Assembly (NCBI RefSeq): GCF_013201935.1
Contig: NZ_CP053833.1
Location: forward strand, 2,170,001-2,234,000
DNA: 64,000 nucleotides
Source of the DNA: Arcobacter cloacae
GTDB taxonomy: Bacteria > Campylobacterota > Campylobacteria > Campylobacterales > Arcobacteraceae
Direction: 5' to 3'
A program made the translations under genes and the position numbers. Below, in pieces: positions 1-64,000 of this stretch (position 1 is the stretch's first letter; the number at the start of each line of letters is the position of its first letter). The notes below the pieces were generated by a model. It was not told the DNA's origin, made no database searches, and saw nothing but the letters and a program-made list of their open reading frames with translations.

Positions 1-694
1 TATAAATTTCACCTGATTGTGCAACCGTCATGTCATGTTGAAAAAGTCCTATTAATAAACCACCAACTAGATTAACCATAGTAATTATAATACCAGCGAC
101 AGCATCACCTTTTACAAATTTTGATGATCCATCCATCGCTCCATAAAAATTTGCTTCAGATATTAAAGACTTTCGTCTTTCTTGTGCTTCTTTATCATCA
201 ATAAATCCAGCATTTAAATCAGCATCAATTGCCATTTGTTTTCCAGGCATAGAATCAAGTGTAAATCTTGCAGTTACCTCAGCAACCCTTGTAGCACCTT
301 TTGTTACAACCATAAAATTAATCAAAACCAATATGATAAATACGATTATACCAATAACCATATCTCCACCAACAACAAACTCTCCAAAGGCTGAAATTAT
401 TGAACTTACAGCTTCAGGACCATTATGTCCTTCACTTAAAATAGACCTTGTCGTTGCAATATTTAAGGCCAAACGAAATAGTGCTAGAATCAAAATAAGT
501 GTTGGAAAAGTAGTTAAATCTGATGGCTTTTGAATATACAAAGAGATTAATAAAATCAATAAAGATAAAGACAAAGATATAATCAAAAAGAAATCTAAAA
601 CTCCCTTTGGTAAAGGTACAATTATAATTGCAAGTATAGAAATAAACAGTGCAACAACAATTAAATCTTTTGAAAATATCTTTTTTATGTTCAT
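1..694 (-). CDS. flhA: Flagellar biosynthesis protein FlhA, N-terminal part (cut by window edge)
   Basis: FlhA forms the nonameric inner-membrane export gate ring of the flagellar type III secretion system. Translating the minus strand from the ATG at 694 gives an open frame of 231 codons that runs off the left edge. It starts [17 protein letters not shown] and contains several hydrophobic segments. The conserved FHIPEP-family stretches are visible: [20 protein letters not shown], then a [20 protein letters not shown] segment followed by [18 protein letters not shown]. The C-terminal cytoplasmic domain lies outside the window. It is the last gene here of a co-directional flagellar series, 22 bases after flgL. 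The ribosome-binding site is weak, which fits translation in an operon. The family assignment is very secure. Confidence 0.95.
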
Positions 695-716
695 ATACTA
701 AATTTATTTTTGCTAG

Positions 717-1862
717 TTAATTCATAAAATTAACTAGCGACAATTGATTTGTTTTACTTATTGTTGAATACAACGCAGTATAAGTTAATTCTAAAGCTTT
801 TGCTTTTACTGCAACTTCTGTTAAATTAGCAGCCCCTAATTCTTGAGATAAAATATTTAATTGTGTCAATTTTGAACTAACCCTATCTAATGAATTTTCA
901 AATATCTTATTTTTACTTCCTAGTTCTGCATGAGCAACATTCACATCATCAAAAGCTTTTTTTACATTTTCTAAACCTTTACCTATCAACTCTCTTGATT
1001 GAGTATCTGATATTGGATTTCCTGCTGAATCAACTTTATTTAAAGCATTTATAACATCATCTAACATATTAAAAATTGTAGTTTTTGCTTCAAATTTTGT
1101 TCCATTTGAAAAAGTATTTGGAATATTAACTGAATATGTATTTGTAGCAGGATCTAAATTAACAGGTGTTAATGTTTCTGAAGTAACATTACCATCTAAA
1201 TCATATTTTGTTAATGTATCATTTGTTGGAGAATTTAATTTCCACTCATTTCCATCTTGATCTATGATTCTATCATTTTGTTTAAAAGTTAAATCCTGAC
1301 CTTTTAAAGCTGTTGAAGAACTATACATCATAGAATCAAACCCATTGATTCCTCTTTCTCTATATGAACCCTCTTCTACAGCAACTCTTCTTAATTTATT
1401 ATCTCCTTGATAAATTATTTCACCAGCTGAATTTTTCTCAAAAGGTTTTATCGCTGAATTTGAACCTGAGAATACATATTCTCCTTCAACTTGTGTATTT
1501 GCTAAATCATAAAGATTTTCTTTCATACCAGCAATATTTAAAGCAATTGCTTTTAAACCGTCATTACTTGTAGTATCAGTATTTGCTTTTATTAATTCAG
1601 CATTAATATACTCAAGAATATTTTTTATCTCTTTCATTGTTGAATCAGAAGTATTGTTTTGAATTTTAGTTCTTTCTATTTGCGTTTTTAACCCTTCAAA
1701 AGTTCTAATTTTATCATCAACTACCAATTCTCTAGAGTAAAGAACTGAATCATCGCTACCATCTTGCAACTTCTTACCAGTAGCTGCTTGATATGAAAGT
1801 TTTTGTTGTAAACTATCTAAATTTTTTAATCTATACATAGTTTGATCTATTTGACTAATCAT
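717..1862 (-). CDS. flgL: Flagellar hook-associated protein 3 (hook-filament junction, FlgL)
   Basis: FlgL sits between the hook (through FlgK) and the flagellin filament. The 381-residue product has the flagellin-like layout: a helical N terminus beginning MISQIDQTMYRLKNLDSLQQ, a variable middle (about 130-280), and a helical C terminus containing NILSQELGAANLTEVAVKAK, the conserved C-terminal coiled-coil signature of FlgL. The early phrase QAATGKKLQDGSDDS resembles the FlgL/flagellin 'sGkrl..psDD' motif. The start codon overlaps the end of fliI by 4 bases (ATGA), so the two are translationally coupled. Flagellin itself is excluded by the lack of a long D2/D3 region and by the context. Confidence 0.88.
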   Translation of the reverse strand: MISQIDQTMYRLKNLDSLQQKLSYQAATGKKLQDGSDDSVLYSRELVVDDKIRTFEGLKTQIERTKIQNNTSDSTMKEIKNILEYINAELIKANTDTTSNDGLKAIALNIAGMKENLYDLANTQVEGEYVFSGSNSAIKPFEKNSAGEIIYQGDNKLRRVAVEEGSYRERGINGFDSMMYSSSTALKGQDLTFKQNDRIIDQDGNEWKLNSPTNDTLTKYDLDGNVTSETLTPVNLDPATNTYSVNIPNTFSNGTKFEAKTTIFNMLDDVINALNKVDSAGNPISDTQSRELIGKGLENVKKAFDDVNVAHAELGSKNKIFENSLDRVSSKLTQLNILSQELGAANLTEVAVKAKALELTYTALYSTISKTNQLSLVNFMN

Positions 1863-3163
1863 TGTAAAACCTTTCTAAAATTGGCAATGGTTTCATTAAA
1901 ATCAAAAAGCTTTTGAGAATCTTGAACCAAAAATTCTCTTATTTGCTCTTTTTTTGCCATTGCATTGTCAAGTTCCGGATCCATACCTGTTTTGTATGCA
2001 CCAACTCTAACTAAAACTTCATTCTCTTTTATCAATGATAATACTCTTTTTAACTTTAAAAAATCATTATAGTGCTCTTTTGTAACTACTTTATCAATTA
2101 CCCTTGAAGCAGATTTTAATATATTTATAGGTGGATAAAAACCTTGTTCAGTTAAGTCTCTCGTTAATACTATATGTCCATCTAAAATAGATCTACTTTG
2201 ATCTGCAATTGGATCATTCATATCATCTCCATCAACCAAAACTGTAAAAAATGCTGTAATAGAACCCTTTTTGCTATTTCCTGCTCTTTCCATCAATTGT
2301 GGTAAAAGTGCAAAAACAGAAGGTGGATAACCACGACTAACAGGTGGCTCTCCCGTACTTAAACCAATCTCTCTCTGAGCCATTGCAAATCTTGTTACTG
2401 AATCCATCATCAAAAGTACATCATGTCCCTTATCTCTAAAAAATTCAGCAATAGCCATAGCTGTAAATGCCCCATATTTTCTCATTAAAGCTGATTCATC
2501 AGAAGTTGCAGCAATAATAACTGTATTTTCTAAATTATTATTTAAATTATAGTGTATGAATTCAGGGATTTCACGTCCTCTTTCCCCAATTAATGCTACA
2601 ACTTTTATTTGAGCTTCACAACCTTTTACAATCATTCCCATTAAAGTTGATTTTCCAACTCCTGAACCTGCAAAAATTCCTACTTTTTGACCTTTTCCAC
2701 AAGTTAGCATTGAATCAATTACTTTTACTCCAGTTGAAAATCTTTTATCAATAATTCCTCTTTCCAAAGCAGGCATTGAAACTTTATTTATTGCTGAATT
2801 CTCTTCAATATTTTCAATTTTTCCTTTATCATCAATTGGTTCACCTAAAGCATTTACAACTCTACCTATTAATCCATAACCACATCTAACACTTAAACCA
2901 TCTTTTTGTAAATAAACTTTATCATTTATTCTAAATCCTTCTATAAATGAAAAAGGAACAACTGTAAAATTTTTATCACTTATTGAGGCTACCATTCCTA
3001 AAACAGTATATAAATGCTGTACAGATTCGATTTTTACAATATCACCAACTGCCACCTCAAGCCCTGTTGCACTTAAAGTTGTAGTTGAAATATTTGTAAT
3101 TCTTCCAAAAGCTATAGAGAGATTTGTTTCATCAATTCTATTTAAAATATCATCTATATTCAT
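1859..3163 (-). CDS. fliI: Flagellum-specific ATPase FliI
   Basis: FliI is the hexameric, F1-beta-like ATPase that helps unfold and deliver substrates to the flagellar export gate, together with FliH and FliJ. The 434-residue product has a beta-barrel N-terminal domain, a Walker A loop AGSGVGKST (about residues 165-173), the ATPase signature around PPVSRGYPPSVFALLPQLME, and a helical C terminus. Length is normal for the family. It overlaps flgL by 4 bases and shares one base with the upstream TPR gene. FliH is encoded about 20 kb away in the same locus. I did not find an obvious fliJ next to it. Confidence 0.96.
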   Translation of the reverse strand: MNIDDILNRIDETNLSIAFGRITNISTTTLSATGLEVAVGDIVKIESVQHLYTVLGMVASISDKNFTVVPFSFIEGFRINDKVYLQKDGLSVRCGYGLIGRVVNALGEPIDDKGKIENIEENSAINKVSMPALERGIIDKRFSTGVKVIDSMLTCGKGQKVGIFAGSGVGKSTLMGMIVKGCEAQIKVVALIGERGREIPEFIHYNLNNNLENTVIIAATSDESALMRKYGAFTAMAIAEFFRDKGHDVLLMMDSVTRFAMAQREIGLSTGEPPVSRGYPPSVFALLPQLMERAGNSKKGSITAFFTVLVDGDDMNDPIADQSRSILDGHIVLTRDLTEQGFYPPINILKSASRVIDKVVTKEHYNDFLKLKRVLSLIKENEVLVRVGAYKTGMDPELDNAMAKKEQIREFLVQDSQKLFDFNETIANFRKVLQ

Positions 3164-5157
3164 TACATCTCATCACACATTTTTTTATAAAGACTTTCCG
3201 TTGTATCTTTCACTTCTTTACATTTCAAAATGTATTCAGCTTTTTTATTTTTATCCCCTAAATTTTCATATAACCCTAAAATATCATAATATATTTTTAC
3301 CTCATCATTTGGCTTTAATTTTCTTGTATTAGATATTGCTTCTAGTAAATAATCAACTGATTTTTGATAATTGTTTTTCTCTTTTTCTATTCTTGATAAC
3401 TCAGTTTCTACAAAAGGTGAATAAATAAATGCTCTCACATCTTTTTGCTTGTCATACAACTTTTGCAAAATCTCTTCAGCCTCTTTTTTCTCATCAATTT
3501 GTAATAAATATAAATAATAATCATGATATAAATCTATAATCATAGGATTTGATTCATTTGCTTTTATAAAATCTTTATTTGCAAAAGTATAAATAAAAAA
3601 TTTTTCCATAGCATTTGGTTCATTTCTTATTTTATTTAGCTGATATCTATACATAAACTCTTTTGATAAAACAGCTTTATCGTCAACCATTTCAACTTTT
3701 GAGGAAAAATCTAATGCTTCATCTATCAAATTAAGATTAAATGCCATTCTTTCAAGATACAAATATATATTTGCATCTCTTGTTTTATTAAAAGTCTCTT
3801 TAATTTGATAATAAGCTCTCTCATAAGGGGCTTCTATTAAACACTCAAAAAAATTATATTTTACACTCTCATCTTGAATCAATTTTTCTAATGTTTCACT
3901 TCTTGAAGTTTTTAAAAGTTCACTTAACTCAGAACATTTTCCTTGAGATAAATAATCTTTTATTAAATCTATATTTACTTCATCTAATATTTCATCAATT
4001 GAGTTATAACCAAATCTTTTTACTATTTCATTCGAAACTTTTCTATAGACTTTTTCCGTCTTTAGAATTTGCTCATATTTTTTATCTTTTTTATCATTCA
4101 TTAACTCTTGTAATAAAGATTTTTGTTGCATTGCTTCATTTTCTTGATATTTTGCAGCCACTACGCTAGGAGTTAAAAAACCTTGTCTCATAAGAATTTC
4201 ATCTATAAACATTTTTGAATTATTTGCATGAATCCCTTGAGAATATTCATTTATAATATCTTTATATAAATCTTTTGCTTTTTCTAAATAATAGTTTGTT
4301 TTATCATACATTATCATATACGTATTTGCTAATTTATATTTAAAATCTTCTATTACCTCATCTTTTGTTGTTCTTTTTAATAATTCTCTTAAAATTTCAG
4401 CGGCATGTTCTGGCATACCTGCTTTTATTAATCTATTAATTTTTCTATTAGCAACATAAGAATCATTTGCATAAAAATCTATATTAGTTCTTAATACTTG
4501 TTTTATCAACTCGTTTGCTTTTTCTAATTCTCCAGCTAATACATAAACATCAAATAATTCATCAGCAACCACTGTTGCTACTTCTTTATTTTTAGTTAAA
4601 GTAAGAATTTCATAAAGATAAGTTATAGCTTTGTTATAATCTCTTTGATACTTAAAAACTTTTGCTAAAGATATTTTTCCATAAGTTTTAGTTAATTCGT
4701 CATCAAAATTATCAATGATTACTTGAGCAAAATATTTTGCATCTTCTATTTTATTTATTTCAAGTTTTAATTCAACTAATAACATATATGCTTTTGATAA
4801 ATCGCTTTGATTTATCAAAGATGAGTTTATAGCACGTTCTAGTTCATTTGATGCTTCAAGAATCAATCTTTTTGTCTGTTTTTTTAAAACTAGCTCAGAG
4901 TATAAAATCATAATATCAGAAGTTAAAACTCTTATTTTATTTTTTTCTTTGAAATCTTTTATTTGAGTATAGGCATCATCAATTTTTCCATCTTTTGATA
5001 AATCTTTTGCATTTTGTAAAATATCAAATCCATCAGAAATCGCTTGTTTTCTCTGCTCTGATATTTGCTCACCAGTTGAATCTATAAAACTATAATAAAA
5101 ATCTTTGTTTGCATTTAAAGTATTTACTAATAAAAATAGTGTAATTAATAATTTCAA
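3163..5157 (-). CDS. Secreted TPR-repeat protein of the flagellar locus (function unknown)
   Basis: A 664-residue protein with a short signal peptide (MKLLITLFLLVNTLNA, cleavage probably after about residue 16), followed entirely by helical hairpins of the tetratricopeptide/Sel1-like kind, for example around IDDAYTQIKDF, YNKAITYLYEILTLT and YQKSVDYLLEAISN. It should therefore be periplasmic or surface-exposed. It sits between flhB (3 bases away) and fliI (1-base overlap), so it is certainly part of the flagellar operon. Campylobacterota motors have extra periplasmic scaffold rings built from TPR proteins such as PflA and PflB; by location and architecture this is a candidate for such a role. 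I cannot assign it as an orthologue of either by eye. Confidence 0.7.
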   Translation of the reverse strand: MKLLITLFLLVNTLNANKDFYYSFIDSTGEQISEQRKQAISDGFDILQNAKDLSKDGKIDDAYTQIKDFKEKNKIRVLTSDIMILYSELVLKKQTKRLILEASNELERAINSSLINQSDLSKAYMLLVELKLEINKIEDAKYFAQVIIDNFDDELTKTYGKISLAKVFKYQRDYNKAITYLYEILTLTKNKEVATVVADELFDVYVLAGELEKANELIKQVLRTNIDFYANDSYVANRKINRLIKAGMPEHAAEILRELLKRTTKDEVIEDFKYKLANTYMIMYDKTNYYLEKAKDLYKDIINEYSQGIHANNSKMFIDEILMRQGFLTPSVVAAKYQENEAMQQKSLLQELMNDKKDKKYEQILKTEKVYRKVSNEIVKRFGYNSIDEILDEVNIDLIKDYLSQGKCSELSELLKTSRSETLEKLIQDESVKYNFFECLIEAPYERAYYQIKETFNKTRDANIYLYLERMAFNLNLIDEALDFSSKVEMVDDKAVLSKEFMYRYQLNKIRNEPNAMEKFFIYTFANKDFIKANESNPMIIDLYHDYYLYLLQIDEKKEAEEILQKLYDKQKDVRAFIYSPFVETELSRIEKEKNNYQKSVDYLLEAISNTRKLKPNDEVKIYYDILGLYENLGDKNKKAEYILKCKEVKDTTESLYKKMCDEM

Positions 5158-5160
5158 TTT

Positions 5161-6210
5161 TTACCTTTTTCTTTTTAATTCATACACATATGAAAAAATC
5201 TCTGCCATAGCTTTATAAAAATCACTTGGAATTTCTCTATCAATATCAATTTGCTCATATAAAGACCTAGCTAATGCTGGATTTTCAATTATTGGAATAT
5301 CATTTTCTCTTGCCACATCTTTAATTTTTAAAGCAAGGAAATCTATTCCTTTTCCAACGACTAAAGGTGCAGAATTTACTTTATTATCATATTTTAATGC
5401 TACAGCATAATGAGTTGGATTTGTTATAACAACATCTGCATCAGGTACATTACTCATCATTCTTTTTTGAGCCATTTGCATCTGTATTCTTCTAATTCGA
5501 CCCTTTACTAAAGGATCTCCTTCCATATTTTTAAATTCATCTTTAATCTCTTGTTTACTCATTCTTAAAGATTTCATATAATAATGTCTTGAAAAATAAA
5601 AATCTATTATAGCAAAAATAATAAGAATTAAAAGAATTGCTAAAATAAAATATATTGTTAATTGCACCATAATAGAAATCGTTGCATTTGTTTCCATGTT
5701 CATAATTGATAAAAAATCTTTGTTAGTTAATATAAATAGAACAAACATAACAACTATAATAATAATTAATTTAAGTGTTAATTTAAAAGCTTCTATTAAT
5801 TTTTTCAATCCAAAAATATTTTGCATCCCTTTAATTGGGTCAAGTTTTTGTAAATCAAATTTTAAAGGAACAGTAATAAATCCAAATTGCATCCAATTAG
5901 TCGCTAATGTTAAAACTACTACTAAAATAAAAAGAGGAGCTAATGCTTTAAGTAAAGTTATAGTTACACTATAAGTAATAGAAAAAAATACTGTACTATC
6001 TAATTCTTGTCCTATAAAACCATAAGAGTACATCATTAGTTTTTTTATTTCTAATAAGGAAAAAGATGAAAAAAAAAGTAAATACAACGAGCCAAAAAAT
6101 AAAATAGCAGCACCCGTTACTTCCATTGACTTGTTAACATTTCCCTCTTTTTTGGCATCCTCTATTTTTTTGGATGTGGGTTCTTCGGTTTTTTCTTCTT
6201 CATCTGCCAT
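5161..6210 (-). CDS. flhB: Flagellar export switch protein FlhB
   Basis: FlhB is the export-gate component that switches substrate specificity from rod/hook to filament proteins when the hook is finished. The 349-residue product has a charged cytoplasmic N terminus (EEKTEEPTSKKIEDAKKEG, the family signature), four transmembrane segments (roughly 33-52, 88-104, 145-162, 185-205), and a cytoplasmic domain with the autocleavage motif NPTH at residues 264-267. The motif is intact, so self-cleavage is expected. It follows fliR by 15 bases. The hook-length ruler FliK, its partner, is encoded just beyond fliR. Confidence 0.97.
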   Translation of the reverse strand: MADEEEKTEEPTSKKIEDAKKEGNVNKSMEVTGAAILFFGSLYLLFFSSFSLLEIKKLMMYSYGFIGQELDSTVFFSITYSVTITLLKALAPLFILVVVLTLATNWMQFGFITVPLKFDLQKLDPIKGMQNIFGLKKLIEAFKLTLKLIIIIVVMFVLFILTNKDFLSIMNMETNATISIMVQLTIYFILAILLILIIFAIIDFYFSRHYYMKSLRMSKQEIKDEFKNMEGDPLVKGRIRRIQMQMAQKRMMSNVPDADVVITNPTHYAVALKYDNKVNSAPLVVGKGIDFLALKIKDVARENDIPIIENPALARSLYEQIDIDREIPSDFYKAMAEIFSYVYELKRKR

Positions 6211-6225
6211 ATAAACTCTTTTTTA

Positions 6226-6975
6226 TTATTGAAATTTATCTATAAAATAATTTGTAAATGCTTCTGAAAAAATTTCCATAGCTAATATCAAAAAAATAAA
6301 TATTAATGCAAATTTCAACTGAAATGTTATAACAAAAGGTGAAAAAGAAGGCATAGATCTAGTACCATATCCATAATAAACATCCATTATAAATCCAATA
6401 AAAAAAAGTGGCAAAGCAAAAGCAAAAGCAAAAGCAAACATTCTTTTTATTTCATCTATTGCTAATTGTATCCCATTATAAGAAAATATATCAAAGCTAC
6501 CTAAATTTATCAATGAAAAACTTTTTACTAATATGACAATCGTCATTTCATACATACCTGTTTGAAAAAACAACATCAATGCTATCCAATAAAGTAGTTT
6601 TGCTATTAATCCCTCTTGAGAACCCGTTGTTGGGTCAAACATCATAGCCATTGATAAAGCAGTTGAATACTCTATAAATTCACCAATTACCTTTACAGCT
6701 GAAAAAATAATATTTATAAACATAGAGGCAACTAAACCTAAAGTTATCTCAGAAATTAAACTAATCAAAAAATTATCTTGATTTATTTCCGAAGATATTG
6801 TAACTAAAGGAAAAACAAAAATTGTAATATAAAAAGCAAAGGCAATTCTAATAGTTGGACTAATTGCAGCATGACCAAATACAGGCATAAAAGCTACAAA
6901 TGCTACGATTCTTGCAAATAAAAGAAGAAACTGATATAAAGTCTCTTCATTAAGTAGTGATAAAAAAGCTTCCAT
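6226..6975 (-). CDS. fliR: Flagellar export gate protein FliR
   Basis: FliR is one subunit of the FliPQR export channel in the inner membrane. The 249-residue product is almost entirely hydrophobic with about six transmembrane segments. Family features are seen: an N-terminal helix followed by RIVAFVAFMPVFG, a central EFIEYSTALSMAMMFDPTTG stretch, and a C terminus ending in FTNYFIDKF. Its start shares one base with the end of fliK and it is 15 bases before flhB, the usual fliR-flhB order. fliP and fliQ are not in this window. Confidence 0.94.
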   Translation of the reverse strand: MEAFLSLLNEETLYQFLLLFARIVAFVAFMPVFGHAAISPTIRIAFAFYITIFVFPLVTISSEINQDNFLISLISEITLGLVASMFINIIFSAVKVIGEFIEYSTALSMAMMFDPTTGSQEGLIAKLLYWIALMLFFQTGMYEMTIVILVKSFSLINLGSFDIFSYNGIQLAIDEIKRMFAFAFAFALPLFFIGFIMDVYYGYGTRSMPSFSPFVITFQLKFALIFIFLILAMEIFSEAFTNYFIDKFQ

Positions 6976-8984
6976 TACATATAGTCTAAAACTTTATCTT
7001 CTCTATCTTTATTTTCCTCTTTTAATTGTAAAACAGACTGTGTATCTATTTGCCCTTCAAATCTATTTTGTTGATTTGAATTACTTTGTCCATTTGAAGA
7101 TTGTTGATTGTTTTGATTTGAAGAAGTAAAATCTAAGTTAAAAATTGTATTTTCATCAAAAGTTTTATTCAACGAGTTTCTTAATACATTTTGATTTTCA
7201 ACTAAAGCCTCTAAAGTTCCACCATTAGATGCATTCATACTAATAGTTAAGGCATTACTATTTTTATCATTTTTCATCAAAATTGCAATACTTCCCAACT
7301 CTAAAGGATTTAAATTAATTCTAAATACAGTAACTGGAGGTCTATAATTTTCATACATTTGTCTAGCAATATCAGACATCATTGTTGACATTTGTTGTTT
7401 TGCTCCAATTATTCTTGATTGAATATTGTAAGATAAAGGTGAATTCACACTTAATTCAACATCTTCTGCTACATTAAGAGTATTTTCAAGTAACGCATTA
7501 CTTGCTTCTATAGATTTCGTTATTAAATGCTTAACATCTTCACTTCTAATACTTTTTTCCATTAACAAACTATCTAAAAGATTTTTTTTATCTAAATTAT
7601 TTAAATCTTGCTTTTTTACTAACTCTAAAGTTTTTAAATCTACATTTTGTTCCACATCAACATCTTGTAGTCCCAACTCTAAAATACTAGCACTTTTTTC
7701 AATATCTGTTAATGAATTTGCATTTTTTAAAATATTTATAGCTTCACTTTTATTTAAAAGAAATTGACTATTCAGCAGATTTTTTTGTCCACCTAAATAT
7801 AAATTAGATAAAAAATCTTTCGATTGTTCTAATTCTGTTTTGATAATAGTCTCATTTTCCAAGATATTTAACATAGGATTTTTACTGTTTTTTTCAATTA
7901 AAATATCCATTAAACTTTTTTTACTATTTATATTTTGATTATCTTGAGAATCAACTACATACTCTTTTGTAATTAAAGGAACTATCTCTTCTTTAGTATC
8001 TATTTTTGTTTCTACTTTTTGTGTTTCTAAATCAACTACACTTGCAACTACTTGTGATTCAATATTCTGTGAAGAATTTTGATTTGAGATTTCTTTATCT
8101 TCATTTGATTTTAATATTTGAATATCTTTTTGTAAATCTTTTGTTATTGTCTCATCTTTTACTTCTATTTTTGCTTCTTGATTATTCTTAATATTTTCAT
8201 CTAAAACTACTTTTTCTAAATCTATTTTTGTATCTTTATTATCTTGTGTAGAAATTACTATTTGTGGTTCTATTTTTATATTTTCTTTTTGTAAATCTTT
8301 TGTTATTGTCTCATCTTTTACTTCTATTTTTGCTTCTTGATTATTCTTAATATTTTCATCTAAAACTACTTTTTCTAAATCTATTTTTGTATCTTTATTA
8401 TCTTGTGTAGAAATTACTATTTGTGGTTCTATTTTTATATTTTCTTTTTGTAAATCTTTTGTTATTGTCTCATCTTTTACTTCTATTTTTGCTTCTTGAT
8501 TATTCTTAATATTTTCATCTAAAACTACTTTTTCTAAATCTATTTTTGTATCTTGATTATCTTGTATAGAAATTACTATTTGTGGTTCTATTTTTATATT
8601 TTCATTATTTTTAGAAGTATCATTTAAAATTTTATTATTTAAAGCTTTATCAAATTTTTGTTCTTTTAGTGTTTCATTTTTTGCTTCAAGAACTAATCTA
8701 TCCAATAACGAGTTATTACTATTTTTTAAATCTATGTTTTCAGTATTTTCAAGTACAACATTATTTGATTGTTCAACTATTAACATATCTTTGTTAATAG
8801 GCTCTTTTTTTACTAAAACATCCTGTTTTAACGTAGTTTGTTCTTCTTTTTCTGTTCCCATACTATCTTTTAATAAAGAATCAAATAAAGAAGGGGAATC
8901 TTTTGTTACTTCTTTATCAGAAACTAGAGAAACTTCATTAGTTGAAGAGCTATTTTTTGAGATTACATCTATTGGATTTGCCAT
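6975..8984 (-). CDS. fliK: Flagellar hook-length control protein FliK, with internal tandem repeats
   Basis: FliK is secreted during hook assembly and acts as a ruler that tells FlhB when the hook is long enough. The 669-residue product is long for the family. Its N-terminal two thirds is low-complexity and rich in Asn, Lys and Glu. The C-terminal part holds the Flg_hook domain (about residues 530-630), recognisable from VFRINLNPLELGSIAI and the LNPLELG core, followed by a Gln/Asn/Ser-rich tail. Residues 127-285 are three almost identical 53-residue repeats. Assignment rests on the C-terminal domain plus its place between flgC and fliR. Confidence 0.88.
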   Translation of the reverse strand: MANPIDVISKNSSSTNEVSLVSDKEVTKDSPSLFDSLLKDSMGTEKEEQTTLKQDVLVKKEPINKDMLIVEQSNNVVLENTENIDLKNSNNSLLDRLVLEAKNETLKEQKFDKALNNKILNDTSKNNENIKIEPQIVISIQDNQDTKIDLEKVVLDENIKNNQEAKIEVKDETITKDLQKENIKIEPQIVISTQDNKDTKIDLEKVVLDENIKNNQEAKIEVKDETITKDLQKENIKIEPQIVISTQDNKDTKIDLEKVVLDENIKNNQEAKIEVKDETITKDLQKDIQILKSNEDKEISNQNSSQNIESQVVASVVDLETQKVETKIDTKEEIVPLITKEYVVDSQDNQNINSKKSLMDILIEKNSKNPMLNILENETIIKTELEQSKDFLSNLYLGGQKNLLNSQFLLNKSEAINILKNANSLTDIEKSASILELGLQDVDVEQNVDLKTLELVKKQDLNNLDKKNLLDSLLMEKSIRSEDVKHLITKSIEASNALLENTLNVAEDVELSVNSPLSYNIQSRIIGAKQQMSTMMSDIARQMYENYRPPVTVFRINLNPLELGSIAILMKNDKNSNALTISMNASNGGTLEALVENQNVLRNSLNKTFDENTIFNLDFTSSNQNNQQSSNGQSNSNQQNRFEGQIDTQSVLQLKEENKDREDKVLDYM
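8131..8607 (-). repeat. Three tandem 159-bp in-frame repeats inside fliK
   Basis: The 10-mer tgtaaatctt recurs at 8131, 8290 and 8449, exactly 159 bases apart, and the intervening sequence is nearly identical between copies. Each unit encodes 53 residues (starting [NK]ENIKIEPQ and ending TITKDLQ), so gain or loss of a unit keeps the reading frame. The copy closest to the start codon carries the few visible differences (for example SIQDNQD where the others have STQDNKD). Near-identity at DNA level means the array is young or kept uniform by recombination. Confidence 0.95.
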
Positions 8985-8994
8985 AATTTATCGA

Positions 8995-9459
8995 TTACAT
9001 ATTTAAGATTTCTAAAGTCTTAGAATCTATATTTTTATGAGTATTAAATGAAGTAACATTTGCTTCATAAGATCTCATTGCCTCTATTAAATCAACCATC
9101 TCAATTACAGGATTGATGTCTGGATAAGCCACATATCCTTGTTCATTTGCATCAGGGTGAGTCGGATCATATTTCATAACTGGTTTTGCATCAGATTGAA
9201 TGATTGATTTTACACCAACTCCTCTTAATGAAAGATCTGAATTTATACTATTGGTAGTTTCAATATCGTTTGAATTAGTTTTTTTGTTATTACTTGCTAT
9301 TAAAACATCTTCAAAAACTACTTGTTGCTTTTTATAAGGTCCACCCTCAGCAGTATGAGTAGTTTTAGCATTTGCAATATTTGCACTTACAACATTGATT
9401 CTTGTTCTTTGTGCACTCATACCAGATGATGCTACATTGTATCCATCAAAAAAACCCAT
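8995..9459 (-). CDS. flgC: Flagellar proximal rod protein FlgC
   Basis: FlgC is one of the proximal rod subunits that cross the periplasm. The 154-residue product begins MGFFDGYNVASSGMSAQRTR with the rod-family N-terminal motif VVSANIANAKTT. It ends with the rod/hook C-terminal helix (EMVDLIEAMRSYEANVTSFN). A middle segment GYVAYPDINPVIEMVD is typical for FlgC. It lies 13 bases after fliE and 10 bases before fliK. The length fits FlgC (about 140-165 residues). Confidence 0.95.
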   Translation of the reverse strand: MGFFDGYNVASSGMSAQRTRINVVSANIANAKTTHTAEGGPYKKQQVVFEDVLIASNNKKTNSNDIETTNSINSDLSLRGVGVKSIIQSDAKPVMKYDPTHPDANEQGYVAYPDINPVIEMVDLIEAMRSYEANVTSFNTHKNIDSKTLEILNM

Positions 9460-9472
9460 GTCTCATCCTTAA

Positions 9473-9766
9473 TTAAATTTGCATTCTCATTATTTCTTTA
9501 TATGCATTAACAGCTTTATTTTTAACTTCTAATGCTAACTTCATTGACAACTCAGCTTCTTCAATTCTTTGAACAGCTTCTTGTAAATTAGTAACTTTTC
9601 CTGTTGCTATTTGCTCCATCGAATCGTAACCTTTTATTTGATGATTATTTACTTCAGATATTGCATTATTTAACATATTTTGAAAAGATTTATCTGAAAC
9701 ATCGGCTACTTTTTGAGTCTCTTTATTTATCATATTTAAAGAACTTGCTATTGAAGATATATTCAA
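9473..9766 (-). CDS. fliE: Flagellar hook-basal body protein FliE
   Basis: FliE links the MS ring to the proximal rod and is the first protein exported. The 97-residue product has the family pattern: an N-terminal region with SFQNMLNNAISEVN and a C-terminal helix QRIEEAELSMKLALEVKNKAVNAYKEIMRMQI, in which the 'E.A..S..LA..V.NK...AY.EIM.MQ' signature is complete. It is followed by flgC after 13 bases, the standard fliE/flgC neighbourhood. Confidence 0.95.
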   Translation of the reverse strand: MNISSIASSLNMINKETQKVADVSDKSFQNMLNNAISEVNNHQIKGYDSMEQIATGKVTNLQEAVQRIEEAELSMKLALEVKNKAVNAYKEIMRMQI

Positions 9767-9776
9767 AATTTACTCC

Positions 9777-10130
9777 TTAATTAGCTTTTTTTAAATTTTT
9801 TTCATTAGAATCCATAACATCTTTTACGGATAATTCATTCAACATAACTTGTATTTTTTCTTCATTATATTTGAAATTAAACTCACTTCTTTTATTATCA
9901 AGACTAAATAGACTAATAATAAGTGATAGCATCATATTACTTATGCCCTTTAAAATAATTGTTACCAAAATTATACCTAATATCATCTCCATTGGAGTAA
10001 AAAAGTCTGCATTTAAAGTAAAAAATATTAATGTTGCAAAAAAACCAATAGCAATATAGAGTCTAAAAACTCCACTATTGATTACCGTTTGAGAAAATCG
10101 TTCTATTACCATTTTAAAAAACTTTAACAA
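9777..10130 (-). CDS. Small membrane protein of the flagellar operon (unknown)
   Basis: A 117-residue protein I do not recognise. It has two or three hydrophobic segments (about 22-40 and 46-75) and a charged C-terminal tail containing KRSEFNFKYNEEKIQVMLNE and ending NEKNLKKAN, so it is probably an inner-membrane protein with a cytoplasmic tail. It sits between flhG and fliE, 10 bases before fliE, on the same strand. A flagellar role is suggested only by this position; there is no motif match. The frame is well used and codon choice matches its neighbours, so it is very likely a real gene. Confidence 0.6.
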   Translation of the reverse strand: MLKFFKMVIERFSQTVINSGVFRLYIAIGFFATLIFFTLNADFFTPMEMILGIILVTIILKGISNMMLSLIISLFSLDNKRSEFNFKYNEEKIQVMLNELSVKDVMDSNEKNLKKAN

Positions 10131-10178
10131 TAAAAATAGAAATAATTAAACAAAACGTCGACACTTAATACTAACCTT

Positions 10179-10997
10179 TTAATGAATATTAACTAAAATT
10201 CTATCAACAATATTTTGCAACTGTTTTGTTATTTCATCAGAAGAAAACTCTTTCACAAACAATTTTCTTAAACGTCCAGTTGTTGAAATTGTTTCAGAAG
10301 TTGAAATATTGCCTATATATTCTACCATAAAATCTTCTTTTAACCTATTTTTTTTTCCTAAATTTACTAAAGAATTACTTATAGTTTCTCCTATTTGATA
10401 ACTTTTAGTATGATTGAAAGTTAACATTAATTTACTTTTTTCAATTGATAACATCTTAATTAAAGAATAAACATCAGTTAATGCACTTGGATCTGTTGTT
10501 GTAACAGCTAATATATTATCAGAAATAGATAAAAACTCTTTAACATAATCATTTAGTCCAGCACCTGTATCTATCAATAATATATCAAATCTATTTAATG
10601 AAACTATCTCTTTTACAACCCTTGAAAAAATAAAACTATTTTTATTTAAAGTATATTGAAAACCACTCTTTCCTGCTATCAAAGATATATTTGAATAATT
10701 AGTTTTTGTTATTACCTCATCTAAAGTTCTAGTTCCATCTATATATTCAAAAAAGCTATTTTGAGGTTTTATATCAAACAAAACTTGCATATTAGCAAGT
10801 CCAATATCTGCATCTAAAACAGCTACATTAAAACCCCTTTTAGAGAGTAAAAATGCAATATTTGCAGTCATTGTTGATTTACCAACCCCACCTTTTCCAG
10901 ATGTTATAGTTAAAGTTTTGGTTTTAGAATAGTTTTTTTTTACAGAACTAGTCAATTTTACTAGCTTACTAGCTTGGGAAGAAATAGAGTTAAACAA
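10179..10997 (-). CDS. flhG: Flagellar number regulator FlhG (MinD-like ATPase)
   Basis: FlhG/FleN is a MinD/ParA-family ATPase that limits flagellar number and stimulates the GTPase FlhF. The 272-residue product has the deviant Walker A motif SGKGGVGKST (about 33-42), then a switch region NVAVLDADIGLANMQVLF and DILLIDTGAGLN. The N-terminal QASKLVKLTS (residues 8-17) resembles the DQAxxLR helix that in other FlhG proteins activates FlhF. It follows flhF with a 2-base gap; the flhF-flhG pair is the rule in polar flagellates. Unlike plasmid ParA it has no partner parB nearby. Confidence 0.92.
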   Translation of the reverse strand: MFNSISSQASKLVKLTSSVKKNYSKTKTLTITSGKGGVGKSTMTANIAFLLSKRGFNVAVLDADIGLANMQVLFDIKPQNSFFEYIDGTRTLDEVITKTNYSNISLIAGKSGFQYTLNKNSFIFSRVVKEIVSLNRFDILLIDTGAGLNDYVKEFLSISDNILAVTTTDPSALTDVYSLIKMLSIEKSKLMLTFNHTKSYQIGETISNSLVNLGKKNRLKEDFMVEYIGNISTSETISTTGRLRKLFVKEFSSDEITKQLQNIVDRILVNIH

Positions 10998-10999
10998 AA

Positions 11000-12151
11000 C
11001 TATCTCCTAACACATTGGTTATTCATAAAACAATCAATTAAAAAAGAAGAATCCGAAACAATCAAATCATCTGGAACATTTTGACCTATAGAAAAATAAG
11101 TAATAGATTTTTTTGTTTTATGAGCAAATGATATTAAATTTCCAAAACTTTTTGTCTCATCTAATTTTGTAAATGTTAAATAATCTATTGACAATCTTGA
11201 ATAGTTTTTATAAATCTCAAGCAAATCACTATGTTTAACATTTGCGGGAAGCACTAATATTTTCTCAATAGGTAGCTCCTCAACTTTTTTTTGATACTCA
11301 TTTATAAGTTCTATTTTATCAATATCATATTGACTTGAACCTGCTGTATCAATAAAAATATAATTACAATCTTTTAATCTCAAAAGTGCTTCTGCTAAAC
11401 CTTCAGGCTTTTTTACAATTTCCAAAGGCAATCTCATTATATTTGTATAAGCTTGTAATTGCTCAATTGCCCCTACTCTAAAAGAATCTAAAGTTACAAT
11501 ACCAACCTTATAATTTTGACCCAATTTATAAGCATATCTTGCAGCAAGTTTAGAAATAGTTGTAGTTTTTCCAACACCTGTTGGACCTACCATCATTATA
11601 ATTTTTCTTTGATGTTTTCTTAAAGGAACTTCATGTTTTATTGGAATTACTCTTCTTAAAATCAATTTAAAAAAATCATTTACTTTTTTTGGATTTGCTT
11701 TTAAAGCAATTGGTAGTTGCTTTATTGTTTTTTTCATAATTGTATAAGTCATCTCTTGATCAAACTCATTTTGTTCAAAAATATTATACATCGAAGCAAA
11801 TTCAGGAGGAATAGTTAAATCATATAATTGACTTTTAGGATTCCAAATTGATTTTTGAACCTGTTCTAAAACACTTTGCATTTTAAGAATTTCTTCTTTA
11901 AAATCATATACTTGAGTTTTCATAGGTTCAACATTTTGAGAAGCTTTACTAATTGCAGTTTTTGTATATATTAAATTCTTTTTTTTATCCTCTTCTTCAA
12001 CGGCAACTACAACTTCATACATATCTTTTGTATTACCTTTTGCAGTTGATATTTTTTTAGTTGATATAACAATTGCATCTTCACCACACTCTTCTTGTGC
12101 TAATCTTAATGCAACAGATGGAGTTTCTCCAAAAAAAGATAGTACATTCAT
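11000..12151 (-). CDS. flhF: Flagellar placement GTPase FlhF
   Basis: FlhF is an SRP-type GTPase that recruits early flagellar components to the pole. The 383-residue product has an N-terminal B domain, an N-domain helical bundle, and a G domain with GPTGVGKTTT (residues 189-198), DTAGSSQYD (about 268-276) and TKLDE (328-332). Together these separate it from Ffh (encoded at 32.5 kb), which has an M domain that this protein lacks. It overlaps the upstream flgA-like gene by 4 bases and is followed immediately by flhG. Confidence 0.95.
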   Translation of the reverse strand: MNVLSFFGETPSVALRLAQEECGEDAIVISTKKISTAKGNTKDMYEVVVAVEEEDKKKNLIYTKTAISKASQNVEPMKTQVYDFKEEILKMQSVLEQVQKSIWNPKSQLYDLTIPPEFASMYNIFEQNEFDQEMTYTIMKKTIKQLPIALKANPKKVNDFFKLILRRVIPIKHEVPLRKHQRKIIMMVGPTGVGKTTTISKLAARYAYKLGQNYKVGIVTLDSFRVGAIEQLQAYTNIMRLPLEIVKKPEGLAEALLRLKDCNYIFIDTAGSSQYDIDKIELINEYQKKVEELPIEKILVLPANVKHSDLLEIYKNYSRLSIDYLTFTKLDETKSFGNLISFAHKTKKSITYFSIGQNVPDDLIVSDSSFLIDCFMNNQCVRR

Positions 12152-12543
12152 TTTAATCTTCCATCTTTATATATTTGTTCTATAGATCCATCTAATTTTT
12201 TAATTCTAATAAATTCATTATTTTCATAAATAACTTTACCTTTTTTTTCAATTTTAACCCCACCAAAATCAAAAACTACACTTTCATTTTCATATTTTTT
12301 AACATCTTTCATACATATAATAGTATTTTTGTTTATATATCTTGCTGTCAAATATTTTTCTTCTGATAATTTTGCTAATGTTAATGGCTCACATGCTTTA
12401 TTTATTGTATTCACTTCTTTAACCATTAATTTTTTAGGATCTAATTTCTCCTCAAAGCTGATCGAATCTTTTGAAACTAAAACAGTAATAGCAAAAACTT
12501 TAGCTGTTACTAAAAAAGTTAAAAAACTAAGCCTTAATATCAA
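12148..12543 (-). CDS. flgA: FlgA-like P-ring assembly chaperone, short form; probable TTG start
   Basis: FlgA chaperones P-ring (FlgI) assembly in the periplasm. The longest frame starts at an ATG at 12567, but a TTG at 12543 is better: it is preceded by a strong GGAGGA ribosome-binding site with a 7-base spacer. Starting there gives a clean signal peptide (MILRLSFLTFLVTAKVFA) on a 131-residue protein. The C-terminal half shows the SAF/ChapFlgA pattern: YLTARYINKNTIICMKDVK, then an ENNEFIRIKKLDGSIEQ stretch like the FlgA 'G..I.v.n..s.k.v.g.v' end. It is shorter than typical FlgA (about 200 or more) and lacks the N-terminal domain. The ribosome-binding site lies inside the upstream gene's last codons. 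Confidence 0.55.
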   Translation of the reverse strand: MILRLSFLTFLVTAKVFAITVLVSKDSISFEEKLDPKKLMVKEVNTINKACEPLTLAKLSEEKYLTARYINKNTIICMKDVKKYENESVVFDFGGVKIEKKGKVIYENNEFIRIKKLDGSIEQIYKDGRLK

Positions 12544-12904
12544 AAATTCTTCCTCCATTAGCAGCACTTATTTCAGAAACTAAATCTTTATATAATTGTT
12601 GAACAGGCATTACAATTGATGCTAATTTTTTATTTAATTCATACAAATCTTTTAACTCTTTTTCTAATGAATCAACAGAATCTCTATAAATATTTACATC
12701 TATTCCCTCTTGAATTTTTTTTATTAACTCTTTATTTAGTTCAGCTTTTAATCTAATTATTTCATCTATTATAAAATGTTTTTTATCATTTCTTTTTAGA
12801 AGTTGTTCATGTTTTGCTTCTTTTATATCTAAAATATCTAAATTTATAGATTCTTTTAAATCATTTACCAAATTTTTCATGTTTTCAACAATATTTTCTA
12901 TCAT
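12527..12904 (-). CDS. FlgN-like flagellar export chaperone (probable)
   Basis: A 125-residue all-helical cytoplasmic protein. The pattern of a long N-terminal helix, a central charged helix containing EAKHEQLLKRNDKKHFIIDE, and a C-terminal helix pair resembles FlgN, the chaperone for hook-associated proteins FlgK and FlgL. FlgN-type genes commonly sit next to flgJ or flgK; here it is 9 bases after flgJ. The match is structural rather than motif-based, so another small helical flagellar chaperone is possible. Its last codons contain the ribosome-binding site and start of the flgA-like gene. Confidence 0.5.
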   Translation of the reverse strand: MIENIVENMKNLVNDLKESINLDILDIKEAKHEQLLKRNDKKHFIIDEIIRLKAELNKELIKKIQEGIDVNIYRDSVDSLEKELKDLYELNKKLASIVMPVQQLYKDLVSEISAANGGRIFDIKA

Positions 12905-12913
12905 AACAGAACC

Positions 12914-13216
12914 TTATTTATTATTTTTGCTCAGAAAATCAAACAGCATATCGCTAATACCTAAAGTTCCACTTGAACTATCTGCAACAGCTTGAACATA
13001 CATACTTTTAATTATATCAGAACCTGCCCCTTCACCCGCAATATTCGTAGAACGTAAAGATATATCCATAATTTGATTTAAAAAGAATGATTCAAAATCA
13101 TTACTTACTTTTCTTAACTGCTCTTCATCTTTTGTAATATTTTCAGCATTTAAGTTATCAAACTTTTTTGTTTGTAAAATGTTACTATTAATTAAATTAT
13201 TACTATTTATTTCCAT
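12914..13216 (-). CDS. flgJ: FlgJ rod-binding protein (rod cap domain only)
   Basis: FlgJ caps the growing rod. The 100-residue product contains only the rod-binding domain: KVSNDFESFFLNQIMDISLR and GAGSDIIKSMYVQAVADS followed by GTLGISDMLFDFL, the signature of the family. The C-terminal muramidase domain of enterobacterial FlgJ is missing, as is usual in Campylobacterota, so a separate lytic enzyme must open the peptidoglycan. It lies 2 bases after motB. Confidence 0.88.
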   Translation of the reverse strand: MEINSNNLINSNILQTKKFDNLNAENITKDEEQLRKVSNDFESFFLNQIMDISLRSTNIAGEGAGSDIIKSMYVQAVADSSSGTLGISDMLFDFLSKNNK

Positions 13217-13218
13217 TA

Positions 13219-13992
13219 TTACTCCAATCTATCAAAAAAGTTTTCTTGATTTAAAATATCCTGTTGGCTATCTTGTGAAAAAAATCTCATTTCAACTCTT
13301 CTATTATCTGCTGCCACATCACTTTTTGGATGATAAGAAGCATATGCTGCAACTTTTAAAATAGAAGGATCTATTCTATTTTTTATTAACTCTTTTACAA
13401 CTGAAATAGATCTTAAAGCTGAAATATCCCAAGCATCTCTTGGAATAGTTGAACCCAAAGTTCTATTTGTATCTGTGTGTCCTATTATTTCTATATTAAA
13501 AGTTTGTGGCATTGTTCTGATAACTCTTGCAATTTTTGAAATAAAAACTTTTGCACTTTCATTTGTTAATTCATATTGACCGTCATCAAACATAATAGTA
13601 GAAGGAATATCTAAAGTAAATTCATTTTTACCTTTTTCTATACTAATCTCTTGACTTTCAATATTTTGGCTTGAATTTAATTCTTGAACAATTTGAGAAA
13701 CTTCTTCTGCTGTACTTTCAAAAGATGATTCCGAAGAGGATTCACTATCCGAATCAGAACTACTATCTTGTGTAGAATGTTTTTCACTTTGTTTCTCAAC
13801 AGAAGTTGAAGAATCTATGAATCCCATTGCTTTTTTCATAATATCAAAATACTCTTCAACTTTTTTCTTATCCATTACTGCCATAGAAAGTAATAGAATA
13901 AAAAAAGTAAGTAATAAAGACATTAAATCCCCAAATTGAACCAACCAACCTGGTAAACATTTAGGACAATCAGGACATTTTTCTTTTGCCAT
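13219..13992 (-). CDS. motB: Flagellar stator protein MotB
   Basis: MotB anchors the stator to peptidoglycan and carries the ion-binding aspartate. The 257-residue product has one transmembrane helix (about 20-40, FGDLMSLLLTFFILLLSMAV) with the essential Asp at residue 22, an acidic Ser-rich plug/linker (about 60-90), and an OmpA-type peptidoglycan-binding domain (about 120-245; FNIEIIGHTDTNR and RRVEMRF). The cytoplasmic N terminus has three cysteines (CPDCPKC). It is 9 bases after motA. I cannot tell proton from sodium coupling by eye. Confidence 0.95.
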   Translation of the reverse strand: MAKEKCPDCPKCLPGWLVQFGDLMSLLLTFFILLLSMAVMDKKKVEEYFDIMKKAMGFIDSSTSVEKQSEKHSTQDSSSDSDSESSSESSFESTAEEVSQIVQELNSSQNIESQEISIEKGKNEFTLDIPSTIMFDDGQYELTNESAKVFISKIARVIRTMPQTFNIEIIGHTDTNRTLGSTIPRDAWDISALRSISVVKELIKNRIDPSILKVAAYASYHPKSDVAADNRRVEMRFFSQDSQQDILNQENFFDRLE

Positions 13993-14001
13993 ATCTATAC
14001 T

Positions 14002-14757
14002 TTACTCTACAACTTCAACTAAAATAGAATTTAGTTGCATTTTTATATTACCTATAGATTCTTCAGCAGCAATCATAGTTGCTCCTTGAATAATAACTTC
14101 ACAAGCTGTTACTTCAACATTATGTTTTTGAGATAATTTACTTTCAACAAGTCCTGCAAAAAGTGTACCTAATAAAGCACCATACATTGTAGTAAGTAAT
14201 GCAACTGCCATAGCAGGACCAACAGCCGCTGGATCCGAAAGATTTGCTAGCATTGCAACAAGACCAACTAAAGTACCAATCATTCCCATTGCACCAGCTG
14301 TTCCACCCATATTACCAAAGATACCTATCATTATAGTGTGTCTTTTATTCATATGCTCTAATTTTAATTCCATTAATGGTTTTAAAACATCTGGCTTAGT
14401 TCCATCAACTAATAACTGAAATGCTTCTTTAAAAAATGGATTTGTTTCTTGAAGAACTTTTTGTTCAATTTGCATAACTCCATGTTTTTTTATCTCTGTA
14501 GCATAAAAAACTATTTTCTCAACCAGTTCAGGTAAAGGCTCAACTTTAACTTCATTTAAAGCGACTTTAAAAGCTGGAATTATTCTTTTTAAATCTTTTC
14601 CCTCAAATTGTCCTGCCGTTACAGCAATAGTTCCACCAAAAACAATTACAACAGAAGGAATATCAATATAAGGTCCAAAACCTACTCCTCCTAAAATAAT
14701 CGCAAGAGCAACCATTCCCCAACCTGCGACTAATCCTCCTAAGGTACTTTTATCCAT
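14002..14757 (-). CDS. motA: Flagellar stator protein MotA
   Basis: MotA forms the pentamer around MotB and pushes on FliG in the C-ring. The 251-residue product has four transmembrane segments (about 7-25, 30-48, 150-172, 185-205) and a cytoplasmic loop. The conserved proline-containing stretch DPAAVGPAMAVALLTTMYG lies before the last helix. It is 3 bases after fliY and 9 bases before motB, so stator and a C-ring subunit are co-transcribed. Confidence 0.95.
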   Translation of the reverse strand: MDKSTLGGLVAGWGMVALAIILGGVGFGPYIDIPSVVIVFGGTIAVTAGQFEGKDLKRIIPAFKVALNEVKVEPLPELVEKIVFYATEIKKHGVMQIEQKVLQETNPFFKEAFQLLVDGTKPDVLKPLMELKLEHMNKRHTIMIGIFGNMGGTAGAMGMIGTLVGLVAMLANLSDPAAVGPAMAVALLTTMYGALLGTLFAGLVESKLSQKHNVEVTACEVIIQGATMIAAEESIGNIKMQLNSILVEVVE

Positions 14758-14760
14758 AAA

Positions 14761-15636
14761 CTATAATCCTATTTGACTTAATCTTAAATCTTCATTACCA
14801 ATTTTTTTAATCTTCAATCCAAATTTCCCCTCAACAATAACAGCTTCACCTTCTCCTATTCTTACACCATTAACTAATATCTCTAAAGGTTCATTTACCA
14901 TCTGTTCTAATTCAATAATTTCACCAACATCCCATCTTAAAATATCTTTTAATAAAACTACTTTTGTTCCAAGTCTAACACTTAATTTTAACTTTACATT
15001 ATATAAAAGTTCTAAATTTCTAGGTGTATGCATTGAACTATGGGTATTGTTAGTCGTTGGTGCTGATTGAACGGAAGGAACAATTTTTGCTTCCACCTCA
15101 TTACTAGTTGTATTGCTAACACCTGTAATTGAAGAGAAAAAAGGTGAGATTAATTGATCAAAGTATATTACTAAAGGTAATTTTTCACTATCTAAAGATA
15201 TTATAAATTCAAAAGCATTTGTTTTAGAACTCAACACTGTTCCTTCAACTATAGATGAATTTTTAACTTCAGATTTTATTGATCCAACATCAGGTAAACC
15301 TTGTGCATTTACTGAAGTACAAAAACTTCCACAGATATTAGAAATTATTTCATTTACAGCATCAGTAATTTCATCATCTATATGCTCTTTTAAATCTCCC
15401 ATTCCTCCAAGCATTAAATACTCAAATTTAGTAGCACTCAATGTTGGTACATAAAAAATTATCTGACTTGAAATACCTTTAAAATCAAACTTAACAATAC
15501 ACTCAATTAATTGTGTTGAATCAAAATTTTCAACTTCTAATTTAGTAATCGAATCAACTTGAGAATTTTTCGATAATAACTGTTCTAGAGTATTAGAAAG
15601 TTCTTCTTTTAATATATTTGATAAATCTGATGCCAA
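14761..15636 (-). CDS. fliY: Flagellar C-ring protein FliY (CheC-like domain plus FliN/SpoA domain)
   Basis: FliY is the C-ring protein of Campylobacterota and Gram-positives that combines a CheC-like phosphatase fold with a FliN-like SpoA domain. In this 291-residue protein residues 30-175 match the CheC-like part and 205-291 the SpoA domain (LELLYNVKLKLSVRLG ... RIGEGEAVIVEGKFGLKI). There is no FliM-type CheY-binding peptide at the N terminus. In the helix where CheC and CheX have E-x2-N, this protein reads E96-I-I-S99-N, so the expected Asn appears to be Ser (or shifted by one), and phosphatase activity is uncertain. A separate short FliN is encoded at 22.8 kb. FliM is the alternative assignment, but length and domain pattern favour FliY. 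Confidence 0.75.
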   Translation of the reverse strand: MASDLSNILKEELSNTLEQLLSKNSQVDSITKLEVENFDSTQLIECIVKFDFKGISSQIIFYVPTLSATKFEYLMLGGMGDLKEHIDDEITDAVNEIISNICGSFCTSVNAQGLPDVGSIKSEVKNSSIVEGTVLSSKTNAFEFIISLDSEKLPLVIYFDQLISPFFSSITGVSNTTSNEVEAKIVPSVQSAPTTNNTHSSMHTPRNLELLYNVKLKLSVRLGTKVVLLKDILRWDVGEIIELEQMVNEPLEILVNGVRIGEGEAVIVEGKFGLKIKKIGNEDLRLSQIGL

Positions 15637-15649
15637 TTAAAATACCTTA

Positions 15650-15964
15650 TTAATTATTAATTTTTTGTTCCATTTCTTGTAATACAAAAGCCTTTACTTT
15701 CATCATATCCTCAGTAGGATACTTATATTCAGCTTCACCTCTTGTTACTTTAACAAAAAAATCTTTTGAATTTCTGTTATAACCAAATTTGATATTATCT
15801 AAAATAACCTCATTTTTATCAGGTATATATTGTTGTCCTTGATTTTTTTTGTATTCGTCATCTTGAATAACTTTCTCTTTAGCTTCAAGATTGTTAACTT
15901 TTTGAGATTTCTCAATAGTATTTTGTTTAGCATTATCAATTTCAGCAACTCTTCCAATTTCCAT
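15650..15964 (-). CDS. FlaG-like flagellar protein (probable)
   Basis: A 104-residue protein from the ATG at 15964, chosen because GGAGG lies 5 bases upstream; a TTG four codons earlier would overlap that site. The N-terminal half is charged and disordered. The C-terminal half (EVILDNIKFGYNRNSKDFFV then VTRGEAEYKYPTEDMMKVKAFV) resembles the FlaG domain ('l.f..d...g...v.v.d..t.e..r.iP.e.ml...'). FlaG influences filament length or assembly. Here it leads an operon with fliY, motA and motB rather than sitting by fliD, so the family call is moderate. Confidence 0.45.
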   Translation of the reverse strand: MEIGRVAEIDNAKQNTIEKSQKVNNLEAKEKVIQDDEYKKNQGQQYIPDKNEVILDNIKFGYNRNSKDFFVKVTRGEAEYKYPTEDMMKVKAFVLQEMEQKINN

Positions 15965-15996
15965 GGTATCCTCCAAAAAAGTAACATTTACTAATT

Positions 15997-16005
15997 ATTA
16001 TAGCA
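15997..16005 (-). promoter_or_regulatory. Extended -10 promoter (TGC TATAAT) upstream of flaG-like/fliY/motAB operon
   Basis: On the minus strand the sequence reads TGCTATAAT, a perfect sigma70 -10 hexamer (15997-16002) with the TGn extension, about 33 bases before the start at 15964. No convincing -35 hexamer is present, which is normal for Campylobacterota sigma70 promoters. Confidence 0.65.
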
Positions 16006-16041
16006 GAAAAAAATTAAATTACTTAAGATTTTTCGCTATAT

Positions 16042-18039
16042 CTATAGAGATTCTAGATACTCATCAAATCCAACTATTTTGAAATCTATTAATGAATCAA
16101 AATAAGGTTGAATCAAAAATTGTTTTGCACTTGGAATTTTTAGTTCTTGAATAAGTTGAATAGCAGTCAAGAAATCAGCATCAGGATCATTTAATAAAGC
16201 TTTAATTAGTGATATTTGAATAGAAGCATCATTATATCTTCCTGCTTCTAAAAGTGCTGCAACAAGTAAATACATTGTATACTTATCTTCTAATTTATAT
16301 TCACTTTGCAAATATTCTAAAGTTTTAATTGATTCATCTGGTAAATTAAAATGTAAATCTCTTAAGGCCTTAGTTCTTAAATAAGAAGGTGTGTTTTTAC
16401 CTGTTATTCTTAGATCTGCTTTTGCAAAAACTCCCAAAGCTTTTAAAATATCTACATAATATCTAGTTATTATTAGTGGTCCTTCTAAAAAATTATTATT
16501 TAATGTAAGAGGTATTGAATCTTGCAACCTTGCAAAATATGCAAAGTTTGTTTCATTATTTCTTCTTTGTATCAATCTTATTAAAAATGTTAATGGATCT
16601 TTAAAATGCTCATCTAATAAAGGATGGTTTATTAAAGACTTATTTTGATTCATTGCATCTAAGAAATCTAGAGCTTTATAAAAAATTGTATTCTCATAAT
16701 TTAAAGGTCTATCAGCTGATGTAAATTGAGGATTAATGAATAATCTATAAATCTCTTTCCCAAAATAGTTATATAAACCATCACTATTTTTAATGGTAGT
16801 TTCTATATATTCTTTATCTTTAACTTTTACATTTATTCTATTAGCTGTTATTAAAAACATTGTTGAATATAGTTTATTACCAGGATTTAACTTATATGCT
16901 TTTTCAAAATATTTGTACGCACTATGAAAATCATTTATTTGAGCACAAGACAATCCTAAATTATAATAGATATAAGATTTAGTATCTTTAGTAAGCATCT
17001 TTTTTAGTTCAGTAACTCTAATAATTGGATCTTCTTTTACTATATTTAAAAATTTATTATTATAATCTACCATTTCCTCAAGATTTATAATATTTTCTTT
17101 TTGATTATAAATAAACCCTTTTAAAGAATCATAAATAATTTCTTGAGAATCTGAAAATATAAAAGGTGCAAAATAAAAAACAAAATCAATTTTTCTATAT
17201 TCATCAAATTTTAAAACAGATTCTAAATACTGTTTAGAGGTAAATTTATTTTGATTAAAATATATTTCTAAAGGTAATTCAATATTTGCTTTAAAAGTAT
17301 TTCTTCTATTATTTATTAAATCTAAAGTCTCTTTTAATTGCTCAATTTTATTTAATTTCAAATCAGTGAAAGCTATAAACCATAAAATTTTATCTATTGT
17401 ATTTGGATTAACATTTTGTTCTTTAGCTTTTCTTAGTAACAAAGCTGCTTTTTCATAATCTTTTAATTTTATATAAATCAAAGCCTTTTTTAAATCCATA
17501 GTATAATCCATAGAATTTAAAACTTCTAATGCATTTTCATACTCTTTTAATATTACATAAGTATCTGCCAACATTCTTTTTGTATGTTCTGAAAGATTTT
17601 TATATCTTTTTGAAACTCTAACTATAGTATCTAAATATTTATTATCTTTTGAAATTTGATATAAATAATAACAAGCTGACATATAAGAAAAAGTATTTGA
17701 AGCTATATTTTCTTCTTTTTCATAAATCTTATTTAAATATACAATTGCATTATCAATAGAACCTAATTTATAATAAGCAATTCCTATATTTAAAGACGAA
17801 GGTATTTCAAGTATTTTAGATGTTCTTTTAAAAAGTGAAATAGCCTCTTCATATTCATTTTTACTTAAATGCAAAACTGCTTTATTAAAGTCAACTTGCA
17901 AAGCAAGATTTTCTTGAGTTTTTTTCAATTTCTCAAATTGAAAAATAATTTCTGGTTGAGATTCTATTAAATCTTGATTACCATATAAAATAGGATTTAC
18001 AAAAAGACTACTCAATAATATTTTATATAATAATTTCAT
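16042..18039 (-). CDS. Second secreted TPR-repeat protein of the flagellar locus
   Basis: A 665-residue protein with a signal peptide (MKLLYKILLSSLFVNPILYG) followed by TPR/Sel1-like helical repeats throughout, for example YEEAISLFKRTSKILEIPSS, GSIDNAIVYLNKIYEK and DFHSAYKYFEKAYKLNPGN, the last being a textbook TPR. It ends with a non-repeat helical region. Predicted location is the periplasm. It is almost the same length as the TPR protein at 3163-5157 but the sequences are clearly different. It follows a small coiled-coil membrane protein by 13 bases. By analogy with PflA of Campylobacter (a signal-peptide-bearing TPR motor protein) it may belong to the periplasmic motor scaffold; this is inference. 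Confidence 0.65.
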   Translation of the reverse strand: MKLLYKILLSSLFVNPILYGNQDLIESQPEIIFQFEKLKKTQENLALQVDFNKAVLHLSKNEYEEAISLFKRTSKILEIPSSLNIGIAYYKLGSIDNAIVYLNKIYEKEENIASNTFSYMSACYYLYQISKDNKYLDTIVRVSKRYKNLSEHTKRMLADTYVILKEYENALEVLNSMDYTMDLKKALIYIKLKDYEKAALLLRKAKEQNVNPNTIDKILWFIAFTDLKLNKIEQLKETLDLINNRRNTFKANIELPLEIYFNQNKFTSKQYLESVLKFDEYRKIDFVFYFAPFIFSDSQEIIYDSLKGFIYNQKENIINLEEMVDYNNKFLNIVKEDPIIRVTELKKMLTKDTKSYIYYNLGLSCAQINDFHSAYKYFEKAYKLNPGNKLYSTMFLITANRINVKVKDKEYIETTIKNSDGLYNYFGKEIYRLFINPQFTSADRPLNYENTIFYKALDFLDAMNQNKSLINHPLLDEHFKDPLTFLIRLIQRRNNETNFAYFARLQDSIPLTLNNNFLEGPLIITRYYVDILKALGVFAKADLRITGKNTPSYLRTKALRDLHFNLPDESIKTLEYLQSEYKLEDKYTMYLLVAALLEAGRYNDASIQISLIKALLNDPDADFLTAIQLIQELKIPSAKQFLIQPYFDSLIDFKIVGFDEYLESL

Positions 18040-18052
18040 TAAAATTTAAGAC

Positions 18053-18382
18053 CTATACCATTGCATTAACTTGAGCATAAAGCTCTTCATTTCTTTTTTC
18101 TAATTCATCAACTCTATTTTTTAAGTTCATGTTTTCAAGCCTTAACTCTTGTAAATCATCCCTTGCTACTTGAAGATTACCTTGATTATTTTTTAAAGTA
18201 TTAGCACTGATTTTAACTTGTTTTTCGTATCTATCTATTAAACTTTCAAGTTTTGCCATATCTTCTTGTATTATATTTTTTTCTTCATTTACTTTTTTAT
18301 ATAAAGATTTATATACGTTTGCACTAGAAAAGAAATATAATAATAATACACCAAGAACTGCTATCAATAAAAAATTTTCCAA
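18053..18382 (-). CDS. Small single-pass coiled-coil membrane protein
   Basis: A 109-residue protein starting at a TTG with an AGGA ribosome-binding site. Residues 3-20 form a transmembrane helix (FLLIAVLGVLLLYFFSS) and residues 25-107 are a continuous heptad-rich coiled coil (for example LQELRLENMNLKNRVDELEK). I do not recognise a family; the shape resembles FtsB/FtsL- or Mnd-type spacers. It is encoded between flgE's terminator and the secreted TPR gene, so it is probably co-expressed with the latter. Topology (short N-in tail) would place the coil in the periplasm or cytoplasm; I cannot decide. Confidence 0.55.
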   Translation of the reverse strand: MENFLLIAVLGVLLLYFFSSANVYKSLYKKVNEEKNIIQEDMAKLESLIDRYEKQVKISANTLKNNQGNLQVARDDLQELRLENMNLKNRVDELEKRNEELYAQVNAMV

Positions 18383-18401
18383 ATTTATCCTACCAAAAAT
18401 A

Positions 18402-18429
18402 AAGTAGAGTAAAAAGTTTTACTCTACTT
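18402..18429 (-). terminator. Terminator downstream of flgE
   Basis: A perfect 13-bp inverted repeat (arms 18402-18414 and 18417-18429; arm AAGTAGAGTAAAA) with a two-base centre, effectively a hairpin with a slightly larger loop. On the minus strand it is followed by TATTTTTGG. It lies just after the flgE stop and about 20 bases before the next gene, so that gene either depends on read-through or has its own promoter inside the hairpin region. Confidence 0.75.
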
Positions 18430-18435
18430 ATTAAG

Positions 18436-20535
18436 TTATCTTTTAAGATTTATTAAAGTATTCAATAACTCATCTGATGTTGTTATTGATTTTGCATTTG
18501 CTTCAAATGCTCTTTGAAATACCATTAAGTTTACTAAACTTTCACTTAAATCTGCCGTACTTAGTTCTAATGTTTTAGCTTCTACTTTTGCAGTTTTATT
18601 ATTATTTAGATTATAAATTGGGTCACCTGATTCATTTGTTTTTCCAAGTAGGTTATCTCCCATTGGATTTAATCCTCTATTATTATTAAACACTGCAATT
18701 GCAACTTGTCCTATTGCAAACTCAGCTCCATCTTGTTTCATAGTAATTAATCCTGTACTATCTACAGAAAATTCTCCAAATGCTGAATCTGAAATCCCTA
18801 AAGTATCAAGTCTTAATTGTAAACTTCCTTTTGATGCTGTTTGATCTACTTTATTTACTATTTCTATAAATTCAGCACCTGCTCCTTTTCTTCCTGAATA
18901 GTTTGCATTAACATCTATTGGTGTTAAAGTTCCTGCATTATCATATTTCATTGATCCTGTAAATTCAACATCATAATTTGAATTTAAAGTATTAACTACT
19001 AAATTACCATTAACATTTCTTGCTTCAACATATTTAGCTAATTCAGCATTTGAATTTATACCTGTTACTAAATCATCTACCGAAGCTACAGGAGTAATAT
19101 TTATATATGCAGGATCATATAGTGGAGCTCCTAAGTTTGGAACAGGGATAACTTTTCCTATTTCCTTATCATAAATAGTAATACCATAATTAAAATCTGT
19201 AGCTGTTCCTAATTTCAAATCTGTAGGAGTATATACATCTTGCTGTTTACCTGTTATAAGTTTTGATAAAGCATCTCTTGATGTTTCAAGAGCTGCAATT
19301 CCTGAACCTTTTTGTGCAAATGAAGTTGTTTGGAAATTCCCTTGTATTGTTGTATTCCCAGATACTTCTGCCACTTCTGATATAGTAAACTCTTTTCCAG
19401 GAATTAATGATCTTATTTGCATTATTCCTTTTAACATATCAGCATTATTGGTAGAGTCAATATATGTTGTTGTGGTATTAAATGTATCATTTTTTGTAGA
19501 ATCCACAGCCATAGTTGCTACAAGCCCTGGTATTTGTGATATCTTATCTGACAATGCTTTATATGTAGCTATTTTACTTGCTGCCTTATCATATGCTGCT
19601 ATCCAGGCTTCATAAGCTGGTGTTGTAGGAGATGGCGCTGGAATTAATGTCGCTGGATCGACTAATCCATTATCAGTTCGCTCAGCTGCAGATAATGAAT
19701 TCCATAAATCTTCTCTAAAACCTTGGCCAGAACTTGTTAATAAAAAATTTTGTGATATTTTATTTCCATTTATATATACATAAATTTGATCACCATCTTT
19801 ACTTATTACTGATTCATTACCTGATTTAAAATTTATCTGTGATATTTGAGATATAGATGTTGCTGAAGAAGCATCTGGTTCATCTTTTAATTTTTGTAAC
19901 CAAAAAGTATAATCTTTTATTGCTTCTTCTACATCTGATATTTTTGAAGATTTTGTTTTAGAACCATCTCCACTAAATATACTTGTTGCATCTGATTTTG
20001 CACTTGTTGTGTAATCAGTAGCTTTTGCGGTAATTGTTTCTACGTATGTTCCATGTCTTATTATTTTTGAACCTAATAATTTATTATAATTAGTATTAAA
20101 AACTGAAACATTTGGATTTGTACTTGTTACATCATTTTGACTATCAATGGGAGTCATCATCCACCCTTGCACTTCATTTCCAGCAGCATCTTGAAGGGTT
20201 CCATTATCACCCATCCTAAAATTTCCTGCTCTTGTATAAAGTGTCTCCGATGCTCCTGAATTTCTTGTATTTACTACAGTAAAAAATCCATCTCCACTAA
20301 GTGCCATATCATAATTTACACCTGTTAATTTCAAATTTCCTTGAGTATAAAGTTTTTCTGCATCAAGTATTTTAGAACCTTTTCCTATTCTATCTTGATA
20401 CATTTGATCTGCAAATGATATTCTTGAGGCTTTATATCCTACTGTATTTACGTTTGCTATATTATTTGACTCATTATCTAAAGCTTGTTGTTGAGATGAC
20501 AATCCTGAAATCCCTGTCCATAGTGCTCCAATCAT
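18436..20535 (-). CDS. flgE: Flagellar hook protein FlgE
   Basis: FlgE polymerises into the hook, the universal joint between rod and filament. The 699-residue product is long, as is typical for Campylobacterota hooks. It has the rod/hook N-terminal motif (LSSQQQALDNESNNIANVNT followed by VGYKASRISF), a large variable centre, and the C-terminal helix ESLVNLMVFQRAFEANAKSI. It is separated from the upstream paralogue by 74 bases containing an inverted repeat and is followed by a strong terminator, so hook production may be set apart from its neighbours. At 699 residues it is the better candidate for the structural hook. Confidence 0.9.
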   Translation of the reverse strand: MIGALWTGISGLSSQQQALDNESNNIANVNTVGYKASRISFADQMYQDRIGKGSKILDAEKLYTQGNLKLTGVNYDMALSGDGFFTVVNTRNSGASETLYTRAGNFRMGDNGTLQDAAGNEVQGWMMTPIDSQNDVTSTNPNVSVFNTNYNKLLGSKIIRHGTYVETITAKATDYTTSAKSDATSIFSGDGSKTKSSKISDVEEAIKDYTFWLQKLKDEPDASSATSISQISQINFKSGNESVISKDGDQIYVYINGNKISQNFLLTSSGQGFREDLWNSLSAAERTDNGLVDPATLIPAPSPTTPAYEAWIAAYDKAASKIATYKALSDKISQIPGLVATMAVDSTKNDTFNTTTTYIDSTNNADMLKGIMQIRSLIPGKEFTISEVAEVSGNTTIQGNFQTTSFAQKGSGIAALETSRDALSKLITGKQQDVYTPTDLKLGTATDFNYGITIYDKEIGKVIPVPNLGAPLYDPAYINITPVASVDDLVTGINSNAELAKYVEARNVNGNLVVNTLNSNYDVEFTGSMKYDNAGTLTPIDVNANYSGRKGAGAEFIEIVNKVDQTASKGSLQLRLDTLGISDSAFGEFSVDSTGLITMKQDGAEFAIGQVAIAVFNNNRGLNPMGDNLLGKTNESGDPIYNLNNNKTAKVEAKTLELSTADLSESLVNLMVFQRAFEANAKSITTSDELLNTLINLKR

Positions 20536-20559
20536 GATTCGTCCTTTATTTTAAGGTTT

Positions 20560-20608
20560 ATGAACTTATGTTCATACGTTAATATTAGAATAATATTAAA
20601 ATATGAAC
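20560..20608. promoter_or_regulatory. ATGAAC inverted repeat plus third half-site upstream of flgE
   Basis: In the 74-base gap between flgE2 and flgE there is a perfect inverted repeat ATGAAC-TTAT-GTTCAT (20560-20575) and another ATGAAC at 20603-20608. The region between is very AT-rich with several -10-like hexamers. The layout suggests an operator or a mRNA hairpin in the flgE leader. No regulator is known to me for this motif. Confidence 0.4.
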
Positions 20609-20609
20609 A

Positions 20610-22112
20610 CTACTTCTTTAATTGTATTGCTGTTTGTAACATCTCATCAGATGTCGTTACAGATTTTGAATTTGCTTCAAAAGCTTTTTGATATATCATT
20701 AATGCGGTTAAACTATTTGCTAAATTTGCTCTACTTTGTTCTAATGAATTACTAACTAATTTATTTAAACCATTAGCATTTGAAACATCTCCAGCATCCT
20801 TTCTCCAAGAATATAAATTATTACCTTGAGGATCTAATCCTTGTTCATTTACAAAACTTGCCGTTTGAAGTTTCCCTACAACAAATTTATTTTCACCATC
20901 TTTAATATAAATAATTCCATCTGAAATTTCCATATCTGTTGAAGATTTATTAGATATTCCCAATTTTAAAAGATTTAACTGAATATTACTTAAATCTAAA
21001 TTACCATTTCTTTCACTCTCTAAAGATACATTATTGGTAATTTCCAAAAGATCTGCATTTGCTCTTTGTAAACCATTTTTCAGAGCTTCTCTTGCACTTT
21101 CAACCATTGCAAGTCCAGAACCTGTTCTTGCTGTTTCAATATTTGATATTCTTAAATCTAAATTTTCATTATTTACATAAGCCTCATTAATTTTTACCTC
21201 TTTACCTGTAACCAAAGAATCTATATTCAAGATTCCTGTATTTGTATCTATTGAAGATGTAAGTCCAGCAATATTTGATATTTTGTCAGAAAAAGCTTTT
21301 AAAGTTCCCTCTAAACCTAATTTAGGATCAAAATTTTGTAAAATCTGATTTCCATTAATATTTATTTTTATATAGTTATTTTCGTTTTGAAGATTACTTA
21401 TAGCACTTGAAAAATCAATTTGTGTTTTTTGAGCTAAAGATGAAATAGAATCTGCAGTAGAATTTAAAGAATACTCTTTTAATTTATTTTTATAATCCAA
21501 AATTAAAGCATCTATATCATTTATTTTAGAAGATTTAGTCTTATAATTATTTCCACTTTGAGTTAACTCATCATTTTTTGCAGTTGTTTTATAATCTGTT
21601 GCTTTTGCATTTATTGTCTGTAAATTATTTAAATTTCCAATGTTTTGACTTGCTATAAAATTAATAAAACTATTGTCAAACTGAGTAGTTCCGTTTGTAC
21701 TATTTACTGTTTTTGTACTAACTAATCCCATAACATCCATATTGCCTTGAGTTTGTAAAAAACCATTCTCTGCAACTTTGAAATTTCCAGCTCTTGTATA
21801 ATAAGTTTCAGGTTGACCTTTTGAATTTATATTTTGAACTACAAAATACCCTTTACCTTCAATTGCAACATCATAAGGACTAGAAGTTAATTTTATTCCA
21901 CCTTGTTGATACATTGCTTTATCTACTGTTGCAACTGAAGTACCTTTTCCATATGAAGTAGATATGTTATTTGAATACATTAAATCAGCAAAATTTATTA
22001 CATCTTCTTTATATCCAACTGTATTTACATTAGAACTGTTATTAGATTCTACACTTAAAGCTTTTTCGAAGCTATTAAGTCCTGTAATTCCATTCCATAA
22101 TCCACTTATCAT
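20610..22112 (-). CDS. FlgE2, second hook-family protein next to flgD
   Basis: A 500-residue paralogue of FlgE. It shares the N-terminal motif (ALSVESNNSSNVNTVGYKED) and the C-terminal helix (IYQKAFEANSKSVTTSDEML). It also shares an internal block with FlgE: KATDYKTTAKNDE and YKTKSSKINDIDALI here versus KATDYTTSAKSDA and KTKSSKISDVEEAI there. H. pylori likewise has a second hook-like gene (flgE2) beside flgD. Candidate roles are a hook variant, a hook base or cap-proximal segment. It is 10 bases after flgD. Confidence 0.8.
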   Translation of the reverse strand: MISGLWNGITGLNSFEKALSVESNNSSNVNTVGYKEDVINFADLMYSNNISTSYGKGTSVATVDKAMYQQGGIKLTSSPYDVAIEGKGYFVVQNINSKGQPETYYTRAGNFKVAENGFLQTQGNMDVMGLVSTKTVNSTNGTTQFDNSFINFIASQNIGNLNNLQTINAKATDYKTTAKNDELTQSGNNYKTKSSKINDIDALILDYKNKLKEYSLNSTADSISSLAQKTQIDFSSAISNLQNENNYIKININGNQILQNFDPKLGLEGTLKAFSDKISNIAGLTSSIDTNTGILNIDSLVTGKEVKINEAYVNNENLDLRISNIETARTGSGLAMVESAREALKNGLQRANADLLEITNNVSLESERNGNLDLSNIQLNLLKLGISNKSSTDMEISDGIIYIKDGENKFVVGKLQTASFVNEQGLDPQGNNLYSWRKDAGDVSNANGLNKLVSNSLEQSRANLANSLTALMIYQKAFEANSKSVTTSDEMLQTAIQLKK

Positions 22113-22121
22113 GACTATTCC

Positions 22122-22802
22122 TTAAAATATTTTTGTTATTGAAGAAAAAGGTAAGGTTGTTAGTAAATCAGAATAAACAGCTGTTGTAACACCTGCCAAA
22201 GCATATTTATGATCTGTGATTTTCTCATTATTTTCATCAAGTATCGTTAATTTCCCATCACTAACTAATGGAGTTCCTGGAGCTGTTAAAACTAGTTTCT
22301 TACCCGTTTTGTTTCCATTTTCATCTAAAATCTCTCCATTTAAATCATAATCGACTATTTTGTTTTTTGTTGCATCAGATGGATCTTGAAGAACAATCCT
22401 ATCTTCTAGATACAATATTTGTTGTGCTTTTACTTGTATTTCACCATTTACATTTTCTATAGATCTAACTGTATAAGCCTTTGTAACTCCATCTTCTCCA
22501 ATATTTCCATCTTCAATATTTTTACCAATAATTCCTGTTGCATTTGATAATGCTGTTTGCGTAAATGCTGTTTGCATAGACTGCATAGCTTTCATCATCT
22601 CTTGATTAGTGGCAATTGTTGACATTTGCATTTGAGTTGAAAGCATTTTTGCTGAATCCATAGGTTTTGTTGGATCTTGCAATTTTAACTCTTGAATCAT
22701 TAACTTTAAAAAATCATTATTTGTTAATTGATCATTACTAATTGCTGATGTATAAGTATTTCCATCAACTCCAACATTTGTATTAACTTGAATATCTGCC
22801 AT
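22122..22802 (-). CDS. flgD: Hook assembly scaffold protein FlgD
   Basis: FlgD caps the growing hook and is discarded when the hook is complete. The 226-residue product has the conserved N-terminal half (LTNNDFLKLMIQELKLQDPT then MDSAKMLSTQMQMSTIA), which contains the diagnostic 'DFL.LL..QL..QDP..P.....F...L.QfS..e' pattern, and a beta-rich C-terminal half for the Ig/tudor-like domains. It lies 9 bases after fliN and directly before the hook paralogue. Confidence 0.93.
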   Translation of the reverse strand: MADIQVNTNVGVDGNTYTSAISNDQLTNNDFLKLMIQELKLQDPTKPMDSAKMLSTQMQMSTIATNQEMMKAMQSMQTAFTQTALSNATGIIGKNIEDGNIGEDGVTKAYTVRSIENVNGEIQVKAQQILYLEDRIVLQDPSDATKNKIVDYDLNGEILDENGNKTGKKLVLTAPGTPLVSDGKLTILDENNEKITDHKYALAGVTTAVYSDLLTTLPFSSITKIF

Positions 22803-22811
22803 TTTTAACTC

Positions 22812-23099
22812 CTAAATCATATGTTCTTCAAAGAAATATCTAACCACATTATCTGAGTCCATAGAATCTTGAACCCTAACAGCTAACTTATCATCTATTA
22901 CTATAATATCACCTGTTCCTATAATCCTAGTATTAACATAGATTTCCCCTCCAGAACCAGCAGGTTTATGTAAAGAAATTATATCACCTTCACTAAGTTT
23001 AAGAAATTCAGAAATAGTTATGTTTGTATAACCTAGCATTACATCTACAACTATCTCTGTATCAACTAATAAATCATAATCTCTTTCACTAATTTCCAT
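22812..23099 (-). CDS. fliN: Flagellar C-ring protein FliN
   Basis: FliN forms the bottom of the C-ring and docks FliH. The 95-residue product is a single SpoA domain: DTEIVVDVMLGYTNITISEF, LSEGDIISLHKPAGSG, EIYVNTRIIGTGDIIVIDDK, LAVRV. It is a separate protein from the FliN-like domain in FliY at 15 kb. It begins a transcription unit (own -10 box) leading into flgD and flgE2. Confidence 0.92.
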   Translation of the reverse strand: MEISERDYDLLVDTEIVVDVMLGYTNITISEFLKLSEGDIISLHKPAGSGGEIYVNTRIIGTGDIIVIDDKLAVRVQDSMDSDNVVRYFFEEHMI

Positions 23100-23127
23100 T
23101 TAAATACTTTTCAAATTATTTTGATAA

Positions 23128-23136
23128 ATTATATCA
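23128..23136 (-). promoter_or_regulatory. Extended -10 promoter upstream of fliN
   Basis: The minus strand reads TGATATAAT, a perfect -10 hexamer (23128-23133) with the TGn extension, about 30 bases upstream of the fliN ATG, inside a 75-base intergenic gap after fliH. No good -35 is seen. Confidence 0.65.
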
Positions 23137-23174
23137 TAAAGTTATGCTATTTTTATTAAGTATTAATTTTTATA

Positions 23175-23834
23175 CTAAATAACTAAATCCAATGATTCAA
23201 GCATAGAAGCTACTTTTGCTTCAATGTTACCATCAAAATTTCCAAGGTCACTTGCTATTACAACTCCACCTGCAACTACATTTGCATCCTTATGTAATTC
23301 TATAAAAGGTTCTAAATTTAACTGTGACTTTAATATTTCATAATCTTTAGGATTAAGATGTATTTGGATTTTTGAAGCTGTTTTTATTTTTTCAAGAAGA
23401 TGACTAATTGTTTGTTTTGCAATTTTTGCTGAATTTTCACCAACTTCAATACTTATTACTTTTTGAGCAATTGCTATTGAAGTTTTTAATAATTTAGTTT
23501 CCATTTGAAATGTAGCTTGTTCAAAGAAAGCTGCATAATGCTTCAAATCTCTTATAGCTTGAACAACTTGAGCATCAATATCTCTACCTTTTACTCCATC
23601 ATTTTCAATATTAGTTACTTTTTGTGCTATTTCATTTAATTTAGAGCTTAAATTTCTAACTTCAACCAATAAAGGATCTGTTCGTCCATTAATTTCTCTA
23701 TCATCTAAAATTGCAGTTGAATTTGTAATGTTGTTTGTTTCTGGTTGCGTGTTAATAAAATTGCCCAATTCATACTTTTGAATATTATCATTTTTACTAA
23801 TTACTTTTGCACTAGAATATACATTATCAGCCAT
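23175..23834 (-). CDS. fliH: Flagellar assembly protein FliH
   Basis: FliH dimers bind FliI and tether it to FliN at the C-ring, acting as a stator stalk for the export ATPase. The 219-residue product has an unstructured N terminus, a helical middle (about 60-130) and a C-terminal FliH/V-ATPase E-subunit-like domain, shown by HLLEKIKTASKIQIHLNPKD and VVAGGVVIASDLGNFDGNIE. The last stretch corresponds to the 'l..GG..iet..g.iDas...rl' signature. Its start shares one base with the end of fliG. Confidence 0.88.
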   Translation of the reverse strand: MADNVYSSAKVISKNDNIQKYELGNFINTQPETNNITNSTAILDDREINGRTDPLLVEVRNLSSKLNEIAQKVTNIENDGVKGRDIDAQVVQAIRDLKHYAAFFEQATFQMETKLLKTSIAIAQKVISIEVGENSAKIAKQTISHLLEKIKTASKIQIHLNPKDYEILKSQLNLEPFIELHKDANVVAGGVVIASDLGNFDGNIEAKVASMLESLDLVI

Positions 23835-24844
23835 TAATTACTCTCTCTATCAATGATTCCATCTTCTATCATTTTTTGTGCAACATCAAGCATTTTTCTT
23901 TGTGCAGCTTCAATATCTTTTATTTTTACTTTATTTAACATCTCAAACTCTTCTTTAAATCTATCTCTTGCTCTTTGAGACATTGCACCTGTTACTTTTT
24001 CCATATCTTCTTCAGTAGCATTTTTCATAGCAACTACAACATCAACTGTTTCTACATTTTGAAGAATTTTCATAATATATTCTGTATCTAAGTTTAATAA
24101 ATCTTCAAAAACAAACATATTTTCTTTAATTTTTGTTGCTAAGGTTGTATCTATACCATTGATATTTTTTAAGATATCCTGAGCTTTTGGACCTAGTTTA
24201 TTTAGCATATCAGCAACAACCCTTACTCCACCAACATCGATAATAGAAGATAATAAAGACTCTAATTTCTTTTCTAAAACTGATGATATTGTTCTTACAA
24301 CATCAGGAGAAACGTCTTTTATTGTTGCAATTTGAATAGTTACTTTAACTCTAATCTCTTCATCTAATTGCATTAATACTTCTGATGATTTAGAAGGATC
24401 CATATGCGATAAAATAACAGCTATTGTATGTGGAGATTCATCTTTTATAAAATCACTTAATTGTTTTGGATTAATCCCATCTAAATAAGAAAAAGCTTGA
24501 GAAGCTAGTTTCATTCTAGATAATTTAGCTAAAACCTCATCTGCTTCAGCTTTTCCTAAAGATTTGTATAAAATATCTCTAGCAAAATCATACCCACCCG
24601 AGCTAATAAATGTTTTAGATCTTGTGTATAAATGAAATTCCTCTAATATTGCTAAAGAAACATCTTTATTTATTGATGAAATCATAGTTATCGCAGTTGA
24701 AATATTTTCAACCACATCTTTTGGTAAATGTTGAAATATTTTTACAGTCGATTCTTCCCCTATTAATACAAAAAATCTTGCAACTTTTTCCATCATTGAC
24801 ATTCCTTTTAGAACATCATTCTCTTTTATATTAGATTCTGCCAT
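23834..24844 (-). CDS. fliG: Flagellar motor switch protein FliG
   Basis: FliG is the C-ring protein that contacts MotA and generates torque. The 336-residue product shows the FliG domains in order: an N-terminal domain (about 10-100), the middle domain with ESPHTIAVILSHMDPSKSSE containing the 'EHPQ'-like site (here ESPH), and the C-terminal torque domain (KIKENMFVFEDLLNLD and EDMEKVTGAMSQRARDRFKE). The length matches FliG. It lies 14 bases after fliF in the usual fliF-fliG-fliH order. Confidence 0.96.
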   Translation of the reverse strand: MAESNIKENDVLKGMSMMEKVARFFVLIGEESTVKIFQHLPKDVVENISTAITMISSINKDVSLAILEEFHLYTRSKTFISSGGYDFARDILYKSLGKAEADEVLAKLSRMKLASQAFSYLDGINPKQLSDFIKDESPHTIAVILSHMDPSKSSEVLMQLDEEIRVKVTIQIATIKDVSPDVVRTISSVLEKKLESLLSSIIDVGGVRVVADMLNKLGPKAQDILKNINGIDTTLATKIKENMFVFEDLLNLDTEYIMKILQNVETVDVVVAMKNATEEDMEKVTGAMSQRARDRFKEEFEMLNKVKIKDIEAAQRKMLDVAQKMIEDGIIDRESN

Positions 24845-24858
24845 TTATTAGCCCTTTT

Positions 24859-26577
24859 CTATTTAAAACTACTATTTCCTTCACTTAATAATAACTCTAT
24901 CATTCTAGCAATTTCTGCTGGATTATTATTTATTTCTCTGTCTAATTCTTCTATAAATATTTCATATCTTGCTGCTGATTCTTCGTCCAAACCATCAATA
25001 TTATTTAATATCTGACTTTTAACTTTTGATTTAAGCCTTCCTTGAGCTGTACTTGCATCAAACTCATTTTCATAATCAGTTAACATATCATTTACAAGAT
25101 TTTCATCATTTATATCAACTTTTTGTTTTGTTCCATCACCTAAAATTACTATTTCATTTGATGCAATAAATTTTTTATAAAAAATAAATAATAACACTGC
25201 GGCAATTAAATATTGAATATACTCACTAAAATCTTTAATTATTGATTTAACCATAGAAATAGTATCTACAGGTTCATCAGATATAACAACTACATTACCA
25301 TCTTTATCGACTGTTTGTGCAATTTGTTCAATTGGCTTAACCCCTATAAATTTAAAATCTTTTACAGTGATTTTATCTCCTCTTGCTTGATCATAACCTA
25401 TTGTATCTTGTATTACTGATTCTAAAGAAGCAATAAATTCATCTTTATTTTGCACATCTTTTAATACAGAGTCATCAAAAGTAACAGCCGCAGTAATTCT
25501 TTTTATATTAGTATAATTATTATCTTTTTGACTTATTACTTTTTTAGAAATTTCATAATTTGTTACAGTATTAGTTCCTTCACTGTTTGAAGCAATATTA
25601 GAATTTCCATTACCATTATTTGGTGTTTGAATATTATTATCAACACCAGCAACACCTCCTGCATTATTTGGCATTCCTTGTGATGCTGAAGTATTTTCAA
25701 TTACTTGCTGTGAACGGATACTTCCTTCTGGATTATAAATCTCTTCTTCAATATCTTTTTTAACAAAATCTAGGGAAACAGTTACTTTAGCTACAACTCT
25801 TCCAACTCCAACAAAAGGTTCTAAAAGAGCAACTATTTTTTTTGAATAATCTTCTTCTAAATTCTCTTTAAATTTATTTTGCGTTGTAGATTTTTGATTA
25901 TTTATATCATCAGCTGACATTTGAAGTAAACTTCCATCTTGATCAATAAGCTGTATGTTTTCTTCTTTTAAATCAGGAACAGCTGAAGCTATAAAATTTT
26001 TAATTCCATCTATTTGTTTTTGCGTTAAAAAAATCCCAGGCTTAAGAGATAAAACAGCTGAAGCTGTAGTATCAGCTTTTTTTTCAGTAAATATTGTATC
26101 TTTTGGAATAGCTATTTTAACACTTGCTCTTAAAACACCTGTTAAAGATTCTAAAGAACGAGATAATTCACCTTCTAATGCTCTTAAATACTTAACTTTA
26201 TTTTCAAAATTTGTAGTACCTAGTGATGATTTCTCAAATATCTCCCAACCAACGTGCTTACTTGTTGCTGCTTCACTTGTAACAAGTTTTATCTTAGCTA
26301 TATTTATAAACTCTTTAGAAGTCTTTAACGTAAGATTATTACCTGTTCCTACAACAGCAAACTGTATTCCTGCAGCTTCCAATTCATCACTTGCAAGCAT
26401 TACTTGTGATTTAGTTAAATTTGAAGCAATTGTATAGTTTAATTTTTTATCTTCTGCTTTTATACTTGAATAAATCAATAAACCAACTAATAAAATAAAT
26501 AATAGAGAAAAACCACCTATTATAACAGCTCTTTGAGCTGTATTTAAATTATTTATAAACTTTAGAAGTTGATCCAT
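24859..26577 (-). CDS. fliF: Flagellar MS-ring protein FliF
   Basis: FliF builds the MS ring that nucleates the basal body. The 572-residue product has an N-terminal transmembrane helix (about 16-36), two ring-building motifs including the YscJ-like domain (LTKSQVMLASDELEAAGIQF, then RALEGELSRSLESLTGVLRA), a low-complexity Asn/Gly loop (about 295-330), a second transmembrane helix (about 451-467) and a cytoplasmic FliG-binding tail ending in an acidic/helical peptide. Length is standard. It lies 16 bases after flgB. Confidence 0.96.
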   Translation of the reverse strand: MDQLLKFINNLNTAQRAVIIGGFSLLFILLVGLLIYSSIKAEDKKLNYTIASNLTKSQVMLASDELEAAGIQFAVVGTGNNLTLKTSKEFINIAKIKLVTSEAATSKHVGWEIFEKSSLGTTNFENKVKYLRALEGELSRSLESLTGVLRASVKIAIPKDTIFTEKKADTTASAVLSLKPGIFLTQKQIDGIKNFIASAVPDLKEENIQLIDQDGSLLQMSADDINNQKSTTQNKFKENLEEDYSKKIVALLEPFVGVGRVVAKVTVSLDFVKKDIEEEIYNPEGSIRSQQVIENTSASQGMPNNAGGVAGVDNNIQTPNNGNGNSNIASNSEGTNTVTNYEISKKVISQKDNNYTNIKRITAAVTFDDSVLKDVQNKDEFIASLESVIQDTIGYDQARGDKITVKDFKFIGVKPIEQIAQTVDKDGNVVVISDEPVDTISMVKSIIKDFSEYIQYLIAAVLLFIFYKKFIASNEIVILGDGTKQKVDINDENLVNDMLTDYENEFDASTAQGRLKSKVKSQILNNIDGLDEESAARYEIFIEELDREINNNPAEIARMIELLLSEGNSSFK

Positions 26578-26593
26578 TAAATTGTTATCCTAA

Positions 26594-26998
26594 TTAATTT
26601 TTTGCAGAAGATTCAATTACCGATCTAAATAATCTTGAATCTCTTTTTATAGATGATTGTATTGCATCAAATATTATTTTATTTTTAGCTTGTTCGCTCA
26701 TTTGACTATCTAAATTTACATTATTACCATCATTTTGCTCTTGTAAATTCTGAACCTGAACCAATTTAGGATTTATATTATTTAATCCATTATTAGCTGA
26801 TGATATATGCCTAAAATTCGTCTGATTTAGTGCTAAAGTATTTCTATTTGAATTATCAAGTTCATGTTCAAATACTAAATCTTTTGTTTTATAATTTGGT
26901 GTGTTTATATTTGCAATATTACTTGATATAACTTTTTGTCTTTCACCTCTAAAATTCAATTGTTCAAAAAGTTTATTAGTTATACTACTTGCTTCCAT
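26594..26998 (-). CDS. flgB: Flagellar proximal rod protein FlgB
   Basis: FlgB is a proximal rod subunit. The 134-residue product has the rod motif QKVISSNIANINTPNYKTKD near the N terminus, preceded by LFEQLNFRGERQ, and a C-terminal helix (NKIIFDAIQSSIKRDSRLFR) that differs from the axial 'FEANAK' type, as expected for FlgB. It shares one base with the end of the upstream flgF-type gene. Confidence 0.92.
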   Translation of the reverse strand: MEASSITNKLFEQLNFRGERQKVISSNIANINTPNYKTKDLVFEHELDNSNRNTLALNQTNFRHISSANNGLNNINPKLVQVQNLQEQNDGNNVNLDSQMSEQAKNKIIFDAIQSSIKRDSRLFRSVIESSAKN

Positions 26999-27717
26999 TA
27001 TCTAGTATTACTCCCCACTTTTTCTATTAATCCAGCATTTAATTCATCTATAGATTTTATAGCTTTTTGCGATTGCTCAAACCTTCTATGTGCATCAATT
27101 AACTCTACCATAGCTGTAACTGAATTAACATTTGATTTTTCAACTGCCCCTTGAACTAATAAAGTATCATTATTTTCAAATACTTCTAACTGATTTTGAT
27201 CAATTATTTTGTAAGTATTATCTCCAATTTTTTCCAAATTTGTATAAGCCGTTTTTACAACACCAATTTGCTCTACAAATTCTCCTTCCATAACTATAGG
27301 TTCATTATCAGCATTTAACACATTATTACCATTTGCATCAACTAAAAAATTATCTAAATTTTTAAATGAACCATCTCTTGTATATACAATATCTCCATTA
27401 GAATTTTGTATTTTAAAAAAAGTATCTGGATTACTTAATGCAAAATCCAAATTATTACCTGTCATAACAATTGGACCCATTTCTGAATTTATGTATTTTG
27501 AATCTATTTTTGGTATATTATTTGTAACTTCATTTACTTTAGTAGGCGTTTTACCTTCATTTTGCATTCTCTCTAAATAATAATTAAAAGTTGTTTCTGT
27601 AGTACCTTCTTGTTTAAAACCAAAAGTATTAACATTTGCTAAATTATTACTTATTTGATCTAAACGATTAATTTGATTAATCATTGATGCAGCAAGAGGA
27701 TAAACACCTTGATTCAT
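26998..27717 (-). CDS. flgF: Flagellar basal-body rod protein, FlgF type
   Basis: A 239-residue axial rod protein. It has the N-terminal family motif (INRLDQISNNLANVNTFGFK), a middle FlgG-like beta domain (DFALSNPDTFFKIQNSNGDI followed by VYTRDGSFK), and the C-terminal helix VTAMVELIDAHRRFEQSQKA. Length and the divergent C-terminal sequence fit FlgF rather than FlgG; an FlgG is encoded separately at 29.2 kb. It follows the CheZ-like gene by 13 bases. Confidence 0.82.
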   Translation of the reverse strand: MNQGVYPLAASMINQINRLDQISNNLANVNTFGFKQEGTTETTFNYYLERMQNEGKTPTKVNEVTNNIPKIDSKYINSEMGPIVMTGNNLDFALSNPDTFFKIQNSNGDIVYTRDGSFKNLDNFLVDANGNNVLNADNEPIVMEGEFVEQIGVVKTAYTNLEKIGDNTYKIIDQNQLEVFENNDTLLVQGAVEKSNVNSVTAMVELIDAHRRFEQSQKAIKSIDELNAGLIEKVGSNTR

Positions 27718-27730
27718 ACTTTATTCCTTT

Positions 27731-28672
27731 TTATTTATTGTTTGAAAATTCTGCTATTAATTTATCTAAGTCATCACCTATTAAATCATCTGTATCATCT
27801 CCATGAATATGCCTAGCAACAGCTATATCTTTTGCTCCACTATCATCTTCAAATAAGTTATTTAAATATAAAGATAATTTTCTAATAACAGACATAACTC
27901 TTTCGATTTTTTGTCTATTTATATCATTAAATTGCATTAATTCCATTGCTTGAAAAATTTGATTATCTTCTGCTTGTAATAAATCTTTTAAACCACTTAA
28001 AGAATTACTTATTAATTTTACTGAAGATAAATGTTCATCAAACACTTTAATATTTGGGAACTTGTTGTTCAATGATAAAAGTAAATTCGATTGTGAATTT
28101 AGAAATTTTTCATAATCTTTCAAAAATCTTCTAAGTTCGTTATTATTATCTAGTGTTAAGCTTAAAACATCAAAAATTTGTGAAACTTTTTCTTCAGAAT
28201 CATTAGCTACTTGAGTTAATTGATTTACAACTTTTGTATCTTTCTCAGCTGGTAAAGGGAAAACTCCTTCGTTTATCTTTGAAGAAGTCCAATCTTTTAC
28301 AATATCATCTTCGCTTCTAGTAACTGAATTATTTTTTTGAACAGTCTCTTCCAATTGTTTTGGTTGAACCTCTTCATCTTTTTCTACTTCTTGTAATGAA
28401 GCTGAAGATTCTATATCTTTTAACAATTCATCTATTTCAGTACTATCAACTATTTCCTTTTGACTATCACTTTCTATACCAAAACTTTCTAAATCAAACA
28501 CTTCTTCTTTTGAATTTATCTCTTCTTTTACTTCTTCTGTTTGAGATAATAGTTCTTCTATCTCTTTTGTATTAACTTTAGCTGTTTCTACTACTTCTTC
28601 TGGTTCGTTAGTATCATCTGATATCTCTAAACCATTCATCAAAGCTTCAATTTCTTCTTGACTCATACTCAT
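27731..28672 (-). CDS. CheZ-like phosphatase with FliM-type CheY-docking peptides
   Basis: A 313-residue protein with an unusual layout. Residues 3-15 (MSQEEIEALMNGL) match the N-terminal CheY-binding peptide of FliM (SQxEIDALLNG). Similar short motifs recur at about 34-44 (NTKEIEELLSQ) and 77-87 (STEIDELLKDI) within a long acidic, probably disordered segment (16-135). Residues 145-275 are helical; QFNDINRQKIERVM carries D250 and Q254 in the D-x3-Q spacing of the CheZ active site. The C terminus (DDLDKLIAEF, 300-309) resembles the CheZ tail that binds CheY. Role inferred: dephosphorylating CheY-P, perhaps while docked at or mimicking the switch. It follows cheY by 14 bases (from 28687). A bare FliM is ruled out by the lack of FliM_M and SpoA domains. 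Confidence 0.72.
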   Translation of the reverse strand: MSMSQEEIEALMNGLEISDDTNEPEEVVETAKVNTKEIEELLSQTEEVKEEINSKEEVFDLESFGIESDSQKEIVDSTEIDELLKDIESSASLQEVEKDEEVQPKQLEETVQKNNSVTRSEDDIVKDWTSSKINEGVFPLPAEKDTKVVNQLTQVANDSEEKVSQIFDVLSLTLDNNNELRRFLKDYEKFLNSQSNLLLSLNNKFPNIKVFDEHLSSVKLISNSLSGLKDLLQAEDNQIFQAMELMQFNDINRQKIERVMSVIRKLSLYLNNLFEDDSGAKDIAVARHIHGDDTDDLIGDDLDKLIAEFSNNK

Positions 28673-28686
28673 GATAAGACCTTATA

Positions 28687-29058
28687 TTATTTTTTCAATA
28701 CTCCATCAAGCTTCTCTTTTAAAACTTCAGCATTAAAAGGTTTAACAATGTAGTTATTTACTCCTGCTTTTAAAGCAGCAATTACTTCACTTTTCCCACC
28801 CTCAGTTGTAATCATAATGATAGGTGTTTTTTGATGAGTACCTTCAGATCTGATTTTCTTTACTAATTCCAAACCATTCATGTTTGGCATATTCCAATCA
28901 GTTAAAATAACATCATAATGTGCTTCACTAAGAAGTTTCCAAGCTTTTAAACCATCTTCAGCTTCATCAAAATCTTCTTTAGAGAATCCTAACTGCATAA
29001 CTACATTTCCAATAATTCTTCTCATTGTAGAACTATCATCCACTATTAGAATTTTCAT
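28687..29058 (-). CDS. cheY: Chemotaxis response regulator CheY
   Basis: CheY carries the phosphoryl signal from CheA to the flagellar switch. The product is a stand-alone 123-residue receiver domain: acidic pair D7/D8 (LIVDDSS), phospho-acceptor D54 (ILTDWNMPNMNG), T84/T85 (IMITTE), aromatic switch Y103 and K106 (NNYIVKPF). The ATG at 29058 is preferred over TTG codons two codons upstream because GGGA lies 7 bases before it. It leads the operon into the CheZ-like gene, so the kinase signal and its removal are co-transcribed with rod and MS-ring genes. Confidence 0.95.
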   Translation of the reverse strand: MKILIVDDSSTMRRIIGNVVMQLGFSKEDFDEAEDGLKAWKLLSEAHYDVILTDWNMPNMNGLELVKKIRSEGTHQKTPIIMITTEGGKSEVIAALKAGVNNYIVKPFNAEVLKEKLDGVLKK

Positions 29059-29103
29059 CAACAATCCCTTTGTAATTAAATAAATATTTTCAATAAATTA
29101 TGC

Positions 29104-29109
29104 ATTATA
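29104..29109 (-). promoter_or_regulatory. -10 box upstream of cheY
   Basis: The minus strand reads TATAAT within a very AT-rich divergent intergenic region (29059-29227), about 46 bases before the cheY ATG. The region is so AT-rich that chance matches are likely, so confidence is moderate. No sigma54-type GG-N10-GC pair stands out. Confidence 0.45.
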
Positions 29110-29192
29110 TATAATTTGATTTAAATTTATACTTAATACTATTATATAAAAAATAATCAATTAAATTTATCAAATTTTAATTATTCTTAAAT

Positions 29193-29198
29193 TATAAT
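29193..29198 (+). promoter_or_regulatory. -10 box upstream of flgG
   Basis: TATAAT at 29193-29198 on the plus strand, about 30 bases before the flgG ATG, with an AAAGGA ribosome-binding site between. Together with the minus-strand box at 29104-29109 it makes the 164-base gap a divergent promoter region. Confidence 0.5.
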
Positions 29199-29227
29199 TA
29201 AATAGAAGTAAAATTAAAGGAATTTCC

Positions 29228-30013
29228 ATGATTAGGGGACTTTATACAGCTGCAACAGGAATGAATTCTATGCAACATCAAATTGATGTTACATCAAACA
29301 ATATCGCCAATGTAAACACAACTGGATTTAAGCAAGATAGAGCAGAGTTTCAAGATTTAATGTATGAAACATTAAATTATACAGCAGGAAGGACTACGCA
29401 AATAAGTCTAAATCCTACTGGTATTGATGTAGGTTTAGGGGTAAGAATTTCGGGAGTTCAAAAAAATTTCACAGAGGGTGACTTAAAATTGACTTCTAAT
29501 CCTCTTGATTTAGCAATCCAAGGAAAAGGCTTCTTCCAAGTTACACTTCCAAGTGGAGAAATAGGTTACTCACGTAATGGAGCTTTTAAACTTGATTCAG
29601 AAGGAAATATTGTTAATGGAAATGGATATTTACTAGAACCAGCCATAACTATTCCTGAAGATGCGAAAGATATTTCAATTGGAAAAGATGGGATTGTATC
29701 TGTTACAAATGCTAATGGAGAAATAATTCTTGAACAACAAATTACAATTGCAGATTTTATAAACCCCGCTGGATTAATACCTTTAGGAGATTCACTATTT
29801 ATGCAAAGTGATGCATCAGGTGATCCTTTAGAAGGAAATCCTAATGAAGAGCAGTTTGGTTCTATTCAACAAGGAATGATTGAATTATCAAATGTTAAAC
29901 TTGTAAATGAAATGGTTGATTTAATAACAGCACAAAGAGCTTATGAAGCAAATTCTAAAGCTATAACAACAGCTGATAGTATGCTAGATATTGTAAATAG
30001 ATTAAAAAATTAG
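29228..30013 (+). CDS. flgG: Flagellar distal rod protein FlgG
   Basis: FlgG makes the distal rod. The 261-residue product is canonical: MIRGLYTAATGMNSMQHQID at the N terminus, then VTSNNIANVNTTGFKQDRAE, LDLAIQGKGFFQVTLPSG, and the C-terminal LITAQRAYEANSKAITTADS. It is the first flagellar gene on the plus strand, transcribed away from the cheY-led series. It is followed by two uncharacterised genes. Confidence 0.96.
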   Translation: MIRGLYTAATGMNSMQHQIDVTSNNIANVNTTGFKQDRAEFQDLMYETLNYTAGRTTQISLNPTGIDVGLGVRISGVQKNFTEGDLKLTSNPLDLAIQGKGFFQVTLPSGEIGYSRNGAFKLDSEGNIVNGNGYLLEPAITIPEDAKDISIGKDGIVSVTNANGEIILEQQITIADFINPAGLIPLGDSLFMQSDASGDPLEGNPNEEQFGSIQQGMIELSNVKLVNEMVDLITAQRAYEANSKAITTADSMLDIVNRLKN

Positions 30014-30028
30014 TCTTATATTAAATAG

Positions 30029-30406
30029 ATGAATTTAGATGAATTAAGAAAAGTTAGAAAAGAAAATCTCTTAGCACATAAAAAGAAAAAAAGAGAATAT
30101 TACTTAAAAAGTAAGTTCAAAAAAAAAGTAATTAATTACGAAGATGAATTAAATGATATAAATTTTCTTTCTAAAATTAAAGAAATAGCACATAATCAAA
30201 AACTTTATGTTGATGGAAGAATGGACTCAATTAAAAAAAAATTAAAAGAGTATCAAGAGTTCAAAAAAGAATATTATAAGCAAAATAAAGAAAAAATACT
30301 AGAGTATAATAAAGAGTATAGAGAAAGAAAAAAAGAAGAGCTAAGAGAGTATAGAAGAGATTATTATAAAAAATTAAAAAATAAAAATAAACTTGAAAAA
30401 GAGTAA
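30029..30406 (+). CDS. Very basic, coiled-coil protein downstream of flgG (unknown)
   Basis: A 125-residue protein made almost wholly of Lys, Arg, Glu, Tyr and Asn. No transmembrane segment or signal peptide. The C-terminal third (KEYYKQNKEKILEYNKEY, RERKKEELREYRRDYY) repeats a 'YY/YNK-x-NKEKIxEY' pattern that I have seen in phage and giant-virus proteins near HNH nucleases; the meaning here is unknown. It lies 15 bases after flgG and 3 bases before a membrane protein, so it is probably cotranscribed. The ribosome-binding site is poor, which fits coupled translation. Confidence 0.5.
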   Translation: MNLDELRKVRKENLLAHKKKKREYYLKSKFKKKVINYEDELNDINFLSKIKEIAHNQKLYVDGRMDSIKKKLKEYQEFKKEYYKQNKEKILEYNKEYRERKKEELREYRRDYYKKLKNKNKLEKE

Positions 30407-30409
30407 ATA

Positions 30410-31411
30410 ATGGCTAATAACGAAAATGAAGAATCTAAAACTCCTAATAAAGAGACCTCTGATGAACAAGAAGGTCAAGTAAATATAAAATTAGATAACG
30501 ACTCAACGATTAAAGATGATGATTTTGAGAAGAACAAAGAAGAGTTTATAAAAAAAACTAAAAAAAATCCTTTGAAAAAAATATTGTTAATTTTAGTAGC
30601 TTTTCTAGTTTCACTATTGTTAATAGGTGTAATCTTATATTTTACAGGCTTTTTTGAACAAAAAACTCAAGAACCAATAAATACAGAAACTAATCCTCAA
30701 ATGACTGCTCAAGAACAACCAGTAGTAGAAGAATACAAATTTGATTTAAAAGATATTAATTCAAAAAAATTGAATGATCAACTAGCGGCACTTACCAATA
30801 AAAACTTAAATGAAGAAAAACAAGAAGAGCTAGAAAAAATTGAAAATGAGAAAAGATTAATTGACGAAGAGAAAAAAAGAGAAGAAGAAGCTTTAAAAAT
30901 TCATGAAGAGAATTTATTAAAAGAACAAGAAGCTTTAAAAGAAAAAAAAGCTGAATTAGAAAAAGAAAAAGCTGAATTAGAGCTATTACGAGAAGAAGCA
31001 TTAAAAATTAAAGCCGAACTTCAAGTAAATCAAAATTCTTCTGTAGATTCAAATATTGAAATAGAAAATGATAAAGCAGAAACTAAAGATGAAAAAGATG
31101 AAATTGAAAATACAGATAAAATAGAAACTCCAAATAGTAATCAAAGTCAAAACAATGGCTTTTTAAAATTTATCAATGTAGCAAAAATAAAAGGTGTTTT
31201 GTATAAAAAATATCTTGATAGTGTTGTTGCTATAAATCCAAATGTTATACTTTGTAGAGATGATAAAAATAGAATTGAATTATATTATGGTCCATTTAAT
31301 TCAGATAACGAGAGAACCGAATTACTCAATAGATTAATTGATAATGGTTTTGAACAAGCTTACGAATTAGAATTTACAAAAGAAGAATTTGATAATAGAT
31401 GTAACTATTAA
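30410..31411 (+). CDS. Single-pass membrane protein with coiled coil and SPOR-like C terminus
   Basis: A 333-residue protein: acidic cytoplasmic N terminus (1-55), one transmembrane helix (about 60-82, KILLILVAFLVSLLLIGVIL), then a long periplasmic Glu/Lys coiled coil (about 130-205), a low-complexity linker and a C-terminal globular domain (about 250-333; YYGPFNSDNERTELLNRLID) with the 'GPF.s..eA..l...L...Gf..A' pattern of SPOR-like domains, which bind peptidoglycan. Position after flgG suggests a flagellar or polar-envelope role, perhaps a motor accessory. I cannot name a family. Confidence 0.6.
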   Translation: MANNENEESKTPNKETSDEQEGQVNIKLDNDSTIKDDDFEKNKEEFIKKTKKNPLKKILLILVAFLVSLLLIGVILYFTGFFEQKTQEPINTETNPQMTAQEQPVVEEYKFDLKDINSKKLNDQLAALTNKNLNEEKQEELEKIENEKRLIDEEKKREEEALKIHEENLLKEQEALKEKKAELEKEKAELELLREEALKIKAELQVNQNSSVDSNIEIENDKAETKDEKDEIENTDKIETPNSNQSQNNGFLKFINVAKIKGVLYKKYLDSVVAINPNVILCRDDKNRIELYYGPFNSDNERTELLNRLIDNGFEQAYELEFTKEEFDNRCNY

Positions 31412-31416
31412 ATGAT

Positions 31417-31953
31417 TTAAGAATTTTCTAAAATTTCTAAAGAGTTAGTTACATTGATTATTTTTTTATCTACATCTATATTTAAAATATATTTATCAAA
31501 AATATGAGGTATTAAAAATACTTTAGGGTAACCCTTAGATACCAATTCACTATCTGTCTCTATTTCAAAATAATCATTTAATGGGTATCTATGAAGTTCT
31601 TTCACTTTTCCCAATCGTAAATCATTTTCAAAAATTTCACACGAAATTAAATCAAACCAAAAAAATTCATTTTTCCCTAATTTACAATTTTCTTTTGTTT
31701 GTTCAACAGTTGAATAAAGTTCTTGATTTGTAAGTTTTTTTGCAGTTTCTACATCTTCGTAATTTTCAAATTTAATTAATTCTCTTGCAGAGTTATATTC
31801 TGAAACTTTTAATTGTAGATTTCTATTAGTTAAAAAAGTTGCACCTTTTTTAAATTGCTCTGGGAAATCAGAGTCTATAAAAAGTCTTAAATGACCTTTT
31901 AAACCAACAGCTTTCCCAAGTTTTGCAACATATATATTATTACTATTACTCAT
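31417..31953 (-). CDS. rimM: Ribosome maturation factor RimM
   Basis: RimM helps mature the 30S head and binds S19. The 178-residue product has the N-terminal RimM barrel (YVAKLGKAVGLKGHLRLFID) and a C-terminal PRC-type barrel (EFFWFDLISCEIFENDLRLG, then LIPHIFDKYILNIDVDKKII). It follows the KH-domain gene khpA by 3 bases in the standard rpsP-khpA-rimM order. It converges with the plus-strand gene ending at 31411; no terminator stands out in the 5-base gap. Confidence 0.95.
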   Translation of the reverse strand: MSNSNNIYVAKLGKAVGLKGHLRLFIDSDFPEQFKKGATFLTNRNLQLKVSEYNSARELIKFENYEDVETAKKLTNQELYSTVEQTKENCKLGKNEFFWFDLISCEIFENDLRLGKVKELHRYPLNDYFEIETDSELVSKGYPKVFLIPHIFDKYILNIDVDKKIINVTNSLEILENS

Positions 31954-31956
31954 AAA

Positions 31957-32196
31957 TTACTTTACTACTACTTGTATTTTGTAAGATATTCCATCTTTTG
32001 CCTTGCAACCATTTGCCATAGTTTTTAAAGCATTTATCATATTACCATTCTTTCCAATAAGTTTTCCTATATCAACACTATTTACACTTATTGTTATTTC
32101 AGCGAAATTTTCATCAATCAACTCTTTAGTAACAGTAACGTCTTCTGGTACACCAACAATTAGTTTCGCATAATTTTCTATGAATTTAGTAATCAT
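31957..32196 (-). CDS. khpA: KH-domain RNA-binding protein KhpA
   Basis: A 79-residue single KH domain with the GxxG loop IGKNGN, the small RNA-binding partner found between rpsP and rimM in many bacteria. It begins MITKFIENYAKLIVGVPEDV and ends ISYKIQVVVK, normal for the family. It is 16 bases after rpsP and 3 bases before rimM. Confidence 0.92.
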   Translation of the reverse strand: MITKFIENYAKLIVGVPEDVTVTKELIDENFAEITISVNSVDIGKLIGKNGNMINALKTMANGCKAKDGISYKIQVVVK

Positions 32197-32212
32197 ATTA
32201 TTTTCTAATTAA

Positions 32213-32440
32213 TTATTTTGAAGCTAATTTTTTAACTTTTTCAGATGGTTTAGCACCAACACTTAACCAGTAGTTATATCTTTCTTCGTCTATTTTTAAT
32301 ACTTTTGGCTCAACCACTGGGTTAAAATAACCAATTGATTCAATCCATCCTGAATCTCTTCTTTTTCTTGAATCTGTTACAACGATTCTGTAAAATGGTT
32401 TTTTGTTTCTTCCCATTCTTGTTAATCTAATTACTGTCAT
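32213..32440 (-). CDS. rpsP: 30S ribosomal protein S16
   Basis: A 75-residue S16: [20 protein letters not shown], then [20 protein letters not shown]. This is the complete family signature. A ribosome-binding site (AAAGGAAAG) lies upstream. A long imperfect inverted repeat in the 88-base gap after ffh may affect its expression. Confidence 0.98.
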
Positions 32441-32462
32441 GTTTTCTTTCCTTTTTTGATTT

Positions 32463-32519
32463 ATAGTATTGAATTCTAAACTCCAAAACTTAAGTTAAAA
32501 GTTTACAGCTCAATACTAT
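32463..32519 (-). repeat. Long imperfect inverted repeat in the ffh-rpsP gap
   Basis: Outer arms of 10 bp are perfect (32463-32472 ATAGTATTGA with 32510-32519). Inside, TAAACT (32477-32482) pairs with AGTTTA (32500-32505) and AACTT (32487-32491) with AAGTT (32492-32496). The transcript could fold into a rod of about 57 bases. On the minus strand it is not followed by a T-run, so it does not look like a simple terminator; a processing site, attenuator or mRNA-stability element are options. Confidence 0.6.
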
Positions 32520-32528
32520 TTTATTTAT

Positions 32529-33881
32529 TTATCTTGGAATTTTAGGCATTCCATTTGGTCCCATTTGAGACAACATATTTTGTAAGCCTTTCATTCCACC
32601 TTTGCTTGAAAGCTGTTTTGCCATTTTTGAAGCATTTTTAAACTGTTTTAAAATTTTGTTTATTTGAACTTCACTTAACCCTGAACCAATTGCAATTCTT
32701 CTTTTTCTACTTGCATTCATAAGCTCTGGATCTTCCCTCTCTTTTGGAGTCATAGAACCAATTAAAGCTTTTATTCTTTTTATTTCTGCTGAATTTTCAA
32801 AGTCCATATCTTTAATAGGTCCTGCCATTTGTGAAAGACCAGGAATCATTCCAATAATTGATTTCATAGAACCTAACTTACTCATCATTGAAAGTTGATC
32901 TAAAAAGTCATTAAAATTAAATTGACCTTTTTTTATTTTTTTAGTAACTTCTTTTGCTTTTTTCTCATCAATAATTGCAGATGTTTTTTCTGCTAATCCT
33001 TCAATATCACCAAGTCCTAAAAGCCTTGAAACTATTCTATCTGGAATAAACACTTCAAGATCTGGCATTTTTTCACCAATACCAATAAATCTTAATGGAA
33101 CTTCAACCTGATGAGAAATAGATAAAGCTACACCACCTTTTGTATCACCATCATATTTTGATAAAATAACACCGTCTATCCCAATTTTTTCTTTAAATGT
33201 AGTTGCTGTTTTTGTAGCATCATGTCCAGTTAAAGAGTCTGCTACATAAAAAATTTCATTAGGCTTTATCGTATCTTTAATGTTTTTTAATTGAGTCATC
33301 AACTCTTCATCAATTGCAAGTCGTCCTGCTGTATCGATTAAAAGTACATCATAAAACTCTTTTGTAGCTTTTTCTTTTGCAGCAATTGCTATTTTAATCG
33401 GGTCTTTTTCATTATCATCAAAATAGATATCAACATCAATTTGAGCTGCTATTTGTTTTAATTGCTCAACAGCTGCTAACCTTTGTAAGTCACAAGCTGC
33501 TACTAAAACTTTTTTCTTTCTTGTTTTTAAATAGTTTGCTAACTTACCTGTTGTTGTCGTTTTCCCTGAACCTTGAAGTCCTGTCATTAAAATTGTTGTT
33601 GGAGGAGTATTTGAAAAAACAAACCCTTGATTACCTGAAGTTGTTAAAAGGTTTGTTAACTCACTTTTTAAAGCTTTTAAGAATGAATCTTGACCTATTC
33701 CAGCACTCTTTGTCTGTAATTCTATAGCAGTAATCAATTCTTTTGTAGTTTTGTGATGAACATCTGCTTTTAATAGAGCTTTTTTTAATTCTGATGTTGC
33801 TTTATTTAAAGCTGCAACATCGTCTTGATGTCTAATTTTATTTACTGCATTTCGTATCGAACCGGTTATTGAATCAAACAA
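32529..33881 (-). CDS. ffh: Signal recognition particle protein Ffh
   Basis: Ffh binds signal sequences and 4.5S RNA for cotranslational targeting. The 450-residue product has an N domain, a G domain (GLQGSGKTTTTGKLA, DTAGRLAIDEE, SKYDGDTKGG) and a Met-rich M domain ending GMKGLQNMLSQMGPNGMPKI. The start is a TTG with a GGAG site. It stands upstream of rpsP on the same strand. It is distinct from the SRP-like FlhF at 11 kb. Confidence 0.97.
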   Translation of the reverse strand: MFDSITGSIRNAVNKIRHQDDVAALNKATSELKKALLKADVHHKTTKELITAIELQTKSAGIGQDSFLKALKSELTNLLTTSGNQGFVFSNTPPTTILMTGLQGSGKTTTTGKLANYLKTRKKKVLVAACDLQRLAAVEQLKQIAAQIDVDIYFDDNEKDPIKIAIAAKEKATKEFYDVLLIDTAGRLAIDEELMTQLKNIKDTIKPNEIFYVADSLTGHDATKTATTFKEKIGIDGVILSKYDGDTKGGVALSISHQVEVPLRFIGIGEKMPDLEVFIPDRIVSRLLGLGDIEGLAEKTSAIIDEKKAKEVTKKIKKGQFNFNDFLDQLSMMSKLGSMKSIIGMIPGLSQMAGPIKDMDFENSAEIKRIKALIGSMTPKEREDPELMNASRKRRIAIGSGLSEVQINKILKQFKNASKMAKQLSSKGGMKGLQNMLSQMGPNGMPKIPR

Positions 33882-33990
33882 AATTTATCTCCACAATTTT
33901 TAAATTATGGGATTTTACAAAAAATTTACTTTGATTTAGATTAAATAAAGATTTATATTTAAGTTTTTTTTTAGCTTTTATTTTTATAAA

Positions 33991-34010
33991 AAGCCCTACA
34001 AATAGGGTTT
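33991..34010 (-). terminator. Terminator after the purE-rluA operon
   Basis: Hairpin AAGCCCTA-CAAA-TAGGGTTT (stem CCCTA/TAGGG extended by a G-U and two A-T pairs) flanked by A and T runs on both sides. On the minus strand it follows the rluA-family gene and is followed by CTTTTTATAAAAAT, so it can end the operon that begins at purE. Confidence 0.75.
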
Positions 34011-34033
34011 TTTATTTTTTAAAACCTTAATTT

Positions 34034-34789
34034 TTAATTAAAGTCATACACTTTAAACTCTTTTGGTTCAGGAGATTCAAAAGTATAATCAAAAATTTTT
34101 GTTACTTTTGAGTGAAGTAAAACTCTATTTACATTAGATGAAGTTCTTCCATAAATTGCATCTCCAATAATTGGTAGTCCAACAGAATTTAGATGAACTC
34201 TAATTTGATGTGTTCTTCCTGATTCTATTACAACTTTTATTTTTGATTTATTTCCTTCAACTAGAAGTGGATAAACTGTACTTTTAGCAGGTTTTCCTCT
34301 TTTCATATCAATTTTTGATTTTGCCATACCTCTATCTTTAGTCGTTAATATTGGCTTATCAATCTCTATTTCTTCTATAACTTTTCCTTCAACAATAGCA
34401 ACATACTCTTTATAAACTCTATTGGCTTGGAACTCTTTTATTGCTTTTTTTTGAAACTCTTCATTTTTTGCAAACATCATAACACCACTTGTTTCTTTGT
34501 CAAGTCTATTAAGTAAAATTGCATTTTCATATTTTTTTGCTATATCATCAGCTGTTAAAAATGCTGGTTTATCAACTACTAAAATATCTTTATCTTCAAA
34601 AATTACTTTTATTTTATTTATCTCTTTAACAGTGAATTTCGTATCAACTCTAATTTCACCTCGTGCGATTAAAACTTTTTTGTCTCCAACTTTTACTACG
34701 CCTCTATCTATTAACTCTTTTGCCTTAGAATTAGATATTTTTTCTTGTAATGCTAATAATTTATATGCTTTATCATATGCTACAGCCAT
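34034..34789 (-). CDS. RluA-family pseudouridine synthase
   Basis: Isomerises uridines in rRNA or tRNA; the exact target is not readable. The 251-residue product has a short N-terminal S4-like RNA-binding part (about 10-55) and the RluA catalytic domain. The motif LLNRLDKETSGVMMFAKN places the catalytic Asp at residue 97; ESGRTHQIRVHLNSVGLPII is the second signature. It overlaps waaA by 10 bases. H. pylori has the same neighbour order (HP0956-HP0957). Confidence 0.9.
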   Translation of the reverse strand: MAVAYDKAYKLLALQEKISNSKAKELIDRGVVKVGDKKVLIARGEIRVDTKFTVKEINKIKVIFEDKDILVVDKPAFLTADDIAKKYENAILLNRLDKETSGVMMFAKNEEFQKKAIKEFQANRVYKEYVAIVEGKVIEEIEIDKPILTTKDRGMAKSKIDMKRGKPAKSTVYPLLVEGNKSKIKVVIESGRTHQIRVHLNSVGLPIIGDAIYGRTSSNVNRVLLHSKVTKIFDYTFESPEPKEFKVYDFN

Positions 34790-35928
34790 TTGTTTATCTC
34801 CTTTATAATAGGTTCATTTGAACCTGCTTTTGTTAGAATTGGTTTTTCTAGATTTTCAATTCTTCCTAAATAATCACTTAACTCTTCTTTTTCAATCAAA
34901 TAATAATTTTTAATGCACTCAAAAAGAGATTTTTGATTAAAAATATTCTTACCACTTATTAGTTTACAACCAAAATAAGCTGGCTCAATAGGATTATGTC
35001 CACCAATCTTTTCAAATGCACCACCTAATATTACAACATCAGATATTGCATAAATGTCATTTAATATTCCCATTTTATCTACTAAGATTATATCTGAATC
35101 AAAAGTTTCTTTCATAGAAAATCTATGGTAAGTTAAATTCTTATCTTTTAAATATTCGTTAATCAAACTATTAACTTTATCAAATCTTTCAGGATGTCTT
35201 GGAACAATAACTAACTTCCCAAACTCTTTTTTATAAGATTTTAAAATTAATTCCTCTTCTCTTTCATGGGTACTTGCAGCTGTTATTAAAATTTCATTTG
35301 GTTTATCAAAATCTATTTTCTTTTTTGGTAATTGAGCTAGTTTTATATTTCCAATTACTTCAATATTTTTAGCACCTAATTCTTCTAATCTTTTTTTATC
35401 TTCTATAGTTTGTGCAAAAACTTTATCAATATTTTCAAATATTCTTTTATAAAAAAAAGAAAATTTTTTATATGAATTATATGATTTATCTGAAATTCTT
35501 GCGTTTATTAAAAAAGTTTTTGCACCTTTTTTCTTTGCAATTAAAAAAAGCAAATACCAAAGTTCAGCTTCCATTACAACCAAAACCTTTTGTTTGTTAA
35601 TCCAAAAAGGTAAAAATATCTCAAAAGGCAAATATCTAACATTTGATGTTAATGTTTTTGCTTCTTCGTATCCAGTGTTTGTAATAACTGAAATATTTAC
35701 TTGGTCTTTATAATATTCAACTAAAGGTTTAATAGCCTTAGTTTCACCCATAGAACATGAATGAAACCAAACTTTATTCTCTTGAAATCTACTATTTTTT
35801 ATAAGAAAAAATTTAGAAGGTATAGCTTTTTTATATTTTTTATTTTTTGATTTAAATATTAAATAAGGAATTGCAAGTATATATACAATAGTTAATACTA
35901 AATAGTAAAATATACTAAAAAGGCTCAA
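34780..35928 (-). CDS. waaA: Kdo transferase WaaA (3-deoxy-D-manno-octulosonic acid transferase)
   Basis: Attaches Kdo to lipid A precursor on the inner face of the membrane. The 382-residue product has an N-terminal membrane anchor (about 4-22), the acceptor-site motif HSCSMGETKAIKPL, the MEAELWYLL motif, and the C-terminal GT-B signature VILGGAFEKIGGHNPIEPAY. The length is slightly short of E. coli KdtA (425) but all motifs are there. It overlaps the rluA gene and lies 2 bases after the zinc ribbon gene. Confidence 0.94.
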   Translation of the reverse strand: MSLFSIFYYLVLTIVYILAIPYLIFKSKNKKYKKAIPSKFFLIKNSRFQENKVWFHSCSMGETKAIKPLVEYYKDQVNISVITNTGYEEAKTLTSNVRYLPFEIFLPFWINKQKVLVVMEAELWYLLFLIAKKKGAKTFLINARISDKSYNSYKKFSFFYKRIFENIDKVFAQTIEDKKRLEELGAKNIEVIGNIKLAQLPKKKIDFDKPNEILITAASTHEREEELILKSYKKEFGKLVIVPRHPERFDKVNSLINEYLKDKNLTYHRFSMKETFDSDIILVDKMGILNDIYAISDVVILGGAFEKIGGHNPIEPAYFGCKLISGKNIFNQKSLFECIKNYYLIEKEELSDYLGRIENLEKPILTKAGSNEPIIKEINKWL

Positions 35929-35930
35929 GA

Positions 35931-36650
35931 TTAAGCCTCTTTTTCTTCATCTTCTTTGTAAAGAATTCTTCCACAGTGTGGACAATTAACAATCTCTTCT
36001 GCTTTAATTACTTCAGCATAAGTTTTATCATTAATTTTCATAAAACATCCATAACAAGCTTGTTTTTTTACAGGAACAACAGCTGAATCTTTAGCCCATC
36101 TTTTTATTTTTTCATAAAAAGTTAAAATTTTATTATCAAATTTTTCTAATAATTCACTTCTTTGCTGATAAACACTATTTCTTTCATTATTAATCTCTTC
36201 AATAGTATTATCTACTGCAACTTGAATCTCTTTTATATCTTCTTCTTCAGCTGCAAGTTTTGCTTGTAACTCTTTTAATCTCTCTTCTTTAGAAACTGTT
36301 AAATTATCAAGTCTTTCTATCTCTTCATTCGCAAATGAAATTTGCTCTTTTGCTATCTCTTCTTCTAATTGTAAAGCTTTTAACTCTTTTTCATTAGCAA
36401 CATCTTTATTTTTTTTAGCTATATTATCTAGCTTAGTTTTTAATTCACTTAAATGAATATTATTTTTTGTTCTTTTCGATTTTACATCATCTATTTCTAA
36501 ATATAGTGTATTAATTGACGCCTTAATTGCTTCAGCTGTTTCAACAAAAGTTGCTAACTTTGCTTTCTCTTTTTCAATTTTTGGCTCAAACATACTAATT
36601 GCTGTATCAAATTTTGATAATTTGATTAAATCCTGTAAATACTTATTCAA
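35931..36650 (-). CDS. HP0958/FlgZ-like coiled-coil zinc ribbon protein
   Basis: A 239-residue protein: a long antiparallel coiled coil (about 10-190) followed by a C4 zinc ribbon with cysteines at 199, 202, 223 and 226. This is the CT398/HP0958 (DUF164) family. In H. pylori the protein (FlgZ) supports RpoN and flagellin mRNA and is needed for flagella. Its order between Nif3-like and waaA genes is also that of H. pylori. It overlaps the Nif3-like gene by 8 bases. Since no rpoN is visible in this window, its partner here is open. Confidence 0.85.
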   Translation of the reverse strand: MNKYLQDLIKLSKFDTAISMFEPKIEKEKAKLATFVETAEAIKASINTLYLEIDDVKSKRTKNNIHLSELKTKLDNIAKKNKDVANEKELKALQLEEEIAKEQISFANEEIERLDNLTVSKEERLKELQAKLAAEEEDIKEIQVAVDNTIEEINNERNSVYQQRSELLEKFDNKILTFYEKIKRWAKDSAVVPVKKQACYGCFMKINDKTYAEVIKAEEIVNCPHCGRILYKEDEEKEA

Positions 36651-37398
36651 CCGTTTCTCCTTCTATAAAAAACTCAAATGGATTTTTTGAAGCTGTTATT
36701 ATAGCTTTTAATTTATTTTTTTTCAAATATTCAAAAAGAAGTTCTTCAATTAACTTATTAAAATACTTCTCACTTTCATAATGTCTTATATCAATTAAAG
36801 ATATATTTCTCGCTTTTGCTTCCATTGCATCATGATATTTAATATCACCTGTTAGAAAACAATCTGCTTTTACTTCATCTAATAAAGACATAGCAGAGCC
36901 AGTAACAACGGCAATATCTTTAATAAATTCTTTACAACGAACAGCTTTTAATGTTTTTAAATTCAATCTATTAGAGATATGTTTTACCAATTCTTCAAAT
37001 TTCATATTAACTTCACAATATGCCAAAAATTCTAAAGAATCTTTTATTTTAAATCCTAAAATTTCTTCAACAAAATATCTATTTAAATGTGTTTTATCAA
37101 TATTTGTATGCATAGAAATCAAACTAATATCTTTTTTTATCAACTCTTTTAATATTTTAGTACTGTAAGTATCAAAATTCACTCTTTTAATTCCTGAAAA
37201 AATTAAAGGATGATGAGTAATAATCAATGAATTAGATTTTAAATCTTTTGCTAGTTCTAAATCCAAATCCATACTAATATAAATATTTTCAATTTCATCT
37301 TCAAAAGAACCAACAAGAAGTCCTGAATTATCCCATTTTTCTTGAAGTTCAAATGAAGAGATATCATTTAAAACATCATAAATTTCTTTTAATTTCAT
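36643..37398 (-). CDS. Nif3-like dinuclear metal centre protein
   Basis: A 251-residue NIF3/GTP cyclohydrolase I type 2-like protein of unknown physiological role. Metal-ligand motifs are present: ITHHPLIFSG, MHTNIDKT, and near the C terminus DIRHYESEKYF. Length fits the short (one-domain-insert-free) form. It lies 3 bases after glyQ and overlaps the zinc ribbon gene. Confidence 0.9.
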   Translation of the reverse strand: MKLKEIYDVLNDISSFELQEKWDNSGLLVGSFEDEIENIYISMDLDLELAKDLKSNSLIITHHPLIFSGIKRVNFDTYSTKILKELIKKDISLISMHTNIDKTHLNRYFVEEILGFKIKDSLEFLAYCEVNMKFEELVKHISNRLNLKTLKAVRCKEFIKDIAVVTGSAMSLLDEVKADCFLTGDIKYHDAMEAKARNISLIDIRHYESEKYFNKLIEELLFEYLKKNKLKAIITASKNPFEFFIEGETVE

Positions 37399-37401
37399 TT
37401 A

Positions 37402-38337
37402 TTAAAACAACTCTGGATTAGTTTTCTCTAAATTCAAAAGAGCTTTATTTGCTGCTTCGCTTCCGATTCTTTTTAATCTTTGAACTTCTTGTTGTTTATA
37501 TAAAACTGCACATCCTTGGGCTAACTCTCGCACTTTTAATATATAGTTTTGACGTTCTGTTACAGATATTGCTTTTCTTGCATCAAGTGTATTAAAAGCA
37601 TGACTTGCTATCATACATTGATCATAAGCAGGAAGAGGAAGAGAAGCATCTAAACAAGCTTTACATTCAACAAAAGCATCATCAAAATGTTTAAATAACA
37701 TATCTGTATTTGCTATTTCAAAATTATATTTTGAAAATTCATATTCACCCTCTTTATGAACATCTCCATAAGTTGTTTTTCCAAAAGAGTTTTCATTCCA
37801 TACAATATCATAAACAGAATCTACACCTTGTAAATACATAGCAAGTCTTTCTGTTCCATAAGTAATTTCAACAGCAACAGGGTCACAAGCTAATCCACCT
37901 ACTTGCTGGAAATATGTAAACTGTGTAACTTCCATTCCATCAAGCCAAACTTCCCATCCAAGTCCCCAAGCTCCTAAAGTTGGTGATTCCCAGTTATCTT
38001 CAACAAATCTGATATCATGTCTTGAAACATCTAAACCTAAAAACTCTAAAGATTGTAAATACAAATCTTGAATATTATCAGGACTTGGTTTTATTAATAC
38101 TTGAAATTGGTAATATGCACCTAATCTGTTTGGATTCTCACCATATCTTCCATCTGTTGGTCTTCTACTTGGGGCTACATAAGCTGTACTCCAAGGAGTT
38201 GAATCTAAACTTCTTAAAAGTGTTGCAGGATGAAATGTTCCAGCTCCAGCTGGAATATCATAAGGTTGAACAATATTACAACCTTGTTTTGCCCAAAACT
38301 CTTGTAACTTTAATAAAATTTGTGAAAAAGTAATCAT
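37402..38337 (-). CDS. glyQ: Glycyl-tRNA synthetase alpha subunit
   Basis: The catalytic alpha subunit of bacterial heterotetrameric GlyRS. The 311-residue product starts [20 protein letters not shown] and has the class II motifs ([40 protein letters not shown]). The beta subunit (glyS) is not in this window. It is 0 bases from the glutaredoxin-like gene upstream. Confidence 0.98.
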
Positions 38338-38571
38338 CTATTTTATTCCTAACTCTTTGTTTATTTTATTTTTATCAAAACCACAAATCCATGAATTTCC
38401 TATTAAAATAACAGGAGCACCTGTACATCCATGTTTTTGACAATCTTTTAATACTTCTTTATTTTTCGATAAATCAATAAGATTATATTTTAACTTTTTA
38501 CTTTTCAAATAAAATTTTGCCTCTTCACACCACTTACAATTTGGTAAAGTAAATAATGCTATAGGCTTCAT
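38338..38571 (-). CDS. Glutaredoxin-like thiol protein
   Basis: A 77-residue thioredoxin-fold protein with C12-K-W-C15 as redox centre (FTLPNCKWCEEAKFYL) and the cis-Pro motif GAPVILIGNSWICGFD. It resembles glutaredoxin/NrdH. It has an extra CxxxxC pair (DCQKHGC). It shares one base with purE upstream and adjoins glyQ downstream. Confidence 0.85.
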   Translation of the reverse strand: MKPIALFTLPNCKWCEEAKFYLKSKKLKYNLIDLSKNKEVLKDCQKHGCTGAPVILIGNSWICGFDKNKINKELGIK

Positions 38572-39065
38572 TATAAAATTACTTCGATATCTTTAGAATC
38601 ACTCTCAACAGCTTTTGCTTTAACAATTCTATCTTCTTTTAATTTTATTGATAATTCTTTATCTGTAATTGCTAAAATTTGCATTGCTAAATAAGCTGCG
38701 TTAATTGCTCCTGATTTTCCAAGAGCAACTGTTGCAACAGGCATTCCTGCAGGCATTTGAACAGTTGAAAGCATAGCATCCATACCATCCATTGCTCCAC
38801 CTTTCATTGGAACTCCAATGATTGGTTTAGTTGTAGTTGCAGCTAATGCACCAGCTAAATGTGCAGCCATTCCAGCAGCTGCTATAAAAACAACAGCACC
38901 TTTTTCTTCTGCATCTTTTACATAATCTTTAGTTCTTTCAGGTGATCTATGAGCAGATGATATTATCATTTCGTATTTAACATTAAATTTTTCAAATGTA
39001 TCAGCACAATTTTTCATTATTTCATAATCAGATTTACTACCCATAATAATTGAAACAAACTTCAT
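38571..39065 (-). CDS. purE: N5-carboxyaminoimidazole ribonucleotide mutase PurE
   Basis: Purine biosynthesis: converts N5-CAIR to CAIR. The 164-residue product has the class I PurE motifs IIMGSKSDYEIMKNC, ISSAHRSPERTKDYV and GMAAHLAGALAATTTKPIIG. It leads the operon and has an extended -10 box upstream. Confidence 0.97.
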   Translation of the reverse strand: MKFVSIIMGSKSDYEIMKNCADTFEKFNVKYEMIISSAHRSPERTKDYVKDAEEKGAVVFIAAAGMAAHLAGALAATTTKPIIGVPMKGGAMDGMDAMLSTVQMPAGMPVATVALGKSGAINAAYLAMQILAITDKELSIKLKEDRIVKAKAVESDSKDIEVIL

Positions 39066-39096
39066 TATTTTTCCTTTTTATTTTTAAAAGTTATCG

Positions 39097-39105
39097 ATTA
39101 TATCA
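39097..39105 (-). promoter_or_regulatory. Extended -10 promoter of the purE operon
   Basis: The minus strand reads TGATATAAT (hexamer 39097-39102), about 32 bases before the purE ATG and overlapping the last codons of the upstream gene. An AAAAGGA ribosome-binding site follows. The unit can run through to the terminator near 34.0 kb. Confidence 0.6.
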
Positions 39106-40362
39106 AAAACTATCTAATAGTTTTATAATCTTATTTATCTTAAGTTTCTTCCATGAATCAAACTTATTTACTGTTAAACTATCATTTTCATAAATAAATT
39201 TCGATAAATTTTTACTTCTATCTTTTACATAAATAGGTTTTACATAGTTGTAATATTTAATCTTTTTTTCAAATTCTTTATCAGTAAATATTGTAACTGT
39301 AGGAATCATGAAAATTTCACTTATATGATAAGTAGAAGTATCCACACTTATTACTTGATCCATAGAAGAGATTATAAACATAAAATCTTCTATACTTTTT
39401 GACTCCTTTGATAAATCTAAGTAATCAAATTCTTTAATTTTACTATCTATATTCAAAGTAGTTACTATTGTGTAATTATCCAATTTTAATATTAGTTCTT
39501 TTAACATTTCAACAGCAAAAGCCTGTGGTATTGATTTATTTATATTTGCAGAGTATGGATGAAATAATAAAACTTTTCCTCTTTGTTTTGCCGTTTGAAT
39601 TTTTGTAAGTAAACTATCTTGAGGTTTATATCTTAATAAATTTATAACACTATATTTATCTTTTTCAACTATTTTTTTATAATCAATCCCAAATTTTGTG
39701 AGCCAAGCATCAACTATATTTAATTCATCAAAAATCTCTTCTATTTTTACACTATTGTCAATAAAATAATCATACTCACACAACTTTTTTGAAGTAATAC
39801 TCAAAGGAAAAATATTAGAGATATAATCTTGCGTAAGATAGATTTGCTTATCTCTTGTATAGTAACTATTATTTGAAGCATCAATATATAAATCAAAATT
39901 TACACTTTTATAAATCTCTTTTAATTTCTTATGTAAAATTCTTAAAGCAGCCAAAGATGAAATAATTTGACTAATACTAGCACCAACTCCACCGATAAAT
40001 GCAATTTTAATTTCATCATTTTTTATATTTTTTAATTGTTTATAAATATCAACAGATTGCATATCATAAAAAAAGAGCTCATCACTAGATTCTCTTTTTT
40101 TATACTCATCCAAATTTTCAATTCCCAATTCAATAGGAAAATTTTCCAGTTCACGAACTCTTTTTTCTTCAAAAACTTTGGGAATATATTTATCTTTATC
40201 TACTTTACTAAATATAGTTTTTAAGTCTTTAAAATCAGAATAAGTAGTTATGTAAACTGTTTCATTTTCCATATTAGATGGATTTTTGAATCTAAAATAA
40301 TTAACCAAAGTTCCATCTGTAGTTTTAATATTTATATTTTGAGTAACTCTAAAAACAATCAT
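39103..40362 (-). CDS. Glycosyltransferase family 9-like protein (GT-B fold)
   Basis: A 419-residue soluble protein. The C-terminal half looks like the nucleotide-sugar-binding domain of heptosyltransferase-like GT9 enzymes: VLLFHPYSANINKSIPQAFA, then EDFMFIISSMDQVISVDTST and YHISEIFMIPTVTIF, parallel to 'ig..pga....k.wp...f' and 'l..li..ad.vv..DTg..HlA..lg.p.v.lfg'. The N-terminal half includes IAFIGGVGASISQIISSLAAL. Substrate unknown; a role in surface glycan or glycoprotein synthesis is inference. It follows the U32 gene by 14 bases. Confidence 0.55.
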   Translation of the reverse strand: MIVFRVTQNINIKTTDGTLVNYFRFKNPSNMENETVYITTYSDFKDLKTIFSKVDKDKYIPKVFEEKRVRELENFPIELGIENLDEYKKRESSDELFFYDMQSVDIYKQLKNIKNDEIKIAFIGGVGASISQIISSLAALRILHKKLKEIYKSVNFDLYIDASNNSYYTRDKQIYLTQDYISNIFPLSITSKKLCEYDYFIDNSVKIEEIFDELNIVDAWLTKFGIDYKKIVEKDKYSVINLLRYKPQDSLLTKIQTAKQRGKVLLFHPYSANINKSIPQAFAVEMLKELILKLDNYTIVTTLNIDSKIKEFDYLDLSKESKSIEDFMFIISSMDQVISVDTSTYHISEIFMIPTVTIFTDKEFEKKIKYYNYVKPIYVKDRSKNLSKFIYENDSLTVNKFDSWKKLKINKIIKLLDSF

Positions 40363-40376
40363 ATATATTTATAAAC

Positions 40377-41666
40377 TTATTCTATAGTTTCATCTACATT
40401 TTCAACTCTAAACATAGTCAAGTAAGGAAGTTTTCCTGGAAGTTTAATTTTATTTACATTTCCACTATGAACTGATTCTAACTCTTTCCCTGTTTCAGTT
40501 AATATTTTTTTGAAATTTATATAATATAATCCATTCTCTTTTTTGAAAATTTTTCCTATTTCATTTTCACACTCAACTAAAGCTTCATCTTTTGGAGTGA
40601 AAATTTCAATATCTTCATTTGGATAAACTTTATATTTACATAAAAAATGTTCTTCATCTTCTGATACAAGCCCTGTAACTTCATAAGAACCTTTACTTAA
40701 AGCATAATCATGGTTTTGAGAGTCAGTTTTTTCAAATGGTCTATGAATCAAATATGCATCTGTAAAACCTCTATTTTTTGTTGTATGTAACTCTTTTTGA
40801 TAAACCTCAGGTTCAAACTTACCTTCATAATAATCATCTATTGCATTTCTATATGCTTTTGCAGTAACCGCTGCATAATATGGAGATTTTGTTCTTCCCT
40901 CAATTTTAAGAGAATCTACAGCTCCACTATCTAAAATCTCTTTTAAATGAGAAGCTAAGTTCATATCTTTTGAATTAAAAATATATGTACCAACTCCTGG
41001 TTCTTCCTCTAATCTAAATAATGTTCCATGGTCTTCATTAACTGCATATAATGTATACTCAAATCTACAATCATTTGCACAGCTTCCTCTATTTGGAACT
41101 CTACCCATTTGAACAGCACTTACTAAACATCTTCCACTATATGCAAAGCACATTGAACCATGAACAAAAATTTCTATTTCCATATCAGGTAAATGTTTTT
41201 TAATTTCAATAACATCTTTAAGTGAAATTTCTCTAGCAACAACTATTCTTTTTACTCCCATATCCCAAAAAACTTGAGCATCTAAATAATTCAAAACATT
41301 CGCTTGTGTTGAAAGATGAATATCAATTTCAGGAGCAATCTCTCTACATAATTTTACAACTCCTGGAGCTGCAACTATAAAACCATCAGGCTTTAATGCG
41401 GCCATTGTTGCAATATGTTTTTTTAATAAATCTATTTGTGAGTTAAAAGGAAATCCATTTATTGTGGCATACACTTTTTTCCCTCTAGCATGAGCGTAAT
41501 CAATTCCCTCTTTAAATGTTTCAAAGGTAAATTCTTTTCCTGCTCTTATTCTTAAACTAAAGTGACTAACACCTGCATAAACTGCGTCTGCACCATACTT
41601 AATAGCTATTTTTAATTTTTCTAAATTTCCAGCAGGTGATAATAACTCTACTTTTTGATTATTCAT
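40377..41666 (-). CDS. U32 family peptidase / tRNA hydroxylation protein TrhP-like
   Basis: A 429-residue protein of the U32 family. Motifs: LLSPAGNLEKLKIAIKYGAD at the N terminus, HGSMCFAYSGRC and a cysteine cluster (NRGSCANDCRF) suggesting a metal or Fe-S site, and SLKIEGRTKSPYYAAVTAKA. The E. coli relative YegQ/TrhP acts in 5-hydroxyuridine formation in tRNA, using prephenate-derived substrate; a role as collagenase-like protease is the older annotation. A -10 box lies about 50 bases upstream. Confidence 0.88.
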   Translation of the reverse strand: MNNQKVELLSPAGNLEKLKIAIKYGADAVYAGVSHFSLRIRAGKEFTFETFKEGIDYAHARGKKVYATINGFPFNSQIDLLKKHIATMAALKPDGFIVAAPGVVKLCREIAPEIDIHLSTQANVLNYLDAQVFWDMGVKRIVVAREISLKDVIEIKKHLPDMEIEIFVHGSMCFAYSGRCLVSAVQMGRVPNRGSCANDCRFEYTLYAVNEDHGTLFRLEEEPGVGTYIFNSKDMNLASHLKEILDSGAVDSLKIEGRTKSPYYAAVTAKAYRNAIDDYYEGKFEPEVYQKELHTTKNRGFTDAYLIHRPFEKTDSQNHDYALSKGSYEVTGLVSEDEEHFLCKYKVYPNEDIEIFTPKDEALVECENEIGKIFKKENGLYYINFKKILTETGKELESVHSGNVNKIKLPGKLPYLTMFRVENVDETIE

Positions 41667-41716
41667 AAAATTCCTTTTAATACTTTTATAATGATATTTT
41701 GTTTTTTTAATTTGGG

Positions 41717-41722
41717 ATTATA
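41717..41722 (-). promoter_or_regulatory. -10 box upstream of the U32 family gene
   Basis: TATAAT on the minus strand (context GGTATAATCCC), about 51 bases before the ATG at 41666, in a 132-base intergenic region that also contains the terminator of the chemoreceptor gene. Confidence 0.5.
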
Positions 41723-41791
41723 CCTATTTTTAGATAAATATATAAGTGGACAAATTTAATCTTGATTAGATTTTAAAGAGAGTTTATAAAA

Positions 41792-41810
41792 GAGAGCTTT
41801 AAAAGCTCTC
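41792..41810 (-). terminator. Terminator of the chemoreceptor gene, overlapping its stop codon
   Basis: GAGAGC (41792-41797) pairs with GCTCTC (41805-41810); the whole 19-base stretch is a near-perfect palindrome centred on TTTTAAA. On the minus strand it is followed by TTTTATAAAC. The last codons of the gene (GAG AGC TTT TAA) form the 5' arm and loop, so the stop codon lies inside the hairpin. Confidence 0.8.
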
Positions 41811-44693
41811 CCATTCATCATCATCTTTTGTTTTTGATGATACTATTTTTGTTTTTTCATTACTTACGTTAGCTTTTAAAACAGGTTTTACTTGTTTTTC
41901 AATTTTATCTAAATTTACTGGAGCCGAAACTGTTTTTTTTACGTTACTAGACTCTTCAAAATTATTATCTTTTTTTAACTGATCCAATGCTTTGAATACT
42001 TCAAGTGTTGCATTATCTAATTTTTGAGATAGTCCATTTAATAATGAATTATCTGATATCTCTTTACAATCTTCATTTATATAATCTTGCACACTATTAT
42101 GAACTAAATCATGATTTAATTTTAAATGTCTCCAATTTTCAGTTTTTGTAAATGATTTTCCACTATTTTCTTGCTCTATTAACCATTTACCTAAATCACA
42201 CTCTGTTGGTTTTGTAACACTCCATGCGATTTTTGAACTACCTACTTTATTAAAATTTACCAATTTAAATTTTATATGGTCATTTTTTAATTTAGAAATT
42301 TTAAATACTAAATCAATATCTTCAATCTCTTTTTTACTCATTTCTTTAAATTTTGCTCTATCTGCAATTTTTAATAAATTATCAGATAATTTAGCTACTT
42401 CAGAAGCTAAACCACTTATTACTGTAGCAGAATTTGCATTTACTTGTGTTGCTTGGTCTAAAGTATTTATAGTATCATTAATTTGAATAATACCTTTCTC
42501 TTCTTCTTTACTTCCTTGAGAAACATCTTCAATTAAAGTAATAGTTTCATTAATTTTTGTATTTAGTGTAGTATATCCACCTATCATTTCATTTGCAATT
42601 GCTTTTCCTTCATTTGCTTTTGCAGTTGCTAATTGAACAATATTTTTAATTTCTCTTGCAGCTTCTGCACTTCGTGAAGCAAGATTTCTAACTTCTTGTG
42701 CAACAACAGCAAATCCTTTTCCAGCTTCTCCAGCAGTTGCTGCTTCAACAGCTGCATTTAATGAAAGAATATTTGTTTGGAATGCAATTTGGTCAATTAC
42801 AGTAATTGCATCATTAATTGATTTAACTTGCTCATCAATATCATCCATTGCTCTATTTGTTTTAGAAGCAAGAACTTCTCCCTCTTTTGAAGAGTGTTGT
42901 AATTCAGATGCTAACTGAGACATTTGATGCACTTTTTGTACACTTGATTTAACAATTGAAGTAATCTCTTCGACAGCAGCTGCTGTCTCTTCTAAAGATG
43001 CTGCTTGCTCATTTGCTGATGCTGAAAGTTTATTTGCAGCATTTGATAAAACATTTGTATCTTCATTTAATTTTCTTCCACTTGTTACTATCATTGATAA
43101 GAATTCAGATACTGTAACCCCTATTAACTGAGTACTTGCTGCTAATGAAGATATTATTCCATTTACTTTTGAAGTATCAATTTTAGAATCACCTAAAGAG
43201 AAATTAGAATTCCCATATTCAATTAAAATATTATTTAATCCAACTAAATTTTCATTTGTTCTATCTATCATAGAATTTATAGAATCTCTTAGTTTTTGTA
43301 TCTGTGGATTAGAAGATGTCTTTTCAATCTTATATACATAAAATCCATTTATAACTTTTTCTATAACTTGGTCAACATTTTCTATTACTTTTGCATCTTC
43401 TTCATAGCCAGCTTTTAATTTTGCAATATAACCATTGAAACTATCAACAAGTTTCCCTATTTCATCATTTGATTTTTTCTCAATATGATCTGCTTTTGTA
43501 TTACCTTGAGATATATTAACAATTGCCTCATTTAAATTTTCAAGAGGTTTAATAATTGTTTGATTTACAAAATAACTATAAACCAAATAAACAATGATTA
43601 TTGCAACTAAAGAAAAAAGTAAAATATTTATGATAATACTATTAATCTCTTTATTTGTATTTTCTTGCATTAAAGCAACATCATTTTCTATATCATCTAC
43701 ATAAGCACCTGTTCCAATTATCCAATCCCATGGCTCAAATCTTTGAACATATGAGAATTTCTCTTTTGGATCATTTTTCTTTTCAGGTTTGTCCCACCAG
43801 TATTTTACTAGTCCTCCCTCTTTATTTTTGTTAGAAACTTCTGACATTTCAACAAAAAGTTTTTTACCCTTAGCATCAGCATTTGCTGATAAATCTTTTC
43901 CATCTAAATGTTTACTTACAGGATGCATTATCATTTTAGGACTTGAATCATTTATCCAAAAATAATCATTATTTGCATATCTCATTTCTGAAATTGTTTT
44001 TAAAGCTTCGGCTTGTAATTTTGTTGTCACATCATCAACATACTCACCTGTACCAATAACCCAGTTATAAGGCTTAAACAGTTTTACAAAAGATACTTTT
44101 AATTGAGGTGCTTCAAAACCTGGTTTAGGCCATACATAATCTACAAATCCTTCACCATCTTTTTTAGCTACATTAGAAAATTCTTTAAATATCTGTTTTC
44201 CACCTTTATCTTTGTATTCATACATATTTTTGTTATTTAAAGCTGGATTTATTGGATGTGTTACAATTACTGAGTCTGTATCATTTATCCAAAAATAACC
44301 TGTTTGTCCATATCTTGTAGCATCAACAATAGATTTTAATCTAAACTTTAATGCTTCTTCAGATAATGAACCTTTTAATTTTTCATATTCTGATTCTAAA
44401 ATAGAAAAAAGAAAATTTGTTTGTGTTTTTAGCTGATCTTGAACTTCAACTTTTATTTTGTCTATTGCTGTTCTACTATGATAAGCTTCAACAGTTTTTA
44501 CAGCTAAAGAGACATAGTTCTTAAGTTCAGCTTCTTTTTTTGCATAAGCCTCTTTTTTATAGTTTTCTATATTTTCATTTGAAAAACTTTTTATCGAAAA
44601 TATAGAATTTACAGCTATTGCTACTGAAATTACTACAATTGTAATTAAAGAAAGAATTAATATCTTACCTTTTATTGATATGTTTGAAAACAT
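41799..44693 (-). CDS. Methyl-accepting chemotaxis protein, double Cache_2 sensor, C-terminal CZB domain
   Basis: A 964-residue chemoreceptor. Order: transmembrane helix (about 11-32); two sCache_2-type periplasmic modules, each ending in a related phrase (FWINDTDSVIVTHP and YNWVIGTGEYVDDV; then FWINDSSPKMIMHP and WDWIIGTGAYVDDI); second transmembrane helix (about 352-374); HAMP; the methyl-accepting signalling domain with the hairpin tip EAGKGFAVVAQEVRNLASRS; and a C-terminal CZB zinc-binding domain (about 815-905) with HIKFKLVNF, TECDLGKWL, and LKLNHDLVHNSVQDY supplying the His/Cys ligands. It ends with a basic tail and WESF rather than a typical CheR/CheB pentapeptide. The ligand is unknown; small organic acids are common for this sensor type. 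Confidence 0.93.
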   Translation of the reverse strand: MFSNISIKGKILILSLITIVVISVAIAVNSIFSIKSFSNENIENYKKEAYAKKEAELKNYVSLAVKTVEAYHSRTAIDKIKVEVQDQLKTQTNFLFSILESEYEKLKGSLSEEALKFRLKSIVDATRYGQTGYFWINDTDSVIVTHPINPALNNKNMYEYKDKGGKQIFKEFSNVAKKDGEGFVDYVWPKPGFEAPQLKVSFVKLFKPYNWVIGTGEYVDDVTTKLQAEALKTISEMRYANNDYFWINDSSPKMIMHPVSKHLDGKDLSANADAKGKKLFVEMSEVSNKNKEGGLVKYWWDKPEKKNDPKEKFSYVQRFEPWDWIIGTGAYVDDIENDVALMQENTNKEINSIIINILLFSLVAIIIVYLVYSYFVNQTIIKPLENLNEAIVNISQGNTKADHIEKKSNDEIGKLVDSFNGYIAKLKAGYEEDAKVIENVDQVIEKVINGFYVYKIEKTSSNPQIQKLRDSINSMIDRTNENLVGLNNILIEYGNSNFSLGDSKIDTSKVNGIISSLAASTQLIGVTVSEFLSMIVTSGRKLNEDTNVLSNAANKLSASANEQAASLEETAAAVEEITSIVKSSVQKVHQMSQLASELQHSSKEGEVLASKTNRAMDDIDEQVKSINDAITVIDQIAFQTNILSLNAAVEAATAGEAGKGFAVVAQEVRNLASRSAEAAREIKNIVQLATAKANEGKAIANEMIGGYTTLNTKINETITLIEDVSQGSKEEEKGIIQINDTINTLDQATQVNANSATVISGLASEVAKLSDNLLKIADRAKFKEMSKKEIEDIDLVFKISKLKNDHIKFKLVNFNKVGSSKIAWSVTKPTECDLGKWLIEQENSGKSFTKTENWRHLKLNHDLVHNSVQDYINEDCKEISDNSLLNGLSQKLDNATLEVFKALDQLKKDNNFEESSNVKKTVSAPVNLDKIEKQVKPVLKANVSNEKTKIVSSKTKDDDEWESF

Positions 44694-44720
44694 TTAACAC
44701 TCCACAATTTTATTGAACAT

Positions 44721-44750
44721 ATAATAGCCATTGTACTATAAAATTGTCAA
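44721..44750 (-). promoter_or_regulatory. Sigma70 promoter of the chemoreceptor gene
   Basis: A classic promoter on the minus strand: TTGACA at 44745-44750, an 18-base spacer, and TATTAT at 44721-44726, about 28 bases upstream of the ATG at 44693. It is the only promoter in the window where I see a clear -35 hexamer. Confidence 0.7.
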
Positions 44751-44759
44751 GCTTTTTTG

Positions 44760-46289
44760 TTATTTTATAAGATTTTTAGCGAATTTCAAGGCTTCTTGCG
44801 TTACTTTTTCACCGCTTATCATCCTTGCTATTTCACCGATTCGCTCTTCTTGATTTAATAATTTTACAGATGATTTTTTATTATTTTTGTCAACTAAAAA
44901 ATGTTGATTTGCCCTTGAAGTAAGCTGTGGCTGATGAGAAATAGCAAATATTTGATAAGATTTACTTAATTTTGTTAAAACTTTTGATATTGCATCACTC
45001 TCTTTTCCACTCAAATTTGCATCAATTTCATCTAAAAACAAGATTCCATTATCAACAATATCAAATTCACTCATTGAAGTAAGAAGTGCTAATCTTAATC
45101 TATTATATTCTCCTGAACTAATAGTTTCTAAAGAAACATTATTTAATTCGAACATAACTTCATCAATACCATTAGAATCTAGTTTTTTATTTTTTATAAT
45201 AATTTTTGCATTACTTAAATATAAAAATTTCAAATAATAATTAATTTTCTCTTCTAAAATTAGTGCACTTTCTTTTCTAAACTTAGATAATTCAATAGAA
45301 ATTTCTTCAATTTTAATATTTAATTCATCAAATTTCTTTTCTAAATTTTGTTTATGAAAAAATATATTTTCATAAGATTCTAACTCTTTTTTCTTCTCTT
45401 CTTTATATTTTAAGCACTCTTGTATTGAACCAAATCTTTTTTGTAAAGAGGATAACTTTTCTATTCTATCTAAAATTTTTTCTATATTTGTATCTTCTAG
45501 TTCATGTAAAGAGTCACTAAATTTTTCAAATATGTTAGTAAGTTCATTCATAGCTTCATCAAAAAAAGAAGAATCAACTTCCATAGATTCTAAAGCAAGA
45601 ATTACATTATGATTAAATTCAAAAATTCCTGATGCTTTTTTTATGGCAACTTCAATTTTCTCCTTTTTTGCTAATCTTTTTTTTAAAGAGTTTAATTCTT
45701 CATACTCATCAACTGTTGGATTAATTTGCTCAATTTTATCAATTTCAAATTTTGCAAACTCTTTTAAATCTTCTAACTTTTTTTCATCTTCACTTATTTT
45801 TTCTAACTCTTTATTTATTAAAGATAATTGTTTATATAATTCATCGAATTCATTTTTAGTTTTAATAAATTCTTTTTTATTTTTAGAAGACAATTTATCT
45901 AAAAAATCTATTAATTTAGAACTATCAAACTCTGAAGTATCTTTTAAATTTAAATGTTTTATTAATTTTGATGAAAATTCAGATAAATTCTTTTTAGAAA
46001 TAGTTTGATTATTCAAAAAATATCTTACTTTATCTTTTTTTATACTTTTAATTATAATTTCATCATCAATTGATATATCAAAATTTTCATCGCAAATTTT
46101 TGTATACGATAATATAACCTCTGACATAGAAGCTTTTACATCAGATAAAGCAAATAGTGATAAAATCGATTGCATCAATATAGACTTTCCAGCACCACTT
46201 GGTCCTGTAAAAATATTTAATCCTTTGTTAAATTCTAAATCAATTTCCTCAAAAGATAAACAATCTTTTAAATATACTCTTGTAATCAA
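44760..46289 (-). CDS. recN: DNA repair protein RecN
   Basis: RecN is an SMC-like ATPase for double-strand break repair. The 509-residue product has Walker A GPSGAGKSILMQS (about 29-41), a long coiled coil (about 130-340), an ABC signature ETISSGEYNRLRLALL and a Walker B ILFLDEIDANLSG. It is a little shorter than E. coli RecN (553). It follows nadK by 3 bases, an order common in Campylobacterota. Confidence 0.94.
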   Translation of the reverse strand: MITRVYLKDCLSFEEIDLEFNKGLNIFTGPSGAGKSILMQSILSLFALSDVKASMSEVILSYTKICDENFDISIDDEIIIKSIKKDKVRYFLNNQTISKKNLSEFSSKLIKHLNLKDTSEFDSSKLIDFLDKLSSKNKKEFIKTKNEFDELYKQLSLINKELEKISEDEKKLEDLKEFAKFEIDKIEQINPTVDEYEELNSLKKRLAKKEKIEVAIKKASGIFEFNHNVILALESMEVDSSFFDEAMNELTNIFEKFSDSLHELEDTNIEKILDRIEKLSSLQKRFGSIQECLKYKEEKKKELESYENIFFHKQNLEKKFDELNIKIEEISIELSKFRKESALILEEKINYYLKFLYLSNAKIIIKNKKLDSNGIDEVMFELNNVSLETISSGEYNRLRLALLTSMSEFDIVDNGILFLDEIDANLSGKESDAISKVLTKLSKSYQIFAISHQPQLTSRANQHFLVDKNNKKSSVKLLNQEERIGEIARMISGEKVTQEALKFAKNLIK

Positions 46290-46292
46290 TTT

Positions 46293-47159
46293 TTAGTTTC
46301 CCCATCTTAATTTTTCATTTAAAACTTCAAAATAATTTCTTTGAATTCTATGTAACATTTTTGCTTTTTTATTTGCTATATTTATTTTAATCGATTGATT
46401 TTGCTCAACTTCATAGATATCTTGTCCATCAACAATCACAACAGCACCTTGCGTATCAATAATTTTAAACTCTATTTCAAAATCAGCAGGCATAACTAAA
46501 GGTCTTTGAGTTAAAGAATGAGGAGCAACAGGAGTTATAATAAAAGCTTTAGTTAAAGGATAAACGATTGGTCCTCCAACTGATAAATTATATGCAGTTG
46601 AGCCTGTAGGTGTAGAAATAATAACACCATCACCATAATAAGTATTAAAAGCTTTTCCATCTATTTTTGCTTTTATTTTAATCATTGAAGATATAGATTT
46701 TCTTGAAATAACAATATCATTAAATGCAACAAATTTATTTAAATTTACACTTCCTTCAATAAGCATTCTATTATCTATTTTATAAATATTTTTCTTCAAA
46801 TCTTCAATAAATTTAGGTAATTGTTCCATACAAATATCAGTTAGAAATCCTAATGTTCCAAGATTTATACCCAAAACTGGTTTTTCAAAATTAAATGATT
46901 TTCTAACCACTGATAAAAGTGTTCCATCTCCACCAACAGAGACAAGAAAATCAACTTTTTGGCACAGTTCTTCCAAAGAACAACCATTATCATTAATCAT
47001 TTTTGCAGAATTTTCTTCTAATAAAACATTTATTTTTTCATTTTCAAATAACTCTTTTATTTTTAAATATGTTGTTTTTAGTTCAGGACTTGCAGGTCTT
47101 AAAACAATTCCTACGTTTTTAATATTATTTAGTAGTTCAAAATTTTTTTCAATTCTCAA
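46293..47159 (-). CDS. nadK: NAD kinase
   Basis: Phosphorylates NAD to NADP. The 288-residue product has LVSVGGDGTLLSVVR, GINLGTLGFLTDI and the diphosphate-binding stretch GDGVIISTPTGSTAYNLSVG. All key family motifs are intact. It lies directly before recN. Confidence 0.97.
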   Translation of the reverse strand: MRIEKNFELLNNIKNVGIVLRPASPELKTTYLKIKELFENEKINVLLEENSAKMINDNGCSLEELCQKVDFLVSVGGDGTLLSVVRKSFNFEKPVLGINLGTLGFLTDICMEQLPKFIEDLKKNIYKIDNRMLIEGSVNLNKFVAFNDIVISRKSISSMIKIKAKIDGKAFNTYYGDGVIISTPTGSTAYNLSVGGPIVYPLTKAFIITPVAPHSLTQRPLVMPADFEIEFKIIDTQGAVVIVDGQDIYEVEQNQSIKINIANKKAKMLHRIQRNYFEVLNEKLRWGN

Positions 47160-47250
47160 AATTTGCTCATTTTTATAAATTTATATAAATCATTCATATT
47201 TAATTTTAACCTATTATTTATTAATAACTTAAATAAATCTAATCAAAAAA

Positions 47251-47278
47251 AAAGGGATATGCAAAAGCACATCCCTTT
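47251..47278 (-). terminator. Terminator of the str operon (after fusA)
   Basis: Stem AAAGGGAT/ATCCCTTT continued after one A-C mismatch by TGC/GCA, with an AAAA loop. On the minus strand it is followed by a run of nine or more T. It lies 19 bases downstream of the fusA stop. Confidence 0.85.
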
Positions 47279-47296
47279 AAACAAAACAGTTAAATA

Positions 47297-49402
47297 TTAA
47301 CCATTTCTTTTTTTAATAATCTCTTCAGAAACATTTTTTGGAACTTCAGAATAGTTATCAAAAATCATTGAATATGTAGCTCTACCTTGAGACATAGATC
47401 TTAAGTCTGTAGAGTATCCGAACATTTCAGATAATGGAATCATTGCAGTAACTAATTTGATACCAGCTCTGTCATCCATAGATTGAACTTGTCCTCTTCT
47501 TTTGTTACAATCCCCAATAACATCTCCCATATAATCTTCAGGAGTTTCAATTTCAACTTTCATAATTGGCTCTAGGATAACCGCACCAGCTGCAGCAGAT
47601 CTACAAGCTTGTTTGAATCCCATAGAAGCAGCTAATTTAAATGCCATCTCAGATGAGTCAACATCGTGGTAAGAACCATCATAAACAGTTACTTCGATAT
47701 TTACCATTGGATATCCAGCTAATATACCACCTTGCATCGCTTCAAAACAACCTTTTTCAACAGCAGGAATATACTCTTTTGGAATTACCCCACCTTTAAT
47801 ATCATTGTTGAATTTAAAGTTATCTTCGCTATCAACTAATGGTTTGATTTCTAAGAATACGTGACCGTATTGACCTTTACCACCAGATTGTTTTGCATAT
47901 TTATATTCTTGTTTAACAGCATTTCTAATAGTCTCTCTGTAAGCAACTTGAGGTGCTCCAACTTCAGCTTCTACTTTAAACTCTCTTTTCATTCTATCTA
48001 CAATAATTTCTAAGTGTAACTCACCCATTCCTGAAATAATTGTTTGACCTGTTTCTTCATCAGTATTTACTCTGAATGATGGATCTTCTTCAGCTAATTT
48101 ACCTAAAGCAATACCCATTTTTTCTTGGTCAGCTTTTGTTTTTGGCTCAACTGCAACAGAAATAACTGGCTCTGGGAATTCCATTCTTTCTAAGATAACT
48201 GGATCTTTTTCGCTAGCTAATGTATCTCCTGTAATTGTAGATTTTAATCCAACAACTGCACCGATTTCACCAGCATAAAGTTCTTTAATCTCTTCTCTAC
48301 TGTTTGCATGCATTTTAAGTAATCTTCCGATTCTCTCTTTTTTCATTTTTGTAGAGTTTAATACATAAGTTCCAGACTCTAGAACTCCTCTATAAATTCT
48401 TACGAATGTTAATTGTCCAACAAATGGGTCAGTCATGATTTTAAATGCTAATCCTGCAACTTCACCTTTATCAGTAGAAGGAACAATAATAGCTTCACCA
48501 TCTTGAGTTTCACCATTGATATCAGCAACTTCTGTAGGAGCTGGTAAATACATTGCAACTGCATCTAGTAAAGGTTGTACCCCTTTATTTTTGAAAGATG
48601 TACCACAAACCATTGGAGTAATTTCCATAGCTAATGTTCTTTTCTTTAATCCAGCAACTATTTCTTCTTCAGTTAATTCAGTACCTTCTAAATATTTTTC
48701 CATTAACTCTTCAGAAGACTCAGCTGCTGCTTCGATTAACTTTTCTCTATATTCAGCAACAACATCTTCTAAATCCGCTGGGATATCTTCGATATTGTAC
48801 ATTTCACCTGCTTGCGCATCAAGGTTATATGTATAAGCTTTCATTTTAACTAAGTCAATCATACCTCTAAAATTCTCTTCAGCACCGATTGGGATTTGAA
48901 GCGGTAGAGGATTAGCTTTTAATCTTTCTGCAACTTGTTTTTCAACATTAAAGAAATTTGCTCCAGTCCTATCCATTTTATTTACGTAAATAATTCTTGG
49001 AACACCATATTTATTTGCTTGTCTCCAAACTGTTTCAGATTGAGGTTGAACACCACCTACTGAACAAAATACAGCAACAGCACCATCAAGAACCCTCATA
49101 GATCTCTCAACTTCAATTGTAAAGTCAACGTGACCCGGAGTGTCAATAATGTTTATTTGTAATTGCTCATTTGTTTTTGGGTGATTCCAAAAACAAGTAG
49201 TAGCAGCAGAAGTAATTGTAATACCTCTTTCTTGCTCTTGTTCCATCCAGTCCATTGTTGCAGCACCTTCATGAACCTCACCAATTTTATGAGAAACACC
49301 TGTATAGAATAAAATTCTTTCTGTTGTTGTTGTTTTTCCTGCATCAATGTGAGCAGCAATACCGATGTTTCTAACTCTGTTAAGTGGTATTTTTCTAGCC
49401 AT
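47297..49402 (-). CDS. fusA: Elongation factor G
   Basis: The translocation GTPase. The 701-residue product has G1 [16 protein letters not shown]3 [10 protein letters not shown]4 NKMD, and the C-terminal domains with [13 protein letters not shown] and a [20 protein letters not shown] motif. Length is normal. It is 9 bases after rpsG in a typical str operon. tuf is not adjacent here. Confidence 0.98.
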
Positions 49403-49411
49403 TTATTTTTC

Positions 49412-49891
<480 letters not shown>

Positions 49892-49895
49892 CTAC

Positions 49896-50279
49896 TTATT
49901 TTTTACCGGCTTTTGGTCGTTTAGTACCATATTTAGATCTTGCAACAGTTCTGTTTGCAACACCAGCAGTATCTAACGCACCTCTTACGATGTGGTATTT
50001 AACCCCAGGTAAGTCTTTTACTCTTCCACCTCTTACAAGTACAATTGAGTGCTCTTGTAAATTGTGACCTTCTCCACCGATATATGAAATAACTTCAAAT
50101 CCTGTAGTTAATCTAACTTTTGCAACTTTTCTTAAAGCCGAGTTAGGTTTTTTTGGAGTTGTTGTATATACTCTTGTACATACTCCTCTTCTTTGTGGAC
50201 ATTCTTTTAATGCTGGCGATTTAGATTTTTTTATAACCTTTTTTCGCTCATTTCTTACAAGCTGATTAATTGTAGGCAT
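49896..50279 (-). CDS. rpsL: 30S ribosomal protein S12
   Basis: A 127-residue S12: [40 protein letters not shown], and [16 protein letters not shown]. Lys at the KPNSALRK streptomycin-site motif is the usual residue, so no resistance substitution is evident there. First gene of the str operon. Confidence 0.98.
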
Positions 50280-50407
50280 TTCTTTCCTTTATATAAATTG
50301 GTTTGAGTAATTAAAGCTTTACTCAGGCTTCTCGTGCAAATCAACATTAAGTTGAAACGATACTCCCATTCTAGGAAACTAAATTGAGTTTTCTAAAAAA
50401 GTTAGCG

Positions 50408-50413
50408 ATTATA
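50408..50413 (-). promoter_or_regulatory. -10 box of the rpsL-rpsG-fusA operon
   Basis: TATAAT on the minus strand (context AAGTATAATCGC), about 129 bases upstream of the rpsL ATG. The implied leader of roughly 120 bases has small inverted repeats (for example GAGTAA..TTACTC at about 50308-50324), so a structured leader is possible. Confidence 0.55.
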
Positions 50414-50458
50414 CTTAAAATTTCTTTAAATATTTCTTATATTGAATTTTCTTTTGAT

Positions 50459-51274
50459 TTATCTATATGATGACTTTGATACTTTTATTTTTACATTATA
50501 AAAACCATTATTAGCTAAAAATATTCTAATTTCTTGATCTATAAACTTATTTTTAGGTCCTTTTATAATTTCTAAAATTGGCTCATTATCATTTTCAAAA
50601 TTATCAAATTTTAATTCAAAATATGGAATTAAATTTCCACAAACTGCTCTAAACATCATAGGTGAGATATTATTTTCAAAGATAAATCTTTTCGTAGATT
50701 TATCTTCAACTATTATTGGATTGTGAATTAATCTTATTTCTTGTTCTTCCATAAAAAGTTCATTTTTCGATTTTGCTGATAAGTAATTTATCTCATCTAT
50801 AATTTTTTCACTAAATTTTTCAAATTCATATGAATCAAAATCAAATCTATCTTTCATTTCAAACAATGGTTTTAAAATTTTTTCAATCTCTTTTTCTTGT
50901 AAGTTTTCATCATACAAAACTTTTGATGTTTTTATCAAATTATTTTCTTTAAAATAATCTGTATTAAATCCAATTGCAACACCATATCCATCATTTGCAT
51001 ATGCTCTCCATTGACTTAATAAATCTTCTCCTTGTGAAAATGAAGCTATATAAACATTTGGTTGTTTATTTTCATAAAATTTTAAAAAAGTGTTAAATTT
51101 TTCATAATTGTTTTTTGTAGTAATTTCTTGGATTTTTTTTAGAACTTTTTCTTTTATCCAGTGTATCTCTTTATAATCATTCAAATTATAAACAGAACTT
51201 AACCATAAAGTCTTATTTTGGATAATTGCTTTGAAAGCTTCAACATTGCAGTAATGATACATAATATTTCCCAT
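50459..51274 (-). CDS. DUF2971-type protein (unknown function)
   Basis: A 271-residue protein. The N terminus (MYHYCNVEAFKAIIQNKTLW, LSSVYNLNDYKEIHW) and the phrase DLLSQWRAYANDGYGVAIGF are the hallmarks of the DUF2971 family, which has no established biochemical role to my knowledge and is often accessory. The ATG at 51274 is chosen because AAGGAG lies 7 bases upstream; another ATG four codons later is possible. The start region is enclosed in a perfect 12-bp inverted repeat (see separate entry). It stands alone between the str operon and the channel gene. Confidence 0.75.
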   Translation of the reverse strand: MGNIMYHYCNVEAFKAIIQNKTLWLSSVYNLNDYKEIHWIKEKVLKKIQEITTKNNYEKFNTFLKFYENKQPNVYIASFSQGEDLLSQWRAYANDGYGVAIGFNTDYFKENNLIKTSKVLYDENLQEKEIEKILKPLFEMKDRFDFDSYEFEKFSEKIIDEINYLSAKSKNELFMEEQEIRLIHNPIIVEDKSTKRFIFENNISPMMFRAVCGNLIPYFELKFDNFENDNEPILEIIKGPKNKFIDQEIRIFLANNGFYNVKIKVSKSSYR

Positions 51275-51300
51275 GGTAAGTCTCCTTTGGGAAATATTAT
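51261..51300 (-). promoter_or_regulatory. 12-bp perfect inverted repeat enclosing the RBS and start codon of the DUF2971 gene
   Basis: Arms ATAATATTTCCC (51261-51272) and GGGAAATATTAT (51289-51300) are perfectly complementary. The 16-base loop, read on the minus strand, is AAAGGAGACTTACCAT, which contains the ribosome-binding site and the first two bases of the start codon. The outer arm also overlaps a TATAAT at 51296-51301. It can act as a DNA operator or, if the upstream -10 box is used, as an mRNA stem-loop. Confidence 0.75.
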
Positions 51301-51311
51301 ACTCAATTATA
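51296..51311 (-). promoter_or_regulatory. Two TATAAT boxes upstream of the DUF2971 gene
   Basis: TATAAT hexamers on the minus strand at 51296-51301 and 51306-51311. Use of the upstream one would start the transcript near the outer end of the inverted repeat and include most of it; use of the nearer one would start inside the hairpin arm and remove it. Confidence 0.5.
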
Positions 51312-51326
51312 GTTGGGAAAAAAATA

Positions 51327-52473
<1,147 letters not shown>

Positions 52474-52475
52474 AT

Positions 52476-53072
52476 CTATTTCTCTAAAACTTTTTTCAAT
52501 TCAATCATATCTTCAATTGCATTTCTATAAATATGTCTTTTGAATCTGTTATTACCAGCTTTAGTCTCCACATATTCACAATCAAATAAGCTATCTTCTA
52601 AAACAGAAGATTCTCTTACAAAAATAATTGGTATATTTACATTAGAATCAATTTTAGTTATCTCTTCTTGTAAATACTCTTTCAACTCAACTGCTTTGTT
52701 ATTATTTTTAGTTCTATTTACTACAATGATTATATTTTTGTTTATTTCAAGAACATCTTTCAAAGTAGCCATCGTTGCTTGAACATCAACTATAGATGTT
52801 AATGTTGGAATAACAATCTTATGAGCTTGTTTTACAATCTCATTTATTCTATTATCTTTAAAGCCACCAAAATCATATACAACTTTATCATCATACGGTA
52901 TTTGCTCATACTCATCAATTGAAACTAAAAATCCTTTTTCTTCTGGCATCAAATTATGTGCTGAAGAGTGAGAATCATTTGTAACATAAGTATAATCAAC
53001 CATTTGAGATATCTGAACAGATAAAGTTGTTTTCCCAACACCACCTTTAATACTATAAACAACAAACGACAA
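52476..53072 (-). CDS. ParA/MinD-like ATPase (orphan, chromosomal)
   Basis: A Walker-type ATPase. The start is placed at TTG 53072, which follows AAAGGAG with a 6-base gap and brings the P-loop to the N terminus (MSFVVYSIKGGVGKTT), as usual for ParA; the longer frame to 53141 adds an implausible AT-rich extension. The 198-residue product is short. Features: deviant Walker A KGGVGKTT, DDKVVYDFGGFKDNRI in the switch region, and IIVVNRTKNNNK. It is partnered by the 94-residue gene and followed by the channel gene. Short ParA proteins of this kind position plasmids, organelles or polar complexes; the cargo here is unknown. Confidence 0.8.
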   Translation of the reverse strand: MSFVVYSIKGGVGKTTLSVQISQMVDYTYVTNDSHSSAHNLMPEEKGFLVSIDEYEQIPYDDKVVYDFGGFKDNRINEIVKQAHKIVIPTLTSIVDVQATMATLKDVLEINKNIIIVVNRTKNNNKAVELKEYLQEEITKIDSNVNIPIIFVRESSVLEDSLFDCEYVETKAGNNRFKRHIYRNAIEDMIELKKVLEK

Positions 53073-53148
53073 TATGCACTCCTTTAAATTATTTCTATAT
53101 AAATTTATAATAAATATAAAACTATATCTATTAATATACAAATATTAT

Positions 53149-53174
53149 AACTTATATATTATTAAATATAAGTT
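53149..53174. promoter_or_regulatory. 9-bp inverted repeat upstream of the ParA-like gene
   Basis: AACTTATAT (53149-53157) and ATATAAGTT (53166-53174) are perfect complements separated by 8 bases, in an extremely AT-rich gap (53073-53215). It could be the operator at which the small partner protein regulates the pair, or a chance palindrome in AT-rich DNA. Confidence 0.35.
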
Positions 53175-53215
53175 CTATATATTCATATATAAACTATATA
53201 AATATATATTAAAAA

Positions 53216-53836
53216 CTATAAATGTCCCGTTTTTACAAAAATAATAGTTTCATCTTCCACATAAGGAAAATGTTCACTTAAATGAGGACTCCTAATCCAT
53301 GTACCTTTTGGATACATTCCATGCTCATCCATAAATGTGCCTTCTAAAACAAATATTTCTTCTCCACCCCAATGTTTATGAGAAATAAACTTTTCATTTT
53401 TAGGCCATTTTACTAACGCTGTTTGCTCAAATAAAGGCATTACTTCTAGATTTCCATGTCCTTTTAGCCATAGAGTATCATTTGTATCAATAATTATATT
53501 TTCAGATTCATCATTAAAATGATTCACTTTTCTAAATATAATGCAACCTATTTTACCAGCTATAACTAAAGCTTCATCCTCAGATGAGAGTCTTAAATAT
53601 GTACCACTTTTGAACTCTCCATATTCATTTATATAAATTCCTTCTAAAACTAATATTTCAACACTATTTGTATTTGAATTGGTGTTTAGTTTACAATTTT
53701 CTTCAATTTTTATTATTGCTGTTTCTTCATTATTTATTTTAGATAACAATTTTTTTGAAACACCTTTTAATTTATTGTTAGTCCATTCTAAATCATTTGT
53801 ATTAATTAAAGCTTTTTTTTCATATTTATCATTCAT
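53216..53836 (-). CDS. Two-domain cupin protein, ChrR-like
   Basis: A 206-residue protein made of two similar cupin barrels of the ChrR cupin-like kind. The second is complete with metal-ligand-type residues (FISHKHWGGEEIFVLEGTFM, then DEHGMYPKGTWIRSPHLSEH). The first (EILVLEGIYINEYGEFKSGT) lacks the upstream HxH histidines, so it is probably metal-free. In ChrR this domain controls a sigma factor, but there is no zinc-binding N-terminal anti-sigma domain and no sigma-factor gene nearby, so a free-standing stress or detoxification role is more likely. Confidence 0.75.
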   Translation of the reverse strand: MNDKYEKKALINTNDLEWTNNKLKGVSKKLLSKINNEETAIIKIEENCKLNTNSNTNSVEILVLEGIYINEYGEFKSGTYLRLSSEDEALVIAGKIGCIIFRKVNHFNDESENIIIDTNDTLWLKGHGNLEVMPLFEQTALVKWPKNEKFISHKHWGGEEIFVLEGTFMDEHGMYPKGTWIRSPHLSEHFPYVEDETIIFVKTGHL

Positions 53837-54184
53837 ATTAATTCACTTTTTTTAAATTTATTTTTTAATAAAATGAAGATGTTAACGCTAATAAAATTAA
53901 ATAGCACTTATTTTTTAATAGTAGATTGTTTTTAGTAAGACAAACTGAAACTATAAAAATCCCAATTTGTCGAGTTTTATGAGATATTTTGAGATTTATT
54001 GTTATTGTTTAGGAAGCAGTTTCATTGGGACTATCTGGAATTAAACTTTCTTATATAAATCCCTATAATTAGGGATTTTTTAGTTTTTTTAGTTATCTTG
54101 TACTGTCATTTGTACTGTTTTTAAATCTATTTTTTTCTTTTTTAAAATTTTATTTGATAAATTACTATAAGATAGAGCTTAGCT
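53837..54184. other. 348-bp intergenic gap between accessory modules
   Basis: No convincing gene. It contains a strong hairpin with T-run in the plus direction (54057-54078), a second palindrome at its right edge (54167-54193), a 7-bp pair TCCCAAT/ATTGGGA about 55 bases apart (near 53960 and 54025), and a direct repeat TTGTACTGT (near 54099 and 54112). A short minus-strand frame reading KKKKIDLKTVQMTVQDN then stop resembles the tail of an integrase, but this is weak. The gap may be a junction of past insertion or deletion. Confidence 0.4.
54057..54078 (+). terminator. Orphan terminator-like hairpin
   Basis: Perfect 9-bp stem AAATCCCTA / TAGGGATTT with a TAAT loop, followed on the plus strand by TTTAGTTTTTTTAG. 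There is no plus-strand gene within many kilobases upstream, so on that strand it is an orphan. It can also work weakly on the minus strand behind the VWA-like gene. Confidence 0.6.
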
Positions 54185-54193
54185 CTATCTTAT
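54167..54193 (-). terminator. Palindromic hairpin overlapping the stop of the VWA-like gene
   Basis: Perfect 13-bp arms (ATAAGATAGAGCT and its complement) around one base. The 3' end of the gene (GAA ATA AGA TAG) forms part of the stem. No long T-run follows on the minus strand, so it may protect the mRNA 3' end or act together with the hairpin at 54057-54078. Confidence 0.55.
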
Positions 54194-55003
54194 TTCATTT
54201 TTAAGAGAAGGTTGACCAAACTCTATTAAGTTTGCGTTAGAATTTTTAAAATATTGTTCCCAAAAAGATTTTAATGACATTAAAATCTTTGGGTCACGAT
54301 ATGTTTTACTATTTTCTCCTGTAACTATTCCTGCTCCAATTACATATAAAGATGAATTTCCAAAATCACTAAAAAGATTGTTTTTTTCAACTGTTTGCAA
54401 CTCTTTTTTCATGTCAATTAATCTTACTGTACCTTTAGAATAAAAAGAACTGATAGTTGAATTCTCAAGTAAATCTGATGCAAGAATAACTATTTTTTCA
54501 TCAGCTTCAATTTGAGAAATTACATTTTTACCAAAATCTTCTAAAGCATAAAAAATATCAGATTTTGCAATATTTTCATCAGGTTTTAAAAAAGATTCTT
54601 GAATGCTTTTAACTGTTTGATTTTTTACAAAACCTACTTGGTCTTTCATACATTTATCTATTTTTTTTAAACTATCTTTTCTTTCATTATATCTTTGTTT
54701 CTCATCTAATGGCTTGTCTAATTTAAAATCAAAAACTTTCTCATTATAATGATTTCCAATGAATGCAGAAAATTTTGCTACATATATATAATTTCCAGCT
54801 CCAATATGTTTTACACTATTTTTTAAAATCTGTTCTTGTAAACTTTGATTAAAAGAAGTTGTTTCATCTATAAGAACAAAAATAGCTTTATCTATTCTCA
54901 TATCACCTTTTGCTTCAGTTTTATAAATATCATAACAACTACTATTTGCATTCAAAGATAAAAAAGCTAATGCAACTAAAATAAAATATTTTATAATTCT
55001 CAT
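54185..55003 (-). CDS. Secreted VWA-like protein, last gene of an unknown four-gene operon
   Basis: A 272-residue exported protein. The ATG at 55003 overlaps the upstream stop (ATGA) and has a GGAG site; it exposes a proper signal peptide (MRIIKYFILVALAFLSLNA). The mature part resembles a von Willebrand A fold: KAIFVLIDETTSF contains D46-x-T48-x-S50 in place of the MIDAS DxSxS, and a later strand IVILASDLLENS gives the second acidic site (D177). The metal site is therefore plausible but altered. Two cysteines (23, 119) may pair. It should lie in the periplasm. No known family recognised; the partners are the three genes upstream. Confidence 0.65.
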   Translation of the reverse strand: MRIIKYFILVALAFLSLNANSSCYDIYKTEAKGDMRIDKAIFVLIDETTSFNQSLQEQILKNSVKHIGAGNYIYVAKFSAFIGNHYNEKVFDFKLDKPLDEKQRYNERKDSLKKIDKCMKDQVGFVKNQTVKSIQESFLKPDENIAKSDIFYALEDFGKNVISQIEADEKIVILASDLLENSTISSFYSKGTVRLIDMKKELQTVEKNNLFSDFGNSSLYVIGAGIVTGENSKTYRDPKILMSLKSFWEQYFKNSNANLIEFGQPSLKNEIR

Positions 55004-56586
55004 ACTAACTCCAATAATTGACCATCTTTTGGACAAAATTTAACACCTTTTTCATAGGTTGTTTTGCATTCAGGACAAGTAGGTACAAATTCTTTTTTTA
55101 TAATTTTTTGACCACAAGAAGGACAAAATTTCGAATTTTCTTCTAATATTGTATTGCAATTTGAACAATTATGTATTTTTTCTTTTTGAACTTCTGTTCC
55201 ACAAGAATTACAAAATTTTGTATTTTCAGGTAAAATCGCATTACAAGATGAACATAAAATATTATTTTTATTATTTACTTCTATTTCTTTTTTGTATCCA
55301 TTTTCTTTTACTTTTTCCATATCACTATGAAAACTAAAATTTTCTCTTGCTTCATTTTTTACATACTCTTTAAAAGTTCTATAATCAGTCGACTTCAACA
55401 TATCCATCTCTTTCGAAGAAGTAGATACTATATTTCCTTTTTGATACATTTTTTGTTGTAAAAGTTTTAATTTCTGTTCAGCAATTTTTACGATATTATC
55501 TTTTTCTCTTTTAAAATAATTTATAAAATCTTGCTTTGTTCTGAAATCACTTGAATCTTCAAAAGCTATTAGACTCTCTTTCCCAACGAACCCCCACTTA
55601 AATCCAAATAAAATACCTAAAAGTTGAATAAATACAAAAAGTACTGCTAAAACAATAAATGTTGCCCAGCCACCTTTTCTATCGCTATCCTGTGCTTCAT
55701 CAAAAGCTTTAGAATCTGCATTTTGTTGAGATTGAATCAAAGAAGTAGGTAAAGATTGCTCATAAACATTTGTTTGAGTCATTGATTTTTCTTCTGTAAG
55801 TTGTTTTTCTAAAACTTGACCTCTTACATATGTAGCACCAATAGCAATCACAATTACAAAAATAGCAGTAACAATAGAAATAATCCATGTTTGAGTAACA
55901 GTTGCATTTGTAGAAACTCTGTTTAAAAGTTGACTATAATTTCTATCTTCATCATCTAAATTATTACTTTCTAATTTTATTCTACTGTCAGGTTCTAAAT
56001 TCTTTTTATTATCTCTTCTATCATTTGAATAATAAGTTCTTATCTTTTTTAAAACGCTATTTTTATACACCTCATGACCTGTCCAGTGAGTAAATCCTAC
56101 TAGAATAATCGAGATAATTAATGCTATACCAAATGCTCCATATTGTTGCAAAGCTTCACTAGCTCCTGGAATTGTGAATCCAGCTAATACATAAGCAAAC
56201 CCTAAAGCTTCTAAAATAACTAATGCAAAAACAACTATCCACATAAACATAGGAAATGGTTTTCTTCCTAACTCATCCACTTTTGATAAGTATGATTTAC
56301 ATCTATCATAATGTTCAGGGTCTTTATCAAATCTATCATAATATCTATGAAAATCTGAACAAAGAGTAGTTTCACTACTAAACCATCCTTTTTCATCTAC
56401 ACTTGTAATATCTTTTGATAACTTTGCAATTTTCCCAATTACAGGAAAACTATACCATGTACAAGTCCACCAAAACTTAACTCTATCCCAATACTTCATT
56501 ATAATAACAGCTGCTATTAATGAAAGTACTATTATTGATAATAACACTCTATGTGTTGCTAAAACTTCTTCTAAAAACTCTACCAT
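55000..56586 (-). CDS. Multi-pass membrane protein with three C-terminal zinc ribbons
   Basis: A 528-residue protein I do not recognise. Transmembrane segments: about 13-30, 112-137, 150-168, 233-253 and 307-329. A cytoplasmic domain with a helical stretch (350-430) follows, and then three zinc ribbons in tandem: Cys 445/448/459/462, 474/477/488/491, and 504/507/518 with Asp521 in place of the fourth Cys. The first two are the 'CxxCG..l....kFCxxCG' double-zinc-ribbon type. Residues 68-105 are rich in Tyr, Asp and Cys. It lies 14 bases after the OmpA lipoprotein gene and overlaps the VWA-like gene. It could be the membrane core of an envelope-spanning complex. Confidence 0.65.
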   Translation of the reverse strand: MVEFLEEVLATHRVLLSIIVLSLIAAVIIMKYWDRVKFWWTCTWYSFPVIGKIAKLSKDITSVDEKGWFSSETTLCSDFHRYYDRFDKDPEHYDRCKSYLSKVDELGRKPFPMFMWIVVFALVILEALGFAYVLAGFTIPGASEALQQYGAFGIALIISIILVGFTHWTGHEVYKNSVLKKIRTYYSNDRRDNKKNLEPDSRIKLESNNLDDEDRNYSQLLNRVSTNATVTQTWIISIVTAIFVIVIAIGATYVRGQVLEKQLTEEKSMTQTNVYEQSLPTSLIQSQQNADSKAFDEAQDSDRKGGWATFIVLAVLFVFIQLLGILFGFKWGFVGKESLIAFEDSSDFRTKQDFINYFKREKDNIVKIAEQKLKLLQQKMYQKGNIVSTSSKEMDMLKSTDYRTFKEYVKNEARENFSFHSDMEKVKENGYKKEIEVNNKNNILCSSCNAILPENTKFCNSCGTEVQKEKIHNCSNCNTILEENSKFCPSCGQKIIKKEFVPTCPECKTTYEKGVKFCPKDGQLLELV

Positions 56587-56600
56587 TTTTCTCCCCCTTT

Positions 56601-58124
56601 TTATTTTATTCTTGCTATTTCAAACTGTTTTTCTAAAATTTGATTATTTTTTGTATAGTATAAAACACCTTTTGAACTATTTACATTTTTTTCATCAAAT
56701 ACTATATCCATACATTTCATCTGCGTATTTTGTTCTTCAAAAAAAACTCTATAAATAAGCCCTTCTGTACCTTGATAAGTATTTACTGATGTTGTAAGTT
56801 CTAAAGTTGCTTTTGCATCTTTTTCTCCTTTATAATCTTTATAAAAAGAAGCTTTGGGAAAATTAGTTGCAGAAGAGCTATTTTCTAAAACTGCGACAGG
56901 ATTAATAGCTATTAATGTGTTTTCTATATTTGTAATAAATGGTACATTATTCAATCCTTTTTTATAATCAATAGTTTTATAAATAACTTTGTTAGTTTCA
57001 AGTGATTTTACATCTGCTTTTACTCTTGGCTTATCAGCTAAACAATTTTGATATACTTTAGTAGAATTATTAGCCTGTGCTTTTGTAATTAAAGAAAAAT
57101 TACTATTTTGTAGAGAGTCTCCAAAATTAGTTTTTAATGCAAAACTATTATCAACTACCTTTTTACCATTAAAATCAAAAATATCTTTTGTATTACTAAC
57201 TGTTTTAATCTCTTCTTTTTGTTCAATATTTAATGGTTGAGTTTCATTTGTAGTTAATAAAGATTTTTTATCATTACTTACTTTTTTAGGTTTTTCATCT
57301 TGATTTACTTTTGCTACTTTCGTGTTTTTAGGTTTTTCTATTTTTTCCACGATAATTTTAGGCTCAATTTTTCTAAAAAATTCAGGATTCGAAGTTCTTG
57401 AAGCATAATTTAAAATATCACTTTCATCTTTCAATTCAACAATTTCAACTCTTCTATTTTTATTTGCACCATCAACAGTATTATTATTTGCAATAGGATT
57501 ATTCTCCCCGGCTCCTAAATAATAAATATTTGATTTTTTCACTCCGTTTATACTAAAAATATTTCCAACATTTTTTGCTCTTTCTTCAGATAATTTCTGA
57601 TTATATGAAGAACTTCCACTATCATCAGTGTGACCAATTATTAGAATTTTTTTATCACTATTTTTATATTCACTTGCTATTTTATTAAAGAGTTGTTCAG
57701 CTTTAGGATTTAAATTACTTGAATTTAGTCCAAATTGTTGTTCATTTGAAAAGACAGTAAAAGAATCTCCTATAATATTACCCTTATTTGTCTCATCTTT
57801 TACATTTTTTGCTACAACTTGATTATTGTTCTGAACAATATTTTGAGATACTATTTCTACATTTTCTTCTTTTGCTAACTTAGCTAAATTTTCTCTTCGT
57901 GTATCTATCTCATTTCCTATTAAATACCCTATTCCTGCTCCTATTCCTGCTCCAACCAGCATACCAACATCACCACCTAATTCTTTACCAATAACAGCAC
58001 CAATACCAGCACCAAGTGCTGTACCTCCAATTTTTCCAGCATTATCCATAAAAGCATTATTTGCAGCACAACCATTAAATAATATTAATGAAGCTACTGC
58101 AACAGAAACTGTTCTTTTTCTCAT
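56601..58124 (-). CDS. Lipoprotein with glycine zipper and OmpA domain
   Basis: A 507-residue outer-membrane lipoprotein: signal with lipobox-like LFNGC (Cys19), a glycine zipper (about 33-72; GTALGAGIGAVIGKELGGDV then GMLVGAGIGAGIGYLIG), and an OmpA-like peptidoglycan-binding domain (about 120-235; ILIIGHTDDSGSSSYNQKLS, ANKNRRVEIVEL). The C-terminal half (240-507) has a Lys-rich linker and a unique beta-rich domain with no match I know. The OmpA part resembles those in Pal and MotB. First large gene of the four-gene operon; 51 bases after the small membrane protein. Confidence 0.75.
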   Translation of the reverse strand: MRKRTVSVAVASLILFNGCAANNAFMDNAGKIGGTALGAGIGAVIGKELGGDVGMLVGAGIGAGIGYLIGNEIDTRRENLAKLAKEENVEIVSQNIVQNNNQVVAKNVKDETNKGNIIGDSFTVFSNEQQFGLNSSNLNPKAEQLFNKIASEYKNSDKKILIIGHTDDSGSSSYNQKLSEERAKNVGNIFSINGVKKSNIYYLGAGENNPIANNNTVDGANKNRRVEIVELKDESDILNYASRTSNPEFFRKIEPKIIVEKIEKPKNTKVAKVNQDEKPKKVSNDKKSLLTTNETQPLNIEQKEEIKTVSNTKDIFDFNGKKVVDNSFALKTNFGDSLQNSNFSLITKAQANNSTKVYQNCLADKPRVKADVKSLETNKVIYKTIDYKKGLNNVPFITNIENTLIAINPVAVLENSSSATNFPKASFYKDYKGEKDAKATLELTTSVNTYQGTEGLIYRVFFEEQNTQMKCMDIVFDEKNVNSSKGVLYYTKNNQILEKQFEIARIK

Positions 58125-58175
58125 TTTATTTTCCTCATTTCTATATAATATTTAATAATTTTTATTAATATAAAA

Positions 58176-58940
58176 TTATTTTTCGATTTTTAAATATGCA
58201 AAAATTTTCATTATATTGAAAATTAATAAAATCAAAAAACCTATACCAAAAAAAGGAATTAGTAAAATGCCAGCTATATAAACTTTAGCAGAAGTTTGCA
58301 TTAAAGATATGTTATATTCAAGACCTATACAATTTAAAGCTTTGTACATTTTAATAATAGAAGCTATACCAAAAGCAACATATACTAAAATTCCAACTAT
58401 CATTCCTCCCATACCAATACCAACACCTAAATCTAAACTATTTTGATTAAATGATGATAATCCACCAATCATTCCAGCTCCCATAATCAATGACATTACA
58501 ATTGAGCCTATAAATACAAGTACATATCCTAAAATCATATTTTTAAATATATCTTTGTTATTTTTAGCATTTTCTGATAATTTATAAACACCGACTAATT
58601 CTAAAACCAAACCTATAATTAAAAATAGAACTCCAATTGCAGGTAATATTCCTAGAAAACTAATACCAACACCTATTGCTGCAAAAACTGCTCCTTTTCT
58701 TGTATCACTCTTGTCAATTTGTAATGAACCAATAATTTCATTATTAGTAAACGAATTATTTTGGCTTTTTATTATAAAAATATCTTTTGCAAAACCTTCA
58801 TTTAATACAAAATTCACTTTTTGACCAACTCTTAATGTTTGGCTATTTGTATCCTCTTGTGTAAAAGAGTATCTATTACCATCTTCAGCTAATATAACTC
58901 CTGAACCATCTTCTTTTATATTTAGAATTTCCCCATTCAT
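58176..58940 (-). CDS. Membrane protein with N-terminal OB-fold (cold-shock-like) domain
   Basis: A 254-residue protein from the ATG at 58940, which has an AAGGA site and lies just downstream of a -10 box (an earlier ATG at 58976 would be upstream of that promoter). Residues 1-60 (MNGEILNIKEDGSGVILAED, then QTLRVGQKVNFVL) look like a small OB-fold/cold-shock-like barrel ('G.I.....G.G.I...dG'). The rest has four to five transmembrane segments (about 90-118, 130-155, 165-190, 220-245) with many Gly. Function unknown. It leads the four-gene operon. Confidence 0.6.
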   Translation of the reverse strand: MNGEILNIKEDGSGVILAEDGNRYSFTQEDTNSQTLRVGQKVNFVLNEGFAKDIFIIKSQNNSFTNNEIIGSLQIDKSDTRKGAVFAAIGVGISFLGILPAIGVLFLIIGLVLELVGVYKLSENAKNNKDIFKNMILGYVLVFIGSIVMSLIMGAGMIGGLSSFNQNSLDLGVGIGMGGMIVGILVYVAFGIASIIKMYKALNCIGLEYNISLMQTSAKVYIAGILLIPFFGIGFLILLIFNIMKIFAYLKIEK

Positions 58941-58967
58941 TCTAATCCTTTCTACTAAGATTATTTC

Positions 58968-58973
58968 ATTATA
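58968..58973 (-). promoter_or_regulatory. -10 box of the four-gene membrane/envelope operon
   Basis: TATAAT on the minus strand (context TTTTGTATAATG), about 28 bases before the ATG at 58940. No clear -35. Confidence 0.5.
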
Positions 58974-59266
58974 CAAAACAAATGACTCAGAAATAACTCT
59001 TTTTTATTTTTAATTTATTATTATTTTTATATTTTGATTATTTTATTGGTGTTTTATTAATTATTAAAATAAATATATAAACCTATTAATTTATTTTCTA
59101 AAAATTTTATTTATAATAAAAAATGATATTTTTTCATAAAATCATATTAATGATTGTTTAATTGTAGTATTAAAAGAGTGACTCCTCGGATGAGCTTTTT
59201 GTAGAAGCTTGAGGAGTGTTATTATTAAGATTATAATGTAATTATTCTAAATTTTGCTCCGATTTA
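58974..59266. other. Intergenic region between the hsd operon and the four-gene operon
   Basis: About 290 bases, very AT-rich. It contains the probable hsd terminator (59181-59217) and the promoter side of the four-gene operon. I see no gene or RNA gene in it. Confidence 0.5.
59181..59217 (-). terminator. Probable terminator of the hsd operon
   Basis: Two-step hairpin: outer arms ACTCCTC (59181-59187) and GAGGAGT (59211-59217), inner arms AGCTT (59193-59197) and AAGCT (59205-59209). On the minus strand it is followed by CACTCTTTTAATAC, a short T-run. It is about 50 bases past the hsdR stop. A small structured RNA is a less likely alternative. Confidence 0.6.
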
Positions 59267-62200
59267 TCATTCAACCTTAACTTCAAGTTTCTCAATAAAC
59301 TTGACAACATCTAAAATATCATCTTGTTCATTTTCAGATAATTTATCAAATTCACTTGAAAGAGGATGATTATCATTTCCTAAAATATCTTTTATGCTTG
59401 AAACAGCTTTCCCTATATTTATATATTGTTTTTCAAAAACTATATTTTTTATTCTTGTCATAAGTTCTATTTGTTTGCTAGAATAATTACCCAAAGAGAT
59501 AAAATTATCTAAAATTTTATTTGCAACTTGTTTATCAGTTGAATTTATAATATCTTCTAATAGTGTTTCGAAATCGTTATTTTCTTCAAGTTTATCTTTT
59601 ATATTTTTTTCAATATCAAAAACATAATGTTTGATATTTTCAATATCTAAACTTGTAATCAATTTACTTTTTTCAAGTTGTTGAATCAAAACTAAATTAT
59701 CCAAATACTCTTTTAATCTTTTTTGAATTTCAGTTTGAATAGATGCTTTATCTACAAAATCATTACTATTATGTTCTCTTATCTCTAAAATTTCATCTCT
59801 AAAATTAGTTTTTACAGGATTATTATTTCCTCTTTCGATAGATAAATCAGCTATATCTTCCAACTCTTTTCTAATAATCTCTAAATCATCTATATTTAAA
59901 AAGTTGTATTTATTTTCCAAAACTTTATCTATAACTTCAATCTTATTTTTGATTGTATGAATAGTATTTGCTTTAGATTTTAAAATCTTACATCTTTCTT
60001 TTAAACTTTCAATATAACTTTTATTATCTTTTGCTTTTATACTTAACTCTTGTGAATTTAAAATCTCCATTTGAAACCTTTGTGTTTCAAATTTTGTATT
60101 ATCTTCAATATAATCAGATATTGTTTTTATATCTTCATAAACTTTATCTGTAATGATATTCAAATCAAGTGTTTGTAACTCTTCAATAATAAATCTATGT
60201 TTTTTAAGTCTATAATCACCTAAATCCAAATTATCAATTTGAGTTTTTACGATACTTACTAACTCTTTTTTAAATTCACCCTCTTCCAAAATTCTTATCA
60301 ATCCAACTCTTTTTAAAAACAATCTTTCTTGCAAAGATGTACTTTTACTAGATGGCATTCCCTCAGGAGTCAATCCAAAATAAGTGAAGTTCATCCCAAA
60401 ATCAAAGATATAAAACTCTTTTTTATTTATCCCATCACCTAATAAATTTGGGCAAAGTCTTGTACCTCTTCCTATCATTTGCCAAAATTTTGTTTTTGAT
60501 TTTACAGGTTTAAAAAATACAAGATTTAGTATTTCTGGAACATCAATTCCAGTATCAAGCATATCAACACTTATTGCTATTTGAGGATTTCTATTTGGAT
60601 TTTTGAAGTTATCCATCAAAGTATCTTTATGTGATATTTCACTATGAATAATCTCTGCTTCTTTTGTTCTATGAGGATATAATAAATCAAAAATCTCTTT
60701 TATATACTCTGCATGTTTTTTATTTCTTGCAAAAATTATAGTTTTTCCTATTTTATTTCCATCATTTATTTTAAGTCCATCACTATGAAGTTTTTTCAAA
60801 ACCTCTTCATTTGTCTCTTTGTTTAAAACTCTTTCATTTATCTCACTTGAAGATATTTCTTCCTCATCTTCTTCAAATTTACTCTCATACTCTTCTTTTT
60901 CATCTTCACTTAAATCTTCGTATTTGATTCCTCTTTTAACAATTCCTAAATCTATCTCTTTTGCTTTAAATGGAACTAAATTTCCATCTTTTATGGCAAT
61001 ATCAAGTGAATATGAATCTGTTGGTTCTTTATCATCTGTTTGAAAAAACTCATAAGTATTTCTATGAACTTCATCTGTGGGAGTAGCTGTTAGTCCCAAA
61101 ATAAAAGCATCAAAATATTCAAATATAGCTTTATACTTTTTGTAAATAGTTCTATGTGCTTCATCTACGATTATCAAATCAAAATAAGCACTATTGTATT
61201 CTGCATTTTTTATTAAGTTATGTACAGTTTCATAAGTTCCAAAGTGCATTCTTGAATCTAAATCTTTTTCATCCCCTAAGTTTGTACAAGTTTCACTCAA
61301 GTATTCATTGAAGTTGTTTTTTGCTTGTTTTACAAGTTCAACCCTATCAGCTAAAAATAGAACTTTTCTAACCCAATCTGCACGAATCAAAACATCACTT
61401 AAACTAGCACTTACTCTAGTTTTTCCAGTTCCTGTTGCCATTACAAGTAAAGCTCTTCTTTTATTTGCTTCAAACTCTTTTAGAACGCTTTTTATAACTC
61501 TTTTTTGATAAGTTCTATCTGTGATATTTTCATTTATTGCATAAGTTGATGGTTTGTTATTTTGTATTGCTTTTTTTTGTTGAAGTATTCTTTTTAGTTC
61601 TGATTTTGGAAAGAAACTATGAATTTCTCTAAATGGATAAACATCATTTGAGTATTCTATGATTTTTCCATTTGTTACAAATATCAAAACATCTTTATCA
61701 AACTTTTTACTTAAAGCTTGAGCATATAATTGTGCTTGATATTTACCTGCACTTATACTCTTAGAGTATTTTTTTGCTTCAATAACTGCAAGTGGAGTAT
61801 CATCTTCATCCCAAATCACATAATCAGCATATCCAGTATCTCCATTTTCTAAAGTTAGCTTATACTCAATATCTTTTTTCTTTGTGAAGTTTTCAGTTGT
61901 ATATCCAGCTTCTCGTAACTCTAAATCAATCAATAAAGCTCTAGTTTGAGCTTCACTTAATCCTTCCAAAGTAGATACTTTTTCTCTTTTTATTTTCTTT
62001 TGTTCTTTTGTAAATTTTGGTAAAGATTGTTTTAGAAGTTCTAATTCTTGAAGAAGTTTTTCATTTTCTTCTTTTAGTTTATCTTTTTCTTGGATTTGTT
62101 TATCATCAATTTTTTCAACTTTTGGTTTTGCGATATTTAAAACATCATAATCCCCATTTACTTCATAGTTACTATAAACCTCAACTATCCATTTTTGAAA

Positions 62201-62554
62201 CTTATACAAACACTTATTTGCGTATAAACTCTCTTTTGAATTTATAGTGATATTATGTTTTCCATGTGATGCACTATTTCCTATTTTTCTTATAACATGC
62301 AATTCATTTATAAGCTCTGTTGGAAGAATCTCTGCAAAAGTAGGATGAGTAATAAGTTCAAAGGTACTAAGTTCATTTAGTAATTTTTCATCTAAATCTT
62401 CATCTATTTCATAGATAAATTTGATAGATTTTTCTAGTGCTTTTCGTGCATAAAATGCTGAAACTTCTGGGTCATCTAATACATTTGATTCTGCTTTTAT
62501 ACAATCACTTGCTAATATAGCAAACTCATCTTTTAAAAATGAAAAGTTACTCAT
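59267..62554 (-). CDS. hsdR: Type I restriction enzyme, R subunit (HsdR)
   Basis: The 1095-residue motor and nuclease subunit of a type I restriction-modification system. N terminus (1-110) is a DUF4145-like helical domain. A coiled coil (about 145-190) follows. The nuclease site is D244 ... E259-A-K261 (PD-(D/E)xK; ADYVIWDEDDTPLAVIEAKK). The SF2 translocase has Walker A ATGTGKT (residues 373-379), DEAH box at 464-467, and the later motif QMIGRGTRLCPNLL. The C terminus is helical. No frameshift is seen, so it should be active. It is 9 bases after hsdS. Confidence 0.95.
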   Translation of the reverse strand: MSNFSFLKDEFAILASDCIKAESNVLDDPEVSAFYARKALEKSIKFIYEIDEDLDEKLLNELSTFELITHPTFAEILPTELINELHVIRKIGNSASHGKHNITINSKESLYANKCLYKFQKWIVEVYSNYEVNGDYDVLNIAKPKVEKIDDKQIQEKDKLKEENEKLLQELELLKQSLPKFTKEQKKIKREKVSTLEGLSEAQTRALLIDLELREAGYTTENFTKKKDIEYKLTLENGDTGYADYVIWDEDDTPLAVIEAKKYSKSISAGKYQAQLYAQALSKKFDKDVLIFVTNGKIIEYSNDVYPFREIHSFFPKSELKRILQQKKAIQNNKPSTYAINENITDRTYQKRVIKSVLKEFEANKRRALLVMATGTGKTRVSASLSDVLIRADWVRKVLFLADRVELVKQAKNNFNEYLSETCTNLGDEKDLDSRMHFGTYETVHNLIKNAEYNSAYFDLIIVDEAHRTIYKKYKAIFEYFDAFILGLTATPTDEVHRNTYEFFQTDDKEPTDSYSLDIAIKDGNLVPFKAKEIDLGIVKRGIKYEDLSEDEKEEYESKFEEDEEEISSSEINERVLNKETNEEVLKKLHSDGLKINDGNKIGKTIIFARNKKHAEYIKEIFDLLYPHRTKEAEIIHSEISHKDTLMDNFKNPNRNPQIAISVDMLDTGIDVPEILNLVFFKPVKSKTKFWQMIGRGTRLCPNLLGDGINKKEFYIFDFGMNFTYFGLTPEGMPSSKSTSLQERLFLKRVGLIRILEEGEFKKELVSIVKTQIDNLDLGDYRLKKHRFIIEELQTLDLNIITDKVYEDIKTISDYIEDNTKFETQRFQMEILNSQELSIKAKDNKSYIESLKERCKILKSKANTIHTIKNKIEVIDKVLENKYNFLNIDDLEIIRKELEDIADLSIERGNNNPVKTNFRDEILEIREHNSNDFVDKASIQTEIQKRLKEYLDNLVLIQQLEKSKLITSLDIENIKHYVFDIEKNIKDKLEENNDFETLLEDIINSTDKQVANKILDNFISLGNYSSKQIELMTRIKNIVFEKQYINIGKAVSSIKDILGNDNHPLSSEFDKLSENEQDDILDVVKFIEKLEVKVE

Positions 62555-62563
62555 AAAATACTC

Positions 62564-63691
62564 CTATTCTTGGAAACTTTTTTGTAAAAGTGCTTGGAAA
62601 TTTTCTTCTAATTTTTTAAGCTCTTTTTCATAAAGTGATTTTTGTTCTTCTATTTTTTCTATTATTTTTGCGAATTTGTTTTGTATATCGATTGGTGGCA
62701 TACATATAAAAACAGATTTTAATTTAATAATAGTTAGTGCATCTTGAGCAGCACCCTTTGATAATCCTAGAATTTTATTTTTAAATTCCTTGGTTTGAAA
62801 CATGTAAAGTAAAAATTTTTTATTAATATCTATTTTGTAATTTCTCAACCAAATTAAATTTCCATCTTTAAAATAAAATTTTTCATCATCCACCAAATAA
62901 AAATAACCAATTGTTGCACCAACAGCAGTAACTAAAATATCTCCTTTTTGAGGATAGCCGAATTTTGATGCAAAATTTTCAAATGCATCTTTAGAAATAT
63001 ATTCAATTTCTTCTGGCTCAATATTTTTTGATTTTAAAATGATTTCTTTAATTTTGTAAAATGGAATACCTTCTGAAACATAATCTGATTTATATACTCT
63101 TTTAGATGATGTTATTTCACAAATATCATTCAATTCTTTCACTTCCCACCCTCTAGGATTACTAACTGGGTCGCCAAACATATCAATAAAAATAGATTTT
63201 GCAAGAGCATCAAGTTTTGTTATTGATTCTTTTCGTAGTTCTATAAGTTCATTTGCTTTATCTAATGTTTTTGCAATTTGTTTTTGTTTTTCTAGTGATG
63301 GTAAATCAATCTCAATATTTTTAATATCTTTCCAATAAACATGTGGCTGTCCTGCACCTGTTTGGAAAGAATATATTATCTCTTGTTTTGATAATAAAAA
63401 CAAATAAAAATAATCTAAATTTATATTTTCATTTACTTCAATTACAGTACAATCAGAAGCCCAAATTGGATAAGTATGTTTCCAAACAAATCCAGCATTC
63501 GCACCACTTGAACTAATCGTAATTGTATTTGTATTGTAATTTGCATGACTAGAAAAATATGCTATGCTCTTACCTGCTGCAATTACGGGGAAATCACCTT
63601 TATCTCTATAATTTTTGGGTAAATTTTTACCTTTAGCAACATTAATAAATTTTTTATCAGCTAATTCAAATAACTTAACTTTCTTATTCAT
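62564..63691 (-). CDS. hsdS: Type I restriction enzyme, specificity subunit (HsdS)
   Basis: A 375-residue HsdS with two target-recognition domains (about 1-140 and 180-340), each followed by a conserved helical spacer. The phrase KSIFIDMFGDPVSNPRGWEV is the typical link between the halves. The C-terminal spacer ends KLEENFQALLQKSFQE. The pair of TRDs defines a bipartite target that cannot be read from sequence alone. It overlaps hsdM by 8 bases. Confidence 0.92.
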   Translation of the reverse strand: MNKKVKLFELADKKFINVAKGKNLPKNYRDKGDFPVIAAGKSIAYFSSHANYNTNTITISSSGANAGFVWKHTYPIWASDCTVIEVNENINLDYFYLFLLSKQEIIYSFQTGAGQPHVYWKDIKNIEIDLPSLEKQKQIAKTLDKANELIELRKESITKLDALAKSIFIDMFGDPVSNPRGWEVKELNDICEITSSKRVYKSDYVSEGIPFYKIKEIILKSKNIEPEEIEYISKDAFENFASKFGYPQKGDILVTAVGATIGYFYLVDDEKFYFKDGNLIWLRNYKIDINKKFLLYMFQTKEFKNKILGLSKGAAQDALTIIKLKSVFICMPPIDIQNKFAKIIEKIEEQKSLYEKELKKLEENFQALLQKSFQE

Positions 63692-64000
63692 TAATCAACT
63701 CTTTTAATTCTTCTAATCCAACACTTATTTTAGAGTTTATAAATTCCAAATCTTCAAGTATTTTGCTAGGTGTATCATAAGAGATAGTTTCATAAACTGT
63801 CTCTTTGTATCTGTTGATACTTAGGTCAAAATCAGCTTTTTCTATTTCAGCTATTGGAACAAAAAAGCTTTTATCTGTTCTTGTTCTTTTTGTTTCATTT
63901 TCAAGATTTTTAAATCTTTCTAAAATATCAGGAATATCACTTCCCTCACAAGCAGTTCTATTGTCATTTAGAGTAAAGCCATCATTTTGCATATCATAAA
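63684..64000 (-). CDS. hsdM: Type I restriction enzyme, methyltransferase subunit (HsdM), C-terminal end (cut by window edge)
   Basis: The frame is open to the right edge. The visible 105 or so residues begin FYDMQNDGFTLNDNR, which matches the end of the HsdM catalytic domain ('vwfyd...dg.sld.kR'), and continue with a helical tail (EIEKADFDLSINRYKETVYE, the usual 'I...gydLn..rY' phrase). The catalytic NPPF motif lies outside. HsdM with HsdS methylates the target and with HsdR restricts it. Confidence 0.92.
   Translation of the reverse strand, partial: YDMQNDGFTLNDNRTACEGSDIPDILERFKNLENETKRTRTDKSFFVPIAEIEKADFDLSINRYKETVYETISYDTPSKILEDLEFINSKISVGLEELKELINE

Follow-up and report, generated by a model that had tools for sequence, protein, structure and literature searches.

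A FliM-type peptide at the N-terminus of CheZ across Campylobacterota and its candidate role in CheY docking

Does a CheZ-type phosphatase of Arcobacter cloacae carry the peptide with which the flagellar switch protein FliM binds CheY, and is this the peculiarity of one protein or a property of its family? The question is raised by cheZ, which is read from 28672 to 27731 on the minus strand, within a flagellar locus of the window (the whole 64,000-nt stretch analyzed, C1:2170001-2234000 of a 2.81-Mb genome). Its product begins with MSMSQEEIEALMNGL, and its parts and the neighboring gene are as follows.

27731..28672, minus strand: cheZ, a remote, Helicobacter-type CheZ of 313 aa by its NF041271 match
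28628..28663, minus strand: N-terminal FliM-type peptide SQEEIEALMNGL, residues 4-15 (profile score, alignment, AlphaFold helix)
28535..28570, minus strand: internal copy 2, TKEIEELLSQTE, residues 35-46 (profile score, alignment)
28409..28444, minus strand: internal copy 3, STEIDELLKDIE, residues 77-88 (profile score, alignment)
27848..28243, minus strand: CheZ-type catalytic core, a predicted long helical hairpin, residues 144-275 (AlphaFold)
27911..27925, minus strand: active-site motif D250-x3-Q254 (alignment)
27743..27778, minus strand: C-terminal tail GDDLDKLIAEFS, residues 299-310, the counterpart of CheZ's CheY-binding tail (alignment, AlphaFold)
28687..29064, minus strand: cheY (CheYz type), the upstream partner of cheZ

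An earlier sequence-only reading had placed cheZ directly after cheY, naming no strand, and the two genes are indeed separated by 14 bp on the minus strand, with cheY (29064..28687) directly upstream. For cheY, homology begins from the ATG at 29058, so the listed TTG probably lies two codons too far upstream. The same reading had quoted a FliM-like peptide as the first 15 residues of CheZ; the peptide is present at the N-terminus, but it spans residues 3-15. Its two further copies of [ST]xEI[ED]xLL were located exactly, at residues 35-42 (TKEIEELL) and 77-84 (STEIDELL), as was the CheZ-type tail DDLDKLIAEF, at residues 300-309, and the positions of D250 and Q254 are exact.

The identity of the protein as a CheZ, also proposed at that stage, is borne out by homology. 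In particular, the Phos_CheZ model NF041271 matches residues 91-310 (220 residues; E = 6.1e-34, 117.6 bits). The model's curated cut-off is 350 bits, which only 26 of 347 genomes of the phylum exceed; since the window protein scores below it, we class it as a homologue and not as that equivalog. Neither D250 nor Q254 varies among the 131 aligned proteins, comprising 61 Arcobacteraceae and 70 other Campylobacterota CheZ; one protein at a contig end (L077) was left out, giving 61 Arcobacteraceae rather than 62, and 63 Arcobacteraceae loci fetched later lie outside this alignment and outside the internal-copy and cheY-neighbor counts below. The C-terminal tail (299-310) has a conservation of 0.82 in Arcobacteraceae, where D301, L305 and I306 are invariant in 61 of 61, and of 0.96 in 28 genus-like sequences.

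An AlphaFold model (46-sequence alignment, mean pLDDT 70.8, pTM 0.41) predicts hairpin helices at 144-204 and 210-275, mostly with pLDDT above 90, and a C-terminal helix at 299-310; the D-x3-Q motif sits on the second hairpin helix. The peptides are covered by predicted helices 5-12, 35-54 and 77-92, the linkers between them have pLDDT below 50, and the first ten residues have a mean pLDDT of 81. E. coli CheZ has a long helical hairpin, the D-x3-Q motif and a C-terminal CheY-binding tail, and the window protein, with a predicted hairpin, the same motif and a tail of that type, resembles it (1KMI) in these; unlike E. coli CheZ, its sequence is too remote for Pfam and for a phmmer search of the PDB. 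The Pfam search returned 0 families at E up to 1, leaving the proteobacterial CheZ family unmatched, and the phmmer search matched only two designed TIM barrels and a "CAP repeat" chain. Foldseek found nothing at E ≤ 0.001 with the predicted model, whose long helical hairpin is an uninformative query; 1kmi_Z was at rank 8 (E = 1.5, TM 0.23/0.33), and the 50 rows of the VIA fold list contained generic coiled coils and helical hairpins, 1KMI being absent. The resemblance to H. pylori CheZ (HP0170 type) is closer in sequence, including the NF041271 homology over residues 91-310, the D-x3-Q motif and a tail that reads [DE]DIEALIASFG there. Moreover, the closest NF041271 matches among the genomes searched (L078-L091) begin with MTQEELDALM[NS]GG, the same N-terminal motif as in the window protein. 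The window protein is thus, by homology, a remote, Helicobacter-type CheZ and a putative CheY-P phosphatase.

The N-terminal peptide stands far outside chance. Scored with a 9-column profile built from the FliM proteins of the phylum, it reaches 18.4, a value that none of 20,000 shuffled versions of residues 1-130 attained. It is also specific within genomes. Searched at the DNA level with a strict pattern for [ST]Q[DE][DE]x[DE]xL, the own genome has 4 places, with 0 and 0 for the reversed control; two of these places are N-terminal, in FliM and CheZ only, and the other two are internal in other proteins. Ten other genomes contain 36 strict-pattern places, of which all but one (G085:C12) were assigned, another (G327:C1:2209787) being called CheZ from its place in the profile-match list. 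Counting only places no further than residue 11 of an open reading frame, the pattern opens FliM in 10 of 10 of these genomes and CheZ in all 9 of the 9 that have a CheZ; the remaining N-terminal places belong to a short CheZ paralogue and to a 454-aa ORF (residue 11). It had been argued in addition that no fliM lies in the window. The one FliM found in the genome, the only match of a PF02154 search (C1:330679-331254; own motif MAEFLSQDEIDALL), does lie outside, but the argument carries no weight, because a normal FliM encoded elsewhere makes the absence of fliM from the window uninformative.

Conservation of the peptide among orthologues had been named as a check, and the protein passes it: the FliM-like N-terminal peptide is kept in 93 of 95 Arcobacteraceae genomes. 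A CheZ match is found in 95 of 104 Arcobacteraceae genomes (9 of 104 are without one), and in 93 of these 95 the protein opens with SQ[ED][ED]IE[AS]LM or TQEEIEALM (30 plus 63 genomes); the exceptions are L234, a degenerate CheZ that reads TQKEIEALI, and L235, a motif-free 92-aa fragment. A first set of 30 best-scoring loci and 46 pattern-found loci, the named relatives among the latter being mostly Arcobacter, Aliarcobacter and their kin, had yielded the motif in 62 of 62 distinct proteins, a count that is biased because MSMSQEEI was among the six search patterns for the 46 loci; the remaining genomes were therefore fetched, giving the 93 of 95. Three of the 63 later CheZ start with MGMSQEDIEALM, so that they read MGMSQ instead of MSMSQ and were missed by a stricter regular expression. 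Among 28 genus-like sequences, the conservation of the N-terminal peptide is 0.96.

The motif extends well beyond Arcobacteraceae. A strict motif test is passed by 68 of 70 CheZ chosen from other Campylobacterota (30 best-scoring loci and 40 hand-chosen regions among the matches listed), with TQAELDALM and TQEELNELI as the failures, a proportion that favors intact proteins because in all 70 the match to the family profile begins at position 1. Of five CheZ that do not match from position 1, among the matches listed, four pass and the fifth reads TQDELDSMM. Nearly all sampled N-termini in these families are TQEELDAL[MLI] or close variants. Further, 15 relatives, taken mostly from the weakest matches and from beyond those listed, were inspected by eye, and 9 keep [STNP]Q[EK]E[ILF][DE]xL[LMI]; the motif is missing in L232, L233, L235, L236, L237 and L238. 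All 50 FliM N-termini compared from the phylum contain [ST]Q[ED]EIDxLL, and the CheZ consensus follows that of FliM residue by residue, with a common motif of [ST]Q[ED]E[IL][DE]AL[LM]. Unlike FliM, CheZ has I or L at the fifth position and M, L or I at the last, and the window protein has no Pfam match to the FliM middle domain or to the SPOA domain. By these comparisons, a FliM-type motif at the N-terminus marks CheZ throughout the phylum Campylobacterota.

The internal copies have a narrower distribution. With the FliM profile of the phylum they score 9.0 and 6.9, and the better of the two is reached by 3.4% of shuffles of residues 16-130; two copies are obtained in 2.0% of these shuffles at a score of at least 6, in 6.5% at 5 and in 16.7% at 4. 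Within the window protein alone, the internal copies are thus borderline against chance. In the 28 genus-like sequences, residues 33-46 (copy 2) are conserved at 0.89 and residues 75-88 (copy 3) at 0.68, and other arm segments at 0.19-0.52. What makes the internal copies convincing is their enrichment over shuffles across the family. A profile trained on FliM plus CheZ (threshold 6) finds 28 internal matches in 28 Arcobacteraceae representatives (less than 65% identity), compared to 2.4 ± 1.5 (maximum 7) in 300 composition-preserving shuffles. The matches are spread over 14 of the 28 representatives; L069 has five and L075 four. In the window protein, copy 3 is counted and copy 2 falls below the threshold; because of this, and because 14 of the 28 representatives have no internal match, we regard the array as variable.

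The same profile and threshold found no internal copy in 22 representatives of other Campylobacterota families. The arm itself measures 96-252 residues in 61 Arcobacteraceae versus 50-81 in 70 others, so that the Arcobacteraceae protein differs from Helicobacter-type CheZ in a longer arm with up to five internal copies. The peptide array had been put forward as an oddity of this protein; the N-terminal copy is common to nearly all sampled Campylobacterota CheZ, and only the internal array was seen in Arcobacteraceae alone. On the sequences compared, the internal copies represent an expansion within Arcobacteraceae. Array size as a simple function of CheY number was considered and not adopted, given the 22 other-family representatives without an internal copy.

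These results bear on a quite different account, in which the N-terminal helix has a structural or regulatory role in CheZ, for example by packing against the hairpin, and the copies inside the arm arise by chance from its acidic, low-complexity composition. The arm is indeed rich in E, D and S, the window protein alone leaves its internal copies at the border of chance, and deletion of the N-terminus of H. pylori CheZ, whose function was described as unknown in 2024, left phosphatase function unaffected (passages of PMC11237671). The shuffles preserve composition and still yield less than a tenth of the observed internal matches, and a second acidic set, the 12 ChePep-like ORFs discussed below, shows little of the motif, its best score being reached by more than 5% of shuffles in 10 of the 12 (the exceptions, L290 and L294, are below 5%). 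Together with the agreement of the CheZ consensus with FliM at each residue, they make this account very unlikely. The H. pylori deletion does imply that docking by the N-terminus is not essential for catalysis there, and the peptide may then act in capturing scarce CheY-P, in competing with the motor, or in localization.

Degenerate relatives and a short paralogue show how far peptide and catalytic pair go together. Among the 15 mostly weak relatives, the N-terminal motif is kept despite a damaged catalytic pair in L229 (Q to K), L230 (both residues), L231 (D to K, with Q still in its column) and L234 (both residues); the C-terminal tail is kept in L229-L231 and missing in L234. In L232, L233, L236 and L237, the catalytic pair and the N-terminal motif are both lost. 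A second, short CheZ-like gene of about 110-163 aa occurs in many Arcobacteraceae (L212-L223, for example L214:3998-4483 and L219:3980-4345), and in 12 fetched loci, a sample of the secondary CheZ-profile matches, D-x3-Q is present in 12 of 12 and the N-terminal FliM-type motif in 4 of 12. From these patterns of loss, the docking peptide and catalysis are separable. Judging names by the look of the sequences, the short gene lies mostly between truD-like and ruvA/ddl-like genes (L216 is elsewhere), often beside a chemoreceptor-like gene. The own genome, searched with the CheZ profile, gave one match only.

The anatomy, conservation and specificity of the peptides are matters of observation; what they bind is a separate question. 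The N-terminal helix of FliM and the C-terminal helix of CheZ bind the same face of activated CheY in E. coli (e.g. 1F4V, 2FMF). We favor, with a probability of roughly 0.58, the reading that these peptides are FliM-mimicking CheY-docking tethers on a CheZ-type CheY-P phosphatase, situated at the N-terminus and, in Arcobacteraceae, along a disordered arm, in addition to the C-terminal tail. The neighboring gene fits such a partner. Of 75 loci, 74 have a CheY-type sequence (DWNMP) in the 600 bp preceding cheZ. The closest solved structure to the window's CheY is 3gwg (E = 2.4e-45), which we take to be H. pylori CheY1, with close similarity over TTEGGK..VNNYIVKPF..VLKEKL.

FliM has a second partner that the peptide could mimic it for. 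By contacting FlhG, a MinD-like ATPase, instead of or besides CheY, the N-terminal peptide would tie CheZ to polar flagellar assembly. FlhG contacts FliM/N via the N-terminus of FliM (passages of PMC12826062), and the window encodes an FlhG-like ATPase (10179-10997, named by its position and sequence look) together with FlhF (11000-12151); of 15 genomes tried with the FlhF model, 14 have a match above the cut-off, and the same model matches all 14 control genomes, 2 of them over the cut-off. We nevertheless consider this partner unlikely and favor CheY as the shared one, because CheZ is the phosphatase of CheY, its gene has a CheY-type neighbor in nearly every locus, and its C-terminal tail is a peptide of the same kind.

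Two side observations concern the window and its genome. At 6975-8984, a large acidic ORF, FliK-like by its position and look, contains near-identical tandem units with KIEPQIVISTQDNKDTKIDLEKVVLDENIKNNQEAKIEVKDETITKDLQ. In the own genome, eight places of identical score lie in 280-aa open frames (e.g. C1:85558-85965), which suggests a multicopy mobile-element ATPase.

A further possibility is that the peptide docks a receiver-like domain other than that of CheYz, such as ChePep, CheV, the receiver domain of CheA or one of the extra CheYs, and so serves localization or scaffolding. In all 12 genomes inspected, among them Arcobacteraceae, gmk is immediately preceded by an acidic ChePep-like ORF, and from this gene order we take it to be ChePep; a search for ChePep by way of the Pfam receiver domain in one Helicobacter-type genome left it unrecognized among 10 matches. 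Counting against this possibility, a 2015 H. pylori study reportedly placed the polar localization motif of CheZ in the central domain and not in the N-terminus. The ChePep-like gene comprises open frames of 258-337 aa in Arcobacteraceae (5 of 5) versus 446-497 aa elsewhere (7 of 7, some cut by the end of the locus), a length trend that is the reverse of that of the CheZ arm (gmk neighbors in L288-L299, e.g. L291:635-1477). The literature contributes to both sides. Polar localization of H. pylori CheZ needs ChePep (passages of PMC7750401 and PMC11237671), and an Arcobacter genome has five CheYs; among these, however, only CheYz keeps W58, K91 and K119 for FliM binding, and it retains the Y106-T84 pair as well (passages of PMC9321776). 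Taken together, docking to another receiver-like domain appears improbable. The same source argues that cheYZ survive from a lost F3 system and that an acquired F7 system now drives them (PMC9321776), an account that, with the residues kept by CheYz, fits CheYz as the partner of the peptide.

A CheY-P hydrolase paired with such a peptide has a precedent. EIDAL in FliM is the CheY-binding motif (passages of PMC6946799), and B. subtilis FliY, a CheY-P hydrolase, contains an EIDAL motif of the FliM type (passages of PMC12826062 and PMC6946799). Because FliY has both, the combination of function and peptide was already known; its presence in CheZ, its near-invariance across the phylum and the repeat array appear to be new among the papers covered. 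FliY has a CheC-like catalytic part and a SPOA domain and is located in the C-ring, unlike the window CheZ, which is without a Pfam match; the parallel between the two proteins would be convergent, by apparently independent evolution. A literature search on the motif letters gave no match, and no FliM-like motif in CheZ was found in the titles, opening parts of abstracts and passages covered; the first H. pylori reports on CheZ-ChePep and on ChePep may remark on one.

If the peptides are CheY tethers, each would form a short amphipathic helix that packs against the alpha4-beta5-alpha5 face of CheY-P in the manner of the FliM N-terminus. A CheZ dimer with the arm of the window protein could then present as many as eight tethers (two at the N-termini, two at the C-termini and four in the arms), which would surround its two D250/Q254 active sites and gather CheY-P near the catalytic hairpin. 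The tethers would also vie with FliM for the same face of CheY-P, and CheY-P may be pulled off the motor and then passed to the phosphatase. A broader proposal, which we hold only tentatively and think rather doubtful, is that CheZ of Campylobacterota acts as a two-ended CheY-P trap that strips FliM and is multivalent in Arcobacteraceae, where the array would have grown in a lineage that had its F3 kinase core lost and its motor CheY put under a laterally acquired F7 system.

For the family at large, the near-invariant FliM-type peptide suggests a binding partner for the N-terminus of H. pylori CheZ. If the favored reading is true, a signal-terminating phosphatase shares a short linear motif with the motor that it silences, and its docking valency would be tunable between relatives by the number of repeats. 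Overall, proteins with one N-terminal copy, with up to five internal copies and with degenerate cores that keep the peptide would constitute a natural series in which avidity may be studied.
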